Part shown: positions 1 through 47,294 of the stretch, piece by piece
Layout of the letters: every line of letters begins with the position of its first letter
Position numbering within the stretch: position 1 is the stretch's first letter
Assembly (NCBI GenBank): GCA_029881055.1
Contig: JAOUNH010000002.1
Location: 1 to 47,294, forward strand
DNA from: Gammaproteobacteria bacterium
GTDB taxonomy: Bacteria > Pseudomonadota > Gammaproteobacteria > Steroidobacterales > Woeseiaceae
Length of the DNA stretch: 47,294 bases
Direction: 5' to 3'
Program-made: the position numbers and the translations under genes
The notes under the pieces: generated by a model
What the model saw: the letters and a program-made list of their open reading frames with translations, nothing else
Told to the model about the DNA's origin: nothing
Database searches by the model: none

Positions 1-2
1 AA

Positions 3-80
3 GTTAAAGAAATGGAATACAGGATGTTTCAGTCACGCTTGACCGACTGGGAACGGAATGAACTGGCCAATATCGTCTAG
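3..80 (+). CDS. C-terminal end of an unidentified protein (partial, 5' end outside window)
   Basis: Frame 3 is open from the window edge to a TAG at 78-80 and would encode 25 residues ending in a charged, amphipathic-looking tail (EMEYRMFQSRLTDWERNE and onward). The other two forward frames are stopped early. It reads like the end of a real protein, but too little is present to name a family. The rest of the stretch to 308 is AT-rich around 125-160 and holds no other gene that I can support. Confidence 0.45.
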   Translation, partial: VKEMEYRMFQSRLTDWERNELANIV

Positions 81-308
81 CAGAGGGCGTGTGAGTCTGC
101 CCAGACCTAAGGGCTAATCCTTATCCCTACGTAATTTAACATAATATACATTATGCGCATATCCAATGGTCTCGACCTGTAAACTCATACGACGCAAGTA
201 TCTGTAAGACGGCATCAGTCGCTTCACATCAATGTCGCCCCCACACCGCAAGATCTCCCGCTTGGGGTATTCTGACCGCCGGTCCATCTCTCACTGTGAT
301 TCGTAGCC

Positions 309-908
309 ATGAAATTGCCAGTTCTCGTCGTACTCTCCGGTCTCTTCTTGTCATCCGCCTTCGCACAAACAGACGTTCCGTCAATCCCGTCGCACGATGC
401 GTTTTTTAGCGCCATCAGCGAACTCTGCGGCAAAGCATTTTCCGGAACGGTCACCGTCGATAACGACAGCAGTGACGCGTTTGCGAACAAGAAACTTGTC
501 ATGCACGTCAGGCGATGTGATGAGACGCAACTGCAAATTCCTTTTCACGTGGGTGACGACGCCTCGCGTACCTGGCTGATAACCAAGACGGGTTCCGGCC
601 TGTCGCTCAAGCACGACCACAGGCACAAAGACGGCACAGAGGACGCTCTTGCCCAATACGGTGGCCATACCGTCGATGCCGGGTGGGCACAGGTACAATC
701 TTTCCCCGCCGACCAGTTTTCAAAAGAACTGTTTGTCGAACAGGCCATTCCGCAGTCCGTCGGCAATACCTGGCAGATGTATATCTACCCTGAGCGATTC
801 ACCTACCGGCTGATCCGACAGGGCCGGGAATTCAGGGTGGACTTCGATCTGACCAAGCCGATCGAAACACCGCCGACGCCGTGGGGATATGACGACGCGC
901 AAGATTAG
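309..908 (+). CDS. Secreted protein of unknown function
   Basis: A 199-residue protein starting with a clear Sec signal peptide: basic MK, then a hydrophobic core to about residue 19, with probable cleavage after AFA. The mature part has four cysteines or fewer and no motif that I recognise. It is predicted periplasmic or secreted. The ATG at 309 is chosen because it gives the complete signal peptide; no strong Shine-Dalgarno is visible in front of it. The nearest downstream gene on the same strand is about 100 nt away, so co-transcription is possible but not shown. Several reverse-strand open frames over it are shadows. Confidence 0.75.
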   Translation: MKLPVLVVLSGLFLSSAFAQTDVPSIPSHDAFFSAISELCGKAFSGTVTVDNDSSDAFANKKLVMHVRRCDETQLQIPFHVGDDASRTWLITKTGSGLSLKHDHRHKDGTEDALAQYGGHTVDAGWAQVQSFPADQFSKELFVEQAIPQSVGNTWQMYIYPERFTYRLIRQGREFRVDFDLTKPIETPPTPWGYDDAQD

Positions 909-1006
909 ATCCGCGCAAACGCCGCGGCGGCAGCCAGTTATCGATTGCTATAGGCAGGTTGCGAACTTCGGCGTAGAGTAGCGCACCGCCGCTTCAGTGA
1001 GCCCTC

Positions 1007-1657
1007 TTGGACGCAGTATCCGTTCTTCTCCCGCCCGTTCCGCCGCCCTCTTTGGAAACCCTGAGCAGCGGTCTCGAGCATTACGGTTTTGTCGTGCTGC
1101 CTGACGGTCTGCCGCCTGACGTCACGCAGGCGCTCGCCGATTATGCGGCCCGGCTGGGCGCCGACGGCTACCACGCCGCCGCCGTTGGCAGAGGGCCCGA
1201 ACAACAGCGTAACCGCTTCGTCCGGCGCAATCGCATCCACTGGCTGGATGAGCGTCGCCCGGTCCTCGCGCCCTGGCGCGACTGGTCGGAGTCGCTGCGA
1301 GTTCATCTCAACCGTAGGCTGTTCATGGGCTTGTTCTCGTTTGAAAGTCACCTGGCGCACTACCGCCCGGGCGATTTCTATCGTACCCACGTCGATGCTT
1401 TCCGGGGTGAAGCCAACCGGATGGTTTCCCTCGTTTGTTACCTGAACGCGGACTGGAAAGACGGCGACGGCGGCGAGTTGATCCTGTACACCGACCAGGG
1501 GACGGTAACGGTACTGCCAACGCAAGGCACCGTGGTCCTGTTCCTGTCCGAGGAAATTCCCCACGAGGTGAAGCCGGCGCGACGCGACCGTTACGGCGTT
1601 GCAGGCTGGTACCGCCTGAACGGCTCCTCGCCGGATCGGGTCGACCCGCCGCGATAG
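1007..1657 (+). CDS. 2OG-Fe(II) oxygenase, SM-20/prolyl hydroxylase type
   Basis: A 216-residue member of the 2-oxoglutarate/Fe(II) dioxygenase superfamily of the SM-20/PHD type. The iron ligands are visible as H128-x-D130 (in RTHVDAF) and H186 (in IPHEV). A following Arg in RDRYGVAGWY (about residue 195) would bind the 2-oxoglutarate carboxylate. The double-stranded beta-helix core spans about residues 100-205. Such enzymes hydroxylate protein side chains or small molecules; the substrate here cannot be read from the sequence. The start is a TTG with only weak ribosome-binding complementarity, so a slightly different N-terminus is possible. The C-terminal tail after 205 is short and polar. 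Confidence 0.85.
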   Translation: MDAVSVLLPPVPPPSLETLSSGLEHYGFVVLPDGLPPDVTQALADYAARLGADGYHAAAVGRGPEQQRNRFVRRNRIHWLDERRPVLAPWRDWSESLRVHLNRRLFMGLFSFESHLAHYRPGDFYRTHVDAFRGEANRMVSLVCYLNADWKDGDGGELILYTDQGTVTVLPTQGTVVLFLSEEIPHEVKPARRDRYGVAGWYRLNGSSPDRVDPPR

Positions 1658-1754
1658 TCGAATCAGGGGAAACTCGGGCTCAGAAGTTGCCACTCGCTGT
1701 CTGAATCCTCAAACTTAAAGACCCTTTTAACCCAGCAACCCCAAGGAAACCCTT

Positions 1755-2576
1755 ATGTGCCGCTGGCTTGCCTATTCGGGCGCACCCATTCTGCTCGACG
1801 AAGTACTGTTCAAGACGGACCATTCCCTGATCGACCAGAGCCTGCGCGCGTCGGACTCGTCCTCTACGACCAACGGTGACGGATTCGGTATCGGCTGGTA
1901 TGGCAATCGCGATGTGCCGGGCGTGTACAAAGACATCCGGCCGGCCTGGAACGACTCGAATTTGCAGGCCTTGGCCGCACAAATCGAATCCCATATGTTT
2001 CTGGCCCATGTCCGGGCAACCACCGGCTCTCCGGTACAGAGAACCAACAGTCATCCGTTCGATCACGAGAAGTGGTTGTTCGTGCATAACGGACTGATCA
2101 ACGAGTACGACAAACTGCATCGCGACCTTGCGTTTGCCATCGCACCGGATTTATTCCCACTCATTCGCGGAACAACTGACTCTGAGCTCATGTTTCTGCT
2201 TGCACTAAGCTACGGCATGAAAGTCGACGTACATGCCGGCCTGGCACGCATGGCTGGCATGGTCGAACACATCGCCGAGCGCCACGGTGTCAAAAATGCG
2301 CTGCAAATGACCCTCGGTATCAGTGACGGTGAATCGCTGTACGCGGTCCGTTACTCCACGGAAGGCAAATCGCGATCGCTTTTTCACAGTGCAAGCCGCG
2401 ATGCGACGATGGAAATCGCGCCCGATGCAGGCCGGTTTTCGAGGGACGCGCGCGCGATTGTCTCTGAGCCATTGAGCCATCTCGAAGCTGAGTGGGTTGC
2501 CGTGCCGGAGGCGAGCTTCCTCACGATAACGAAGGGCAAAATCACTTGCGAATCATTCGCGCCGATTGCGCCGTAG
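1755..2576 (+). CDS. Class II glutamine amidotransferase (YafJ-like)
   Basis: A 273-residue N-terminal-nucleophile amidotransferase. The sequence begins MCRWLAY, so Cys2 becomes the nucleophile after Met removal, as in the YafJ/EgtC/GATase_4 group. Further class II signatures are NGDGFGIGWY near residue 40, the HVRATTGSPVQRTNSHPF segment near 85-105 and WLFVHNGLIN near 110. The domain covers almost the whole protein with no fused synthase, so its ammonia-accepting partner is unknown. An AAGGA ribosome binding site lies 8-9 nt before the ATG. No ergothioneine genes are nearby, so EgtC is not supported and a YafJ-like stand-alone role is preferred. Confidence 0.88.
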   Translation: MCRWLAYSGAPILLDEVLFKTDHSLIDQSLRASDSSSTTNGDGFGIGWYGNRDVPGVYKDIRPAWNDSNLQALAAQIESHMFLAHVRATTGSPVQRTNSHPFDHEKWLFVHNGLINEYDKLHRDLAFAIAPDLFPLIRGTTDSELMFLLALSYGMKVDVHAGLARMAGMVEHIAERHGVKNALQMTLGISDGESLYAVRYSTEGKSRSLFHSASRDATMEIAPDAGRFSRDARAIVSEPLSHLEAEWVAVPEASFLTITKGKITCESFAPIAP

Positions 2577-2727
2577 GTCCGCGCTGACTGCTGCATATAC
2601 CCATCGTTTAGGTACTACTCCCAATTGACCCTCAGCGCTGTCGCGCCCATAAATGTTGTGTGGCAACGGATACAGGCCATTTTGCCTGTGGAGAATTTGC
2701 GCCACTCAAAACCGGAGGAATTACCTG

Positions 2728-3174
2728 ATGAAAACTCTCGCTTTACTTCTCGGAGCGCTGATTATCGCAATTGTTGCCGGGACGACGTTCGCTCAGGACG
2801 AGGTCAAGGACGTGCCGAAATCCTGGCAGGCGACTGCCGTCGCAGACGGCGCAGACCTTTACATGGAACTTTGCGCCTCTTGCCATGGTAAAGGCGGCAG
2901 GGGTGACGGGCCATCGGCCGGTGAGCTGAAGAAAATGGTGCCTGATCTGACGCGTCTTGCCGCACAAAATGACGGCGTTTTTCCGCGCGATGACGTGGAA
3001 GATTCAATCGCGGGAGCATCGCCCGTGTTATCGCACGGCACTGCCGAGATGCCAATTTGGGGCATGGTGTTCGAAAATGAACGGCCCGACCGCAAGATGT
3101 TTGAGCGCAAAGCGCTTTCCAATCAGCGGCTCTATAACCTGACCGAGTACCTGGCAACCTTACAAGCCAAGTAG
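2728..3174 (+). CDS. Periplasmic monoheme cytochrome c
   Basis: A 148-residue secreted class I cytochrome c. A signal peptide (residues 1-22, ending FAQ) is followed by one heme-attachment motif CASCH at 49-53. The likely distal Met ligand is M108 in AEMPIWG. The open frame extends further upstream, but the ATG at 2728 is chosen because it starts the signal peptide and is preceded by a strong GGAGG at 2713-2717. The holo-protein needs the System I maturation machinery, which is encoded at 24.4-31.2 kb. It is likely a soluble electron carrier; the redox partner is unknown. A perfect 10-bp hairpin follows the stop codon. Confidence 0.9.
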   Translation: MKTLALLLGALIIAIVAGTTFAQDEVKDVPKSWQATAVADGADLYMELCASCHGKGGRGDGPSAGELKKMVPDLTRLAAQNDGVFPRDDVEDSIAGASPVLSHGTAEMPIWGMVFENERPDRKMFERKALSNQRLYNLTEYLATLQAK

Positions 3175-3195
3175 CCAAGGGCTGGCATTTCTCAC

Positions 3196-3223
3196 GGCTT
3201 CGCCGACAATTAGCGGCGAAGCC
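3196..3223 (+). terminator. Probable rho-independent terminator after the cytochrome c gene
   Basis: A perfect 10-bp stem (GGCTTCGCCG with CGGCGAAGCC) encloses an 8-nt loop and is followed by TTGATTT. It starts 21 nt after the cytochrome stop codon and 25 nt before the next start codon. The T tract is modest, so it could alternatively act as a processing or attenuation hairpin before the next gene. Confidence 0.6.
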
Positions 3224-3248
3224 TTGATTTAAGTGCAGAATACGCACC

Positions 3249-4526
3249 GTGAGCCAAGCCAGAGAAAGCGAACTTGCCGAAATCCTGAATCGGGATTGTT
3301 ATTGCATTTCCGTCAACAGAACTTCGCTCGGCGATAGTTTAGCGGCGCATTTGAAAGAATCCGGCGTGCCGGAACGATTACTGGATCGAAGCAGCAACCT
3401 GTTTTCGGATTCGCCTGTGTTTATGCAGCGCGGGCACTTGCGGAAAATGGAGCAGCTTATTGGCGCGGTGGAGAACATCGCCCGCAGCACCGCATATCGA
3501 AGCAAGGTTCTCGCCGCCGCGCCCGCCTCCGCCCGCCAGGACCTGGGTCCGAGCGGCGTCTTCTTCGGCTACGACTTTCATCTTGGAGCGACCGGGCCAC
3601 AGCTGATCGAGATCAACACGAACGCTGGCGGCGTATTGTTGAGTCTCTATTTAGCCGCCGCCCAACAGGAGTGTTGCGACGCCGTAACCAACTTCTTCGG
3701 CAAGCAGCGCACGTTCCAGGATGCAGAACAAGACATCGTCTCGATGTTCAAGTCCGAGTGGCAAGCACAGCGTCCCAACTCGGCTCTGCGCACCGTGGCC
3801 ATCGTCGACCACCAGCCATCGAGCCAGTTCCTGTACCCGGAGTTTCTGCTTTTCCAGACGCTCTTCGAACGGCACGGCATTGCAGCGATCATTGCGGACC
3901 CGAACGAATTCGAAATCAGGAATGACAAACTTTTCGCCGGCGACCGGAAAATCGACCTCGTCTATAACCGCCTCACAGACTTTTACCTGGAATCGCCAGG
4001 TAACAGCCGTCTGCTCGAAGCCTATCAACGGAACCTCGTGGTCGTAACGCCCTCTCCTTTCCACTACGCCCTGTTCGCCAATAAACGCAACCTGGCATTA
4101 CTGTCGGACAGGGCGCAACTTATTGAGCTCGGCGTTGGCGAGGAAGACATCAACACATTGGCAGATTCGTTGCCGGCGACGATGATCGTCAGTAAGGACA
4201 ACGCCGAGCGACTCTGGGCAGAGCGCAAGCAATGGTTCTTCAAACCCGCCACCGGATATGGCAGTCGCGGTGCGTATCGTGGCGCGAAACTGACGACCCG
4301 CGTCTGGCAGGACATCGTACGCGGCAATTACGTCGCGCAAGCCGTGATTCCACCCAGTGAACGTCAGCTCTTGGTCGATGGCAAAAAGCAATCGTTGAAA
4401 CTGGATATTCGGTGCGTGACCTACAAAGGCGAAGTGCAGCAGTTAATCGCCCGGCTTTACACCGGCCAGACGACTAACCTCCGAACGGCAGGCGGCGGGC
4501 TCGCGACCGTCTATCCAACGCCCTGA
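3249..4526 (+). CDS. Conserved protein with ATP-grasp-like C-terminal region, function unknown
   Basis: A 425-residue cytoplasmic protein from a GTG start. The C-terminal third has the look of an ATP-grasp fold: KQWFFKPATGYGSRGAYRG near 325-343 resembles the ATP-lysine and glycine-rich loop, and LKLDIRCVTYKGEVQQLIARLY near 380-400 resembles the metal-binding strands. FGYDFHLGATGPQLIEINTNAGG near 115-140 contains a second conserved-looking acidic/Asn motif, reminiscent of carboxylate-amine ligases. It likely joins a carboxylate to an amine using ATP, but the substrate is unknown. It converges on the saccharopine-dehydrogenase-like gene with only 2 nt between stop codons, so there is no room for a classic terminator there. 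Confidence 0.65.
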   Translation: MSQARESELAEILNRDCYCISVNRTSLGDSLAAHLKESGVPERLLDRSSNLFSDSPVFMQRGHLRKMEQLIGAVENIARSTAYRSKVLAAAPASARQDLGPSGVFFGYDFHLGATGPQLIEINTNAGGVLLSLYLAAAQQECCDAVTNFFGKQRTFQDAEQDIVSMFKSEWQAQRPNSALRTVAIVDHQPSSQFLYPEFLLFQTLFERHGIAAIIADPNEFEIRNDKLFAGDRKIDLVYNRLTDFYLESPGNSRLLEAYQRNLVVVTPSPFHYALFANKRNLALLSDRAQLIELGVGEEDINTLADSLPATMIVSKDNAERLWAERKQWFFKPATGYGSRGAYRGAKLTTRVWQDIVRGNYVAQAVIPPSERQLLVDGKKQSLKLDIRCVTYKGEVQQLIARLYTGQTTNLRTAGGGLATVYPTP

Positions 4527-4528
4527 AT

Positions 4529-5716
4529 TCAGGCAATCTTGCGTTGAAACTGATTGGTTTCCAGTTGCATCGTCGACCCCGCCAACACCGTTGCCGCTTC
4601 CTGAACGACAATATTGCGCCGCCCAAGCTCTGACAGCAGATGCGCGTAACAGTCTGGCGATGCGCCAAGATACTCCGGCGGACATATGCCTTTTTGCTTG
4701 AACATGCCTGTCAATATTTGCCGCGCAACGATGGCGCAGGTGTAACCGGTCGTGCGTGCCATCGAGGTCGTTCCCGACGTTGCATCGAATCGATCCAGCA
4801 AGTAGAAATCCCGCCTCTCGTGGCGGCCGCGATGCTCCCCGGTCATGATGACCTGCATGACTGTGAGGTCGGCGTCATCGGCGCCCATGCGCCATTGTTC
4901 AATCAACAATCTTGACGTGACGTCGATGGGTCTTACCATCGTACCGTCCACATCCATCGGCTCAGTGCCAAAAAAGCCGCTATCGCGAAACACGCGCGCG
5001 AGGTTGGCATGACCTGGGTAACGCAGGGTCTTTTCCTTCATGAACGGAATATTCAACGTGCGCGCAAGCGACCGCAGGCCATCGGTATTGAACGCTTCCA
5101 ATGTGCCAACACCCTTGAAATCGATCAGCTCGACATCCGAAAGCGCCGGACGCACCACGAGTTCCCCGTGCTCGACAAAGCGTGCCGGACGCGTGAACTC
5201 TGCCATCACGTCTATTGGAGAAAAAACGGCTTTGTATTCGTAAGGCCAGGAGCGCACGGCGGGCAGGCCACCGACCAGGCAAAGAAACGAATCCACTCTG
5301 TCCATCTCGCTGTGGACGTGCCCGGCAATAGCATTACTAAGCCCGGGCGCTACACCGCAATCCACAACCGCTGTGACGCCGCGTTGAATCGCCAGGGCAT
5401 CGAGGTCAAACGGGTCTTCTGCGAAAAAAGAAATATCCACCGCGTTCTTGCCGGCATCAATCACGCGTCTCAAAGTCTCGTAGCCCATGTGGCCGGGCAC
5501 CGCGCTTACCACCAGGTCGGCGTCGTCAATCACTGCCTTTAATCCGGCTTCGGTGGAAATATCCTGGCAAACAACTTCTACACGATCCAAATTGCGAAGC
5601 TTTGCCAAAGGCTCCGTCGACCGATCCACGGCCCGTACAAAACCTGTCTTTTCCATTGCCAGGTCTTTGGCGATGGCGCCGCCAACCAATCCGCTACCCA
5701 GTACAGTTACTCGCAT
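4529..5716 (-). CDS. Saccharopine dehydrogenase-like / lysine 6-dehydrogenase-like oxidoreductase
   Basis: A 395-residue NAD(P)-dependent oxidoreductase of the saccharopine dehydrogenase family. The N-terminus is a Rossmann fold with the dinucleotide loop VLGSGLVGGAIAKDL (residues 4-18). DADLVVSAVPGHMG near 65-78 and VVDCGVAPGLSNAIAGH near 118-134 are typical of this family's catalytic core. The length and GVAPGL motif fit lysine 6-dehydrogenase/saccharopine reductase relatives better than the larger alpha-aminoadipate enzymes. The exact substrate is uncertain. The ATG is preceded by CCGGAG. The gene stands between convergent and same-strand neighbours, with mgtE about 160 nt upstream, so it may have its own promoter. 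Confidence 0.8.
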   Translation of the reverse strand: MRVTVLGSGLVGGAIAKDLAMEKTGFVRAVDRSTEPLAKLRNLDRVEVVCQDISTEAGLKAVIDDADLVVSAVPGHMGYETLRRVIDAGKNAVDISFFAEDPFDLDALAIQRGVTAVVDCGVAPGLSNAIAGHVHSEMDRVDSFLCLVGGLPAVRSWPYEYKAVFSPIDVMAEFTRPARFVEHGELVVRPALSDVELIDFKGVGTLEAFNTDGLRSLARTLNIPFMKEKTLRYPGHANLARVFRDSGFFGTEPMDVDGTMVRPIDVTSRLLIEQWRMGADDADLTVMQVIMTGEHRGRHERRDFYLLDRFDATSGTTSMARTTGYTCAIVARQILTGMFKQKGICPPEYLGASPDCYAHLLSELGRRNIVVQEAATVLAGSTMQLETNQFQRKIA

Positions 5717-5876
5717 GACGAACTCCGGAACGAACTATTACAGCCTGTTAGTTTCGCCGATGAACGCCGCTAGCGGTAATTCGGACTAATACCTATCGTA
5801 CTGATTCACAAAAGAATATTTCACAATGTGGTATCAGCCGCTACGCTGTTGCAGCGCCTGGAAAACAATACGATCG

Positions 5877-7292
5877 TCACAACAAAATGATCGTCGCAAG
5901 CCCGAGCACCAGCATGAAGCCGCACATATCGGTGATTGTGGTTAGCATCGGACCAGAGGCAACGGCAGGGTCGACATTGAATCGCTTTAATATCAGCGGC
6001 ACTGTTCCACCGATGCACACAGCGATCACCGTATTGACTGATAGCGCGCCAGCAACCACAAGGCTAAGCAACAAGTCGCCCTTCCAGAGCCACGCTGCAA
6101 AACCCAGCAGAATTCCCAACGCCAGGCCATTAATAAGGCCAACCACGATTTCCTTACGCAATACGCGAAATACATCGCGTGGCCCCGCCGCTCCGAGCGT
6201 TAGTTCGCGCATGCTCACGGCTACTGCCTGATTGCCGGAGCAACCGCTCATGTCGGAGACTATGGGCAGGAAGACCGCCAGCGCGATCACAGCGGTCAAT
6301 GTGTCCTCGTAAATGGCAATTATGCTGGCGGCCATGATGTTCAGAAGGATATTGATGCTCAGCCAGGACAAGCGCCGACCGGAACGGACAAGTATCGGCA
6401 TGCTGCGCAACTCGTCGCCACCAACAATACCGGCCACTTTCAGGCTATCGGCTTCAGACTTTTCAGTCAGTGCTTCGAGCACCGCCCTGCGCCGAACGAT
6501 GCCCATAAGATTATTATGCTTGTCGACTACCGGAACAGCGGCGATATCGTATTCGTCGAAAAAGTCCTCGAGTTGTTCCAGGTCGGCGTCGGCCGTCAAC
6601 GTTAATGCAGGCTTCGCAAACGTTCCGACCGCAATATCCGGATCACTGAAAACCAGGTCGCGAATTCGAACGACGCCCTTCAGTCTTCGCTTTCGTACCA
6701 CGACATAAATGTAATGTACGGTTAGAAATCCGTAGTCACCTTCCTTGGACGTCAGGTCCTCCAGCACTTCGCGTACTGTGGCGCTCATCGGGTAGGACAT
6801 AAACTCGGTCATCATCAGACCGCCAGCTTCGTCCGGCGAGTAAGCACTCAGCTCCCGAATCTCGAGCGCATCCTCCTCTTCGAGTTGCTCGAGGATCGCG
6901 TCGGCGTCCTCTTTGTCCATCTCCGCCAAAACGTCGACTCGAAAGTCGCTGGACATTTCCTCGACGATTGGCGCGGCCTTGTGTGCCGGCATGTCTTCAA
7001 TAAGATCGGCAACGTGGCTGTCAGGCATTTCTTCGATAAGTTCTGCCGCTCTCTCGGCAGATATGATCGAAAGCAATGCTCTCTGTTCATCCGCGCTCAG
7101 ATGAAATACGGCGTACAGCAAGTCGCCCGGGTTCAGTGAGTCCAGGAAAGACTCGAGCTCAGCCCTCGAATCGCCGTTTTCTAATAGGTCCCTGATCCTG
7201 TCCCAGGCCAGGTTTTGGTCGTCAGCCACGTTCGAAATCCTTGATTTTTCGGCGATTGAAATGCCGTCATTATAGTCGCTTGCCTCGTGCAA
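5877..7292 (-). CDS. mgtE: Magnesium transporter MgtE
   Basis: A 471-residue MgtE-type Mg2+ channel. The N-terminal helical superhelix domain (about residues 30-150) is rich in acidic residues, including the repeated helices around EEMPDSHVADLIEDMP. A pair of CBS domains follows (about 155-275, with YDIAAVPVVDKHNNLMGIV). The C-terminus has five membrane segments (about 310-471). PIVSDMSGCSGNQA in the pore region matches the family signature P-x-x-x-x-x-x-G-x-x-GxQ. The cytosolic domains close the channel when Mg2+ is high. A single-gene unit; upstream lies a 296-nt gap with no gene. Confidence 0.95.
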   Translation of the reverse strand: MHEASDYNDGISIAEKSRISNVADDQNLAWDRIRDLLENGDSRAELESFLDSLNPGDLLYAVFHLSADEQRALLSIISAERAAELIEEMPDSHVADLIEDMPAHKAAPIVEEMSSDFRVDVLAEMDKEDADAILEQLEEEDALEIRELSAYSPDEAGGLMMTEFMSYPMSATVREVLEDLTSKEGDYGFLTVHYIYVVVRKRRLKGVVRIRDLVFSDPDIAVGTFAKPALTLTADADLEQLEDFFDEYDIAAVPVVDKHNNLMGIVRRRAVLEALTEKSEADSLKVAGIVGGDELRSMPILVRSGRRLSWLSINILLNIMAASIIAIYEDTLTAVIALAVFLPIVSDMSGCSGNQAVAVSMRELTLGAAGPRDVFRVLRKEIVVGLINGLALGILLGFAAWLWKGDLLLSLVVAGALSVNTVIAVCIGGTVPLILKRFNVDPAVASGPMLTTITDMCGFMLVLGLATIILL

Positions 7293-7588
7293 GCTCTCAT
7301 ATCATCGTCCACCGACTCAATCATGTTTTACACCACTCTTGCGGAATCAGGCCGGCAGCTAAGACCCGGCATCCTTTCGACGCTCGACTGATCGGCATTT
7401 TGTCTTTTATTAACAATAACTTAGGCGACTTCCTATTTTCGAGAAAAAATTCCTTGACTTGGAAAGTAAAAACATTACTTTTACGTCGAAGTATATGGAT
7501 GGCTGCACTTTGAAAGGCTCATCCGGCCGACGTACGAAAATCCGAACCGAGGACCGATAGTGGTCTCGATTCAAACCTGGAACCAGCA
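7293..7588. other. Intergenic region between divergent mgtE and a small acidic protein gene
   Basis: 296 nt without a supported gene, separating the divergent starts. It becomes AT-rich toward 7400-7480. A TTGACT box is present at 7454-7459 on the plus strand, but no good -10 hexamer lies at 16-18 nt, so I do not call a promoter. A short GC inverted repeat (GCCGG ... CCGGC) lies near 7352-7372. I see no riboswitch of the M-box type for mgtE, although that would need a covariance-model search. Confidence 0.4.
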
Positions 7589-7825
7589 ATGAACGATGAA
7601 GACCTTGCGTTTGACGATATCGAAGACGGTGACGACCTTACAGACACGGACGACATCGGCGATACGGAAGACGAATTAACCGCATCCGGCCGCGGCCTGG
7701 CCTCGTGGCGACGGATTGAAATGGCGAAAGAGGACAAGCACCTCCAATCCGTCCTCGCGGATCTCGACGATTATTACGATTTTGATGACGTCGATGACGA
7801 TATGGTTGCCAATTACTCAAACTGA
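7589..7825 (+). CDS. Small acidic protein, PA3496-like
   Basis: A 78-residue, strongly acidic protein. An Asp-rich N-terminus (residues 1-30) is followed by a basic-then-acidic helix WRRIEMAKEDKHLQSVLADL, and the tail is again Asp/Tyr rich (DDYYDFDDVDDD). This arrangement, an acidic tail after a short R/K helix that begins with an RRxIE-like motif, resembles the PA3496 family of small gammaproteobacterial proteins. The assignment is from memory of the pattern and is moderate. There is no signal peptide or membrane segment. It lies about 95 nt before another tiny Asp-rich gene on the same strand. Confidence 0.6.
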   Translation: MNDEDLAFDDIEDGDDLTDTDDIGDTEDELTASGRGLASWRRIEMAKEDKHLQSVLADLDDYYDFDDVDDDMVANYSN

Positions 7826-7919
7826 GCGCCATTGGCAAGCTACTTGAATCTTATTATTTCACATCGACAGTTCACCGTCGGCGTGAGCACTACCGCAACT
7901 GATAATTGAGACGAGTAAA

Positions 7920-8111
7920 GTGAGTAAACGACACTATCATGACAATGACGATGACGTGGATGAGGCGACTTACGAGATACTTGGAAGTCGGTTCAGCCAT
8001 CTTGGGCCTAATCATGTGGGTAAACCGCTGAAGAAGCTGCACCAGGAACGCGAAGATTCTGTTAAGCGCGAATTGACGCGGAAACCCAAAAGAGACCGCT
8101 TCGAGAGTTAA
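7920..8111 (+). CDS. Small hypothetical protein with Asp-rich N-terminus and basic C-terminus
   Basis: A 63-residue protein from a GTG start preceded by a purine-rich GAGACGAG. Residues 5-16 are His/Asp rich (HYHDNDDDVDEA) and the last 25 residues are basic (KLHQERED then KRELTRKPKRDR), giving a bipolar charge pattern. I do not recognise a family. It follows the PA3496-like gene and precedes two hairpins, so the two small genes may share a transcript. A random open frame is possible, but the charge segregation and start context favour a gene. Confidence 0.5.
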   Translation: MSKRHYHDNDDDVDEATYEILGSRFSHLGPNHVGKPLKKLHQEREDSVKRELTRKPKRDRFES

Positions 8112-8150
8112 TCCAGCCCCCCCCTGTTTTTGGGGCTGCACCCTTGGCGC

Positions 8151-8169
8151 TCCCGGCACCCAGCCGGGA
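8151..8169 (+). terminator. Hairpin, possible terminator after small genes
   Basis: A 7-bp perfect stem TCCCGGC/GCCGGGA with a 5-nt loop, followed by CGACAG and five T residues. A second 7-bp hairpin, CAGCCCC/GGGGCTG (8114-8120 with 8132-8138), lies just upstream, directly after the preceding stop codon. Together they probably end transcription of the two small genes before the aminotransferase. The T tract is displaced 6 nt from the stem, so strength is uncertain. Confidence 0.4.
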
Positions 8170-8255
8170 CGACAGTTTTTCGCGTCTCGTGGATGGTGAA
8201 TAACACCTGCGACCTTTGATATGATCCGCGATTCGACGCGTGAAGGAAGACGTCA

Positions 8256-9779
8256 ATGTCGCATGCTTTTGACTCCCGTATTATTGAATCCCACCTGAGC
8301 CGCCTCATAGAAATGAGGGAATTCGGCGGTGCCCCTCTGACCACTGGCCTCACAGACGAGGTGATTCTCGACTTTCTGCAGTCCGGTTATCACAAACTCT
8401 CGGATGCGATCGAGCTCGCATACGCACGTTTTCTCGAACTAAAAAAGAGTCATCCCGATTTCCTTGCCCTGGACGAATCCGGGCAAATCAAGGCGGCCCA
8501 CGATGGGCTGACCAACTTCTATGCGGCAGATGCCGTTAATCCCTATATCGCTGTCGGTGCAGCGGGCCCCTGGATAGTCAGCCTGAAAGGTGCTGTTGTT
8601 TACGATTGCGGTGGCTACGGCATGCTGGGTTTTGGCCATTCACCCGAAGCTGTTCTGAAGGCAATGAACAAACCTCACGTGATGGCGAACATCATGACCG
8701 GCAGCGTCAGCCAGGTCGATTTCGTCAAGAGCCTCAGGCGTGAGATTGGCCACACCAGGACCGGCGGTACGCCGTATCACAGCTTCGTATGTCTTAACAG
8801 CGGCTCCGAGTCGATGTCTTTGGCGTCGCGTTTTGCGGACGTTAATACGCGCAAACTCACTGACCCTGGCGCCAAGTATGAAGGTTTCGAAATATGCGGA
8901 CTGACCTTGAAAGGCAGCTTTCATGGCCGTACCGACTGGCCCGCCCGCTACTCCGACTCCAGCATGAAGCAATATCGCAAACACCTGGCGTCGTTCAGGG
9001 AGGACGATTACCTGCTGCGGGTGGAACCCAACAATATCGATGCGCTCGAAGCGGTATTCGCCGAAGCTGAGGAAGACGGCATTTTCATCGAAGCGTTCTT
9101 CATGGAACCCGTGATGGGCGAAGGTAATCCGGGCATGCCAATCGATCCCGAATTCTATGCGCGTGCGCGCGAATTGACGCTCGAACATGGCACTCTGCTG
9201 GTAGTGGATTCAATTCAGGCCGGGCTTCGTGCACACGGCGTTTTGTCGATGGTCGATTACCCCGGCTTTCGCGAGTTGCCGGCACCGGATATCGAATCCT
9301 ACTCAAAGGCACTTAACGCCGGGCAATACCCTCTTTCGGTACTTGCGCTTTCTGATCGAGCTGCGGAGTTGTATCAGCAGGGCCTGTACGGCAATACAAT
9401 GACGACCAATCCACGCGCGCTGGATGTTGCCATTGCCGTATTGGACGCCGTCAGCGCCGAGCAACGCGAGAACATCAGAGTTCGCGGTCTCGAGCTGGTC
9501 AAAGGTATGACCGCCCTCGCCAACGAACCCGACAGCGGAATCGTAAAAGCGCAGGGCACTGGCCTGCTCGTGAGCTGCGAGATTGAAGATCGATACAAAA
9601 CCTACGGGGCAAACAGTACGGAAGACTACCTGCGGAGGATCGGCCTGGGTGTGATTCATGGCGGCAGACATTCGCTCCGATTTACACCCGTGTTCGACAT
9701 CACTGCCAAGGAAGTGGCCCTGATTCTGTCGCTCGTCAGTGAGGCTTTGCGGAACGGACCTCTGCAAACCGACAGCTGA
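8256..9779 (+). CDS. Class III PLP-dependent aminotransferase, substrate unknown
   Basis: A 507-residue fold-type I, class III aminotransferase. Visible features are NSGSES at 181-186 (cofactor phosphate loop), the Asp of VVDSIQAG (D318), which contacts the pyridine nitrogen, and the probable Schiff-base lysine K351 in YSKALNAGQYPL. The Asp motif lacks the common DEVQTG wording (here DSIQAG). There is an extra N-terminal helical region of about 90 residues before the core, so this is a divergent subfamily. It may act on a diamine, amino acid or amino-ketone; nothing nearby fixes the substrate. It is followed by a good rho-independent terminator and appears monocistronic. Confidence 0.8.
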   Translation: MSHAFDSRIIESHLSRLIEMREFGGAPLTTGLTDEVILDFLQSGYHKLSDAIELAYARFLELKKSHPDFLALDESGQIKAAHDGLTNFYAADAVNPYIAVGAAGPWIVSLKGAVVYDCGGYGMLGFGHSPEAVLKAMNKPHVMANIMTGSVSQVDFVKSLRREIGHTRTGGTPYHSFVCLNSGSESMSLASRFADVNTRKLTDPGAKYEGFEICGLTLKGSFHGRTDWPARYSDSSMKQYRKHLASFREDDYLLRVEPNNIDALEAVFAEAEEDGIFIEAFFMEPVMGEGNPGMPIDPEFYARARELTLEHGTLLVVDSIQAGLRAHGVLSMVDYPGFRELPAPDIESYSKALNAGQYPLSVLALSDRAAELYQQGLYGNTMTTNPRALDVAIAVLDAVSAEQRENIRVRGLELVKGMTALANEPDSGIVKAQGTGLLVSCEIEDRYKTYGANSTEDYLRRIGLGVIHGGRHSLRFTPVFDITAKEVALILSLVSEALRNGPLQTDS

Positions 9780-9800
9780 CTTCATCCATTGGTCGCAAAT

Positions 9801-9821
9801 CCCCCTTCTGTAGCAAGGGGG
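9801..9821 (+). terminator. Rho-independent terminator after the aminotransferase gene
   Basis: A perfect 7-bp stem CCCCCTT/AAGGGGG with a 7-nt loop, 22 nt after the stop codon. It is followed by TAAATTGTATTTTT, a T-rich tail. Confidence 0.75.
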
Positions 9822-9911
9822 TAAATTGTATTTTTGTGCGCCAATTACGGTACTCGTCGATTCTTTAGCATCAGTATTGGATCTCCAGCGACCAAACGGT
9901 GCTCTAGGCTC

Positions 9912-10154
9912 ATGTTGTTACCCGATAGCTTGTACAGGCGTGTTCCCCATTTTTGGCTGCTCATGGGAGTCTTCCTGATTTTCTATTCGCTGCTGGCCTG
10001 GCCGGACGTCTGGTACTTTCTAGGCTACCTGTTCCTGGGCTTTGCCAGTATTGCTCGCGCACTCTGGCTATTCCAGGCGCGCAAGCGCGTCGTCCGACGC
10101 GCAGAGGTTACCGTTCTGACGGCGACCCAGAGGATAGAACGAAACCGGGTTTAG
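9912..10154 (+). CDS. Small two-helix membrane protein, unknown function
   Basis: An 80-residue protein with two hydrophobic segments (about residues 13-30 and 34-52, WLLMGVFLIFYSLLAW and WYFLGYLFLGFASIARALWL) and a positively charged C-terminus (QARKRVVRRAE). This gives an inner-membrane hairpin topology. The open frame runs upstream, but the ATG at 9912 is preferred because the upstream codons give no coherent sequence. The family is unrecognised. It is convergent with the EamA gene 52 nt downstream. Confidence 0.5.
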   Translation: MLLPDSLYRRVPHFWLLMGVFLIFYSLLAWPDVWYFLGYLFLGFASIARALWLFQARKRVVRRAEVTVLTATQRIERNRV

Positions 10155-10206
10155 GTTCACAGCGGGTTCCGCTTTTGGCAACCAATCCCGGCCTGCAGGT
10201 TCCAGG

Positions 10207-11127
10207 CTAATAGGTCTTGCGGCCTCGAGTCAGGACCAGCAGATTGCCGGCCAGCACCAGCGAAAAGCCTGCCAAGATGTAGGTATCGAGCGCGAGTCCC
10301 TCAAAGAGCATTGACAGCACTAACGCCACCACGGGAAACATGACACTGGCGTAGCCTGCCTTGTAAGCGCCAATACGGCCAAGCAGGGTCAGGTATGCGC
10401 CGAAGGCGATAACGGAGCCAAAGACGGTCAGGTAGGCCAGAGACGCCAGGTACGCGACGCTCGGATCAAACGTGAATTCGTGTCCCTGGAATACAGCCAC
10501 GACCAGGGTCATTAGACCACCGTACAGCATGCTCCAGGCATTCGACTGGACGACCGGCAACTTTGCCTTCTGGGCACCCTGGGACACCATATTGCCGAAT
10601 GACGCCATCAGTGCGCCCATGATCGCGAGCAGCGAGCCGAAAAATACGCCGTCAGAAAGCGATATTTCGCCGACCTGGGGACCGAATAATACAATAATGC
10701 CGGCGACCCCAAGCGTGGCTCCCAGATAGATGCGCGCACCGACGCGGGCGCCAAAGAACAAACGCGAATTGATGATATTCATCCACAGCATCGACGAAAA
10801 AGCGATAGCCGACAGCGCCGAGGTAATGTACATCTGGGCGTGGTACGCCAGGATGTAGTTCAGGCAAAACATCAGCAACCCCATCAGGGCAAACCACTGA
10901 TGAGATTTTAGATTAAATTTAGTATTTAACCCTTTGACTTTACACCAGATAAATAATATAGCACTGGCGGCCAAATACCGATAAACGATCGACACCTCAG
11001 GCGCGACCACGCCGAGCTGGAACTCGATCGCAAGCCAGGTCGAGCCCCAGATAAGGACCGCGATAAGGTAGAGAAATGTGTTACTCAGCGGAGAAACTCG
11101 CAAAGTATGAGAGCGATGAAACAGCAT
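10207..11127 (-). CDS. EamA/DMT-superfamily metabolite exporter
   Basis: A 306-residue inner-membrane protein with about ten hydrophobic helices in two homologous EamA halves. The first half opens with LIWGSTWLAIEF near residue 25, the usual EamA signature (WGS.W). The second half begins near 155 (GSLLAIMGALMASFGNM). Related proteins export amino acids, threonine/homoserine or other metabolites; the substrate here is unknown. An AT-rich patch at about 10905-10965, encoding KVKGLNTKFNLKSHQW, stands out from the GC-rich neighbours. The gene is divergent from the PrsW-like gene with only 17 nt between start codons, so the two promoters must overlap the reading frames. Confidence 0.88.
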   Translation of the reverse strand: MLFHRSHTLRVSPLSNTFLYLIAVLIWGSTWLAIEFQLGVVAPEVSIVYRYLAASAILFIWCKVKGLNTKFNLKSHQWFALMGLLMFCLNYILAYHAQMYITSALSAIAFSSMLWMNIINSRLFFGARVGARIYLGATLGVAGIIVLFGPQVGEISLSDGVFFGSLLAIMGALMASFGNMVSQGAQKAKLPVVQSNAWSMLYGGLMTLVVAVFQGHEFTFDPSVAYLASLAYLTVFGSVIAFGAYLTLLGRIGAYKAGYASVMFPVVALVLSMLFEGLALDTYILAGFSLVLAGNLLVLTRGRKTY

Positions 11128-11144
11128 AACCGGATAATGCGTTG

Positions 11145-11861
11145 ATGCAAGAAGTCCTGTTGGCGCTCCCGATCGTTATCCCGGTGATCTTCTGGGCCGG
11201 TTATCACTATCACAAAGACAGACACTTGCCTGAGCCCGTCCTGAACCTCGCCATCTGCTTCGTGCTGGGTCTCGGCGCGGCAATGCTCTCCAGGCTCATG
11301 TACGTTGGCCTGGAGCCTCTGGGCCTGCGCCACGATGCTCTTGCTTTGGCCGACGACAGCCCGATTGGTCTACTGCTTTACTCGCTGCTGGCAATAGGTC
11401 CTATCGAGGAATTCTCGAAATTGCTGCCCTTTTTGCTCGTCGTCCTGAAATTCAAAGCTTTCGACGAACCCCTGGACGGCATTATCTACGCGTCGTTCCT
11501 GGGGCTGGGTTACGCGGCAGCGGAGAACTTTTATTACCTCGAATACCTGACCCTGCTGGAGTCGACCGCACGCGGTTTCGCCAGCCCGGTGATTCATATC
11601 CTATTTGCCTCGATCTGGGCGTACTGGATTACACGGGCGAAACTCGGTCGGAAGCCGGTCGCTCTGCCTCTGCTGCAGGGGCTTCTGCTGTCAGCCACGC
11701 TCCACGGAATCTATGATTTTCTGGTATTGCTATACCCGGTGGCGGCACTGCCGGCAGCAGCATCGATGATCGTCGCAATCTGGGTTTGGCGCCTGATGTT
11801 GATGCGACGCCTGCATCGCGCTGCCGAAGCTGAATCGTCATCGCGTCAGCCGCGATTATAG
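11145..11861 (+). CDS. PrsW-like intramembrane metalloprotease (CAAX-protease clan)
   Basis: A 238-residue polytopic membrane protein of the PrsW type. Conserved motifs of the glutamic/metal intramembrane protease group are visible: E88-E89 with a following lysine in IEEFSKLLPF, the AAENFYY motif (E127-N128), H151 in VIHILFAS and H187 in TLHGIYDF. These residues would form the metal site inside the bilayer. In Bacillus PrsW cleaves an anti-sigma factor, but no sigma/anti-sigma pair is adjacent here. I start at the ATG at 11145; a TTG lies one codon upstream. The last 16 nt overlap the antisense small gene that follows. Confidence 0.82.
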   Translation: MQEVLLALPIVIPVIFWAGYHYHKDRHLPEPVLNLAICFVLGLGAAMLSRLMYVGLEPLGLRHDALALADDSPIGLLLYSLLAIGPIEEFSKLLPFLLVVLKFKAFDEPLDGIIYASFLGLGYAAAENFYYLEYLTLLESTARGFASPVIHILFASIWAYWITRAKLGRKPVALPLLQGLLLSATLHGIYDFLVLLYPVAALPAAASMIVAIWVWRLMLMRRLHRAAEAESSSRQPRL

Positions 11862-12046
11862 GGATTCCTGTCGTCGACCACGGCCACCGGCTCTTCAAGC
11901 GACAAACTCTCTATGGCATCGGAATCGGCTATCAGCTCCGCACAGCGCCGTTGAATGTCCGCAAGCTTCAGCGACACGTTCGATTGCGATAGCGGTAGCT
12001 CGTCGTATTCATTGTTCATGCTGCTGAGCTTCATTTTCCTGTCCAT
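11846..12046 (-). CDS. Small hypothetical protein
   Basis: A 66-residue soluble protein with a helical, acidic central part (LKLADIQRRCAELIADSDAIESLSLEEP) and a short polar tail. I do not recognise a family. The ATG at 12046 is chosen because CAGGG lies 6-7 nt upstream; the frame stays open to 12127 and a second ATG is at 12019. It overlaps the end of the PrsW-like gene by 16 nt on the opposite strand. It lies downstream of the small membrane protein gene, but a strong terminator intervenes, so it should have its own promoter. Confidence 0.45.
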   Translation of the reverse strand: MDRKMKLSSMNNEYDELPLSQSNVSLKLADIQRRCAELIADSDAIESLSLEEPVAVVDDRNPYNRG

Positions 12047-12194
12047 GGCGACCCTGTCTCTGTTCAGCGACAGCTGATATGTCGCAGTATAGAGACAGGG
12101 TATCCCCGAAAGTGTGAACTGGATCACACATATTTTTTGACAAAAACGCCTTTTGCCGTGCTTATGTCAGATTGCATGGCGATCAGGCACAAAA

Positions 12195-12220
12195 AAGGCC
12201 GTTCCTTCCGGAACGGCCTT
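12195..12220 (-). terminator. Strong rho-independent terminator (minus strand)
   Basis: A perfect 11-bp stem AAGGCCGTTCC/GGAACGGCCTT with a 4-nt loop. On the minus strand it is followed by an unbroken run of T (complement of AAAAAA at 12191-12196). It ends the transcript of the small membrane protein gene 32 nt downstream of its stop codon. The plus-strand side has no T run, so it acts in one direction. Confidence 0.88.
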
Positions 12221-12251
12221 CCTGCAGATCAGAATCTGCGAGCCGAAGCGC

Positions 12252-12563
12252 CTAGGGCTTCAGTTTTTCATACAGCGCAACCAGGATGATGGTGACTGAT
12301 CCTGCAGCGTAAAGGCTACCCAGGCTTCCCATGATGCTGGAGATGTATTCGCCAACCGCTGGAATGGCCCCAAGGCCGCCGCTGACTACCGATAACGCTA
12401 TGGCAGCAATAAGAACCCGCTGCCGGTCTTCTGCCGAAACGAACCAACCCGCTACTGCACCAAGAATCGCGATAACCATCGCAGCTTCAGGGAAGCCGCT
12501 CCACAATCCCGCAACCACAGCGGCGAGAACAGCAACGATCTGAACGATTTTTCCTACACCCAT
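12252..12563 (-). CDS. Small membrane protein with three hydrophobic segments, unknown function
   Basis: A 103-residue hydrophobic protein rich in Ala, Gly, Val and Ile with three predicted membrane helices (about 6-24, 27-45 and 51-70) and a fourth hydrophobic stretch at 78-97. A short charged turn (SAEDRQR) lies between helices. A strong AAGGGG ribosome binding site sits 7 nt before the ATG, and the gene ends at a strong terminator, so it looks like a well-expressed single-gene unit. I see no holin, toxin or transporter signature that I can name. Confidence 0.65.
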   Translation of the reverse strand: MGVGKIVQIVAVLAAVVAGLWSGFPEAAMVIAILGAVAGWFVSAEDRQRVLIAAIALSVVSGGLGAIPAVGEYISSIMGSLGSLYAAGSVTIILVALYEKLKP

Positions 12564-12734
12564 GAGAATCCCCTTTATGCTTTTGTTGTTATGAAGGTCT
12601 TATTTTTGTAAACCGCCGATTCAGCGCGGCCGGGAACAGTCTAGCAGTATTTAAATGGAAATTTTTTTATCTTTTGTAACAATTCATTACAGACGATTTC
12701 TAATCTTATTTCGAACTTTAAACAGGCCGAAATA

Positions 12735-13703
12735 TCAATATTTGACGACGGCGGAACCCCAGGTGAATCCGGCGCCAAACGCAGCAAACATGAGCGTGTC
12801 GCCACGCTTGATCCTGCCGTCACGAACGGCCTGATCCAGCGCGAGAGGAATCGAAGCTCCGGAAGTATTGGCGTGTTCGTCGACAGTCGCGATGACGCGC
12901 TCCATCGGCATGCCCAGTTTTCTTGCTGCCGCCGTGATAATCCGCATATTGGCCTGGTGCGGCACGAACCAGTCAATATCGCCGATCTCTCCTTCCAGAT
13001 CCGCCATCGTCTCCCTGGCTATCTTGTCGAAAGTCTCCACTGCCCGTTTGAAAACGGCATTGCCGTTCATTTCGATGAATGCCCTTCCCGAACGCGTCTG
13101 GTCATATCCGATCGAAATGCCGCACGGTACGTGTAACAGGTCTTCATATTCGCCATCCGCGTGAATGTGCGTCGAAATTATACCGGCCTCGTCGCTCGCC
13201 TGCAGGACCACGCAGCCGGCGCCGTCCCCAAATAACACCGCCGTGCCGCGATCTTCCCAGTTGGTGATCCGGGACAGGGTCTCTGCACCAATCACGAGCG
13301 CCGTGGTCGCACCGCCAGTCTTGATGAAGCGATTTGCTATATCGAGCGCATAGATAAAGCCGCTGCAAGCGGCCTGGACGTCGAACGCGGGGCAACCCTT
13401 CACGCCCAGGCGCCGCTGGATCATGCACGCCGTTGCAGGGAAAACCTTGTCGGGAGTCGCGGTACCGACAATGATGAGATCGATATCGGCCGGACCGACC
13501 TTCGCATCGGCCATCGCCCGTTCGGCGGCGGCGAGCCCGATCGAAGCGGTGGTCTCACTGTCCGACACCACGTGCCGACGTTTGATACCCGTTCGCTCCC
13601 GGATCCACTCGTCAGACGTATCCATCATCTTTTCCAGGTCTTTGTTCGTGACGACCTTCTCAGGAAGAAAACTCCCGATTCCGGCTATGCGCGCGTAGGT
13701 CAT
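12735..13703 (-). CDS. fabH: Beta-ketoacyl-ACP synthase III (FabH-type)
   Basis: A 322-residue KAS III enzyme with the full catalytic triad: Cys113 in VQAACSGF, His249 in VPHQANMRI and Asn279 in EHANTSGAS. It condenses a starter acyl thioester with malonyl-ACP. Its start codon overlaps the end of the upstream acyl-AMP ligase gene (4-nt overlap), so the two are translated together. It is not in a fabD-fabG-acpP cluster, which suggests either a relocated housekeeping copy or a dedicated condensing enzyme for the neighbouring ligase/ACP product. The sequence is close to ordinary FabH and has no long-chain (OleA-like) features that I can point to. Confidence 0.9.
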   Translation of the reverse strand: MTYARIAGIGSFLPEKVVTNKDLEKMMDTSDEWIRERTGIKRRHVVSDSETTASIGLAAAERAMADAKVGPADIDLIIVGTATPDKVFPATACMIQRRLGVKGCPAFDVQAACSGFIYALDIANRFIKTGGATTALVIGAETLSRITNWEDRGTAVLFGDGAGCVVLQASDEAGIISTHIHADGEYEDLLHVPCGISIGYDQTRSGRAFIEMNGNAVFKRAVETFDKIARETMADLEGEIGDIDWFVPHQANMRIITAAARKLGMPMERVIATVDEHANTSGASIPLALDQAVRDGRIKRGDTLMFAAFGAGFTWGSAVVKY

Positions 13704-15640
13704 GAGTTCTCCTTGATGAAACCCGCTATCTGCCGGATGGTCGGATAGTCGAACAAATCGCTGATATCCAGTTTGCCGGGGTATTTCTCGTCTATTGCCA
13801 ACACAATCTCCGTCAGTGTCAGCGAGCTGACGCCGACTTCGAACAGGTTATCGTCGGGACCGATCTTTCGATCCTTGGAGAACTCACGACAGATCGTCTC
13901 AATCTCCGCGACCAGCGGATCGTCGTCTGTTTCCTGAGGAGCGTTCTCCGTTGGGTGCAACTCAGCAATCGCCGAGTCGAACTCCCCGTCGAAATAGGCC
14001 TGCAGCAGTTTTGCCCGTTGCACCTTGCCACTGGTGGTCTTTGGGATCTTGGCAACCGGAATGACTTTGTCGACTTCAAGCCCGGTCTGCTCGCCAATCA
14101 GGTCCCGGACCTGCTCGACGATCGGCCTGAAGCCCTCAATTGATTGCCGATAAAGGATGAAAGCGATTAGCTCTTCTGTTTGTCCGCCTTTGGGCGTGGC
14201 GCCAGCAACAACCACCTTATTAAGGTCGAGGTCATCCAGTCGAGCGACGATTTCCTCAATATCGTGAGGATAATAGTTCTGGCCATTGACAATTATGATG
14301 TCCTTCTGGCGCCCTGTAATGACCAACTGGTCGTCAACGAATACGCCACAGTCGCCGGTTTGCAGCCAACCATCTGTCGTAAACAACTGCTCAGTTGCAA
14401 CAGCGTCACCGTAAACTCTTTCGGTCACGCTGCCACCACGCAGCTGGATGTTGCCGATGACGCCGGCATTCAGAATGCGGTCACTGTCGTCAACGATGCG
14501 AATCTCCACATCGCGAATTGCTTTACCAACACGAACAAAGCTGACGGCATCCTCGTCGTCCGGCGCGACTTGCCGATACGGCTCACCGACCCGCAGGCTG
14601 TGACGATCGACCGTGATACGGGAATACTCCGATCCCGGCTCGGGTATGGACACGCCGACAGTGGCCTCTGCCAGTCCGTAAACAGGAAACATTGCAGTGC
14701 GCTTCAATCCATGTGGAGCCAGCGCCGCCAGGAACTCCTCGCACAGCTCCCAGGATATCGGTTCGGCACCGTTAAGAATCAGCTTTACGGAGGATAAATC
14801 CAGGTTATCCAGCCCCTTGCGCTGGAATAGCTTGAGGAAGTGTTTGTAGCCAAAATTCGGCGAACACAACTGCGTGGCACGCAATTCGCTGGCTTTGCTC
14901 ATCCACAGCAACGGGCGGCGCACAAAGACGCTGGTATCCATCACCGCATGGTTCATGCCGACGCCCAGGACACTGAGGTGGTAGCCGATAAGTCCCATGT
15001 CATGCGTCAGCGGCATCCAGCTCAGGCTTTGGTCATCTTTTGTCCAGTTACACGCCTCGACAATCGCCCGGATATTGATGCAGAGGTTTCGATGCGTCAG
15101 TACCACGCCTTTCGGATCGCTGGTCGATCCGGATGAATATTGAATGAAGGCGATATTGTCCGGCGTCGACTGAAAGACTTGTCCGGTGGCCGTGGCATCG
15201 ATATTGCCGATCAGCATGGTCTTGGATTGCAGCGTTTTCGTGATGTCGTGCAGATCGCTACTCGTCGAAAATTCGAGTAGGCGTTCAAGCAAATCTGCAT
15301 CCGTGAACAAGGTTGCGCGGTCGAGCTGAGACAAAATCCGGAACAGTTTTAGCCGATGCTCGTCGCTGATACCCACGGCCACAGGGACTGGCACCATGCC
15401 TCCTAGCACAGCCGCCCAAAATGCGATGACAAAGCTTTCATTTGACTTGCTGAATATGACGAGTTCGTCGCCCGCCTCCATACCTTGCGCCTGCAACGAA
15501 CCCAGCAGCGCAACAGCACGGTTCCACAAATCGCCGAAACTGACGACGCTTTCGTCGTTCTCGCCATCGATGAATCGAATCTCACGGGATTTGCCGCGTG
15601 CATCCGCCAGCAGGTCCGTCAAAGTGTTGTATAGCTCCAT
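13700..15640 (-). CDS. Fatty-acyl-AMP ligase with C-terminal acyl carrier protein domain
   Basis: A 646-residue two-domain protein. Residues 1-560 form an adenylate-forming enzyme: P-loop IQYSSGSTSDPKG at 166-178, LTHDMGLIGYH at 211-221 and LNGAEPIS at 289-296 (both typical of fatty-acyl-AMP ligases), GRQKDIIIVNGQNYYP at 443-458, and the C-terminal lysine region KTTSGK at 534-539. Residues 575-646 are a carrier domain with DNLFEVGVSSL, in which Ser606 should carry phosphopantetheine. It probably activates a free fatty acid and loads its own ACP without CoA. It lies 7 nt after the P450 gene, with AAGGA before its ATG, and overlaps fabH. Confidence 0.88.
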   Translation of the reverse strand: MELYNTLTDLLADARGKSREIRFIDGENDESVVSFGDLWNRAVALLGSLQAQGMEAGDELVIFSKSNESFVIAFWAAVLGGMVPVPVAVGISDEHRLKLFRILSQLDRATLFTDADLLERLLEFSTSSDLHDITKTLQSKTMLIGNIDATATGQVFQSTPDNIAFIQYSSGSTSDPKGVVLTHRNLCINIRAIVEACNWTKDDQSLSWMPLTHDMGLIGYHLSVLGVGMNHAVMDTSVFVRRPLLWMSKASELRATQLCSPNFGYKHFLKLFQRKGLDNLDLSSVKLILNGAEPISWELCEEFLAALAPHGLKRTAMFPVYGLAEATVGVSIPEPGSEYSRITVDRHSLRVGEPYRQVAPDDEDAVSFVRVGKAIRDVEIRIVDDSDRILNAGVIGNIQLRGGSVTERVYGDAVATEQLFTTDGWLQTGDCGVFVDDQLVITGRQKDIIIVNGQNYYPHDIEEIVARLDDLDLNKVVVAGATPKGGQTEELIAFILYRQSIEGFRPIVEQVRDLIGEQTGLEVDKVIPVAKIPKTTSGKVQRAKLLQAYFDGEFDSAIAELHPTENAPQETDDDPLVAEIETICREFSKDRKIGPDDNLFEVGVSSLTLTEIVLAIDEKYPGKLDISDLFDYPTIRQIAGFIKENS

Positions 15641-15647
15641 GTGTTCC

Positions 15648-16955
15648 TTAGCGTTGCATCGGTTTCATGTGGATGTCTTCGGCTGCGCGCAAATTGATGC
15701 CAAGCTCCAGCTGCGGTTGCGTCTCGTCGACTGCTTGCATACGAAATCTCGGCAGCAGCAATCCTAAGTGCACTTTCATTTCGAGGAATGAAAAATACTC
15801 GCCCAGGCAGCGTCGCGGTCCCAGTGAAAAGGGAAAGAACGGCCGCTCATTCTTGGACTGATCCGTTTCCCTGAAACGTTCCGGATCGAACCGCTCCGGG
15901 TCCGGCCAGTAGTGCGGCGTACGATGCAGGATGAACGGTGACAAGTAAATATCTGTATCGGGTGGCACATCGAAGTGCTCCAATTCGTCTTCCGCGTGCG
16001 AGCGGCGCGTGAATAACCACACCGGTGGATAGAGCCGCAACGCTTCCTCAAGTACCTGTTGCGTGTACTGCATGCTCGCCAGTGAATCGGCACTTAGCGC
16101 GGACACATTCGGCAGGTGATCCCTGGCTTCCGCAATCAGCTTCGCTTCGACTTCCGGATGCCTGGCAATAAGGTACCAGACCCAGTTGAGTGTATTGGCC
16201 GATGTCTCAAATCCGGCAACGATCAGCGTCATGAGCTCATCCAGCAGCTCCGCGTCCGAAAACGACTGCCCGTCCTTGTCAGTTGCCTGCAGGTACATGG
16301 ACAGGAAATCGAAATCGTCGGCCCCGCCGCCGGCGCGCCTGTCTTCAATGATGCTCAGCAACAAGCTTCGCAGATGCCGGACCTTCATGACTACGCTGAG
16401 GTCGCGGGTCGAGTCCCGGCTAAGGAAAGCAAAGGGGTTTTCCCCCTCCGTGACGATGCGGGTGTGGTAATCGTCGCTGAATATGGTGATCAGGATCAGT
16501 TCCAGCGCGAAATCCGAGGTTTCGGAGGTGATATTGCAAACCTCGCCTTGCGCGGCCAGTTCCGCCCAGTGCACAGCTCGCCGATCACAGCACTCCACCA
16601 TCACTTTCATGAGCCGGTGCACATTTTGACGACTGAAAGCCGGTTGTATCATGCGGCGCGATCGTCGCCACACGTCTCCATCGCTGACGATCAGGCCATT
16701 ACCGAGCAGCATTTTCACCCGCTCGAATCCGGGTCCCTTGTTGTATTTGCTGTGGCGGCGAGTCAGGATGCGGCGAACCTCGACCGGATCGTTGACAAAA
16801 TACGCCAGCCGGCCGTTCGGTTTGGTCATACTCACCATATCGCCGTGTTCGGACTGCAATTGTTGCAGCGTCGCCAGAGTCTCGGCGTCGATGCCCAGTG
16901 CTACTGGATCAACAGGGCCTGGAGGTATCCTGAATTTTCGCTGGACGGACGTCAT
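15648..16955 (-). CDS. Cytochrome P450, possible fatty-acid hydroxylase
   Basis: A 435-residue soluble bacterial P450. Key sites are the I-helix oxygen-activation motif AGFETS (247-252), the ExxR pair E304/R307 in EEALRLYPP, and the heme ligand Cys383 in FSLGPRRCLGEYF. WRRSRRMIQPAFS near 96-108 and the overall wording resemble CYP110/CYP4-like fatty-acid or terpene hydroxylases more than camphor-type enzymes; this is a judgement by eye. It is the first gene of a tight three-gene unit with the acyl-AMP ligase-ACP and KAS III, so its substrate may be a fatty acid before or after loading on the ACP. No ferredoxin is adjacent. Confidence 0.92.
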   Translation of the reverse strand: MTSVQRKFRIPPGPVDPVALGIDAETLATLQQLQSEHGDMVSMTKPNGRLAYFVNDPVEVRRILTRRHSKYNKGPGFERVKMLLGNGLIVSDGDVWRRSRRMIQPAFSRQNVHRLMKVMVECCDRRAVHWAELAAQGEVCNITSETSDFALELILITIFSDDYHTRIVTEGENPFAFLSRDSTRDLSVVMKVRHLRSLLLSIIEDRRAGGGADDFDFLSMYLQATDKDGQSFSDAELLDELMTLIVAGFETSANTLNWVWYLIARHPEVEAKLIAEARDHLPNVSALSADSLASMQYTQQVLEEALRLYPPVWLFTRRSHAEDELEHFDVPPDTDIYLSPFILHRTPHYWPDPERFDPERFRETDQSKNERPFFPFSLGPRRCLGEYFSFLEMKVHLGLLLPRFRMQAVDETQPQLELGINLRAAEDIHMKPMQR

Positions 16956-17100
16956 CGGTGGCGGATTCAGAGGTATCGCATTGAAAAAGCAGGCGCAATA
17001 TTACATTGACCCGCGCAGATTCGATACTGCAAACTCGAGAATGGCTGCGTGCCCGGTCGTTATCCACGACAAAGTCCAGTAACCCAATACAGGTCTGACA

Positions 17101-17862
17101 TTGAGCAATCCTCCTCGAAAAGACTTCGATTCGATCGAGTCACGCCGAAGCACCGCATCCCGTCGCCGCATGAGCAGCGCTCGCCGGCTGTATTACTTCC
17201 TGGGATTGCCGGTGCTGCGCGGTATCATTCGCTTGTTGACGTCAACCTATCGAATTGAACACGTTGCCGGCGAGCGCACTATCGATCCCTATATTGGCGG
17301 GGACAAGGTTTGCGCGCCCTGTTACTGGCACCAGCACCATGTGGTTGGCTCGACCTTGATCCGCTCCTGGGTGCGACGCGGTTTCAAAGCCTGTTTTCTC
17401 GTTTCGGGATCGGTCGACGGAGAGGTTCCCGAGCGCATCGCTCGCGCCTGGGGTGCGGACGTTATCCGCGGTTCGGCTAATCAGAGCGGTGCGCTGGCAT
17501 TGCGAGATATGCAGGGCAGGATGAAAGATGGATACTCCATCGTCACCACCGCTGACGGGCCGCGTGGCCCAATATACGAATTCAAGATGGGCGCGGTTCT
17601 GATGGCCAGGATTGCGGGAGTACCGATCGTACCGATCGGATGCGCCGCCGATCGCGCCTGGTACCTTGATCGCTGGGACAACTTCATGGTGCCGAAACCA
17701 TTCGCTCGGGTCGCGCTGGCTGTTGGCGAGCCCTATTCCATCCCGCCCAATACGCCACTTGATCAACTGGAACCACATCGTCAACACGTTCAGGCAGCAG
17801 TCATGTCACTTATGGGAGACTGTGAGCAAGTCCTGAAGACCGCCAAGGAGGCCGGACAATGA
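17101..17862 (+). CDS. DUF374-family lysophospholipid-type acyltransferase
   Basis: A 253-residue protein of the DUF374 branch of the LPLAT superfamily. The catalytic-looking histidine segment is CYWHQHH (about residues 74-80). SGSVDGE follows (about 102-108), then RGSANQSGALAL with the conserved GS pair, TTADGPRGP near 150 and IAGVPIVPIG near 175. It probably acylates a lipid A-like or phospholipid acceptor at the inner membrane. I keep the TTG at 17101 because CAGGT lies 6 nt before it; an internal ATG at 17170 has no ribosome binding site. It is divergent from the P450 operon by about 145 nt and overlaps the DUF3108 gene by 4 nt. Confidence 0.82.
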   Translation: MSNPPRKDFDSIESRRSTASRRRMSSARRLYYFLGLPVLRGIIRLLTSTYRIEHVAGERTIDPYIGGDKVCAPCYWHQHHVVGSTLIRSWVRRGFKACFLVSGSVDGEVPERIARAWGADVIRGSANQSGALALRDMQGRMKDGYSIVTTADGPRGPIYEFKMGAVLMARIAGVPIVPIGCAADRAWYLDRWDNFMVPKPFARVALAVGEPYSIPPNTPLDQLEPHRQHVQAAVMSLMGDCEQVLKTAKEAGQ

Positions 17863-18569
17863 GACTCGCTCGATGGGCATTCGCCGCCCTGCTTGCTCTG
17901 TTGAGCATTCCGGCGCTCGCGGAAGTGACGCTGGTCCCGCATACGGCGCAATATGACGTCAAGATTTCTATCGTCTCGGGTGTACTTAACACTGAGCTAC
18001 GGCGAACGGCGGGCGGCTACCTTGCGCATCACGTTGTTCGCGCGACAGGAATGTCCAAATTGCTGACTAATGGGTCGATGGACGTAACGTCCGAGTTCAG
18101 CAGCAGTGATGGTGAACTGAAGCCCATCCGATTCCACGCCATTGATACGATCAAGAACGATCCGGATGTCGACCTCCGTTTCGACTGGTCGACGAATGAA
18201 GTCAGTGGCACGATCGGCGAAGAAAACGTGACACAGAAGCTCGACGGTGTTGTGCACGACAGCGTTTCGATTCAATACCGATTGATGAGTGATTTACTTA
18301 ACGGCGGCGCCAATGATCGGTACACGCTGTTCGATATAGAAAAGCTGCGTGTCGCTGATGTTACGAACACTGGCACGAAAAAAGTAAAAACGAAGGCGGG
18401 TACTTTCGTTGCGGTGGGCATTCAACACCAGAAAGAAGGTTCATCGCGAACGACTACGCTTTGGTGCGTTGAAGAACTGGGCTACTTACCCGTGATTATC
18501 GAACAGCACCGTGCGGGAAAACTGAAGTTTCGCGCAACGCTTGAGCGTTACACGCCTACCCCAGAATAA
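17859..18569 (+). CDS. DUF3108-family periplasmic protein
   Basis: A 236-residue secreted protein. A signal peptide (residues 1-21, ending ALA) leads into a beta-rich DUF3108 domain beginning VPHTAQYDVKIS, with the typical later strands around FDWSTNEV and LWCVEELGYLPV. The function of the family is not established; members are periplasmic in gammaproteobacteria. The ATG overlaps the stop of the acyltransferase gene, so the two are translationally coupled and may act in the same envelope lipid process. The gene is convergent with the lipoprotein gene, with 33 nt between them and no clear hairpin. Confidence 0.78.
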   Translation: MRLARWAFAALLALLSIPALAEVTLVPHTAQYDVKISIVSGVLNTELRRTAGGYLAHHVVRATGMSKLLTNGSMDVTSEFSSSDGELKPIRFHAIDTIKNDPDVDLRFDWSTNEVSGTIGEENVTQKLDGVVHDSVSIQYRLMSDLLNGGANDRYTLFDIEKLRVADVTNTGTKKVKTKAGTFVAVGIQHQKEGSSRTTTLWCVEELGYLPVIIEQHRAGKLKFRATLERYTPTPE

Positions 18570-18602
18570 TCGACAATTGAAGTATCAGTAACACCAGCGC
18601 CG

Positions 18603-19175
18603 TTACTGCCGATCGAACATCTGCGTTTGTACGAAACTGTCCTTTTCTCCCTTGGCGATACGAATATTTCGGATCAGTACACCCCCATCCAGTCGCCAGG
18701 ATTCGAACAGTGTCGTGCGGGAGTCGTCCAACGTTTCAATGACGAAAGAGCCGCCCTCCCAGCCGGACACACGCAAAGCCTCGATAGGGCCAATCTGTAC
18801 TGACCGGTTTTCGCCAAAAGTAAACTCTTCGACAACGGAGCGGTCGTAACTAATGAATATTCCGTACCGAGTCTGGGTGATTTTCAGTGAGGTGCCGTAT
18901 TCCAGGAACACCGCTACGGTGCCCCCGCCGCTGTTGCGGGTCTGCCGGGTACGCTCCATATTTCCGCCAGGAATAATGCCCTGCTGCAGGCCCGACTGAT
19001 TCGTGGGGCGCCGCGTGTCCGATTCGTCACGCAACAACCACATACCGCTCAGGTCTACGCCAGGCGGTACGGCCGCACTTTTGGACTCGAGCACCAGTGG
19101 CGCGCTGCAGGCGGCAACGAGCAGTAAAAATGGCAAGACAATTCGGGGCGATCTCTGGAAAAATAGTGCAATCAT
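18603..19175 (-). CDS. Lipoprotein of unknown function
   Basis: A 190-residue predicted lipoprotein. A basic, hydrophobic N-terminus ends in the lipobox LVAAC with Cys23 as the acylation site; the next residue is Ser, which favours outer-membrane sorting. The mature domain is beta-rich with repeated short strands (WLLRDESDT, KITQTRYGIFISYD, VIETLDDSRTTLFESWRL), suggesting a lipocalin-like or META-like small barrel, but I cannot assign it to a family. No co-directional neighbour is close, so it is probably a single-gene unit. Confidence 0.7.
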   Translation of the reverse strand: MIALFFQRSPRIVLPFLLLVAACSAPLVLESKSAAVPPGVDLSGMWLLRDESDTRRPTNQSGLQQGIIPGGNMERTRQTRNSGGGTVAVFLEYGTSLKITQTRYGIFISYDRSVVEEFTFGENRSVQIGPIEALRVSGWEGGSFVIETLDDSRTTLFESWRLDGGVLIRNIRIAKGEKDSFVQTQMFDRQ

Positions 19176-19239
19176 GGGTCAACCGGCAGAATGAAAGCGC
19201 GTTACTCGGAATAGTAGCGAATCATTGGAGTAAATAGAC

Positions 19240-19722
19240 ATGCGTACCATACACAAGATTTTGGCGATTACGAGCCTGAGTTTACTCATGCCATACGCAG
19301 CAGCGGCTCAATCGGCAAGTGATGTCCAGAACATGAGTCCGGAAGAAAGACGCGCCTACATGGAAAGTATGTCTGAAGACGAACGCACCGCCATGCGAGA
19401 AAAATGGCGCGCCGAGTTCGAGAAGCTGTCCGACGAAGAGAAGCAGGCAATGCGCAAGCAACGCGCCGAACAGCGCACCGCCAAGGACACCAAACGCGAT
19501 CGTGCGGCCATGCGCGAGCGCTGGGACAACATGTCGGACGAGGAACGTGCCGCGGCCAGAGAACGCTACCAGGCCGAGAGTGCCGAACGCCGGCAGCGCT
19601 GGGAATCCATGAGCGAAGAGGAACGCGCAGCGGCGCGCGAGAAACGCGGCGCACGCAAAGGATCGAAGGGCGAACGCCACAACCGGGAAGGCCAGACTGC
19701 CGATGAGAGACCGGAAAGCTAG
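19240..19722 (+). CDS. Secreted charged-helix repeat protein
   Basis: A 160-residue protein with a signal peptide (residues 1-23, ending AAA) and a mature part made almost entirely of charged helix. The motif M-S-x-E-E-R, or close variants, recurs at five or more places (for example SPEERRAYM, SEDERTAM, SDEEKQAM, SDEERAAA, SEEERAAA). Arg and Glu dominate and there is no cysteine. It resembles other proteobacterial DUF3106-like or periplasmic coiled-coil proteins, but the family is not certain. A role in envelope stress or binding of a polyanion is only speculation. Its end overlaps the convergent DNA-glycosylase gene by 4 nt. Confidence 0.7.
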   Translation: MRTIHKILAITSLSLLMPYAAAAQSASDVQNMSPEERRAYMESMSEDERTAMREKWRAEFEKLSDEEKQAMRKQRAEQRTAKDTKRDRAAMRERWDNMSDEERAAARERYQAESAERRQRWESMSEEERAAAREKRGARKGSKGERHNREGQTADERPES

Positions 19723-20915
19723 AAATAGGCCGCCAGCGCTTTTTCGAAGGCGCTGGATTTCCTGATCCACACCGATTCGAGACCCAGCCACTCGCCGAGG
19801 GAATGCAACTCCGTTGCGAGAATCTCTGCTGTATTCTGAAGATCGGCGCCGTCTTCGAGATGGGCATTCTGAACTCGTAGAGTCGACGCCTTGCGGTCGG
19901 CTTTAAGATCGACGCGCGCCGCAATGGTATCCCCTACTCGAAACGGCAGAACGTAGTATCCCCACTTCCTGTGCGCCTCGGGCACGTAAATCTCGATGCG
20001 GTAGTCGAACCCGAACAGACGTTTCGCCCTGGGTCGGAACCAGACGACCGGGTCAAACGGCGACAGCAGGGATGCACCCGGGATAGACCGTGGCGATTTA
20101 GCTTCGCTCGACAGATATGCCGGATCGGACCAGCCGTCGACAAGCACTCGTTGCAGGGCGCCCTCCTCGACCAGTTCGTACACGCGAGGCTCCGCATCGC
20201 GAACAGGCATGCGGTAGTAGTCCGCGAGATCGTGCGCGGTGCCGATGCCGAGCGATATTGATGCCTTCCTCAGCAACTCGCGTTCGGCGTGTGTTTTTTC
20301 CACTGCTGCCGATCGATATTGCTTGCCGATAATGCGCTCGGGCAGATCGTACACACGCTGAAAGTTTCGCAAGCGTCGCCGAACCGCGAGCTGGCCCGTC
20401 CCGAAATGGAATTCGAGGGCGCAGCGCGGTATGGATCGATACCAGTCGCCCGCCTTTCGTTTCGGTCCCTCGACAGGCGGCAGGTCGTGCGCCGTCGACG
20501 CACCCTGACTGCTGACCAAGTCGAGGATTTCATCCAGGTAGCCAGCTCGATCGGGCAGCTTGCGGAGCGGGCTGTTTTTCCAGGGTTGATATTCGCTACG
20601 CCGGTGCGCCAGCAACGGCCAATCACTGCACGCGACGATGGACGCTTCGTGGGCCCATTGCTCCGTGTGCTCACCCGAGTCGTAGAGAAAGCGCTCGAAG
20701 CGCGTTCGATCGTAGGGACCGAGTCGTGACCAGATCATCAGGAAGTGCGCGGGAATCAGGACATTGACGAAATCCAGCTGGAGCACGGCGATCGCGGCCA
20801 GTGCTCGGCGAAAGTGTCGCACATCCGTGGGTGTGTCGGGTCGGGGCCGGTCGAATCCCTGTGCGGCCAGTGCGATCCTGCGAGCTTCTTCGACGGTGAC
20901 TCTGACCCGCCGCAT
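19719..20915 (-). CDS. AlkX/YcaQ-type winged-helix DNA glycosylase
   Basis: A 398-residue member of the YcaQ/AlkZ (HTH_42) family, which unhooks DNA interstrand crosslinks and removes alkylated bases. The N-terminal region carries Q46-L47-D48 (in LQLDFVNV), matching the Q-hydrophobic-D catalytic motif of the AlkX (YcaQ) branch rather than the QxQ of AlkZ. Later family features are EQWAHEASIV near 85-94, winged-helix segments through the middle, and a beta-rich C-terminal region (LLSPFDPVVWFRPRAKRLFGFDYRIEIYVP). It is the last gene of a long minus-strand run, 12 nt after the RidA-like gene, so it is probably co-transcribed. No biosynthetic genotoxin genes are nearby. Confidence 0.82.
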   Translation of the reverse strand: MRRVRVTVEEARRIALAAQGFDRPRPDTPTDVRHFRRALAAIAVLQLDFVNVLIPAHFLMIWSRLGPYDRTRFERFLYDSGEHTEQWAHEASIVACSDWPLLAHRRSEYQPWKNSPLRKLPDRAGYLDEILDLVSSQGASTAHDLPPVEGPKRKAGDWYRSIPRCALEFHFGTGQLAVRRRLRNFQRVYDLPERIIGKQYRSAAVEKTHAERELLRKASISLGIGTAHDLADYYRMPVRDAEPRVYELVEEGALQRVLVDGWSDPAYLSSEAKSPRSIPGASLLSPFDPVVWFRPRAKRLFGFDYRIEIYVPEAHRKWGYYVLPFRVGDTIAARVDLKADRKASTLRVQNAHLEDGADLQNTAEILATELHSLGEWLGLESVWIRKSSAFEKALAAYF

Positions 20916-20927
20916 CAGGCTTTTTTT

Positions 20928-21320
20928 CTATTCATCGACTATAGCGTCCGCTTCGATCTCTACCAGCATGCCCTCACCAATAAGGCGGGATACCTCAACC
21001 ATCGATGTAGCGGGAGTTATGGTGGCGAACGCCTCCTGGTGGGCTTTTGCAATCTCTTCCCAACGCGAAATGTCGGTGACGAACATGCGAGTGCGGACAA
21101 CGTCATTGAGACTGGCACCCGCTTCTTCGAGCGCTGCTGCGATAATTTCGATACAGCGCCTGGCTTGCAGGTAAGCATCATCCGGCCCGACCAGCTGCCC
21201 ATCAGCGCTGACAGGGGCGCTGCCGGACACGGCAATGTGAGGTCCAACGCGAACGGCACGGCAGTATCCAACCAACGGCTCCCATTTCGTGCCAGTACGA
21301 ACTATTTTTTTGCTAGCCAT
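20928..21320 (-). CDS. RidA-family protein lacking the catalytic arginine
   Basis: A 130-residue RidA/YjgF-family protein with the usual core: ISVSG-like strand VSGSAPVS, the QARRCIEIIAAALEEAGASLNDVVRTRMFVTD helix-strand unit, and EIEADAIV at the end. In E. coli RidA the imine-binding arginine (R105) sits in PARSCVEV; here the same place reads PATSMVEV, so the arginine is replaced by Thr105. It therefore probably does not have classic enamine/imine deaminase activity and belongs to another Rid subfamily. It overlaps the end of the upstream membrane hydroxylase gene by 19 nt, which implies translational coupling. Confidence 0.85.
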   Translation of the reverse strand: MASKKIVRTGTKWEPLVGYCRAVRVGPHIAVSGSAPVSADGQLVGPDDAYLQARRCIEIIAAALEEAGASLNDVVRTRMFVTDISRWEEIAKAHQEAFATITPATSMVEVSRLIGEGMLVEIEADAIVDE

Positions 21321-22531
21321 AATGCAGACACCAATATGTAAATTGCGATTACTGCAGCGCCTGCCGGAATGATCGTGATCAGATCCGGATCCAGCGCGTA
21401 CATTCCGAGCGGCAAAACGACGAATAGCCTGATGAGTTCGAATCGTGCCGCATAGGGTCGATCTTCATTTAGCAAGCCCAGGGTGTACAGGTTCGTCCAG
21501 AGCAACAAACAGGGTACGAGCACCACCCCCGCCCCCTGCGTCGCGAACGCATTCGCGATGAACAAGGCAGTCGCTATCACAACCATGAACTGCGCCAGCA
21601 CATAACGACGCCTGGCTGTGGAAATATCGGGATCGTATTTTCTGAACCGCGTCAGGTCGACCGCTTGCTTGGGATATTCAGCCGCAACATCTGCCGGGCG
21701 CCAGCCTGTGCGACGAAACCAGATCCCGATCTTGTCCCGCCAGCGGCGCGTTCGTGTGGCATCAAACAGCAGGTAGTCGTAGACCTGGAAGTTAGCCCAG
21801 AACGGATTCCAGTTCCCCAGCGGTTTGCGTACGCCAAAAATCACCGGTTCGTCATCGGACTCTTCAATGAAAGTTCCAAACAGGCGATCCCAGAGCACGA
21901 AGATGCCGCCGTAGTTCTTGTCGATGTAGCGTTCGTTCTGGGCGTGATGCACGCGGTGATTCGACGGTGTTACAAAGATCCGGTCCAGCACACCGAGACG
22001 ACGAATCTGCTGGGTGTGGACCCAGAACTGATAGATCAGGTTCACCGCAGCGACTGTTATCAGGACATCAGCCGGGAAACCTATCAAAAACAGTGGCACG
22101 TAAAAGATCCAGCTGAAAAGAAAACTGGTGCTTGTCTGACGCAATGCTGTCGACAGATTGTAGTCCTCGCTCTGGTGGTGCACTGCATGGGCTGCCCAAA
22201 GTATCGAGATTTCGTGGCCCAGGCGATGATTCCAGTAGTAGCAAAAGTCCCAGAGGACGGCGGCGAGTATCCAGAGAAGTACACCGCCAACCGAGGCATC
22301 AAACCAACTGCGCTCAATATCAAATAGCGCGAGCTTGCTGAGCACAAGGCCCCAGATTGTGTACTGCAGGAACTTCGTGAAATAGCCTGTTGACTCACTC
22401 AGGATGCCGGCACTGAGACTGTTGATGGCGTCATTGCTGCGGTAGTAGCCCGTGCCCCGCATACGGTCGACCAGGAACTCGACCAGTAGTGCAAACAGAA
22501 AAAACGGAACGGCAAGGGCAATCAGGCTCAT
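21302..22531 (-). CDS. Fatty acid hydroxylase/sterol desaturase superfamily protein (AGMO-like)
   Basis: A 409-residue integral-membrane di-iron oxygenase. Histidine boxes are HRLGH (102-106), HAVHH (115-119) and HRVHH (192-196), with H172 in FWVHT as a further ligand. Membrane helices lie at about 4-20, 55-70, 83-100, 135-155, and several more after residue 305. The segment GNWNPFWANFQVYDYL and the extra C-terminal helices resemble alkylglycerol monooxygenase-like members rather than plain sterol C-5 desaturases. The substrate is probably an ether lipid, sterol-like or acyl lipid. It lies 38 nt downstream of crcB in the same direction and overlaps the RidA-like gene. Confidence 0.85.
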   Translation of the reverse strand: MSLIALAVPFFLFALLVEFLVDRMRGTGYYRSNDAINSLSAGILSESTGYFTKFLQYTIWGLVLSKLALFDIERSWFDASVGGVLLWILAAVLWDFCYYWNHRLGHEISILWAAHAVHHQSEDYNLSTALRQTSTSFLFSWIFYVPLFLIGFPADVLITVAAVNLIYQFWVHTQQIRRLGVLDRIFVTPSNHRVHHAQNERYIDKNYGGIFVLWDRLFGTFIEESDDEPVIFGVRKPLGNWNPFWANFQVYDYLLFDATRTRRWRDKIGIWFRRTGWRPADVAAEYPKQAVDLTRFRKYDPDISTARRRYVLAQFMVVIATALFIANAFATQGAGVVLVPCLLLWTNLYTLGLLNEDRPYAARFELIRLFVVLPLGMYALDPDLITIIPAGAAVIAIYILVSALWLAKK

Positions 22532-22569
22532 GGGCGTATGTTAACCCGAAAGCAAAACCGAACGTCGGG

Positions 22570-22986
22570 TCAGCTGGCCTGGAGTTTCATCAATAGTCGG
22601 ACGCACTGGATGCCAATATAGAAACAGGCGAACCCCCCAAGCATCGTTGCCACGAAATAGGAGAACGAATAAAAAATCTCGTTCTTCTGGATCATCGTAT
22701 TCATTTCCAGGACCAGGGACGACAAGGTTGTGAAACTTCCGCAGAAGCCAATCGCAAACAGCAGCCGATATTGGTCTGGAACGAATCCGGCAGCGTTAAA
22801 CCAGGCCGTGCTGGATATCAGTTGTGCGATTACGCCCATTAGCAGGCAGCCGACCAGGTTTGAAGTGAGAGTTCCCCACGGAAACTCGATATCGCGCTGC
22901 AGGAACACATTGAGCGCAAAGCGCGCCATCGCGCCGAACGCACCGCCGATAGCTACAAACAGATAGGAGTAGGCAACGAACCGCAT
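22570..22986 (-). CDS. crcB: Fluoride ion channel CrcB/Fluc
   Basis: A 138-residue membrane protein of the CrcB/Fluc family, which forms dual-topology dimers that export fluoride. It has four hydrophobic helices, with the conserved GGAFGAMARF (about 12-21), WGTLTSNLVGCLLMG (about 36-50) and GFCGSFTTLSS (about 80-90, a variant of GFCGGFTT). The open frame continues upstream, but the ATG at 22986 is chosen because it overlaps the stop of the nitronate monooxygenase gene (TGATG), the usual coupled arrangement. No fluoride riboswitch is expected inside the operon and none was seen. Confidence 0.92.
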   Translation of the reverse strand: MRFVAYSYLFVAIGGAFGAMARFALNVFLQRDIEFPWGTLTSNLVGCLLMGVIAQLISSTAWFNAAGFVPDQYRLLFAIGFCGSFTTLSSLVLEMNTMIQKNEIFYSFSYFVATMLGGFACFYIGIQCVRLLMKLQAS

Positions 22987-23951
22987 CAGCCTGCGTTCAG
23001 TCGGGCAAGAGCTGCCAGGTATTCTCGCTCGAACTTCAAAACAATCTCCCGCGCCGGAAGTATCTCGGTGATATCGCCGACACCCTGCCCGGCCCCCCAG
23101 ATATTCTTCCACGCCTTGGCACCGGTCTTACTGGCCTTGGCAAAATCCATTTGCGCCTTTGACCCTTCAGGCAGGTTTTCCGGATCCAGCCCGGCGTTCG
23201 AAATACTGCCCTTGAGATAGCTGCCGTGTATGCCTGTAAACAACGAGGTATACACGATATCGGATGCACTGCTGTCCACCAGCATCGCTTTGTACTCAGG
23301 AACCGCATTCGCTTCAGCGCTGGCGATGAAGCGAGTGCCGCTGTAGGCAAGATCGGCACCCATCGCCCGCGCCGCCAGTACATCGCTGCCACTCGTAATG
23401 CATCCGGACAGCATGAGGACGCCATCAAATTCCTTGCGAATCTCCTTGATGAGAGCGAAAGGACTCAAGGGTCCTGCGTGCCCGCCGGCACCGGCGCACA
23501 CAGCGATGATGCCATCGACACCCTGAGCAATCGCTTTACGGGCGTGCCGAAGACTGATGACATCATGAAAAACCAGACCGCCATAGGAATGCACGGCTGC
23601 AACCACATCTTCAGGCGGCCGCAAACTCGTGATGATGATAGGCACCTCGTGCTCGACACAGGTATCGAGGTCCTCCTGCAGCCGCGAATTGCTTGCGTGC
23701 ACGATCTGGTTGACTGCGTAAGGAGCAACCTTCTCGCCAGGATGGGATTCCGTGTACTCGCCCAACGCGTCCTTGATCTGCACGAGCCATTCGCCAAGCT
23801 TTTCCTGCGGTCTTGCGTTGAGTGCCGGAAAAGACCCGACTATGCCGGCCTGACATTGCGCGATAACCAGCTCCGGACCGGACACGATAAACATCGGTGC
23901 ACCGATCAAGGGAACCCTGAGATTGCCTTCGAGCGCTTTTGGTAACGCCAT
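22986..23951 (-). CDS. Nitronate monooxygenase (2-nitropropane dioxygenase family)
   Basis: A 321-residue FMN-dependent TIM-barrel enzyme. Landmarks are the N-terminal VPLIGAPMFIVSGPEL, the central GVDGIIAVCAGAGGHAG with the catalytic histidine, and the phosphate-binding segment AARAMGADLAYSGTRFIAS. It oxidises alkyl nitronates such as propionate-3-nitronate, or a related substrate. The frame opens earlier, but I start at the ATG at 23951 because AAAGGGC lies 5-8 nt before it, inside the final codons of the thioesterase gene, whose stop is 2 nt upstream. It is flanked by thioesterase and crcB genes in one transcript. Confidence 0.88.
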   Translation of the reverse strand: MALPKALEGNLRVPLIGAPMFIVSGPELVIAQCQAGIVGSFPALNARPQEKLGEWLVQIKDALGEYTESHPGEKVAPYAVNQIVHASNSRLQEDLDTCVEHEVPIIITSLRPPEDVVAAVHSYGGLVFHDVISLRHARKAIAQGVDGIIAVCAGAGGHAGPLSPFALIKEIRKEFDGVLMLSGCITSGSDVLAARAMGADLAYSGTRFIASAEANAVPEYKAMLVDSSASDIVYTSLFTGIHGSYLKGSISNAGLDPENLPEGSKAQMDFAKASKTGAKAWKNIWGAGQGVGDITEILPAREIVLKFEREYLAALARLNAG

Positions 23952-23953
23952 CG

Positions 23954-24361
23954 TTAGCCCTTTATGGAATCCATAAAGCTGGCCTCGCAATCCGCGACGA
24001 CTACACCGTCGGAAGCGCGGCGAGCTTCACCCTTCAGGATGATCAGGCGTCCTTTTTCCTTTTCTATCCAACCCTTAAGCAAAACTTTCTCGCCGACGAA
24101 CAGCGGCTTGCGGTAGCGAATTTCGCACTTCGCCGTATGCGCCTTTCGACCCTGCTGATAAAGGACATTAGCGGTTACATCGTCCAGGGCCGAGTACACG
24201 ATTCCCCCGTGCACGGTGTCGTTCCAGCCGACGTGGTTTTTTGTACCGGTGAATTCCCCGGTGCAGACATTTCCGTCAACAGTGAACTTGATCTTGAGAC
24301 CAATAGGATTTTCCACTCCGCAGGCGAAACACATGTTCGCTGCTTCTATTGGCTCCGACAT
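23954..24361 (-). CDS. PaaI-like hotdog-fold thioesterase
   Basis: A 135-residue single hotdog-domain protein. The N-terminus CFACGVENPIGLKIKF is the hallmark of one PaaI-like subgroup. HVGWNDTVHGGIVYSALDDVTANV near 43-66 carries the catalytic-type HGG and Asp residues. It probably hydrolyses an acyl-CoA thioester in the cytoplasm; the substrate is unknown. It begins 14 nt after the ccmI stop codon, so it is an extension of the ccm operon, and it leads directly into the nitronate monooxygenase gene. Confidence 0.85.
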   Translation of the reverse strand: MSEPIEAANMCFACGVENPIGLKIKFTVDGNVCTGEFTGTKNHVGWNDTVHGGIVYSALDDVTANVLYQQGRKAHTAKCEIRYRKPLFVGEKVLLKGWIEKEKGRLIILKGEARRASDGVVVADCEASFMDSIKG

Positions 24362-24375
24362 TTGAGGCTCCGAAT

Positions 24376-25371
24376 CTAGGGCGTGACCTGGTCGATGACA
24401 AGGTCGACGGTTTGTCCGGTGTTGGCCTTGACAATCAAGGTGCCGAACCAGTCGCCCGATTGCGCGCTGGCACCGCCTGACATTGATACACGCGCAACAA
24501 GTTCGATTTCTTCAAAACCGGACAGTGGTCGTCCCTGCATCATCGCATTCTTGTCATTCATCGCAACGATCGCAGGTAACTCGGATAGACGTAGCGGTAC
24601 GACAGCGACAGGCGGCGACGGTTGTGCAGGATCACGCGCGATCACAAAAACCGTTGCATCGCCGGGCATGGCCGCACTGGCAGCGTCCGAAAGGCTCAGG
24701 TTGACCGAAACGATTGCTGGCTCCTGAACCGGGGCCACATCCATGCTCGGTGGTGGCAAACCCCGCCATTCATTAATCTTGCGTTGCAGCAGATCGCGAA
24801 TTTCGGGTGGAGTCTCCATACCCAGCAGAATTTCCCATCGATCGGCAGCCAGCTCCGTATCGCCGCGTTGCGCCGCAGCGCCACCCGAATAGAAAAGCGC
24901 ATTGGCGTTATTCGGATCCAGGGCCAGGGCGTTCTCGAACAATCTCGAGGCTCGATCGGATACCTGCCCTCCCTGTTGTTCCATCAACGCTATCGCAAGA
25001 GCCACCATGGTCTCTGGATTCTTGCCCTGCCCGAGCTCGAAAGCCTTCTCAAATGCGGCGATGGCCTGCTCGTATTCCTGCATAGCCTGGTACGAGCGAC
25101 CCAGCATGATCCAGCCGTCCAGGTCATTGGGCTGCTTCTCAAGCCGTTTTGCCAGTGCCGCAACAGCGTCCGCTGAGTCAGCATTACTGCCGGCCCCGGA
25201 CGGAACGCCAGGCTGCCCTATGCTGTGATACAGCGCCGCGGACAACCCGACCGTTACCACAATAACCACCGCCAACACGGGCGTGAGGCGGCCTGAGCTT
25301 CGGTACAAGGGCCAGACGACAAATCCGAGCGCGAGCAGGCAGAGCAGAATCAGAATTAGCCAGAATGTCAT
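24376..25371 (-). CDS. ccmI: Cytochrome c maturation protein CcmI
   Basis: A 331-residue membrane-anchored chaperone for apocytochrome c. Two N-terminal membrane helices (about 3-22 and 31-48) bracket a short loop. A TPR region follows (about 65-205, with PNDLDGWIMLGRSYQAMQEYEQAIAAFEKAFEL and DPNNANALFYSGGAAAQRGD). A periplasmic beta-rich domain (about 220-331) matches the C-terminal part of CcmI/CycH. It presents the apoprotein CxxCH region to the CcmF/H ligation complex. The ATG overlaps the ccmH stop by 4 nt. Confidence 0.9.
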   Translation of the reverse strand: MTFWLILILLCLLALGFVVWPLYRSSGRLTPVLAVVIVVTVGLSAALYHSIGQPGVPSGAGSNADSADAVAALAKRLEKQPNDLDGWIMLGRSYQAMQEYEQAIAAFEKAFELGQGKNPETMVALAIALMEQQGGQVSDRASRLFENALALDPNNANALFYSGGAAAQRGDTELAADRWEILLGMETPPEIRDLLQRKINEWRGLPPPSMDVAPVQEPAIVSVNLSLSDAASAAMPGDATVFVIARDPAQPSPPVAVVPLRLSELPAIVAMNDKNAMMQGRPLSGFEEIELVARVSMSGGASAQSGDWFGTLIVKANTGQTVDLVIDQVTP

Positions 25372-25790
25372 TTCGCCTGTCCTTCGTCATTGATCGGCAG
25401 CGACATGCGATGGCGTACAACACGAAATATGGCGACACTGCCGAACAACACGAGCAGGAATGGCGCCACCCATAAAGCCAGCGTCTTGCCGCTGAATCGC
25501 GGCCGGTAAAGCACGAAATCGCCGTATCGGGTCACGAGGAAATCCTGGATTTCGGCATCATTTTTACCCTCGCTCATGAGGCGCCTGATCTCACGGCGCA
25601 AATCGGCGGCGATAAATGCATTTGAATCCCTGATGTTCTGATTTTGGCAGGTTACGCAGCGAACTTCGGCGATCAGACGCTCATAACGCGCTTGCATTTC
25701 CGGATCGTCAAACGCCTTCCCCGTATCGATGCCCGAAGCGGAAAATGCGCACAGAACCAACACCAGGACAAGTATTACCCGAGATATCAT
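25368..25790 (-). CDS. ccmH: Cytochrome c maturation protein CcmH
   Basis: A 140-residue periplasmic thiol-reductase with an N-terminal signal/anchor (residues 2-19), the redox motif CVTC (C45, C48) within RCVTCQNQNI, and a C-terminal membrane helix (about 108-127) following the TRYGDFVLYRPRF segment typical of the family. It keeps the heme-binding cysteines of apocytochrome reduced. The frame is open 14 codons further upstream, but the ATG at 25790 is chosen because it forms the 4-nt ATGA overlap with ccmG. Confidence 0.95.
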   Translation of the reverse strand: MISRVILVLVLVLCAFSASGIDTGKAFDDPEMQARYERLIAEVRCVTCQNQNIRDSNAFIAADLRREIRRLMSEGKNDAEIQDFLVTRYGDFVLYRPRFSGKTLALWVAPFLLVLFGSVAIFRVVRHRMSLPINDEGQAK

Positions 25791-26311
25791 TTTTCGAGCT
25801 CCGCTATGCGTGGCACGAACTCCTGTTCCCACATTGCAGGACTCAAGGGGCCGGTAAATCGATAAACGACGTGACCGTCTGCGTTCAACAGGAATGTTTC
25901 CGGCGCACCGTAGGCGCCCCAGTCAATTCCAACCCGTCCGTCTGCATCGAACCCGGACGCAACGTACGGATCGCCCAGTTGCGCGAGCCATTTCAGTGCA
26001 TCGTCCCGATTGTCGCGCCAGTTGATGGCATAAATCGGAACTTCCTGATCCTTGTGCAACTGCATCAGGAAACCATGCTCCGCGCGGCAACCGGCACACC
26101 AGGTCGCCCAGATATTGACCAGCGAAACCTGACCGCGCAGGTCTGCCGTGCTGATGTATCGCGTCGGGTCTTTAAGTGTCGGCAAATTGAACTCGGGCGC
26201 GGGCTTGCCGATGTATTGTGACGGCAATTCGGACGGGTCGCTCCTGAGTCCCAGAATCATGAAAGGAATCAGCAACAGCACCGCAATCAACGGCAGCAAA
26301 AATCGGTTCAT
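25787..26311 (-). CDS. ccmG: Thiol:disulfide interchange protein CcmG/DsbE
   Basis: A 174-residue membrane-anchored thioredoxin-like protein. Helix 4-21 is the anchor; the active site is W71-C72-A-G-C75. The GAYGAPETFLL segment near 125-135 holds the family cis-proline. It passes reductant to CcmH in the periplasm. The open frame continues 39 codons upstream inside ccmF, but the ATG at 26311 overlapping the ccmF stop (ATGA) gives the normal length and anchor. WCAGC replaces the more common WCVPC or WCPTC. Confidence 0.95.
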   Translation of the reverse strand: MNRFLLPLIAVLLLIPFMILGLRSDPSELPSQYIGKPAPEFNLPTLKDPTRYISTADLRGQVSLVNIWATWCAGCRAEHGFLMQLHKDQEVPIYAINWRDNRDDALKWLAQLGDPYVASGFDADGRVGIDWGAYGAPETFLLNADGHVVYRFTGPLSPAMWEQEFVPRIAELEK

Positions 26312-28230
26312 TTGCCGGCTCTCCTGTAGCGCCGATCCGTGACCGTCACCAATCCACCAAGAGCCATGATGAGTGCGCCGATCCAGATAAATCGAATCAT
26401 TGGCTTGTATTGAATTCGGACGCTCCATGCCCCATCGCCAAGCTGATCGCCGAGGGCCACAAACAGGTCTTTGTTCCAGGTCGGATGTATGCCTGCTTCG
26501 GTCATCCAGCTCTTTTGCACACGGTACTGCCGTTTCTGGGGTCGCACGACGGCTATGAAATTGCCATCGCGACGAATTTCGATTACGCCTTCGATGGCCT
26601 CGTAGTTCGGCCCCGCGACTTCACGCACTTCACGCATCTCGAACTGCAGTCCTGCTACCTCCAGCGTGTCACCGACCCGCATTGCACGATCGGACTCAAC
26701 ACCGAAAGCCGAGGTGATCGTTGCGCCGATGACAAAAAAGCCCATACCGAGGTGTGCAATTGACATGCCCAGCGCGGAGCGCGTAATCGCCGGCATTCCA
26801 TCCTGCCGCAGCCAGGAGCGTACGATCGGAATCAGCGACATGATGACTATCCAGGCCGCCGCCGCGACGCCGACGACCAGCAAAAGACTGACTCGCCCGT
26901 AGAACATCAGGGGCAGGATTACGCCCACGAGAACCGCCGCAATGGCCGGCCAACGCAGCATCCGGATCCAGGGCTCTTTGCTTTGCTGCCGCCACGCCGT
27001 GTGCATACCGACACCGAGCAGCAACAGCAATGGAATCATCGGCACCAGGAACGCAACTTCGAACCACGGTGGTCCAATCGAAATCTTGCCACCATTCAGC
27101 ATCTCGACAATCAGTGGCGCCAGCGTTCCCAGGAGGACCAGCGTCGCGGCCACAACGAGCAACACGTTATTCAGCAGTAAAAAGGTCTCACGGGAGAGCG
27201 GACTGAATCCCGCCGTTGAATCCAAAGCCGGCGCGCGCCACGCATATAAAGCCAGCGCGCCAACGACAACGATCGCAAGAAAGCTCAGTATGAAGTAACC
27301 ACGAGTCGGGTCTGTCGCGAAAGCATGCACCGATACGATGATGCCGGATCGCACGAGGAAGGTACCTAACAAGCTCAGCGAAAACGCCGTAATGGCGAGT
27401 AACAAAGTCCAGCTCTTGAACAATCCCCTGCGTTCCGTGACAGCGAGCGAATGAATCAGTGCAGTGCCGACAAGCCACGGCATGAACGAGGCGTTTTCTA
27501 CAGGGTCCCAAAACCACCAGCCGCCCCAACCGAGCTCGTAATAAGCCCACCAGCTGCCAAGTGCTATGCCGAGTGTGAGAAACAGCCAGGCGACGGTGGT
27601 CCAGGGCCGCGTCCATCGCGCCCAATTCATATCGAGGTCACCGCTGATCATGGCCGCGATAGCGAAAGCAAAGGCGACCGAAAATCCGACGTAGCCGATG
27701 TACAGCATCGGCGGGTGGATGGCGAGACCGGGATCCTGCAACAAGGGGTTCAGGTCAGCACCGTCCAGAGCCGCAGGTATGAGCCGCTCGAACGGGTTCG
27801 ACGTCAGCAGAGCAAATAACAAAAATCCGACGGACAACAAGCCCAGCACACCAATAACTCGTGCTCTGAGTGTGTCGGGGACCTCTCTGCTGAAGCGTGC
27901 AACGGCGCTGGTCCAGGCCGCAAGTATCAGTAGCCACATCAACAAAGAGCCTTCGTGAGCGCTCCACACAGCAGAAACCTTGTACAGGGTCGGCAAGGCA
28001 AGTTGGGAATGATTCGCGACGTACAAAACGGAGAAATCACTCTGCAAAAATGCAACGGTGAGGCAAGCGAAGGAAATCGCGATAAACAGCAACTGTCCGT
28101 ACGCAGCGCTGCGCGCTACTGACATTAGAGCGGCATCATTGCGGTGTGCGCCGATCAACGGCAGAACGGCCTGACATACGGCCAGCGCGAGCGCCAGGAT
28201 CAGCGCAAAATGACCGACCTCCGGAATCAT
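26308..28230 (-). CDS. ccmF: Cytochrome c heme lyase subunit CcmF
   Basis: A 640-residue polytopic membrane protein with about 15 hydrophobic helices. The heme-handling tryptophan-rich motif WGGWWFWDPVENASFMPW lies near residues 231-248. Conserved histidines occur in SAHEGSLLMW and AIHPPMLYIGYVG, which probably ligate heme b or holo-CcmE heme. The periplasmic domain near 535-610 precedes the last helix. It receives heme from CcmE and, with CcmH and CcmI, attaches it to CxxCH. The length is normal, and 4-nt overlaps on both sides indicate full translational coupling. Confidence 0.97.
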   Translation of the reverse strand: MIPEVGHFALILALALAVCQAVLPLIGAHRNDAALMSVARSAAYGQLLFIAISFACLTVAFLQSDFSVLYVANHSQLALPTLYKVSAVWSAHEGSLLMWLLILAAWTSAVARFSREVPDTLRARVIGVLGLLSVGFLLFALLTSNPFERLIPAALDGADLNPLLQDPGLAIHPPMLYIGYVGFSVAFAFAIAAMISGDLDMNWARWTRPWTTVAWLFLTLGIALGSWWAYYELGWGGWWFWDPVENASFMPWLVGTALIHSLAVTERRGLFKSWTLLLAITAFSLSLLGTFLVRSGIIVSVHAFATDPTRGYFILSFLAIVVVGALALYAWRAPALDSTAGFSPLSRETFLLLNNVLLVVAATLVLLGTLAPLIVEMLNGGKISIGPPWFEVAFLVPMIPLLLLLGVGMHTAWRQQSKEPWIRMLRWPAIAAVLVGVILPLMFYGRVSLLLVVGVAAAAWIVIMSLIPIVRSWLRQDGMPAITRSALGMSIAHLGMGFFVIGATITSAFGVESDRAMRVGDTLEVAGLQFEMREVREVAGPNYEAIEGVIEIRRDGNFIAVVRPQKRQYRVQKSWMTEAGIHPTWNKDLFVALGDQLGDGAWSVRIQYKPMIRFIWIGALIMALGGLVTVTDRRYRRAGK

Positions 28231-28700
28231 CCCTGGTTACACTCTGAGCCGCGTTCCTGCAGGGGCATCATCTTGTCGTCAACGTGCTTGGCCAGAGATT
28301 CGGCAACCTCAGGCGCCATGTAGTTCTCGTCATGCTTGGCGAGTATCTTGTCGGCTACAAACACTTTGCTCTCATTCATACGTCCGTGAGCAACCACACC
28401 CTGTCCTTCGCGGAACAAATCCGGCAGGACACCGCTGTAAGTCACTGGCAGGTCACAACGCATGTCAGTCACAAGGAAATTGACAGCCAGCGATCCTGCT
28501 TCGCGTTGCACGCTGCCATCGACAACCAGGCCACCGACCCTGAAGTTTCTCTCTTGCGGGTAATTACCTTCAGCGACATCCGAAATCTCGACAAAAAACA
28601 TCATATTTTCGTCGAATGCACGCAATGTCAGTGCCGCGGCGACGGCTACGCCGATAACGGCAAGTCCGACGGCAAGCATGCGTTGCTGTCTTGGCTTCAT
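28227..28700 (-). CDS. ccmE: Heme chaperone CcmE
   Basis: A 157-residue heme chaperone with an N-terminal anchor helix (about 9-27) and an OB-fold periplasmic domain. The covalent heme ligand is H123 with the axial Y127, in AKHDENYMAPEV. It accepts heme from CcmABCD and hands it to CcmF. RNFRVGGLVVDGSV near 51-64 is the typical first strand set. The start ATG overlaps the ccmD stop by 4 nt (ATGA at 28697-28700). Confidence 0.95.
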   Translation of the reverse strand: MKPRQQRMLAVGLAVIGVAVAAALTLRAFDENMMFFVEISDVAEGNYPQERNFRVGGLVVDGSVQREAGSLAVNFLVTDMRCDLPVTYSGVLPDLFREGQGVVAHGRMNESKVFVADKILAKHDENYMAPEVAESLAKHVDDKMMPLQERGSECNQG

Positions 28701-28858
28701 GGTTGTTCCTCGAGCGCTTTTATTCGCACTTCAATATCACGGTAAACCTGATTGTGGCGAACCCTGGCCCGCCACTCAATGAATACAATCACAATAAGAG
28801 CGAGCCCAAAGCAACTCCATACGTATGCGCCGTAGTTACCCATCGCTAATGCGTCCAT
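28697..28858 (-). CDS. ccmD: Cytochrome c maturation protein CcmD
   Basis: A 53-residue membrane protein that a 60-residue length cut-off would miss. The translation begins MDALAMGNYGAYVW, runs through one membrane helix (about 12-28, SCFGLALIVIVFIEW) and ends in a charged cytoplasmic helix with RARVRHNQ and IKALEEQP, the standard CcmD layout. The ATG directly follows the ccmC TAA stop with no gap, and AAGGAGG lies inside the last ccmC codons about 7 nt upstream. The stop overlaps the ccmE ATG. CcmD helps release holo-CcmE from CcmABC. Confidence 0.93.
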   Translation of the reverse strand: MDALAMGNYGAYVWSCFGLALIVIVFIEWRARVRHNQVYRDIEVRIKALEEQP

Positions 28859-29611
28859 TTAAAGACCTCCTTCCGGTGACATAACGAGGTCGCGGACCCA
28901 GCGCGTGCGCCGCTCGCGGTACAGGACTTCTGTCCGTAATCGCCTCGCCAGCATCGCGCCAAAGAGGAACGTGAATCCGAGAATCATCGCCAGCAAGGGG
29001 TACAACATATCGGCATCCATGGCCGGACCACCTTTCTTGAACAGGGTCTGTCCCTGGTGCAACGAACTCCACCAGACGACCGAGTAATGTACGATAACAA
29101 CGTTAACGACGCCCACCAACGCAAGGACACTGCTGGCTTTGTCGGCTTTCGCCGTATCGTCGATCGACGAGCGCAAGGCCATATAACCGAAATACAGGAA
29201 CAGCAGGATCAACTCCGAGGTTAGCCGCGGGTCACCCCACTCCCACCATGTGCCCCACATCGGTCGACCCCAGATGGAACCCGTAACCAGCGCAAGAAAC
29301 GTGAACGTGGCTCCCAGGGGCGCAGCTGCCGCACCGACGGCATGGGCCAGCTTCAGACGCCAGATGAGGCCGATGCCACCACCGACGGCCATGATCATGT
29401 ATGCCATCATCGACAGGTACGCGGCTGGAACATGGATGTAAATTATCCGAAACGCATCGCCTTGCTGGTAGTCCGGGGACGCGACAAAGAGCCCGGCATA
29501 GGTGCCGTAGGCGATCAACATGAGACCGGGCACCGCAAACCAGGGAATAAGCACTTTGGCAATTCGATAGAAATGCGGCGGCGACGCCATCTGATGAAAA
29601 AATTTCCACAT
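28859..29611 (-). CDS. ccmC: Heme exporter/handling protein CcmC
   Basis: A 250-residue membrane protein with six helices. The WWD-type motif WGTWWEWGDPRLTSEL lies near 120-135. The conserved histidines are H60 in IYIHVPAAY and H184 in SSLHQGQ. It presents heme to CcmE in the periplasm. The ATG at 29611 lies only 3 nt after the end of a small ORF carried by an inserted 265-bp element, instead of directly after ccmB. Downstream genes follow without gaps. Confidence 0.95.
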   Translation of the reverse strand: MWKFFHQMASPPHFYRIAKVLIPWFAVPGLMLIAYGTYAGLFVASPDYQQGDAFRIIYIHVPAAYLSMMAYMIMAVGGGIGLIWRLKLAHAVGAAAAPLGATFTFLALVTGSIWGRPMWGTWWEWGDPRLTSELILLFLYFGYMALRSSIDDTAKADKASSVLALVGVVNVVIVHYSVVWWSSLHQGQTLFKKGGPAMDADMLYPLLAMILGFTFLFGAMLARRLRTEVLYRERRTRWVRDLVMSPEGGL

Positions 29612-29614
29612 GAG

Positions 29615-29806
29615 CTAGGGCCTGCTAACACTAAACTGATAAACACTGTTGTGCCCGAAAAGGCGCCAATCAAGGCGCGACGATCGCCGTTTGGTCATTC
29701 CAAATAAGTGAGGAGCAACGCCGGGTGGCACCTTTTTGGGCATAACCCGCAGGGCCGGGGCTATTTTGTCGCCCGGCGGCGTTATCAGTCGCTTATATAG
29801 ATTCAC
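29615..29806 (-). CDS. Small ORF inside the inserted element, coupled to ccmC
   Basis: A 63-codon frame starting with GTG at 29806 and preceded by AGGAG with a 9-nt spacer (29816-29820). It crosses the inner end of the terminal repeat and stops at TAG (29615-29617), where the stop codon is part of the CTAG target. The ccmC ATG follows after 3 nt. The product is basic and Pro-rich (LITPPGDKIAPALRVMPKKVPPGV) with no recognised domain. It may not be a functional protein; its translation could serve to deliver ribosomes to ccmC past the insertion. Confidence 0.35.
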   Translation of the reverse strand: MNLYKRLITPPGDKIAPALRVMPKKVPPGVAPHLFGMTKRRSSRLDWRLFGHNSVYQFSVSRP

Positions 29807-29882
29807 TATATGTTTCTCCTTCTGCCTTGCCGGACAAGAAAATAGCCTCGGCAGTGCTTGTCAGTTTAGTGTTAACAGGCCC
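29618..29882. mobile_element. 265-bp MITE-like element inserted between ccmB and ccmC
   Basis: Near-perfect terminal inverted repeats bound the segment: 29615-29648 pairs with 29852-29885 over 34 bp with three mismatches, of which the outer 25 bp has only one. Both ends sit in CTAG, consistent with a TA duplication at a CTAG target, as in IS630/Tc1-mariner elements. If so, the element is 29618-29882 and the original ccmB-ccmC spacing was about 9 nt. There is no transposase frame, so it is non-autonomous. The family name is not known to me, and the IS630 link rests on the target only. Confidence 0.8.
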
Positions 29883-29887
29883 TAGTT

Positions 29888-30586
29888 CTACTCGTTACTA
29901 ATACGTAAAGCGGCTGCCGTAGCGTACGGGGCCAGTGAAATCGCCCCGACCGCGTACGCGCCGAGGGCCCAGATACCGGTTGCGTAAACTTCGTTACCTG
30001 CCGCCAGCGAAACCGTGTTGGCACCCAGCAATAGTACAGGCATCGCCAGGGGCAGGATCAGGAGGCTAAGCAAGGCTGTGCCGCGATGCAAGCCCACGGT
30101 CAGTGCAGCACCGATCGAACCCAACAGGCTGAGGCAAATCGTGCCCAGAAACAAGGTCAGCATCAGGACACCCATGGCGTCGCCTGGCATGCGGTAGGTC
30201 ATCGCCAGTAGCGGCGATATGAGCACCAGCGGTAGTCCGCTGATCAACCAGTGGGCAAGGGTCTTGCCCAGCGCCAGCACCGGCAGGGGTTGTGGGCTGA
30301 CGAGCAGCTGGTCCAGGCTGCCGTCCTCGTGATCGCTCATGAACAGCGTGTTGAGCGACAGCAGGGTTGCGAGCAAGGCAGCCACCCAAAGCACGCCGGG
30401 GCCGCTGAATGTCAGCTGCTCCGGACTTGGGCCAACCGCCAGCGGAAAAAGCGTGCAGACCATCGCAAAAAAGAACAGCGGATTCAGGACGTCGCCGGGG
30501 CGTTTCCAGGCCAGTAGCAAATCGCGTCGCGCGACAGCCAGCAAACCGGCAAACATCCCTGGTTGTTCCGGAAGGCGATCACTCAT
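29888..30586 (-). CDS. ccmB: Heme exporter subunit CcmB
   Basis: A 232-residue integral membrane protein with six helices. Typical CcmB landmarks are the N-terminal RRDLLLAWKRPGDVLNPLFFF, the central LLSLNTLFMSDHEDGSLDQLLVSPQPL near 75-105 and HWLISGLPLVLISPLL near 112-127. It forms the membrane part of the CcmAB ABC transporter that powers release of holo-CcmE. Its ATG follows the ccmA stop directly. Its stop codon is 6 nt from the outer end of the inserted element, so the coding sequence is intact. Confidence 0.95.
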   Translation of the reverse strand: MSDRLPEQPGMFAGLLAVARRDLLLAWKRPGDVLNPLFFFAMVCTLFPLAVGPSPEQLTFSGPGVLWVAALLATLLSLNTLFMSDHEDGSLDQLLVSPQPLPVLALGKTLAHWLISGLPLVLISPLLAMTYRMPGDAMGVLMLTLFLGTICLSLLGSIGAALTVGLHRGTALLSLLILPLAMPVLLLGANTVSLAAGNEVYATGIWALGAYAVGAISLAPYATAAALRISNE

Positions 30587-31198
30587 CTAGAGACCCACCC
30601 TCACGACCGGGACGTTGATCTCTATGTCCTGGTGCGCCGCCATGACACACATACCACCCTTCAGCAGGTGCTCCTCTGTCAGCTCCATGACCAGCTTTCG
30701 TCCCTCACGGTCGAGGTTGGTGAATGGCTCATCCATCAACCAGAGCGGTACGTCGGCCAACAGCATTCGAGCCAATGCAACGCGCCGCTGCTGGCCGGCG
30801 GACAAGGACCGCAATGGCAGTCGCTTGAGCCTTGCGATCGCAAGCCGATCGCACACAGCGGCCAGATCAACATTGCCCTGCGGCCTGAGAGAGGCCTCAA
30901 AGCGCAGGTTTTCAACCAGGTTGAGATCACCTTTAAGTCCCGTGCGGTGTGCCAGCCAGACAAGCGCGCCGTGAAACTCCTGGCGTTGCCGGTTGACGGG
31001 GATGTCATTCCAGTAAATCTCACCTTTCTCGAGACTCAGCATGCCCGCAATCGCGCGCATCAGACTCGTCTTGCCGCTGCCATTGCGGCCTTCGAGCAAC
31101 AGCAGCTCACCGGGATTTAGCGCAAATCCCAGTCCCTTGAAGAGGCAACTCTCGCCTCGAATCAGCGTGAGGTCTTTTCCGGATAGCTTTGCAGTCAA
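30587..31198 (-). CDS. ccmA: Heme exporter ATP-binding protein CcmA
   Basis: A 203-residue ABC ATPase: Walker A GRNGSGKT (37-44), Q-loop region WLAHRTGLK, signature LSAGQQRR (132-139), Walker B LWLMDEP (152-158) and the switch His in MAAHQD. It hydrolyses ATP to free heme-loaded CcmE from CcmCD. The start appears to be TTG at 31198, since no in-frame ATG lies just upstream; the ribosome binding site is weak. It is the first gene of the ccm operon, so the operon promoter should lie in the 263-nt gap to the divergent AAA-FHA gene. Confidence 0.95.
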   Translation of the reverse strand: MTAKLSGKDLTLIRGESCLFKGLGFALNPGELLLLEGRNGSGKTSLMRAIAGMLSLEKGEIYWNDIPVNRQRQEFHGALVWLAHRTGLKGDLNLVENLRFEASLRPQGNVDLAAVCDRLAIARLKRLPLRSLSAGQQRRVALARMLLADVPLWLMDEPFTNLDREGRKLVMELTEEHLLKGGMCVMAAHQDIEINVPVVRVGL

Positions 31199-31461
31199 TG
31201 GCTTACACTCTGTCGCGAATCGCAGACGCTTGAAAAATTATCGTGAAACACACTAGGCTTTCAGAACATTGCTGCATAAATATAAAGTTAAATCGAAGAA
31301 AAGATTGTGTGCAATTGAGAACTATAAAGTAGCTCGATTCCGGTTTACAAAAACGAAGATCGAATAATAGACTGACCAGCCCGGTCAAGACGTCAATTCG
31401 AAACGACCGGAACCCGACAATACCACTTTAACGCGACCGAATAGTCTGCGGGTAATCACTT

Positions 31462-32745
31462 ATGGAATTGCGACAAGCCGGCCTGTTACAGCAACCCTTC
31501 CGGACGCATGGGAAGCCGCTGGCCGTTTTGTCGTATGCCTCCAAAGTCGCCGCACTCAATATGCTGGCTGACACCTGCGCGCACCCGCATGGCCTGTCCT
31601 TGCTGCAGGGCCCCGCCCTGTCCGGCAAGTCAACACTGATACGCAGTTTCGTGGAGACCTTGCACGAAGACTGCTCTTTCGCCCTGATCAATGGCAAAGG
31701 TCTGAATACGACAAACCTCCTGATCGCTGTACTCAGACAGTTCGGTTATGAGCTGGACCTTAATTCGGCCAACGAGTTGCTTGGCCTCGTGCGAGTCTTC
31801 GCATTGCAACAGGCGGCATCACACAAAGCACCGCTGTTGATCATTGAGAATGCCCAAGATCTCAATCCCAGCGCCTTGCGAGCGCTGAGCGAGCTCGCGG
31901 AATTACGCGTTCGGAACGCCAGCGCTCTGAAGATGGTACTGGTTAGCTCTCGGTCACTGAAGACCATAATGGCGGCGAAGGCCATGGAATCCCTGGCGAA
32001 ACGGGTGGTCCATGATTTTCACCTTCGGCCCATGAACCGGGAAGAAACGAAACTGTATCTGCACACCAAGTTACGCGCGGCGGGCAGCGATTGCCCCGAA
32101 TTCGTCTTTCCGGAAGAAATTTGCCTGGATATCTGGAATGCCTCCGGAGGTTGGCCGGGTATCGCCGATCGCGTCGCGTTGCTCGCACTGGCCGCGGCCA
32201 GGACACTCCCTGTGCACGTCACGGCAGTGGAACATCCGGCGCTGCCGTTGGGAACATGGTCGCAGAGCGAAGTCTCGAATCTGCAGCCCGACGAGATTGT
32301 GCCACCCGCGCCGCCGCGCCTGATCGTGACCAATAATGGCAGCGTCATTAATGAGCTGTCGATGCAAAAGCCGCGCGCCATTATCGGGCGCTCCGAATAC
32401 AACGACATATCGATCGACAGTCGATTTGTGAGTCGACATCATGCCTTGCTGGTGCGACATGGCACGGCGACATTCCTGATGGACCTCAATAGCACAAACG
32501 GCACGTTTGTAAATTCCAAACGGGTTTCAAACCACGTATTGATGCACGACGACGTGATAACGATCGGTCATCACCGAGTCAAGTTCCATGACCCCTGTGC
32601 GACGATCTTTGCAGACTTTGACGGCACCGAATTCGCCGACACGGTGATCATGAAGACGATGGAAGACATGCGCGCTTTACTCGCGCAGGAAAATACGGCC
32701 CTGTTGCCTACCGCGACAGAAAACCTGCCGACGATTCAGACCTGA
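31462..32745 (+). CDS. AAA ATPase (ExeA/GspA-like) fused to an FHA domain
   Basis: A 427-residue cytoplasmic protein. Residues 15-255 form an ExeA-like AAA module with Walker A GPALSGKST (50-58). The Walker B place reads LLIIENAQDL (125-134), so the usual Asp-Glu pair is Glu-Asn and hydrolysis may be impaired. After a linker, residues 285-385 are an FHA domain with GRS (309-311), SRHH (324-327) and LNSTNGTFVN (342-351), which should bind phosphothreonine. No membrane helix or SPOR domain is present. It is divergent from ccmA across 263 nt that are AT-rich, with no promoter that I can call firmly. Its partner kinase is not in the window. Confidence 0.85.
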   Translation: MELRQAGLLQQPFRTHGKPLAVLSYASKVAALNMLADTCAHPHGLSLLQGPALSGKSTLIRSFVETLHEDCSFALINGKGLNTTNLLIAVLRQFGYELDLNSANELLGLVRVFALQQAASHKAPLLIIENAQDLNPSALRALSELAELRVRNASALKMVLVSSRSLKTIMAAKAMESLAKRVVHDFHLRPMNREETKLYLHTKLRAAGSDCPEFVFPEEICLDIWNASGGWPGIADRVALLALAAARTLPVHVTAVEHPALPLGTWSQSEVSNLQPDEIVPPAPPRLIVTNNGSVINELSMQKPRAIIGRSEYNDISIDSRFVSRHHALLVRHGTATFLMDLNSTNGTFVNSKRVSNHVLMHDDVITIGHHRVKFHDPCATIFADFDGTEFADTVIMKTMEDMRALLAQENTALLPTATENLPTIQT

Positions 32746-32751
32746 AGTCCT

Positions 32752-33330
32752 TCAGCCGAAGAACTTGCTCTTAAAGTGCTTGCGGCACATTGATATGTAG
32801 CGGTCGTTGCCACCGATCTCGACCTGCGATCCTTCGGTAACCGCATTGCCGTCGCCGTCCAGCCGCAGCACCATCGTCGCCTTGCTGCCACAGTGACAAA
32901 TAGCCTTCAGCTCACTCAGTGTGTCCGACCAGGCGAGAAGGTATTTGCTGCCCTCGAAGGGCTCGCCCTGGAAATCGGTACGCAATCCGTAGGCCAGCAC
33001 CGGAATATTCAGCCGGTCCGTCACTTCGCTCAACTGAAACACCTGGTCACGTGTCAGGAATTGCGCTTCATCGACGAGAATGCAGTGTAAAGGCTCTTCA
33101 CGATGCTGCGCGTCGACAATGTCGAATAGATTCTCGTCGCTGTTGAAAACTGTGGCGTTGGTCTCAATGCCAATTCTTGACGTAACCTTGCCGGCGCCAT
33201 AACGATCATCGAGCAGCGGCGCCATTACGAGCGTATTCATGCCGCGTTCCCGGTAGTTGTAGCTGGACTGCAGCAGCGCGGTCGATTTGCCCGCGTTCAT
33301 CGACGAATAGTAGAAATAGAGTTTGGCCAT
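32752..33330 (-). CDS. tdk: Thymidine kinase
   Basis: A 192-residue type II thymidine kinase. The P-loop is SSMNAGKST (about 9-17), DEAQFL near 86-91 carries the catalytic Glu, and the lasso/zinc part has cysteines in AICHCGSKA and [16 protein letters not shown] closes the nucleoside pocket. It phosphorylates thymidine to dTMP for salvage. It is convergent with the AAA-FHA gene, with 6 nt between stop codons and no terminator. It appears monocistronic. Confidence 0.95.
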
Positions 33331-33381
33331 CGGAGTATTGTGGCATCGCTTTATCCGCGATGCACCACCGATAGGCTGAGC

Positions 33382-33606
33382 TTAGCGTCGGAGAGTAAGC
33401 AGATTTCCCAGCGATTGGCGAATGCCACTGCGAGCAGCACTCTCATGTCGACAACTCGGGCATTCATTTGTCAGTCTGCGTCGATCCGAAATGACTTGCG
33501 GCACCGGCGTCACTTTGCCGCGGCGCAGACAGCAGCTGCAAATCACGAGGTTGCTAAGGCGACCCAGCAGGCGGTAATCCACATTGTCTTTAACAGTCGT
33601 GGCCAT
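33382..33606 (-). CDS. Possible zinc-ribbon mini-protein
   Basis: A 74-residue frame with paired cysteines spaced like a zinc ribbon: CSCC near 23-26 and CPSC near 49-52, separated by a basic, Pro/Val-containing stretch. A GGAG lies about 10 nt before the ATG. No family is recognised. It falls in the 373-nt stretch between tdk and the membrane-anchored unknown, which holds nothing else convincing. The four-cysteine arrangement and start context support a gene, but the short length means chance cannot be excluded. Confidence 0.45.
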   Translation of the reverse strand: MATTVKDNVDYRLLGRLSNLVICSCCLRRGKVTPVPQVISDRRRLTNECPSCRHESAARSGIRQSLGNLLTLRR

Positions 33607-33703
33607 AACAGTACTCCGGCAACAGCTTCAGCCGTTCGAAGTATCGTTTTCGCATCCCCGGGAAGATTTGGCCAGCAAATGCGGCCGTTTCGTACGAGTT
33701 TTG

Positions 33704-34213
33704 CTAACCAGTCGTGGTTTCGCGTGTGATACGCGTCGAGTTTTCTGTCAAATTCGCTTCGCCTGCCAGTTTCGTCAGGTACTTGGCAAACGCCGGGTCT
33801 TCACCGAGCAACAACGCGGGTATCTCCTCGCGAAAATCATCCCGCGCACACCATTCCTGCATGAAGTCCTCCCACGATCGCCAGCGTCGCGCTTCTTTCC
33901 CGGAAAGATCTGTGTCGTACAACAACAGGTAGGCGCGCTCGAAGATAGCGATCAATAATCCAAAAATCGCTTGCATGCGCTCCCTTTGCTCGGGACTGAG
34001 GTCGGTCGATCTCGACTTAGACAACAGCCGAAGGTCAGGGTTTTCCAGTGCCAGGCGTAGAAAATCCTGGTAGCTGCCGGCAACAGCTTCGTAGACTTCC
34101 TCTTCCTCCGCCGCACGCTCCTTGCGCTTTTCGTAAAGAAATACAGCCATCGCGAGCGGCAGGCCTAGTACCGTTACGACGTAGCTCAAAAGTTCCCAGG
34201 TTTCGATATTCAT
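33704..34213 (-). CDS. Membrane-anchored protein of unknown function
   Basis: A 169-residue protein with one N-terminal membrane helix (about 8-26, SYVVTVLGLPLAMAVFLYE), a charged helix directly after it (KRKERAAEEEEVYEA) and a cytoplasmic helical domain (SYQDFLRLALENPDL to about 150). The pattern of helix plus EEE linker plus alpha-helical domain occurs in many uncharacterised bacterial proteins. The frame is open upstream, but the ATG at 34213 is chosen because it overlaps the stop of the MFS gene (TAATG), so the two are translated together. A role linked to that transporter is a reasonable inference. Confidence 0.7.
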   Translation of the reverse strand: MNIETWELLSYVVTVLGLPLAMAVFLYEKRKERAAEEEEVYEAVAGSYQDFLRLALENPDLRLLSKSRSTDLSPEQRERMQAIFGLLIAIFERAYLLLYDTDLSGKEARRWRSWEDFMQEWCARDDFREEIPALLLGEDPAFAKYLTKLAGEANLTENSTRITRETTTG

Positions 34214-35412
34214 TAATCGATCGATCCCGATCGTCGAAGGCACATCAATGCTGCGAGTGTAGCGAAGCTGGCACCGATAAGAAATGTTGCCGCCGGTCCC
34301 GCGTAATCCCAAAGCACGCCGGCAATAATGCTCGCAAATAACAATGCCAGCCCGGTGGCGAGATTGAAGATGCCGAACGCAGATGCGCGTAGCGCTTGCG
34401 GCGAATGGTGGGCAACCAGCTTTGCAAAGAGCCCCTGCGTTACAGCCATGTGCAAACCCCAGAGGGCTATGCCGAAAAAAGTGCCATAGAGACTTGAGGA
34501 AAACGCGAGTACCAGATCCGCTGCGATCAGGGTTACGGCACCGAATATTAGCAACCGGCTGCTGCTAAAGTGATCGGACAAGGTCCCGGTCGGATAGGCG
34601 CCCAATGCGTACACGATATTCATCGCCACAAGCACAAGAGGCGCAAGTGCAAACGGCAAGCCATCCGCACTCGCCTTCAAAATCAGGAATGCCTCGCTGA
34701 ATCGGGCCAATGTGAATACGGTACCGATGACCAGCACGGTTTGAAATTCTTTTCCGAAACGGGTGACATCTTTAAATTGAATTGGTATGCGAGCGGCGTG
34801 CTCAGCGTCGTGGCCAACTTGGTCTTTCACGCCAAAGAGCACGAGTAGTACGGCGAGGCCTGCGGGTATGACGGCTATCCAGAAAACGGCTCGCATATCG
34901 CTGGCCAGGAGATACATGAGTCCCACAGCCAACAGCGGACCGACAAAGGCACCAACAGTATCCAGGGCCTGACGTAGTCCGTATGCCCTGCCGCGGATCG
35001 CCTGCGGTGTGACATCGGCGATCAGCGCATCACGCGGCGCGCCGCGAATACCTTTACCGATTCGATCCGCGAAGCGTGCTGAAAGCACCATTGCCAGGCC
35101 TTCGGCCAGCGGAAAAAGCGGTTTCGATAAGGCAGCCAAACCGTAGCCAAGCAATATCAGAGGTTTGCGCCGCCGCAAACGATCTGAAACGTAGCCCGAA
35201 AAAATCTTTGCGATCGATGCCGTAGACTCCGCGATGCCGTCAACCAGACCGACCAAAGCAACGCTGAGGCCGAGAGTCGACGTCAGGAACAGGGGCAAAA
35301 GCGCATGGACAATTTCAGATGAAATGTCCATGAACAGGCTGACGAACCCGAGCGCCCAGACCGTTCGGGGAATGACCGGCTTGCGGGGAGAAATGTCGGG
35401 AGAAAGCATCAT
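34213..35412 (-). CDS. MFS transporter
   Basis: A 399-residue major facilitator protein with twelve predicted helices. The loop 2-3 signature reads GYVSDRLRRRKPLILLGYGLAAL near 70-92, and RFADRIGKGIRGAPRDALIADV near 115-136 is typical of the subgroup annotated as multidrug or metabolite MFS-1. The substrate is unknown. I start at one of two adjacent ATGs (35412; the other is 35409); a TTG lies two codons upstream. It begins only about 24 nt after the tRNA-Leu 3' end, with no terminator between them, so it may be read from the tRNA promoter. Confidence 0.87.
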   Translation of the reverse strand: MMLSPDISPRKPVIPRTVWALGFVSLFMDISSEIVHALLPLFLTSTLGLSVALVGLVDGIAESTASIAKIFSGYVSDRLRRRKPLILLGYGLAALSKPLFPLAEGLAMVLSARFADRIGKGIRGAPRDALIADVTPQAIRGRAYGLRQALDTVGAFVGPLLAVGLMYLLASDMRAVFWIAVIPAGLAVLLVLFGVKDQVGHDAEHAARIPIQFKDVTRFGKEFQTVLVIGTVFTLARFSEAFLILKASADGLPFALAPLVLVAMNIVYALGAYPTGTLSDHFSSSRLLIFGAVTLIAADLVLAFSSSLYGTFFGIALWGLHMAVTQGLFAKLVAHHSPQALRASAFGIFNLATGLALLFASIIAGVLWDYAGPAATFLIGASFATLAALMCLRRSGSID

Positions 35413-35435
35413 CGACAAATATTAATGCAAACAGA

Positions 35436-35522
35436 TGGTGCCCGGGGCGGGACTTGAACCCACACACCCTTTCGGATAACGGATTTTAAGTCCGTTGCGT
35501 CTACCGATTCCGCCACCCGGGC
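35436..35522 (-). tRNA. tRNA-Leu (anticodon TAA)
   Basis: An 87-nt type II tRNA on the minus strand. The acceptor stem GCCCGGG/CCCGGGC is perfect, the anticodon stem ACGGA/TCCGT encloses loop CTTAAAA with anticodon TAA, and a long variable arm (TATCCGAAAGGGTGT region) precedes the T arm with TTCAAGT. The CCA end is encoded (35436-35438). It lies 15 nt downstream of tRNA-Cys in the same transcript. Confidence 0.96.
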
Positions 35523-35537
35523 CGGGTCTGGAAAAAA

Positions 35538-35611
35538 TGGAGGCTAGGGTCGGAATCGAACCGGCGTACGCGGAGTTGCAGTCCGCTGCATGACCACTCT
35601 GCCACCTAGCC
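35538..35611 (-). tRNA. tRNA-Cys (anticodon GCA)
   Basis: A 74-nt tRNA on the minus strand. Acceptor stem GGCTAGG/CCTAGCC, discriminator U73 (characteristic of tRNA-Cys), anticodon stem GCGGA/TCCGC with loop CTGCAAC, anticodon GCA, and encoded CCA (35538-35540). A clear promoter lies upstream at 35635-35662. It is the first gene of the Cys-Leu unit. Confidence 0.96.
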
Positions 35612-35634
35612 CCGGGGTACTTTGCAGGCGTCGC

Positions 35635-35662
35635 AGTATACAGCGACTTTGCAGGCAGTCCA
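35635..35662 (-). promoter_or_regulatory. Promoter of the tRNA-Cys-tRNA-Leu unit
   Basis: On the minus strand the -35 box is TGGACT (35657-35662) and the -10 box TATACT (35635-35640) with a 16-nt spacer. A GC-rich discriminator GCGACGCC follows, as in stringently controlled stable-RNA promoters. Two 11-bp direct repeats, ACTTTGCAGGC on the plus strand at 35619-35629 and 35646-35656, straddle the -10 box, and GTCGC/GCGAC forms an inverted repeat around it. The promoter overlaps the leader of the divergent lipoprotein gene. Confidence 0.7.
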
Positions 35663-35687
35663 CCCCAATTATCTGCATAATGCCTGC

Positions 35688-36890
35688 ATGCGATATTCCA
35701 GCCGCATCCTCTTTCCAGTCCTCGCTTCCGTGCTTGTCGCGTGCACCGAACAATCCCTGCCCGTCTTCGACATTCCAATCCCGATTTCGGTCCCAAGTGG
35801 CACGCCGGCTTACGGTCCGCGCCTTGTCACCAGTCCTGATGGCGAGGTGATATTGAGCTGGATGGAGCGCGGCACCGACAACGTTGCACTGCGCTTCTCT
35901 GTCTATGAACAGGGGTCCTGGGGCCCGGCCGTGACGGCGACTATCGACGAGCACATGTTCGTTAACTGGGCGGACCTGCCCGCGGTTACGCCGCTGGGCT
36001 CCGGGTCGCTCCTCGCCCACTGGCTGAGCTACACGGCTGACATGCCTTACGCCTACCAGATTCTTACCGCGCACTCCGCCGACGAAGGGGCGACATGGAG
36101 CGCACCCAGAAGCCCGCATGTAGATGGCACGCCGACTGAGCACGGATTCGTATCGATGTATCCGGTCTCAGGCGCAACCGGGCTGGTATGGCTGGATGGC
36201 CGTCAAACGCCCGACAAAGGCATGACACTGCGCAGCGCGACGCTCTCAGCGGACGGCGCCGTGAGTGACAAAGCCGTGATCGACGATTGGGTATGCGACT
36301 GCTGCCAGACGGACGTTGCCATCACTGAAGCCGGTCCGATCGCCGCCTATCGCGATCGCACCGCCGATGAAGTGCGAGATATTTACGTGGCACGAAACCT
36401 TAACGGCGAGTGGCAACCCGGCTCAGCGATTGCAAATGACGGCTGGGTGATTTCAGGCTGCCCCGTGAACGGGCCGGCTATCGATGCCGCGGGAAAATTC
36501 GTCGCCCTCGCCTGGTTCACCGCCGCCGGTCAGAAGCCAAAAGTGCAGACGGCCTTCTCCACGAATGCTGGCAAGTCATTTTCAGAAGCCATCGAAATTT
36601 CTTCGCCAAATACCACTGGCCACGTTGGAGTCACGCTGCTTGACAGGCATACCTATGTGGTCAGTTGGATGGAACCCGGAAAGAACGGGGATTACGCGAT
36701 CAAACTCCGTGCTGTTACCACTGACGGGCAAACGGGTCGAGAGCATATTGTTGGCCGTACATCCGTCGCACGTAATGTTCCGCAATTGATACGCGTTGGC
36801 GACAAACTGGTACTCGCCTGGACCGACACATTCGACAATGTGCAGAAGGTTGCATCGGTGCAAGTCGCGATCCTGGGATTCTACGACTGA
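35688..36890 (+). CDS. BNR/sialidase-like beta-propeller lipoprotein
   Basis: A 400-residue lipoprotein. The N-terminus ends in lipobox SVLVAC (Cys19). The rest looks like a six-bladed sialidase-type propeller with Asp-box repeats (SADEGATW at 130-137 and a second, STNAGKSFS). A cysteine cluster CDCC (C203, C205, C206) lies in WVCDCCQTD, and another Cys follows in ISGCPVNGP (C258), a possible metal or disulfide site. Catalytic sialidase residues are not evident, so binding or an unrelated hydrolase role is equally possible. The start is taken at 35688 for the lipobox, although no strong ribosome binding site is visible. It converges on the DUF5916 gene. Confidence 0.78.
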   Translation: MRYSSRILFPVLASVLVACTEQSLPVFDIPIPISVPSGTPAYGPRLVTSPDGEVILSWMERGTDNVALRFSVYEQGSWGPAVTATIDEHMFVNWADLPAVTPLGSGSLLAHWLSYTADMPYAYQILTAHSADEGATWSAPRSPHVDGTPTEHGFVSMYPVSGATGLVWLDGRQTPDKGMTLRSATLSADGAVSDKAVIDDWVCDCCQTDVAITEAGPIAAYRDRTADEVRDIYVARNLNGEWQPGSAIANDGWVISGCPVNGPAIDAAGKFVALAWFTAAGQKPKVQTAFSTNAGKSFSEAIEISSPNTTGHVGVTLLDRHTYVVSWMEPGKNGDYAIKLRAVTTDGQTGREHIVGRTSVARNVPQLIRVGDKLVLAWTDTFDNVQKVASVQVAILGFYD

Positions 36891-36896
36891 GCGGAA

Positions 36897-39137
36897 TCAT
36901 AGATTCCAGGCGTAGCCCAGCTTCATGAACAAGCTGCGATCTGACACTGTCAGCTTGTTTAGACTATCGTCGTCGTAGAATTGATCCGAGTACCCCAGGA
37001 ACAAAACTGTCTGTGGGTTGATTTTGTAGGAGTAGAGTAATTGCCGGCCGACGTCCGTGGTCTCCGACTCAACTGGATCCAAATACACGGCAGGATTTCT
37101 GGATGTATCGGCCTGTTGTACTGTAAATCGCAAAAACGAGCGCACATTGAACTGCCATGTCAGTCGCGCATCGACGACGGCAGCATCGAAAATCTTTTCG
37201 CCTTGTTTTGTATCGAGACCCGCAAAAATGCCACGCAGCCGGAGTAACAAATTGCGACTGATATTCCAGTCGATGGCGGGTTCGACACTCCTCTCGTCGG
37301 CCAATCGGGTATTGTCGTAATCGATTTGATCACCCATGGTAATACCAAGGCTTAACGAGATACCGCTGCGCGGCGTCAATTCCGTATAAATGGCAGCGCG
37401 TTTGAGGTCGAACATCACATCATTTTCCAATTCCGACTTCATGCGGTAGGCGACGTGCACAAACGACTGCAAGGGCCCTTGAACGCGAAGCCTCAGCACA
37501 TTGCTTTTTTCTCGCAGCCTGCCATCCTCCAGATGGGCAATTTCGTAACCGGTAGCAAGGCTGACTCGACTCCACCGGCTTCCGTCCTCGCCATGCCAGA
37601 CTCTACCCGCATCAACCACGATGAGATCCTCGCCGACTCTTGCCATAAACCCTGAGTCCGCCCGAAAACCGCTTGAGCGCGAAGCGTATTGAACGTTGCC
37701 AAACCAGTTGCGCGAATCGTACTCATAGCTTGCCAGGGTTGCGTTGCCGTCGAAGGTGTCGACGGGTTGCGAAAACTCCAGCGCCGTTGCGAGAGGGTAG
37801 ACAGTTTCGGATTCGACGATCTGCGCCGTCAGCGTGTGCCGGTCGCTGAGTTTCCAACGCATGTCAACACCCGCCAGGTAATTGTGATAGCCATCGCCGT
37901 TACGAACGGTTACCACGCCACCAAGCGACGATGTCTGTCCGAAGCCACGACTGTATCGTCCGATCATCGCCGTATTCGATTGCTCAAGTGTCGTTGAATC
38001 TGACCCAAATACACCCGGAAACAAGAGATTGGTAACGGCATCTTCGACGAGCAGAACACCAAACGTGTGATCGCCACGTTTTCCCGTCAACTTCGTACCG
38101 ACGTCGGGGCTGCCGATGGTTCTCGTGAAAACAGTTCGCATGGGTGTCGAAAAGTAATTGGCACCCTCCAGAAAGAAGGGACGTTTCTCTGGATAAAACA
38201 GGGCAAATCGCTCATTGACATCCAGTTGCGCGACATCCGCTTCCACTTGCGAAAAATCAGGATTGATAGCAAGGTTTGCGGTCAGGTCAGGCGTAATTCC
38301 CCACCTGAGACTGAGACCCGCCTCGGTCGTGGTGCCTTTGGATAACAGCGGATCGACACCGGGATTCTCAGTGGCGTCCGATCGAGACATCGTAAGCGTT
38401 GGCACGACTTCGAGGTCGCGGCCAGGTGTGACGTCTTCGAGCCCGCGCATTGAGATGAACTGGCACAGAAAGCAGTTGTTGCCGCGATCGTGGGGGATGT
38501 TCGAAAACGCGTACGTTTTATCGCGCGGATACGAGCGATACAAAAACAAACCCCAGGTCTTGATTCCGTCGGTGGCCGGGAAACGCAGTTGCGTCAGAGG
38601 GATCCGGATTTCAACAACATACCCGTCGGCATTGACCTGTCCTGCCGAATCCCAAATCGCATCCCAGGAATCATCTTCCTTGCCGAAATCGCCACCTTGC
38701 AGGCTGGACTCGTCGTAGGTCACGTCCATCTGCACGCCGAGAGGTGTAGAGTAGAATTCAACGGCCCTGTGGCCATCATTGTAGGTATCGATCATGATGC
38801 CTACATAGTCATCGTCCCAGGCCGAGTCACGGTCGCGCAGGTAGGCGCGTATCGCCGACGGGTCAGGATCGCTTGCTGCAAACCCGACGTACAAATTAAT
38901 ACCGTCCTCCATAATGTAAGCATGGGTCTTTAAGCGTGCCGCAATATTTTCGCCGGGTTCGGTCTCGTAAATCAGCTCTACCTCGGTCGCGTTCTGCCAC
39001 GCGTCCTCGTCCATAACGCCGTCGACGACGATTTCACCGGTCGTTCGCGGCAATTCCACGCCGCTGGCACTTGCTGCAGAACAATTCAGGGCAAGCGCCA
39101 AAAACAGGGAAAATGAATATATCGGGGTTGCAGTCAA
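36897..39137 (-). CDS. DUF5916 protein with N-terminal CBM9-like domain, outer-membrane-type
   Basis: A 746-residue secreted protein. A signal peptide (residues 1-24, ending SAASASG) leads to a CBM9-like beta-sandwich (about 30-230, starting with the family wording EIVVDGVMDEDAWQNA) and a DUF5916 region predicted to be a membrane beta-barrel (about 240-746), with NNCFLCQF and ALFYPEKRPFFLEGANYF as landmarks. The C-terminal residue pattern KLGYAWNL suits an outer-membrane barrel. The frame is open to 39308, but a TTG at 39137 preceded by CAGGAG (6-nt spacing) gives the proper signal peptide. The function of the family is not established; uptake or display of carbohydrates or peptides is speculative. 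Confidence 0.82.
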   Translation of the reverse strand: MTATPIYSFSLFLALALNCSAASASGVELPRTTGEIVVDGVMDEDAWQNATEVELIYETEPGENIAARLKTHAYIMEDGINLYVGFAASDPDPSAIRAYLRDRDSAWDDDYVGIMIDTYNDGHRAVEFYSTPLGVQMDVTYDESSLQGGDFGKEDDSWDAIWDSAGQVNADGYVVEIRIPLTQLRFPATDGIKTWGLFLYRSYPRDKTYAFSNIPHDRGNNCFLCQFISMRGLEDVTPGRDLEVVPTLTMSRSDATENPGVDPLLSKGTTTEAGLSLRWGITPDLTANLAINPDFSQVEADVAQLDVNERFALFYPEKRPFFLEGANYFSTPMRTVFTRTIGSPDVGTKLTGKRGDHTFGVLLVEDAVTNLLFPGVFGSDSTTLEQSNTAMIGRYSRGFGQTSSLGGVVTVRNGDGYHNYLAGVDMRWKLSDRHTLTAQIVESETVYPLATALEFSQPVDTFDGNATLASYEYDSRNWFGNVQYASRSSGFRADSGFMARVGEDLIVVDAGRVWHGEDGSRWSRVSLATGYEIAHLEDGRLREKSNVLRLRVQGPLQSFVHVAYRMKSELENDVMFDLKRAAIYTELTPRSGISLSLGITMGDQIDYDNTRLADERSVEPAIDWNISRNLLLRLRGIFAGLDTKQGEKIFDAAVVDARLTWQFNVRSFLRFTVQQADTSRNPAVYLDPVESETTDVGRQLLYSYKINPQTVLFLGYSDQFYDDDSLNKLTVSDRSLFMKLGYAWNL

Positions 39138-39219
39138 ACGTGGCTCCTGAAAAATAGCCAAAAATATGTGATGGTTGCCCGCGGCAAACGACCTGATTTG
39201 ATTTATAAGAAAAGTAGCG

Positions 39220-39795
39220 ATGATATCGATAATTCCCCTAGCGCGTCTCGGACCACTCACGAGTCTGTCAGTACTCGCTGGCATCATTGCAACTATCGTA
39301 TTGTTCATGGATGTTGTCGATGATAACTGGGCATGGGCCGGTTTGGTGCCTCTGCTTGCCTACCTCGGTAATTGTTTCTACCGGGAGAGACGACTCATCC
39401 AGGCAGATTCCGGCAGAGAACGCGAGATCGTGAAAATGCATTTCGTCGTGATTGCAGCAGATCGTGCAGCTCGATTCTGGAGCGCACTGTTCTCGGCTGT
39501 CGCTGTCGCTACCGGTATCGCAACCACCGGCATCTGGGCCTACCAGTTATACCTGTGTTATCTCGCACGCCGCTGGGTGCCGCTGACCTGGCACACCGTC
39601 GTTGGCATGCTTCCACCCAACGATTCAGCGTTTGTACAAAGCTTGTTCTATTGGCTTGGCGATACCAATTTCGGCGCCGTCGTTTTGATCGCAGGCTTGT
39701 TAATTGCTGCACCGCTCGCCGCAATCGGCTGGCGATCGAATAACAAGGCCAAATTTCGGCGCAACGAGCTATCCAATTTGAAAAAGCGGTCCTAG
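39220..39795 (+). CDS. Membrane protein of unknown function
   Basis: A 191-residue protein with four hydrophobic segments (about 11-29, 35-50, 80-110 and 150-170) and charged loops (YRERRLIQADSGRE between segments 2 and 3). The C-terminal tail is polar and basic (SNNKAKFRRNELSNLKKRS). No family is recognised. It is divergent from the DUF5916 gene across about 80 nt and overlaps the end of the convergent 528-aa gene by 4 nt. Confidence 0.65.
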   Translation: MISIIPLARLGPLTSLSVLAGIIATIVLFMDVVDDNWAWAGLVPLLAYLGNCFYRERRLIQADSGREREIVKMHFVVIAADRAARFWSALFSAVAVATGIATTGIWAYQLYLCYLARRWVPLTWHTVVGMLPPNDSAFVQSLFYWLGDTNFGAVVLIAGLLIAAPLAAIGWRSNNKAKFRRNELSNLKKRS

Positions 39796-41378
39796 TCAGC
39801 CTCTTTACACGCGCGTCGAAAGACCTGCAGCAAGCCGTCGTTTTGCGCCATCAACCTTGCGCTCACCAACTCGTGTCTTCCGCCTTTCGCCCGCAGGATT
39901 TTTCGCAACAAACGCTTCGAATCAGTGGACCAGTCGGACGGCTGAAGTGCCGCGAAGTACGGCGCAATCGCGCGCAGCGCCGCTAACTCCGCTCTGTTCC
40001 AGCTTCTGAGTGAACGCACACTGAGGTCGTGCATCAGGCGGCTCGCAACACGATCTGCGGCAGCGTTTCGGGTCTTTTCGCACACGGCGGCCAATGCATC
40101 GGATGCCAGCCGCGAACTGGTCGCCAGCCATTCTTCATTGAAAAGCTCTGACGGCGCACTTCCCGGCAACGCAAGGTGCATGTCGCTGCTTGCGAGTTTT
40201 CTGAGCACTTTGGTGGGGCTTCGATAATCACGATTGCGTTTTCGTTTCGCCTCCTCATTGCTTGCGAGTCGACGTATCGCCGCGTCCAGTGGGCGGTAGC
40301 CCAGGCGATAATAGAACCAGAACGCACCACTTTGCAGCGCTTCGCTATTGTCGCTGCCGATCTGATAGGTACTGGCGATGAACCGGTTGCAACCAACCAG
40401 GGCGTGGTAAACCCGCATAACCTGTACCCAGAGATACGAGGCTTCGCTGCCACGATACTCGTCGAAAATATTGATTCCGGTGTTCACCTGTTTGAACAGC
40501 ACGCTTGCGCCGCCATAACCGATGGGCACGCCGTTCGCGAGTATGAGATAGCCCAGCGTGCACTCGAGCGCGAACCGGTATTCGGGCAACAGGCCGAAGA
40601 CTGCGACGGCGATGCCCTCGCCCACATTCGCCAGGTACACTTCCTCGGGATTGGCGAAGTTGAAGTGATAGGTTTCGCGGTGCCGAGCGGCGAGCGACGC
40701 CATCGCAACATCGATCAATCGCGATCCTTGCTCGATGGGCAGTCTTGAAATCGACCGGACAGGGCGTTGAATCTCCTTCTTGACCTGCCTGGGCCGTGGT
40801 CGAAGGTTCTCACGTGCATGGATGCGGGCAACAGGAAAGACGTTTGTCGATTTCGAATAGATATCATTGCCAAGATTCCAGGCCAGGGGAATATCCGCCG
40901 TATCGTAGAGCTCGCGCAGGAACGGGCGAGATCGACGATCCTCGAGCTGCGCGAGTAACCAGTCAAAGTCGGTCCCCTTGCGGCCGGAGCGCGCCGCATC
41001 GATCCACTCGCGGGTCGTGACATAGCCGCTGCTGAACCAGTCCCCTTCCGCCGGCTGCAAGATGTGATGCAGCAATTCGTCAAGGGCCAGGGTGTCGTCA
41101 AGCTCGGCCCAGTCGATGGATACCGCTCCCGGCGCGACTCTCGCGAGCCACCTCGCGACGTCAAAGGAAAACCGGTAGTGCACGAGCGTTCCGGCAATAC
41201 CGCTGTCAGCAAGTTCCCGGCGTTGCGCAGCGACCAGCTTGTCGACCGTCTCGTGGTAGCGACCAAGCTGATCGTTCGCCTCACGCCCCTGAACCAGGGT
41301 CCGGGGAAACGCGCGCTCGAAACACAGGTCCTTGTGCAGGGCCTTGAATCGGGTGACTGACGGCAAGCGCGATGACAT
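39792..41378 (-). CDS. Large protein of unknown function with a GNAT-like central region
   Basis: A 528-residue soluble protein. The centre (about 240-360) has an acetyltransferase-like rhythm: strand CTLGYLILANGVPIGYGGASVLF, then helix and strand LVGCNRFIASTYQIGSDN, then FWFYYRLGYRPLD, which is how GNAT domains end. Flanking regions are helical; the N-terminus has LLHHILQPAEGDWF and the C-terminus is rich in Arg/Leu. No signal peptide or membrane segment is seen. The function is unknown and the GNAT assignment is tentative. It lies just downstream of tRNA-Gly, beyond its terminator. Confidence 0.6.
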   Translation of the reverse strand: MSSRLPSVTRFKALHKDLCFERAFPRTLVQGREANDQLGRYHETVDKLVAAQRRELADSGIAGTLVHYRFSFDVARWLARVAPGAVSIDWAELDDTLALDELLHHILQPAEGDWFSSGYVTTREWIDAARSGRKGTDFDWLLAQLEDRRSRPFLRELYDTADIPLAWNLGNDIYSKSTNVFPVARIHARENLRPRPRQVKKEIQRPVRSISRLPIEQGSRLIDVAMASLAARHRETYHFNFANPEEVYLANVGEGIAVAVFGLLPEYRFALECTLGYLILANGVPIGYGGASVLFKQVNTGINIFDEYRGSEASYLWVQVMRVYHALVGCNRFIASTYQIGSDNSEALQSGAFWFYYRLGYRPLDAAIRRLASNEEAKRKRNRDYRSPTKVLRKLASSDMHLALPGSAPSELFNEEWLATSSRLASDALAAVCEKTRNAAADRVASRLMHDLSVRSLRSWNRAELAALRAIAPYFAALQPSDWSTDSKRLLRKILRAKGGRHELVSARLMAQNDGLLQVFRRACKEAD

Positions 41379-41450
41379 CCGTGAAGATGCTAGTCGACGG
41401 GCTTATCCAATCAATAGGTAGAAATCGCCGGGCGCCGGCTGGAAAGAAAA

Positions 41451-41471
41451 AGGCCGCTCAAAAAGCGGCCT
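41451..41471 (-). terminator. Rho-independent terminator after tRNA-Gly
   Basis: A perfect 7-bp stem AGGCCGC/GCGGCCT with a 7-nt loop, followed on the minus strand by TTTTCTTTCC. It is 15 nt beyond the tRNA-Gly 3' end and separates the tRNA from the downstream unknown gene. Confidence 0.85.
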
Positions 41472-41485
41472 AAGTCTTTGATTTT

Positions 41486-41561
41486 TGGAGCGGGAAACCA
41501 GGTTCGAACTGGCGACCTCAACCTTGGCAAGGTTGCGCTCTACCAACTGAGCTATTCCCGC
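41486..41561 (-). tRNA. tRNA-Gly (anticodon GCC)
   Basis: A 76-nt tRNA on the minus strand. Acceptor GCGGGAA/TTCCCGC, D arm GCTCAGTTGGTAGAGC, anticodon stem CAACC/GGTTG with loop TTGCCAA and anticodon GCC, T arm with TTCGAAC, and encoded CCA (41486-41488). It lies 57 nt after pgsA and has its own promoter at 41573-41600. Confidence 0.97.
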
Positions 41562-41572
41562 GAAGGGGCGAG

Positions 41573-41600
41573 ATTCTAGCCTTTGACACACTTAAGTCAA
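41573..41600 (-). promoter_or_regulatory. Promoter of tRNA-Gly
   Basis: On the minus strand TTGACT (-35, 41595-41600) and TAGAAT (-10, 41573-41578) are separated by 16 nt. The GC-rich discriminator CTCGCCCC follows, typical of stable-RNA promoters under stringent control. The predicted start is a few bases before the tRNA 5' end at 41561. Confidence 0.75.
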
Positions 41601-41618
41601 GACGTAAATGCGCCTTTT

Positions 41619-42191
41619 CTAAACCACCGGGTCCTGATCCTTGATGATAAACGGCCAGGCAGCCCGGAGGTAGATCAGCATCGACCAGATGGTCATTACG
41701 GCGGCCAGCAGCAACATTATTACGCCGACCTGGTAAATCGGGATGCCGAACAGGGTGTTGTGATAGACCATGAAGCCGATGCCGAACATTTGCATGGTGG
41801 TCTTGATCTTGCCGGCGACTGAAACCTTGACGTTGGCCCGCTCGCCGATCGTCGCCATCCACTCGCGCAAGGCGGAGACGGTTATTTCGCGGCCTATGAT
41901 GATCATCGCGATCACGTCTTCGAACCAGCGGGAATCAGCCTGGACCAGCATCACCAGCAATATGGACACCATGAGCTTGTCCGCGACAGGATCCAGAAAC
42001 TCGCCGAATCGCGATGTCTGGCCATAGCGCCGTGCGACCCAGCCATCGATCAGGTCCGTCACTGCAGCAATAGCAAACAGGATGGCCGCAAGAGGCCGCG
42101 CGTTTGGCAATTGGCTGTAAAAGCAGATCACGACGACAGGAATCGCGGCGATTCGGAACAGCGTCAGCATGTTGGCAAGATTAACTTTCAA
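41619..42191 (-). CDS. pgsA: CDP-diacylglycerol-glycerol-3-phosphate 3-phosphatidyltransferase
   Basis: A 190-residue inner-membrane enzyme of the CDP-alcohol phosphatidyltransferase family. The catalytic motif is complete: D-L-I-D-G-W-x-A-R, then eight residues, G, and D-P-V-A-D (DLIDGWVARRYGQ then GEFLDPVADK, about residues 46-71). It makes phosphatidylglycerol phosphate, the first step to PG and cardiolipin. It directly follows uvrC and precedes tRNA-Gly, the same order as in E. coli. Four to five helices are visible. Confidence 0.95.
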   Translation of the reverse strand: MKVNLANMLTLFRIAAIPVVVICFYSQLPNARPLAAILFAIAAVTDLIDGWVARRYGQTSRFGEFLDPVADKLMVSILLVMLVQADSRWFEDVIAMIIIGREITVSALREWMATIGERANVKVSVAGKIKTTMQMFGIGFMVYHNTLFGIPIYQVGVIMLLLAAVMTIWSMLIYLRAAWPFIIKDQDPVV

Positions 42192-42211
42192 AGTTCACCC
42201 TGATCCGTTTT

Positions 42212-44041
42212 CTAATTATCAAGATGCAGCGCATTGTATATGTTTTCGGCCAGCTTTCGGCTAATACCGTGCACTTCGACGAGGTCGTCGATCCCGGCGC
42301 CCGTGACGCCTTGCAGTCCACCGAACTGTCGCAGCAACTCCCTGCGTTTTTTCGGTCCCAGACCGGGAATCTCCTCGAGCCGTGATGTGCGGCGCGCCTT
42401 GCCACGTTGTTGCCGGTGTCCTGTAATCGCAAATCGATGCGCCTCGTCGCGAATCTGCTGAATCAGCAACAATGCCGGCGAGTCGGGTGGCAAATCGACA
42501 GGCCGCGTCTCCCCGGCCCGGAACAATTGCTCCGCGCCTGGCCGCCTCGATCGACCCTTCGCAACGCCGATGACCGTGAGCCAGTCGAGTTCCAGCTCAG
42601 CCAGTACCTTCATCGCTTCCGTGAGTTGCCCTTTCCCGCCGTCGATAAACAAGATGTCCGGCATGGGAACTTCGCCCTTTTTCACACGGGCATAGCGTCG
42701 CCGCAACGCTTCAGACATTGCCGCGTAGTCGTCTCCCGCAGACGCTGGATTGAGATTGAAACGGCGGTAATCGCTTTTCAGAGCGCCGGTTGAATTGAAA
42801 ACGACGCAGGATGCTACGGTCGCCTCACCGGACGTGTGGCTCACATCGAAACACTCAAGCCGTTGCGGCGTTTCTTCGAGCTGCAGCGCCTCGGCCAGCG
42901 CCAGAAACTGGCGTTTGAGCGTTGCGTTCGTTGCGACTTTCAGACTCAAGCCCTGCTCTGCGTTGGTTTTCGCCATTTGCAGCCAACGGAGCCGGTCGCC
43001 TCGGACTTTCGAGCGAATCTGAACCCGGTGTCCGACACGAGCGGTCAATTCCTGCTGCAGCAATACACCGTCCTCGATTTCCGTCTCCATGATGATCTCG
43101 CTGGGCGCATCGCGTTCCAGGTAGTACTGCGCGACAAACGCGTTGAGAATCTTGTGCGTGTCGGTTTCGCCCTGCAAACGCGGAAAGTGATCATGGCTGC
43201 CAATCACCGAACCGTTGCGAATGAAAAGGATGGTCACGCAGTGGATAGCTCCATTCGACGCATAGCCAAGAATATCCAGGTCGAGTTTGCTCGTGCGACT
43301 GACTAACTGACGCGCCTCGATTTCCTTGAGCTTGGCGATCTGATCGCGAAACCGCGCGGCGTGTTCATAGTCCTTCACAGCGGATGCCTTCTCCATGCGC
43401 TTCACGAAAGTATTGACGACGCTCCGATTCTTGCCTTCGAGAAACAGGATCGCGGCGTCGATATCCTTCGCGTACTGCTCTTCCGAAATCAGATTTACGC
43501 AAGGTGCCGTGCAGCGCTTTATCTGGTATTGCAGGCATGGGCGCGATCGATTCTGGAAAAAACTGTCCGCACAATTGCGGATCTGAAACAGCTTCTCAAG
43601 TTCGTTGAGGGTTTGACGTACCGCCGAGGTACTCGGATACGGGCCGAAATACCGTCCCTTGCCACGCCGTGGACCCCGATGAAACTTGAGGCGCGGATAA
43701 CGGTGCTCGGTCGACGCATAGATGTACGGGAAACTCTTGTCATCGCGAAGCAGGATATTGAATCGCGGTTTGTGCTGCTTAATGAGACTGTATTCCAGCA
43801 GCAGTGCTTCTGCCTCCGTGTTCGCTACGGTCACTTCCACGCGGGCAACCTGGTCCATCATCGCTGCCGTTTTCGGCGCATCGTGAGTGCGCTTGAAGTA
43901 GCTCGAGACGCGCTTCTTTAAATCGCGGGCTTTGCCGACGTAAATCACTTTGTGCTTCGCATCGAGCATGCGGTACACACCCGGCCGGTGGGTCAGCGTA
44001 CTCAGGAAGGCCTTGATCTCGAATTGCGCGTTGTCACTCAC
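42212..44041 (-). CDS. uvrC: UvrABC system protein C
   Basis: A 609-residue nucleotide-excision-repair nuclease. The N-terminal GIY-YIG domain (RPGVYRMLDAKHKVIYVGKARDLKKRVSSYF) makes the 3' incision. A UVR motif follows near 195-230 (NTFVKRMEKASAVKDYEHAARFRDQI), then the RNase H-like domain (CFDVSHTSGEATVAS, LFIDGGKGQL) for the 5' incision, and two C-terminal helix-hairpin-helix motifs (EEIPGLGPKKRRELL). I use the GTG at 44041, which overlaps the uracil-DNA glycosylase gene by 8 nt and gives the normal length of about 610; the frame is open 16 codons upstream. Confidence 0.96.
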   Translation of the reverse strand: MSDNAQFEIKAFLSTLTHRPGVYRMLDAKHKVIYVGKARDLKKRVSSYFKRTHDAPKTAAMMDQVARVEVTVANTEAEALLLEYSLIKQHKPRFNILLRDDKSFPYIYASTEHRYPRLKFHRGPRRGKGRYFGPYPSTSAVRQTLNELEKLFQIRNCADSFFQNRSRPCLQYQIKRCTAPCVNLISEEQYAKDIDAAILFLEGKNRSVVNTFVKRMEKASAVKDYEHAARFRDQIAKLKEIEARQLVSRTSKLDLDILGYASNGAIHCVTILFIRNGSVIGSHDHFPRLQGETDTHKILNAFVAQYYLERDAPSEIIMETEIEDGVLLQQELTARVGHRVQIRSKVRGDRLRWLQMAKTNAEQGLSLKVATNATLKRQFLALAEALQLEETPQRLECFDVSHTSGEATVASCVVFNSTGALKSDYRRFNLNPASAGDDYAAMSEALRRRYARVKKGEVPMPDILFIDGGKGQLTEAMKVLAELELDWLTVIGVAKGRSRRPGAEQLFRAGETRPVDLPPDSPALLLIQQIRDEAHRFAITGHRQQRGKARRTSRLEEIPGLGPKKRRELLRQFGGLQGVTGAGIDDLVEVHGISRKLAENIYNALHLDN

Positions 44042-44684
44042 GTTTGCAGTTGTCCAGCAGCTCCCGGGCCTGCGCAAAGATCGCATCAAACATCGGCTCC
44101 GTCAGGCGCCGCGTGTTCGTGTTGTAACGGCTGCAATGGTAGGAGTCCAACAATTGAAAGTACTCTGCATCGTGCACCGCGGCGTGGCTAAATCGGTATT
44201 CCGTCTGCCGCATACCGAGCGCTTTGACGATCGCCCGATGGGCTATGCCGCCGAGCGCCAAAACGACGGAGTCTCTGGGCAATGTACGAAGTTCATTCGC
44301 GAGAAAGTTGTTGCAGGTGTTGATCTCGTCACCGACAGGCTTGTTGTCCGGAGGCAGGCACTTGACGGCGTTCGTTATCCGGCAGTCGACGAGCTCGAGA
44401 TCGTCGTCGGCGGCTTCTGAATGATCGTGCGTTGCGAATCCGTATTTGTGCAGCATCTGGTACAGGAGTATGCCCGCGTGGTCACCCGTAAACGGGCGCC
44501 CGGTGCGGTTCGCGCCGTGCATGCCGGGCGCCAGTCCGACAACCAGGAAACGCGCATTCGATGCACCAAACGGCGGCACCGGTCGGCAATAGTAGTCGGG
44601 ATACCGTCTTTGAACGTCGTCGAGAAAGGTCGCGAGCCTGGGGCAATCGCGGCAATCCCTTGCGAAAATCGCATCGCTCTTCAA
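44034..44684 (-). CDS. Family 5 uracil-DNA glycosylase (UDGb type)
   Basis: A 216-residue uracil/deaminated-base glycosylase. Motif 1 reads GLAPGMHGANRTGRPFTGD (about 49-67), the form found in family 5 (UDGb); the usual catalytic acid of other families is absent. Cysteines C10, C14 and two more (in DCRITNAVKCLPP) are placed like the 4Fe-4S ligands. Motif 3 is SYHCSRYNTNTRRLT. The start is a TTG at 44684, 5 nt after the icd stop codon. It is encoded between icd and uvrC, so two DNA repair genes are coupled. Confidence 0.9.
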   Translation of the reverse strand: MKSDAIFARDCRDCPRLATFLDDVQRRYPDYYCRPVPPFGASNARFLVVGLAPGMHGANRTGRPFTGDHAGILLYQMLHKYGFATHDHSEAADDDLELVDCRITNAVKCLPPDNKPVGDEINTCNNFLANELRTLPRDSVVLALGGIAHRAIVKALGMRQTEYRFSHAAVHDAEYFQLLDSYHCSRYNTNTRRLTEPMFDAIFAQARELLDNCKRE

Positions 44685-44689
44685 GCGCG

Positions 44690-46030
44690 TCAGTCGTTCA
44701 TGTGGCGAATGATCGCCTCGCCAAATCCACGAGTGCCAACCAGTTTCGCGCCCGGCACCATCTGGTCCAGTTCCTGCTCGACGTCTTTCTTGCCGTGCGG
44801 TTTGTCTTTGCGTTTCGGCTGGTGAATCGCTTCTCGCAGGCGTGCAAGGTCGAAAGTCAGTTCGCCGTTGGCAATCGTTCTCGCAATGCCCTTAAGGACA
44901 AGATCGGCCGCCTCTTGCCAACCGATGTAGCGCAACATCATCGCTGCCGAAAGGATCAGTGATCCGGGGTTGACGCGGTCTTTGCCCGCAAACCCCGGCG
45001 CAGTTCCGTGCGTCGCTTCGAATACACCGACGACATCACCGAGGTTCGCGCCCGGTGCGATACCGATACCGCCCACCTGTGCCGCCAACGCGTCGGAAAT
45101 GTAATCACCGTTAAGGTTCAGCGTGGCGATAACGTCATAATCCTCAGGCCGCATCAGTATCTGCTGCAGGAAGTTATCGGCGATCACGTCCTTGATAACG
45201 ATCTCCCGACCGGTTTTCGGGTTCTTGAACGACAACCACGGCCCATCGCCAATTTCTTTCGCACCGAACTCAGTTTTGGCAACGTCATATCCCCAGTGGC
45301 AAAAAGCGCCCTCGGTGAATTTCATGATGTTGCCCTTGTGTACGAGCGTTACGGATTTCATATCACGATCGATACAGTGCTGTATGGCTTTGCGTATTAA
45401 TCGCTCGGAACCCTCTCGCGACACCGGCTTGATGCCAATTCCCGAACTGAGCGGGAAGCGAATTTCGGTAACGCCGAGTTCCGTTTGCAGAAAATGAATC
45501 AGTTTTTGCACTTCCTCCGATCCGGTGGGGAATTCGATACCGGCGTAGATGTCTTCCGTGTTTTCGCGAAACACCGTCATGCTGACGAGTTCGGATTGCA
45601 GCATGGGTGTCTGCACGCCCGGGAAGTAGCGTATCGGACGCACACAAGCGTACAGGTCGAGTGTTTGCCGAATGGCGACGTTCAGTGAGCGAATACCGCC
45701 GCCTGTCGGTGTCGCGAGCGGGCCTTTGATCGAAACCAGGTAGCGGCGAAACGCATCCAGGGTTTCCTCCGGCAGGTATTCATTTTCGCCATAGACTTCG
45801 GTGGCTTTGGCGCCGGCGTAAACCTGCATCCACTTGATTTCGCGTTTTTCGCCGTAGGCAATGCGGACGGCCGCGTTGACGACGTCGAGCATCACGGGCG
45901 TGACATCAATGCCAATGCCGTCGCCTTCGATGTACGGTATGACAGGACAATCGGGAACATTCAGGCTGTGATCGGGATTCGCGGTGATAGGCGCGCCATC
46001 CGCGGGCACATTGATATGATCGTAGTGCAT
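44690..46030 (-). CDS. icd: Isocitrate dehydrogenase
   Basis: A 446-residue TCA-cycle enzyme of the E. coli Icd type. The phosphorylatable serine is present (S115 in [12 protein letters not shown]), as are the Arg/Lys substrate residues. Two departures from E. coli are notable. First, the NADP-contacting pair K344-Y345 in TAPKYAG is Gly-Phe here (TAPGFAG), and Y391 is Phe (ELTFDLARL). Second, a Lys-rich insertion of about 20 residues (around [13 protein letters not shown]) precedes the final strand-helix. I start at the ATG at 46030; the open frame reaches 46084, but the upstream codons overlap rluE. The gene is divergent from rluE. Confidence 0.93.
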
Positions 46031-46056
46031 GCTTAAGTCCAGGGGAGCGGAAAGGC

Positions 46057-46659
46057 GTGCATTGTACATACCGCCGGGAACCACAAAAAGTGTTGATTCT
46101 TCTGAACAAGCCCTACCAGGTGCTGTGCCAGTTTACCGATCGCGACGGGCGGGCGACGCTGGCGGACTATGTGAAGACCCCGGGGGTCTACGCGGCAGGG
46201 AGACTCGATTTCGACAGCGAGGGCCTGCTGCTGCTCACCGACGACGGCCGCATGCAGGCGAGAATCAGCCAGCCCCGATCGAAGATAAAGAAGCGCTACT
46301 GGGCGCAGGTCGAGGGTATCGCCAGTGCTGCGCAGCTTGCGTCCCTGAAACACGGTGTGGTGCTCAAGGACGGCATGGCGAGAGCGATTGATGCGAAACG
46401 GATCGATGAGCCGCCGATACTATGGGATCGCGACCCGCCCATACGCCAGCGCAAGACGGTAGCGGACAGCTGGGTCGAAATTACGCTTGCCGAGGGCCGT
46501 AACCGGCAGGTACGGCGCATGACAGCCGCGGTCGGCCTGCCCACCCTGCGCCTCATTCGGTACTCGATCGGCCCCTGGACGCTGGACGACCTGCCACCAG
46601 GCAAGACCCGGGAAATCAGCAACGACGCCGCCTGGCACTCCCTGGACCAATTAAGGTGA
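46057..46659 (+). CDS. rluE: 23S rRNA pseudouridine synthase RluE
   Basis: A 200-residue RsuA-family pseudouridine synthase. The catalytic motif is [17 protein letters not shown] (about 48-64), with Asp50 as the catalytic residue, and [21 protein letters not shown] near 148-168 is the C-terminal signature. There is no S4 domain, as in RluE. It modifies a 23S rRNA uridine (U2457 in E. coli). The start is GTG at 46057, with purine-rich AAAGG just upstream. Divergent icd/rluE is the order also found in E. coli. The last codons and stop lie inside a palindromic repeat. Confidence 0.92.
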
Positions 46660-46706
46660 CAGTGACCCTAATTCAGCGTTGAATTAAGGTCACTGTCACC
46701 TTAATT
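46649..46706. repeat. Large palindromic repeat between convergent rluE and DAHP synthase genes
   Basis: Two 27-bp arms (46649-46675 and 46680-46706) form an inverted repeat with one mismatch and a 4-nt loop (GCGT). The core is AAGGTGACAGTGACC. The left arm supplies the rluE stop codon (TGA at 46657-46659) and its last codons; the right arm's outer base is the last base of the DAHP synthase stop codon. It could be a bidirectional terminator or a REP-like mobile repeat. I have the impression that GGTGACAGTGAC repeats recur in proteobacterial genomes, but I cannot confirm it here. Confidence 0.85.
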
Positions 46707-47294
46707 CAGGAGTTCTTCAGGCCTGCGATTCGCATGGCCACTTCCATGGCCTGCTCGTAGTTAAGCCGCGGGTCGACTGTCGATTTGTAGGCATGGGCAA
46801 GGTCAGCATCCGTCAGGCCGCGCGCGCCACCCGTGCATTCCGTGACGTTTTCGCCGGTCAGTTCGAGGTGCACGCCGCCCAGATGGCTGCCCATCGCCTC
46901 GTGTACGCGAAACGCCGATTCGAGTTCCGCGACAATGTTGTCGAAACGGCGCGTTTTCGTGCCGTCCGAGGTGCTCTCGGTGTTGCCGTGCATGGGGTCG
47001 CAGACCCATAAGACCTGGGCGCCCATCGCTTTTACAGTGCGAATCATGTCCGGCAGATGATCCTCAACCGATTTGGCGCCAAATCGATGAATCAGCGTCA
47101 GGCGACCCGGTTCATTGTTCGGGTTCAGCGCGTTCACGAGGCCCTGCAGCCATTCGCGGGTCATCCCGGGCCCGATCTTCACACCGACAGGATTCGCAAT
47201 GCCGCGGAAAAACTCGATATGCGCGCCGTCCAGTTGTGCCGTACGCATGCCGATCCACGGGAAGTGCGTCGTCAGGTTGTACCAGCGCTTGCGT
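46706..47294 (-). CDS. Class II DAHP synthase, C-terminal part (5' end outside window)
   Basis: The C-terminal 195 residues of a type II (plant-like) 3-deoxy-7-phosphoheptulonate synthase, the first enzyme of the shikimate pathway. The frame is open to the right edge. Landmarks are FFRGIANPVGVKIGP, LTLIHRFGA, VLWVCDPMHGNT and HLGGVHLELTGENVTECTGG, which hold the metal and phosphate ligands. The start lies beyond 47294. The stop codon touches the palindromic repeat. No pseudogene signs are visible in the part present. Confidence 0.93.
   Translation of the reverse strand, partial: RKRWYNLTTHFPWIGMRTAQLDGAHIEFFRGIANPVGVKIGPGMTREWLQGLVNALNPNNEPGRLTLIHRFGAKSVEDHLPDMIRTVKAMGAQVLWVCDPMHGNTESTSDGTKTRRFDNIVAELESAFRVHEAMGSHLGGVHLELTGENVTECTGGARGLTDADLAHAYKSTVDPRLNYEQAMEVAMRIAGLKNS

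Follow-up and report, generated by a model that had tools for sequence, protein, structure and literature searches.

The window, i.e. the whole stretch of 47,294 nucleotides analysed in this work, contains a ccm operon in which a 265-bp element (29618-29882) separates ccmB from ccmC. Further downstream, ccmE is recognised by a Pfam match, and the ORFs at the putative ccmD and ccmF positions are open as judged by ORF reading. The features of the locus, with the evidence for each in brackets, are the following:

29618-29882, no strand: MITE of 265 bp, GGGCCTGCTAACACT...AGTGTTAACAGGCCC (repeat, empty-site and family evidence)
29616-29617, no strand: left copy of the duplicated TA target (sequence; TA/TA count in the family)
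29883-29884, no strand: right copy of the duplicated TA target (sequence; TA/TA count in the family)
29615-29648, no strand: left arm of the outer stem, i.e. terminal inverted repeat plus inner part (repeat search, covariation)
29852-29885, no strand: right arm of the outer stem (repeat search, covariation)
29648-29746, plus strand: hairpin A with the conserved inner module A (folding and family alignment)
29754-29852, minus strand: hairpin B with the less conserved inner module B and, in this copy, the GTG start (folding and alignment)
29816-29820, minus strand: AGGAG, a Shine-Dalgarno (SD)-like site (best anti-SD duplex -8.8 kcal/mol)
29615-29806, minus strand: 63-codon GTG frame, the putative relay frame of the window copy (ORF list; TAG 3 nt ahead of ccmC)
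29888-30586, minus strand: ccmB, upstream gene (open; Pfam/NCBIfam match)
28859-29611, minus strand: ccmC, downstream gene (open; Pfam/NCBIfam match)

Apart from three mismatches (91%), the arm at 29615-29648 is complementary to that at 29852-29885, in agreement with the 34-bp terminal inverted repeats that an earlier note on this DNA had described, and the inverted repeat carried on into the flanks measures 37 nt with 89% complementarity. The same note had reported CTAG at both ends, a length of 265 bp and no transposase; all of these were seen again, no transposase ORF being present inside the 265-bp element. The target was read as a TA around a 265-bp element because GGG and CCC are constant across the family and the outer Y and R are variable. 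On the operon strand, AGGAG (29816-29820) is followed after 9 nt by a GTG (29806), which opens a frame of 63 codons closed by a TAG at the target site (29617-29615), 3 nt before the ATG of ccmC; this arrangement, too, is as the earlier note describes it. In most copies of the family, module A carries an AGGAG and the TTG start of a 64-codon relay frame, and the window copy is without that AGGAG. By eye, module B resembles an inverted module A.

The distance from the ccmB stop to the ccmC start is now 276 nt, and the TA of the window copy lies 3 nt past the ccmB stop. Once the element and one TA are taken out of the window, a gap of 9 nt is left. CcmC is present in 61 of the 73 genomes of the genus; we compared 30 ccmB-ccmC loci, the window's among them, and scored the 29 others. 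An empty site was found in 28 of the 29 relatives, with a ccmB stop (TAG in 23, TAA in 5), a short gap (9 nt in 11 genomes, 10 nt in 10 and 11 nt in 7) and the ccmC ATG, and one relative (G081) was not readable in this form. This comparison, which the earlier note had proposed, supports its estimate that the two genes would be about 9 nt apart without the element. The nearest relative by CcmC (G002, 92% identical) has an empty site with a gap of 9 nt, and therefore the insertion probably followed the split from G002. Copies in two genomes (G035 and G064) are followed by ATGTGGAAA, which is like a ccmC start, and the ccmC of both genomes is on another contig.

When 60 genomes were searched at the DNA level, 13 matched: the window's own and 12 further members of its genus. 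The 23 genomes from outside the genus had no match. The module pattern was matched 51 times in 23 of the 73 genus genomes, by copies that adjoin differing flanking genes, and a control pattern gave no match. At least 120 matching stretches were found in a wider genome scan; among the 80 matches listed, most belong to Gammaproteobacteria and two to Zetaproteobacteria, and the taxa include Thiodiazotropha, Woeseiaceae, Salinisphaerales, Nevskia, Pseudomonas, Alcanivorax and Gilvimarinus. End matches number 134 to 249 per genome in half of a set of 12 searched genomes, and four of these six are Thiodiazotropha. For the family alignment, 37 of 173 module hits were dropped for want of a terminal repeat; a length of 262-276 bp and repeats that are not weak were also required, which left 112 copies, or 108 after removal of duplicates. 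TA is present on both sides in 70 of the 98 copies scored for target duplication (10 of the 108 were unscored). The window element is a MITE: it is short, has terminal inverted repeats, a duplicated target and no transposase, and it has both dispersed copies and an empty site. The mobile MITE-like element of the earlier note is thus confirmed, and the possibility raised there, that the 265 bp occur at this single site only, is at odds with the copies found at other sites.

With a Thiodiazotropha copy as query, two of the 72,556 records of a plasmid collection were matched, neither spanning most of the element, and the window copy had no match in a phage collection. Five loci (L157, L161, L217, L229 and L237) hold longer variants (289-298 bp); their ends are unchanged, which places the extra sequence inside the element. 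Some draft contigs (G006:C90, G006:C265, G064:C186, G035:C146 and G066:C126) end inside or beside copies, and the family may therefore be under-counted in such assemblies. We also observed 110 ends without modules in Thiodiazotropha endoloripes (G097, first 1.2 Mb of contig C7 and first 0.8 Mb of C10; loci L286-L325 and L392-L451, species named from L141), 45 of which were scored as 35-bp scars (GGGCC...GGCCC between TA). These module-less ends are distributed 86 on the minus against 24 on the plus strand (57:10 in C7, 29:14 in C10); GC skew is positive in every 100-kb bin, and long ORFs are near balance in the first 800 kb of C7 (246:219). These ends fit a deletion by hairpin slippage, mostly on one replication strand; the cross-species comparison of deletion scars covered few orthologous sites.

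The operon strand of the window element folds with -139 kcal/mol (z = -11.55). With respect to shuffled sequence, z was about -11.5 for each strand folded as RNA and -8.7 for one strand folded as DNA. Of 82 pairs predicted from 23 copies, 63 show at least one pair-preserving double change; in the 108 copies, aligned in three stem groups, 66 of 80 pairs occur as two or more Watson-Crick types, each in at least three copies. The pair cells of the 108 copies amount to 7644 Watson-Crick, 281 GT, 231 AC and 356 other (GT:AC 68:25 in the outer stem, 86:40 in arm A and 127:166 in arm B), and when each distinct pair type is counted once, GT (56) does not exceed AC (62). A control set of 19 tRNAs gave 21 GT and no AC, a control that leans because the tRNA finder itself favours GT. 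The outer stem has 51% identity between copies and is 94% paired within a copy. Module A is conserved in its unpaired columns (mean majority 0.91 vs. 0.76 in the stems), and the unpaired columns of module B (0.75) are no more conserved than the stems. A three-way cruciform is thus common to the aligned copies, and as its stems covary in Watson-Crick fashion with no G-U preference, the pairing would be kept mainly at the DNA level; constraint or arm-to-arm copying may be responsible.

Longer elements of the IS5 family, about 800-865 bp in length, were found to have ends that match those of the MITE. In one genome, two separate copies of 812 bp (L362 and L388) have TAGGGCGTGTTAACACTAAT at both ends, a further element (L374) has TAGGGCCTGTTGATCTTT at both ends, and another (L389) has TAGGGCCTGTTAACACTAA with one mismatch between its ends. 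The ends of an 838-bp IS in G021 (TAGAACCTATCTCA) are those of a MITE subfamily in the same genome; NF033580 (IS5) is matched above its cut-off by the C-terminal ORF of this IS and below it by the N-terminal ORF, which does exceed the cut-off of DUF4096, a family detected in two of the 73 genus genomes. Altogether, TA-GGGC(C/G)TGTT or a near variant flanks 800-865 bp at L362, L363, L364, L369, L374, L388 and L389; 30 source loci were read by their ends, and the remaining loci have such an end on one side, a variant of it, or nothing of the kind. One genome (G070) contains a decayed IS starting with TAGGGCCTGTTAACACTAAT and a shortened IS with TAGAAGCGGTCTCA ends, and when the class was searched with the decayed one, 26 of 369 genomes had matches. 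As seen at L360/L361 of this genome, the shortened IS5-type element has both TAGAAGCGGTCTCA ends and the decayed one a GGGCCTGTTAACACTAA end; these could be steps from IS to MITE.

The domain DDE_Tnp_1 is present in four of 11 copy-bearing genomes and missing from the copy-rich G097, G100 and G107, and DDE_Tnp_1_2 is above cut-off in none of 14 genomes. The window's own genome (84% complete) has one Y1_Tnp and none of DDE_3, DDE_Tnp_1, DDE_Tnp_1_2 and DUF4096. An IS630/Tc1-mariner source, for which the earlier note had suggested looking, is not supported: DDE_3 was found in none of the 11 copy-bearing genomes, and the matching ends are those of the IS5 family. Nor is an origin as REP/BIME sequences of a RAYT (Y1), which have no target duplication and flank the Y1 gene, supported, in view of the TA duplication and of the distribution of Y1_Tnp, which is present in 12 of 14 genomes and missing from the copy-bearing G021 and G022; among 26 Y1 loci, only L348 has a full element close by, and L350 has a weak end. 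Judging from these sequences, the element is a MITE of IS5-family type, most likely moved in trans by such a transposase. The IS5-family IS (NF033580, DUF4096 plus DDE_Tnp_1), which we take to be of IS427 type, share with the MITE the terminal sequence and the TA, and differ in being about three times longer; the MITE is without a transposase.

The position of the copies with respect to genes was then considered. At 40 boundaries, belonging to 37 of the 108 elements, an open frame of at least 110 codons ends exactly at the element boundary; each other offset has at most five such frames, except +10 (16), which is a TAA within the terminal repeat. The 40 boundary stops comprise 37 TAG at an intact TA (35 elements) and three TGA where no TA was recognised. 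Since the first base of the element is G, a stop codon (TAA or TAG) that is hit in its TA is restored as TAG. As a separate observation, six of seven short end matches examined in the genome of the window start precisely on the TAG that closes an ORF (G000 contigs C39, C65, C143, C9, C272 and C257; L006, L007 and L009-L012), the exception being on C102 (L005).

Junctions, defined as co-directional frames that end close upstream and start close downstream of the element, were read from open frames, with no gene finder. On this basis 42 of the 108 copies are at junctions, with an orientation of 33:9 and a relay in sense in 30 and in antisense in 10. We kept 38 junctions with a Pfam-checked downstream protein; the four dropped for lack of a Pfam hit all have the module-A strand in sense, and three are relay-capable. 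The upstream protein was checked at nine of the 41 other junctions, in addition to ccmB, and family matches on both sides are found at lpxB-rnhB, ribH-nusB, rnfC-rnfD and a PDZ-trypsin protease followed by a lytic transglycosylase. At the 38 checked junctions, the module-A strand is in the operon sense in a ratio of 29:9 (p 0.0017), and a relay is present in sense in 27 and in antisense in nine (discordant 20:2). In 2.0 Mb of T. endoloripes, with 25 module hits (one element counted twice), the ratio was 7:2 in the same direction under a looser junction rule, with L165, L179 and L197 also included in the first set. The same orientation bias is observed for non-operon copies beside a gene start (17:5), and little bias for copies beside a gene end (14:10). 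Because the gene-start bias occurs outside operons, the orientation bias may have another cause.

Relay-capable strands are those with a start whose SD is at least as strong as -5 kcal/mol and whose frame reaches the element end. On the module-A (plus) strand there is usually an AGGAG-TTG with a frame of 64 codons that closes at the target TA: AGGAG stands 5-8 nt ahead of TTG in 85 of 98 copies, and the plus strand is relay-capable in 67 of 98 copies as compared to 305 of 1960 shuffles (16%). The start codons of the relay frames sit in hairpins. In 37 divergent representatives, the plus frame is open in 25, against 14.7 ± 2.5 after permutation of paired columns (0 of 300 permutations with as many), a result that rests on these representatives, the version with all 108 copies being confounded by relatedness. 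Frame 1 of the minus strand also has fewer stops than permutations (4/300), and the minus frame that contains the window's GTG is open in 14, as compared to 10.3 ± 2.3 (22/300). A minus-strand relay is present in five of the nine minus-oriented junction copies vs. 19 of the 99 others (p 0.025).

Of the 30 in-sense junction frames, 24 have 63 or 64 codons, and many of the stops are within 4 nt of the downstream start, which is partly a matter of geometry because the frame ends at the insertion-target TA. The contrast between sense and antisense is largely due to the orientation bias and to the better plus strand. The plus frame is found in 41 of 66 non-junction copies as compared to 25 of 33 module-A-sense junction copies, and such similar frequencies speak against selection for this frame at junctions. 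No protein constraint on the plus frame was detected, either in the differences by codon position (157/155/171) or in a dN/dS-like ratio (0.78 vs. 0.82 and 0.77 in the other frames); entropy by codon position (0.776/0.775/0.869) has a slight third-position excess. A small protein-coding gene or conserved peptide is not supported, as no purifying selection on amino acids was found. Among the 78 copies scored for length (30 of the 108 were unscored), 18 are off the modal length, only one by a multiple of 3; indels of this kind disregard the frame. The relay frame and the orientation bias are statistical results, and the translation relay to which they point is plausible or likely.

An insertion within an operon would be expected to have polar effects and to uncouple the translation of adjacent genes. 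Termination-reinitiation coupling needs an overlap or a very short distance between genes (title of PMC10666635), and the 276-nt gap should abolish it at ccmB-ccmC. The SD of ccmC is weak (-2.5 kcal/mol in the inferred empty site and in the seven relatives computed, -3.3 at the element edge) as compared to that of the window's GTG frame (-8.8 kcal/mol), and a re-coupling of translation by this frame is therefore reasonable for the window copy. The earlier claim that the ORF re-couples translation to ccmC fits these strengths; as a family trait it does not hold, since the window copy is a minority case, with opposite orientation and a GTG frame present in 7 of 108 copies. The accompanying idea of a translational bridge survives in another form, a relay frame with a strong SD on the other strand being the family norm and, in junction copies, mostly reading into the next gene. 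The added promoter also proposed in the note finds no support, no sigma-70-like promoter having been recognised by consensus scan; the same type of scan revealed no terminator in the element.

We give about an even chance to the explanation that an IS5-type MITE is tolerated at operon junctions through a built-in translation relay. An IS5-family-type transposase would move the MITE in trans, and the MITE inserted at a TA in the 9-nt ccmB-ccmC gap. The DNA of the element can take the form of a three-way cruciform; across the family its stems change in sequence without losing complementarity, and the sequence of module A is kept. An internal strong SD and start would open a stop-free frame of 63-64 codons ending at the duplicated TA by the downstream start, on the module-A strand with TTG in the family and on the other strand with GTG in the window copy; ribosomes may use this frame, and ccmC may depend on it. 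More tentatively, and with some doubt, the relay could be a selected, defining trait of the family, which would then be an operon-compatible transposon. In such a case, the duplicated TA would close the upstream gene as TA+G, and the frame would end on the second TA, near the old distance to the next start, so that coupling would be kept.

The relay has to be weighed against an ordinary, neutral MITE insertion at a TA between genes, with readthrough, independent initiation of ccmC and an ORF that is a by-product of stop-poor GC-rich modules, to which we assign rather less than an even chance. For a single element the ORF length is within chance, since an ORF of at least 63 codons arises in 213 of 2000 dinucleotide shuffles, and the missing codon signature, the indels not in threes and the plus frame carried nearly as often by non-junction copies all agree with neutrality. 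It accounts poorly for an SD with a frame to the end in 67 of 98 real plus strands vs. 305 of 1960 shuffled ones, for the excess of open frames in divergent representatives and for the 29:9 orientation bias. The element might instead be a site of mRNA processing or attenuation, at which an RNase III cut or a damping of transcription shifts the CcmAB:CcmCDE ratio; the very stable fold of either strand and the precedent of Correia and ERIC elements, as presented in parts of PMC10969869 and PMC3049150, speak for it. We consider it unlikely, given the equal standing of GT and AC in the stems and the lack of a terminator-like site, although cutting of the mRNA is compatible with both. A structured RNA gene or riboswitch-like element that is no transposon, to which the conserved inner module and the covarying stems would be suited, is very improbable in view of the transposon ends, TA duplication, empty sites, pair counts (Watson-Crick 7644, GT 281, AC 231) and lack of any Rfam match at gathering score in the window region and 14 loci (window hit E 0.85, chance level).

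MITEs in operons, repeats that supply stops and ORFs within repeats are already known from parts of PMC3049150, PMC5896051, PMC10969869 and PMC2718517. The pneumococcal BOX and RUP repeats are, like the present family, folded interspersed repeats; BOX provides the stop codons of upstream genes in 36 cases and contains transcribed ORFs (PMC3049150, in part). For the three expressed BOX ORFs discussed there, good SD candidates are missing, whereas strong SD-start pairs are present in most copies of the MITE family. Correia, ERIC and QMITE elements and the Rickettsia palindromic elements, compared by their descriptions in parts of PMC10969869 and PMC5896051, are small palindromic mobile repeats that affect neighbouring mRNAs or ORFs, and the mechanisms given there are fusion, promoters, and IHF or RNase sites. 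Chunjie of Geobacter uraniireducens, also compared by description only, is likewise a MITE (178-235 bp), and the descriptions available for it mention no relay frame, unlike what is seen in the present family. In the literature covered (titles and abstract openings, few subscription papers), there is no account of this MITE family, of a relay in a MITE, of a three-way cruciform with covariation of the DNA type or of an SD, start and frame that recur and are aimed at the next gene; one of six strings searched is contained in PMC10106347.

If the relay is true, a family that lodges at junctions and keeps both the upstream stop and a path for ribosomes would be an example of mobile DNA evolving to spare its host. 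The family is also a natural record of hairpin stems in which pairing is kept and sequence turns over. Integron attC sites have a conserved shape and varying stems that are paired at the DNA level. The MITE resembles them in shape and stems, and differs from them by its TA duplication and transposon ends.
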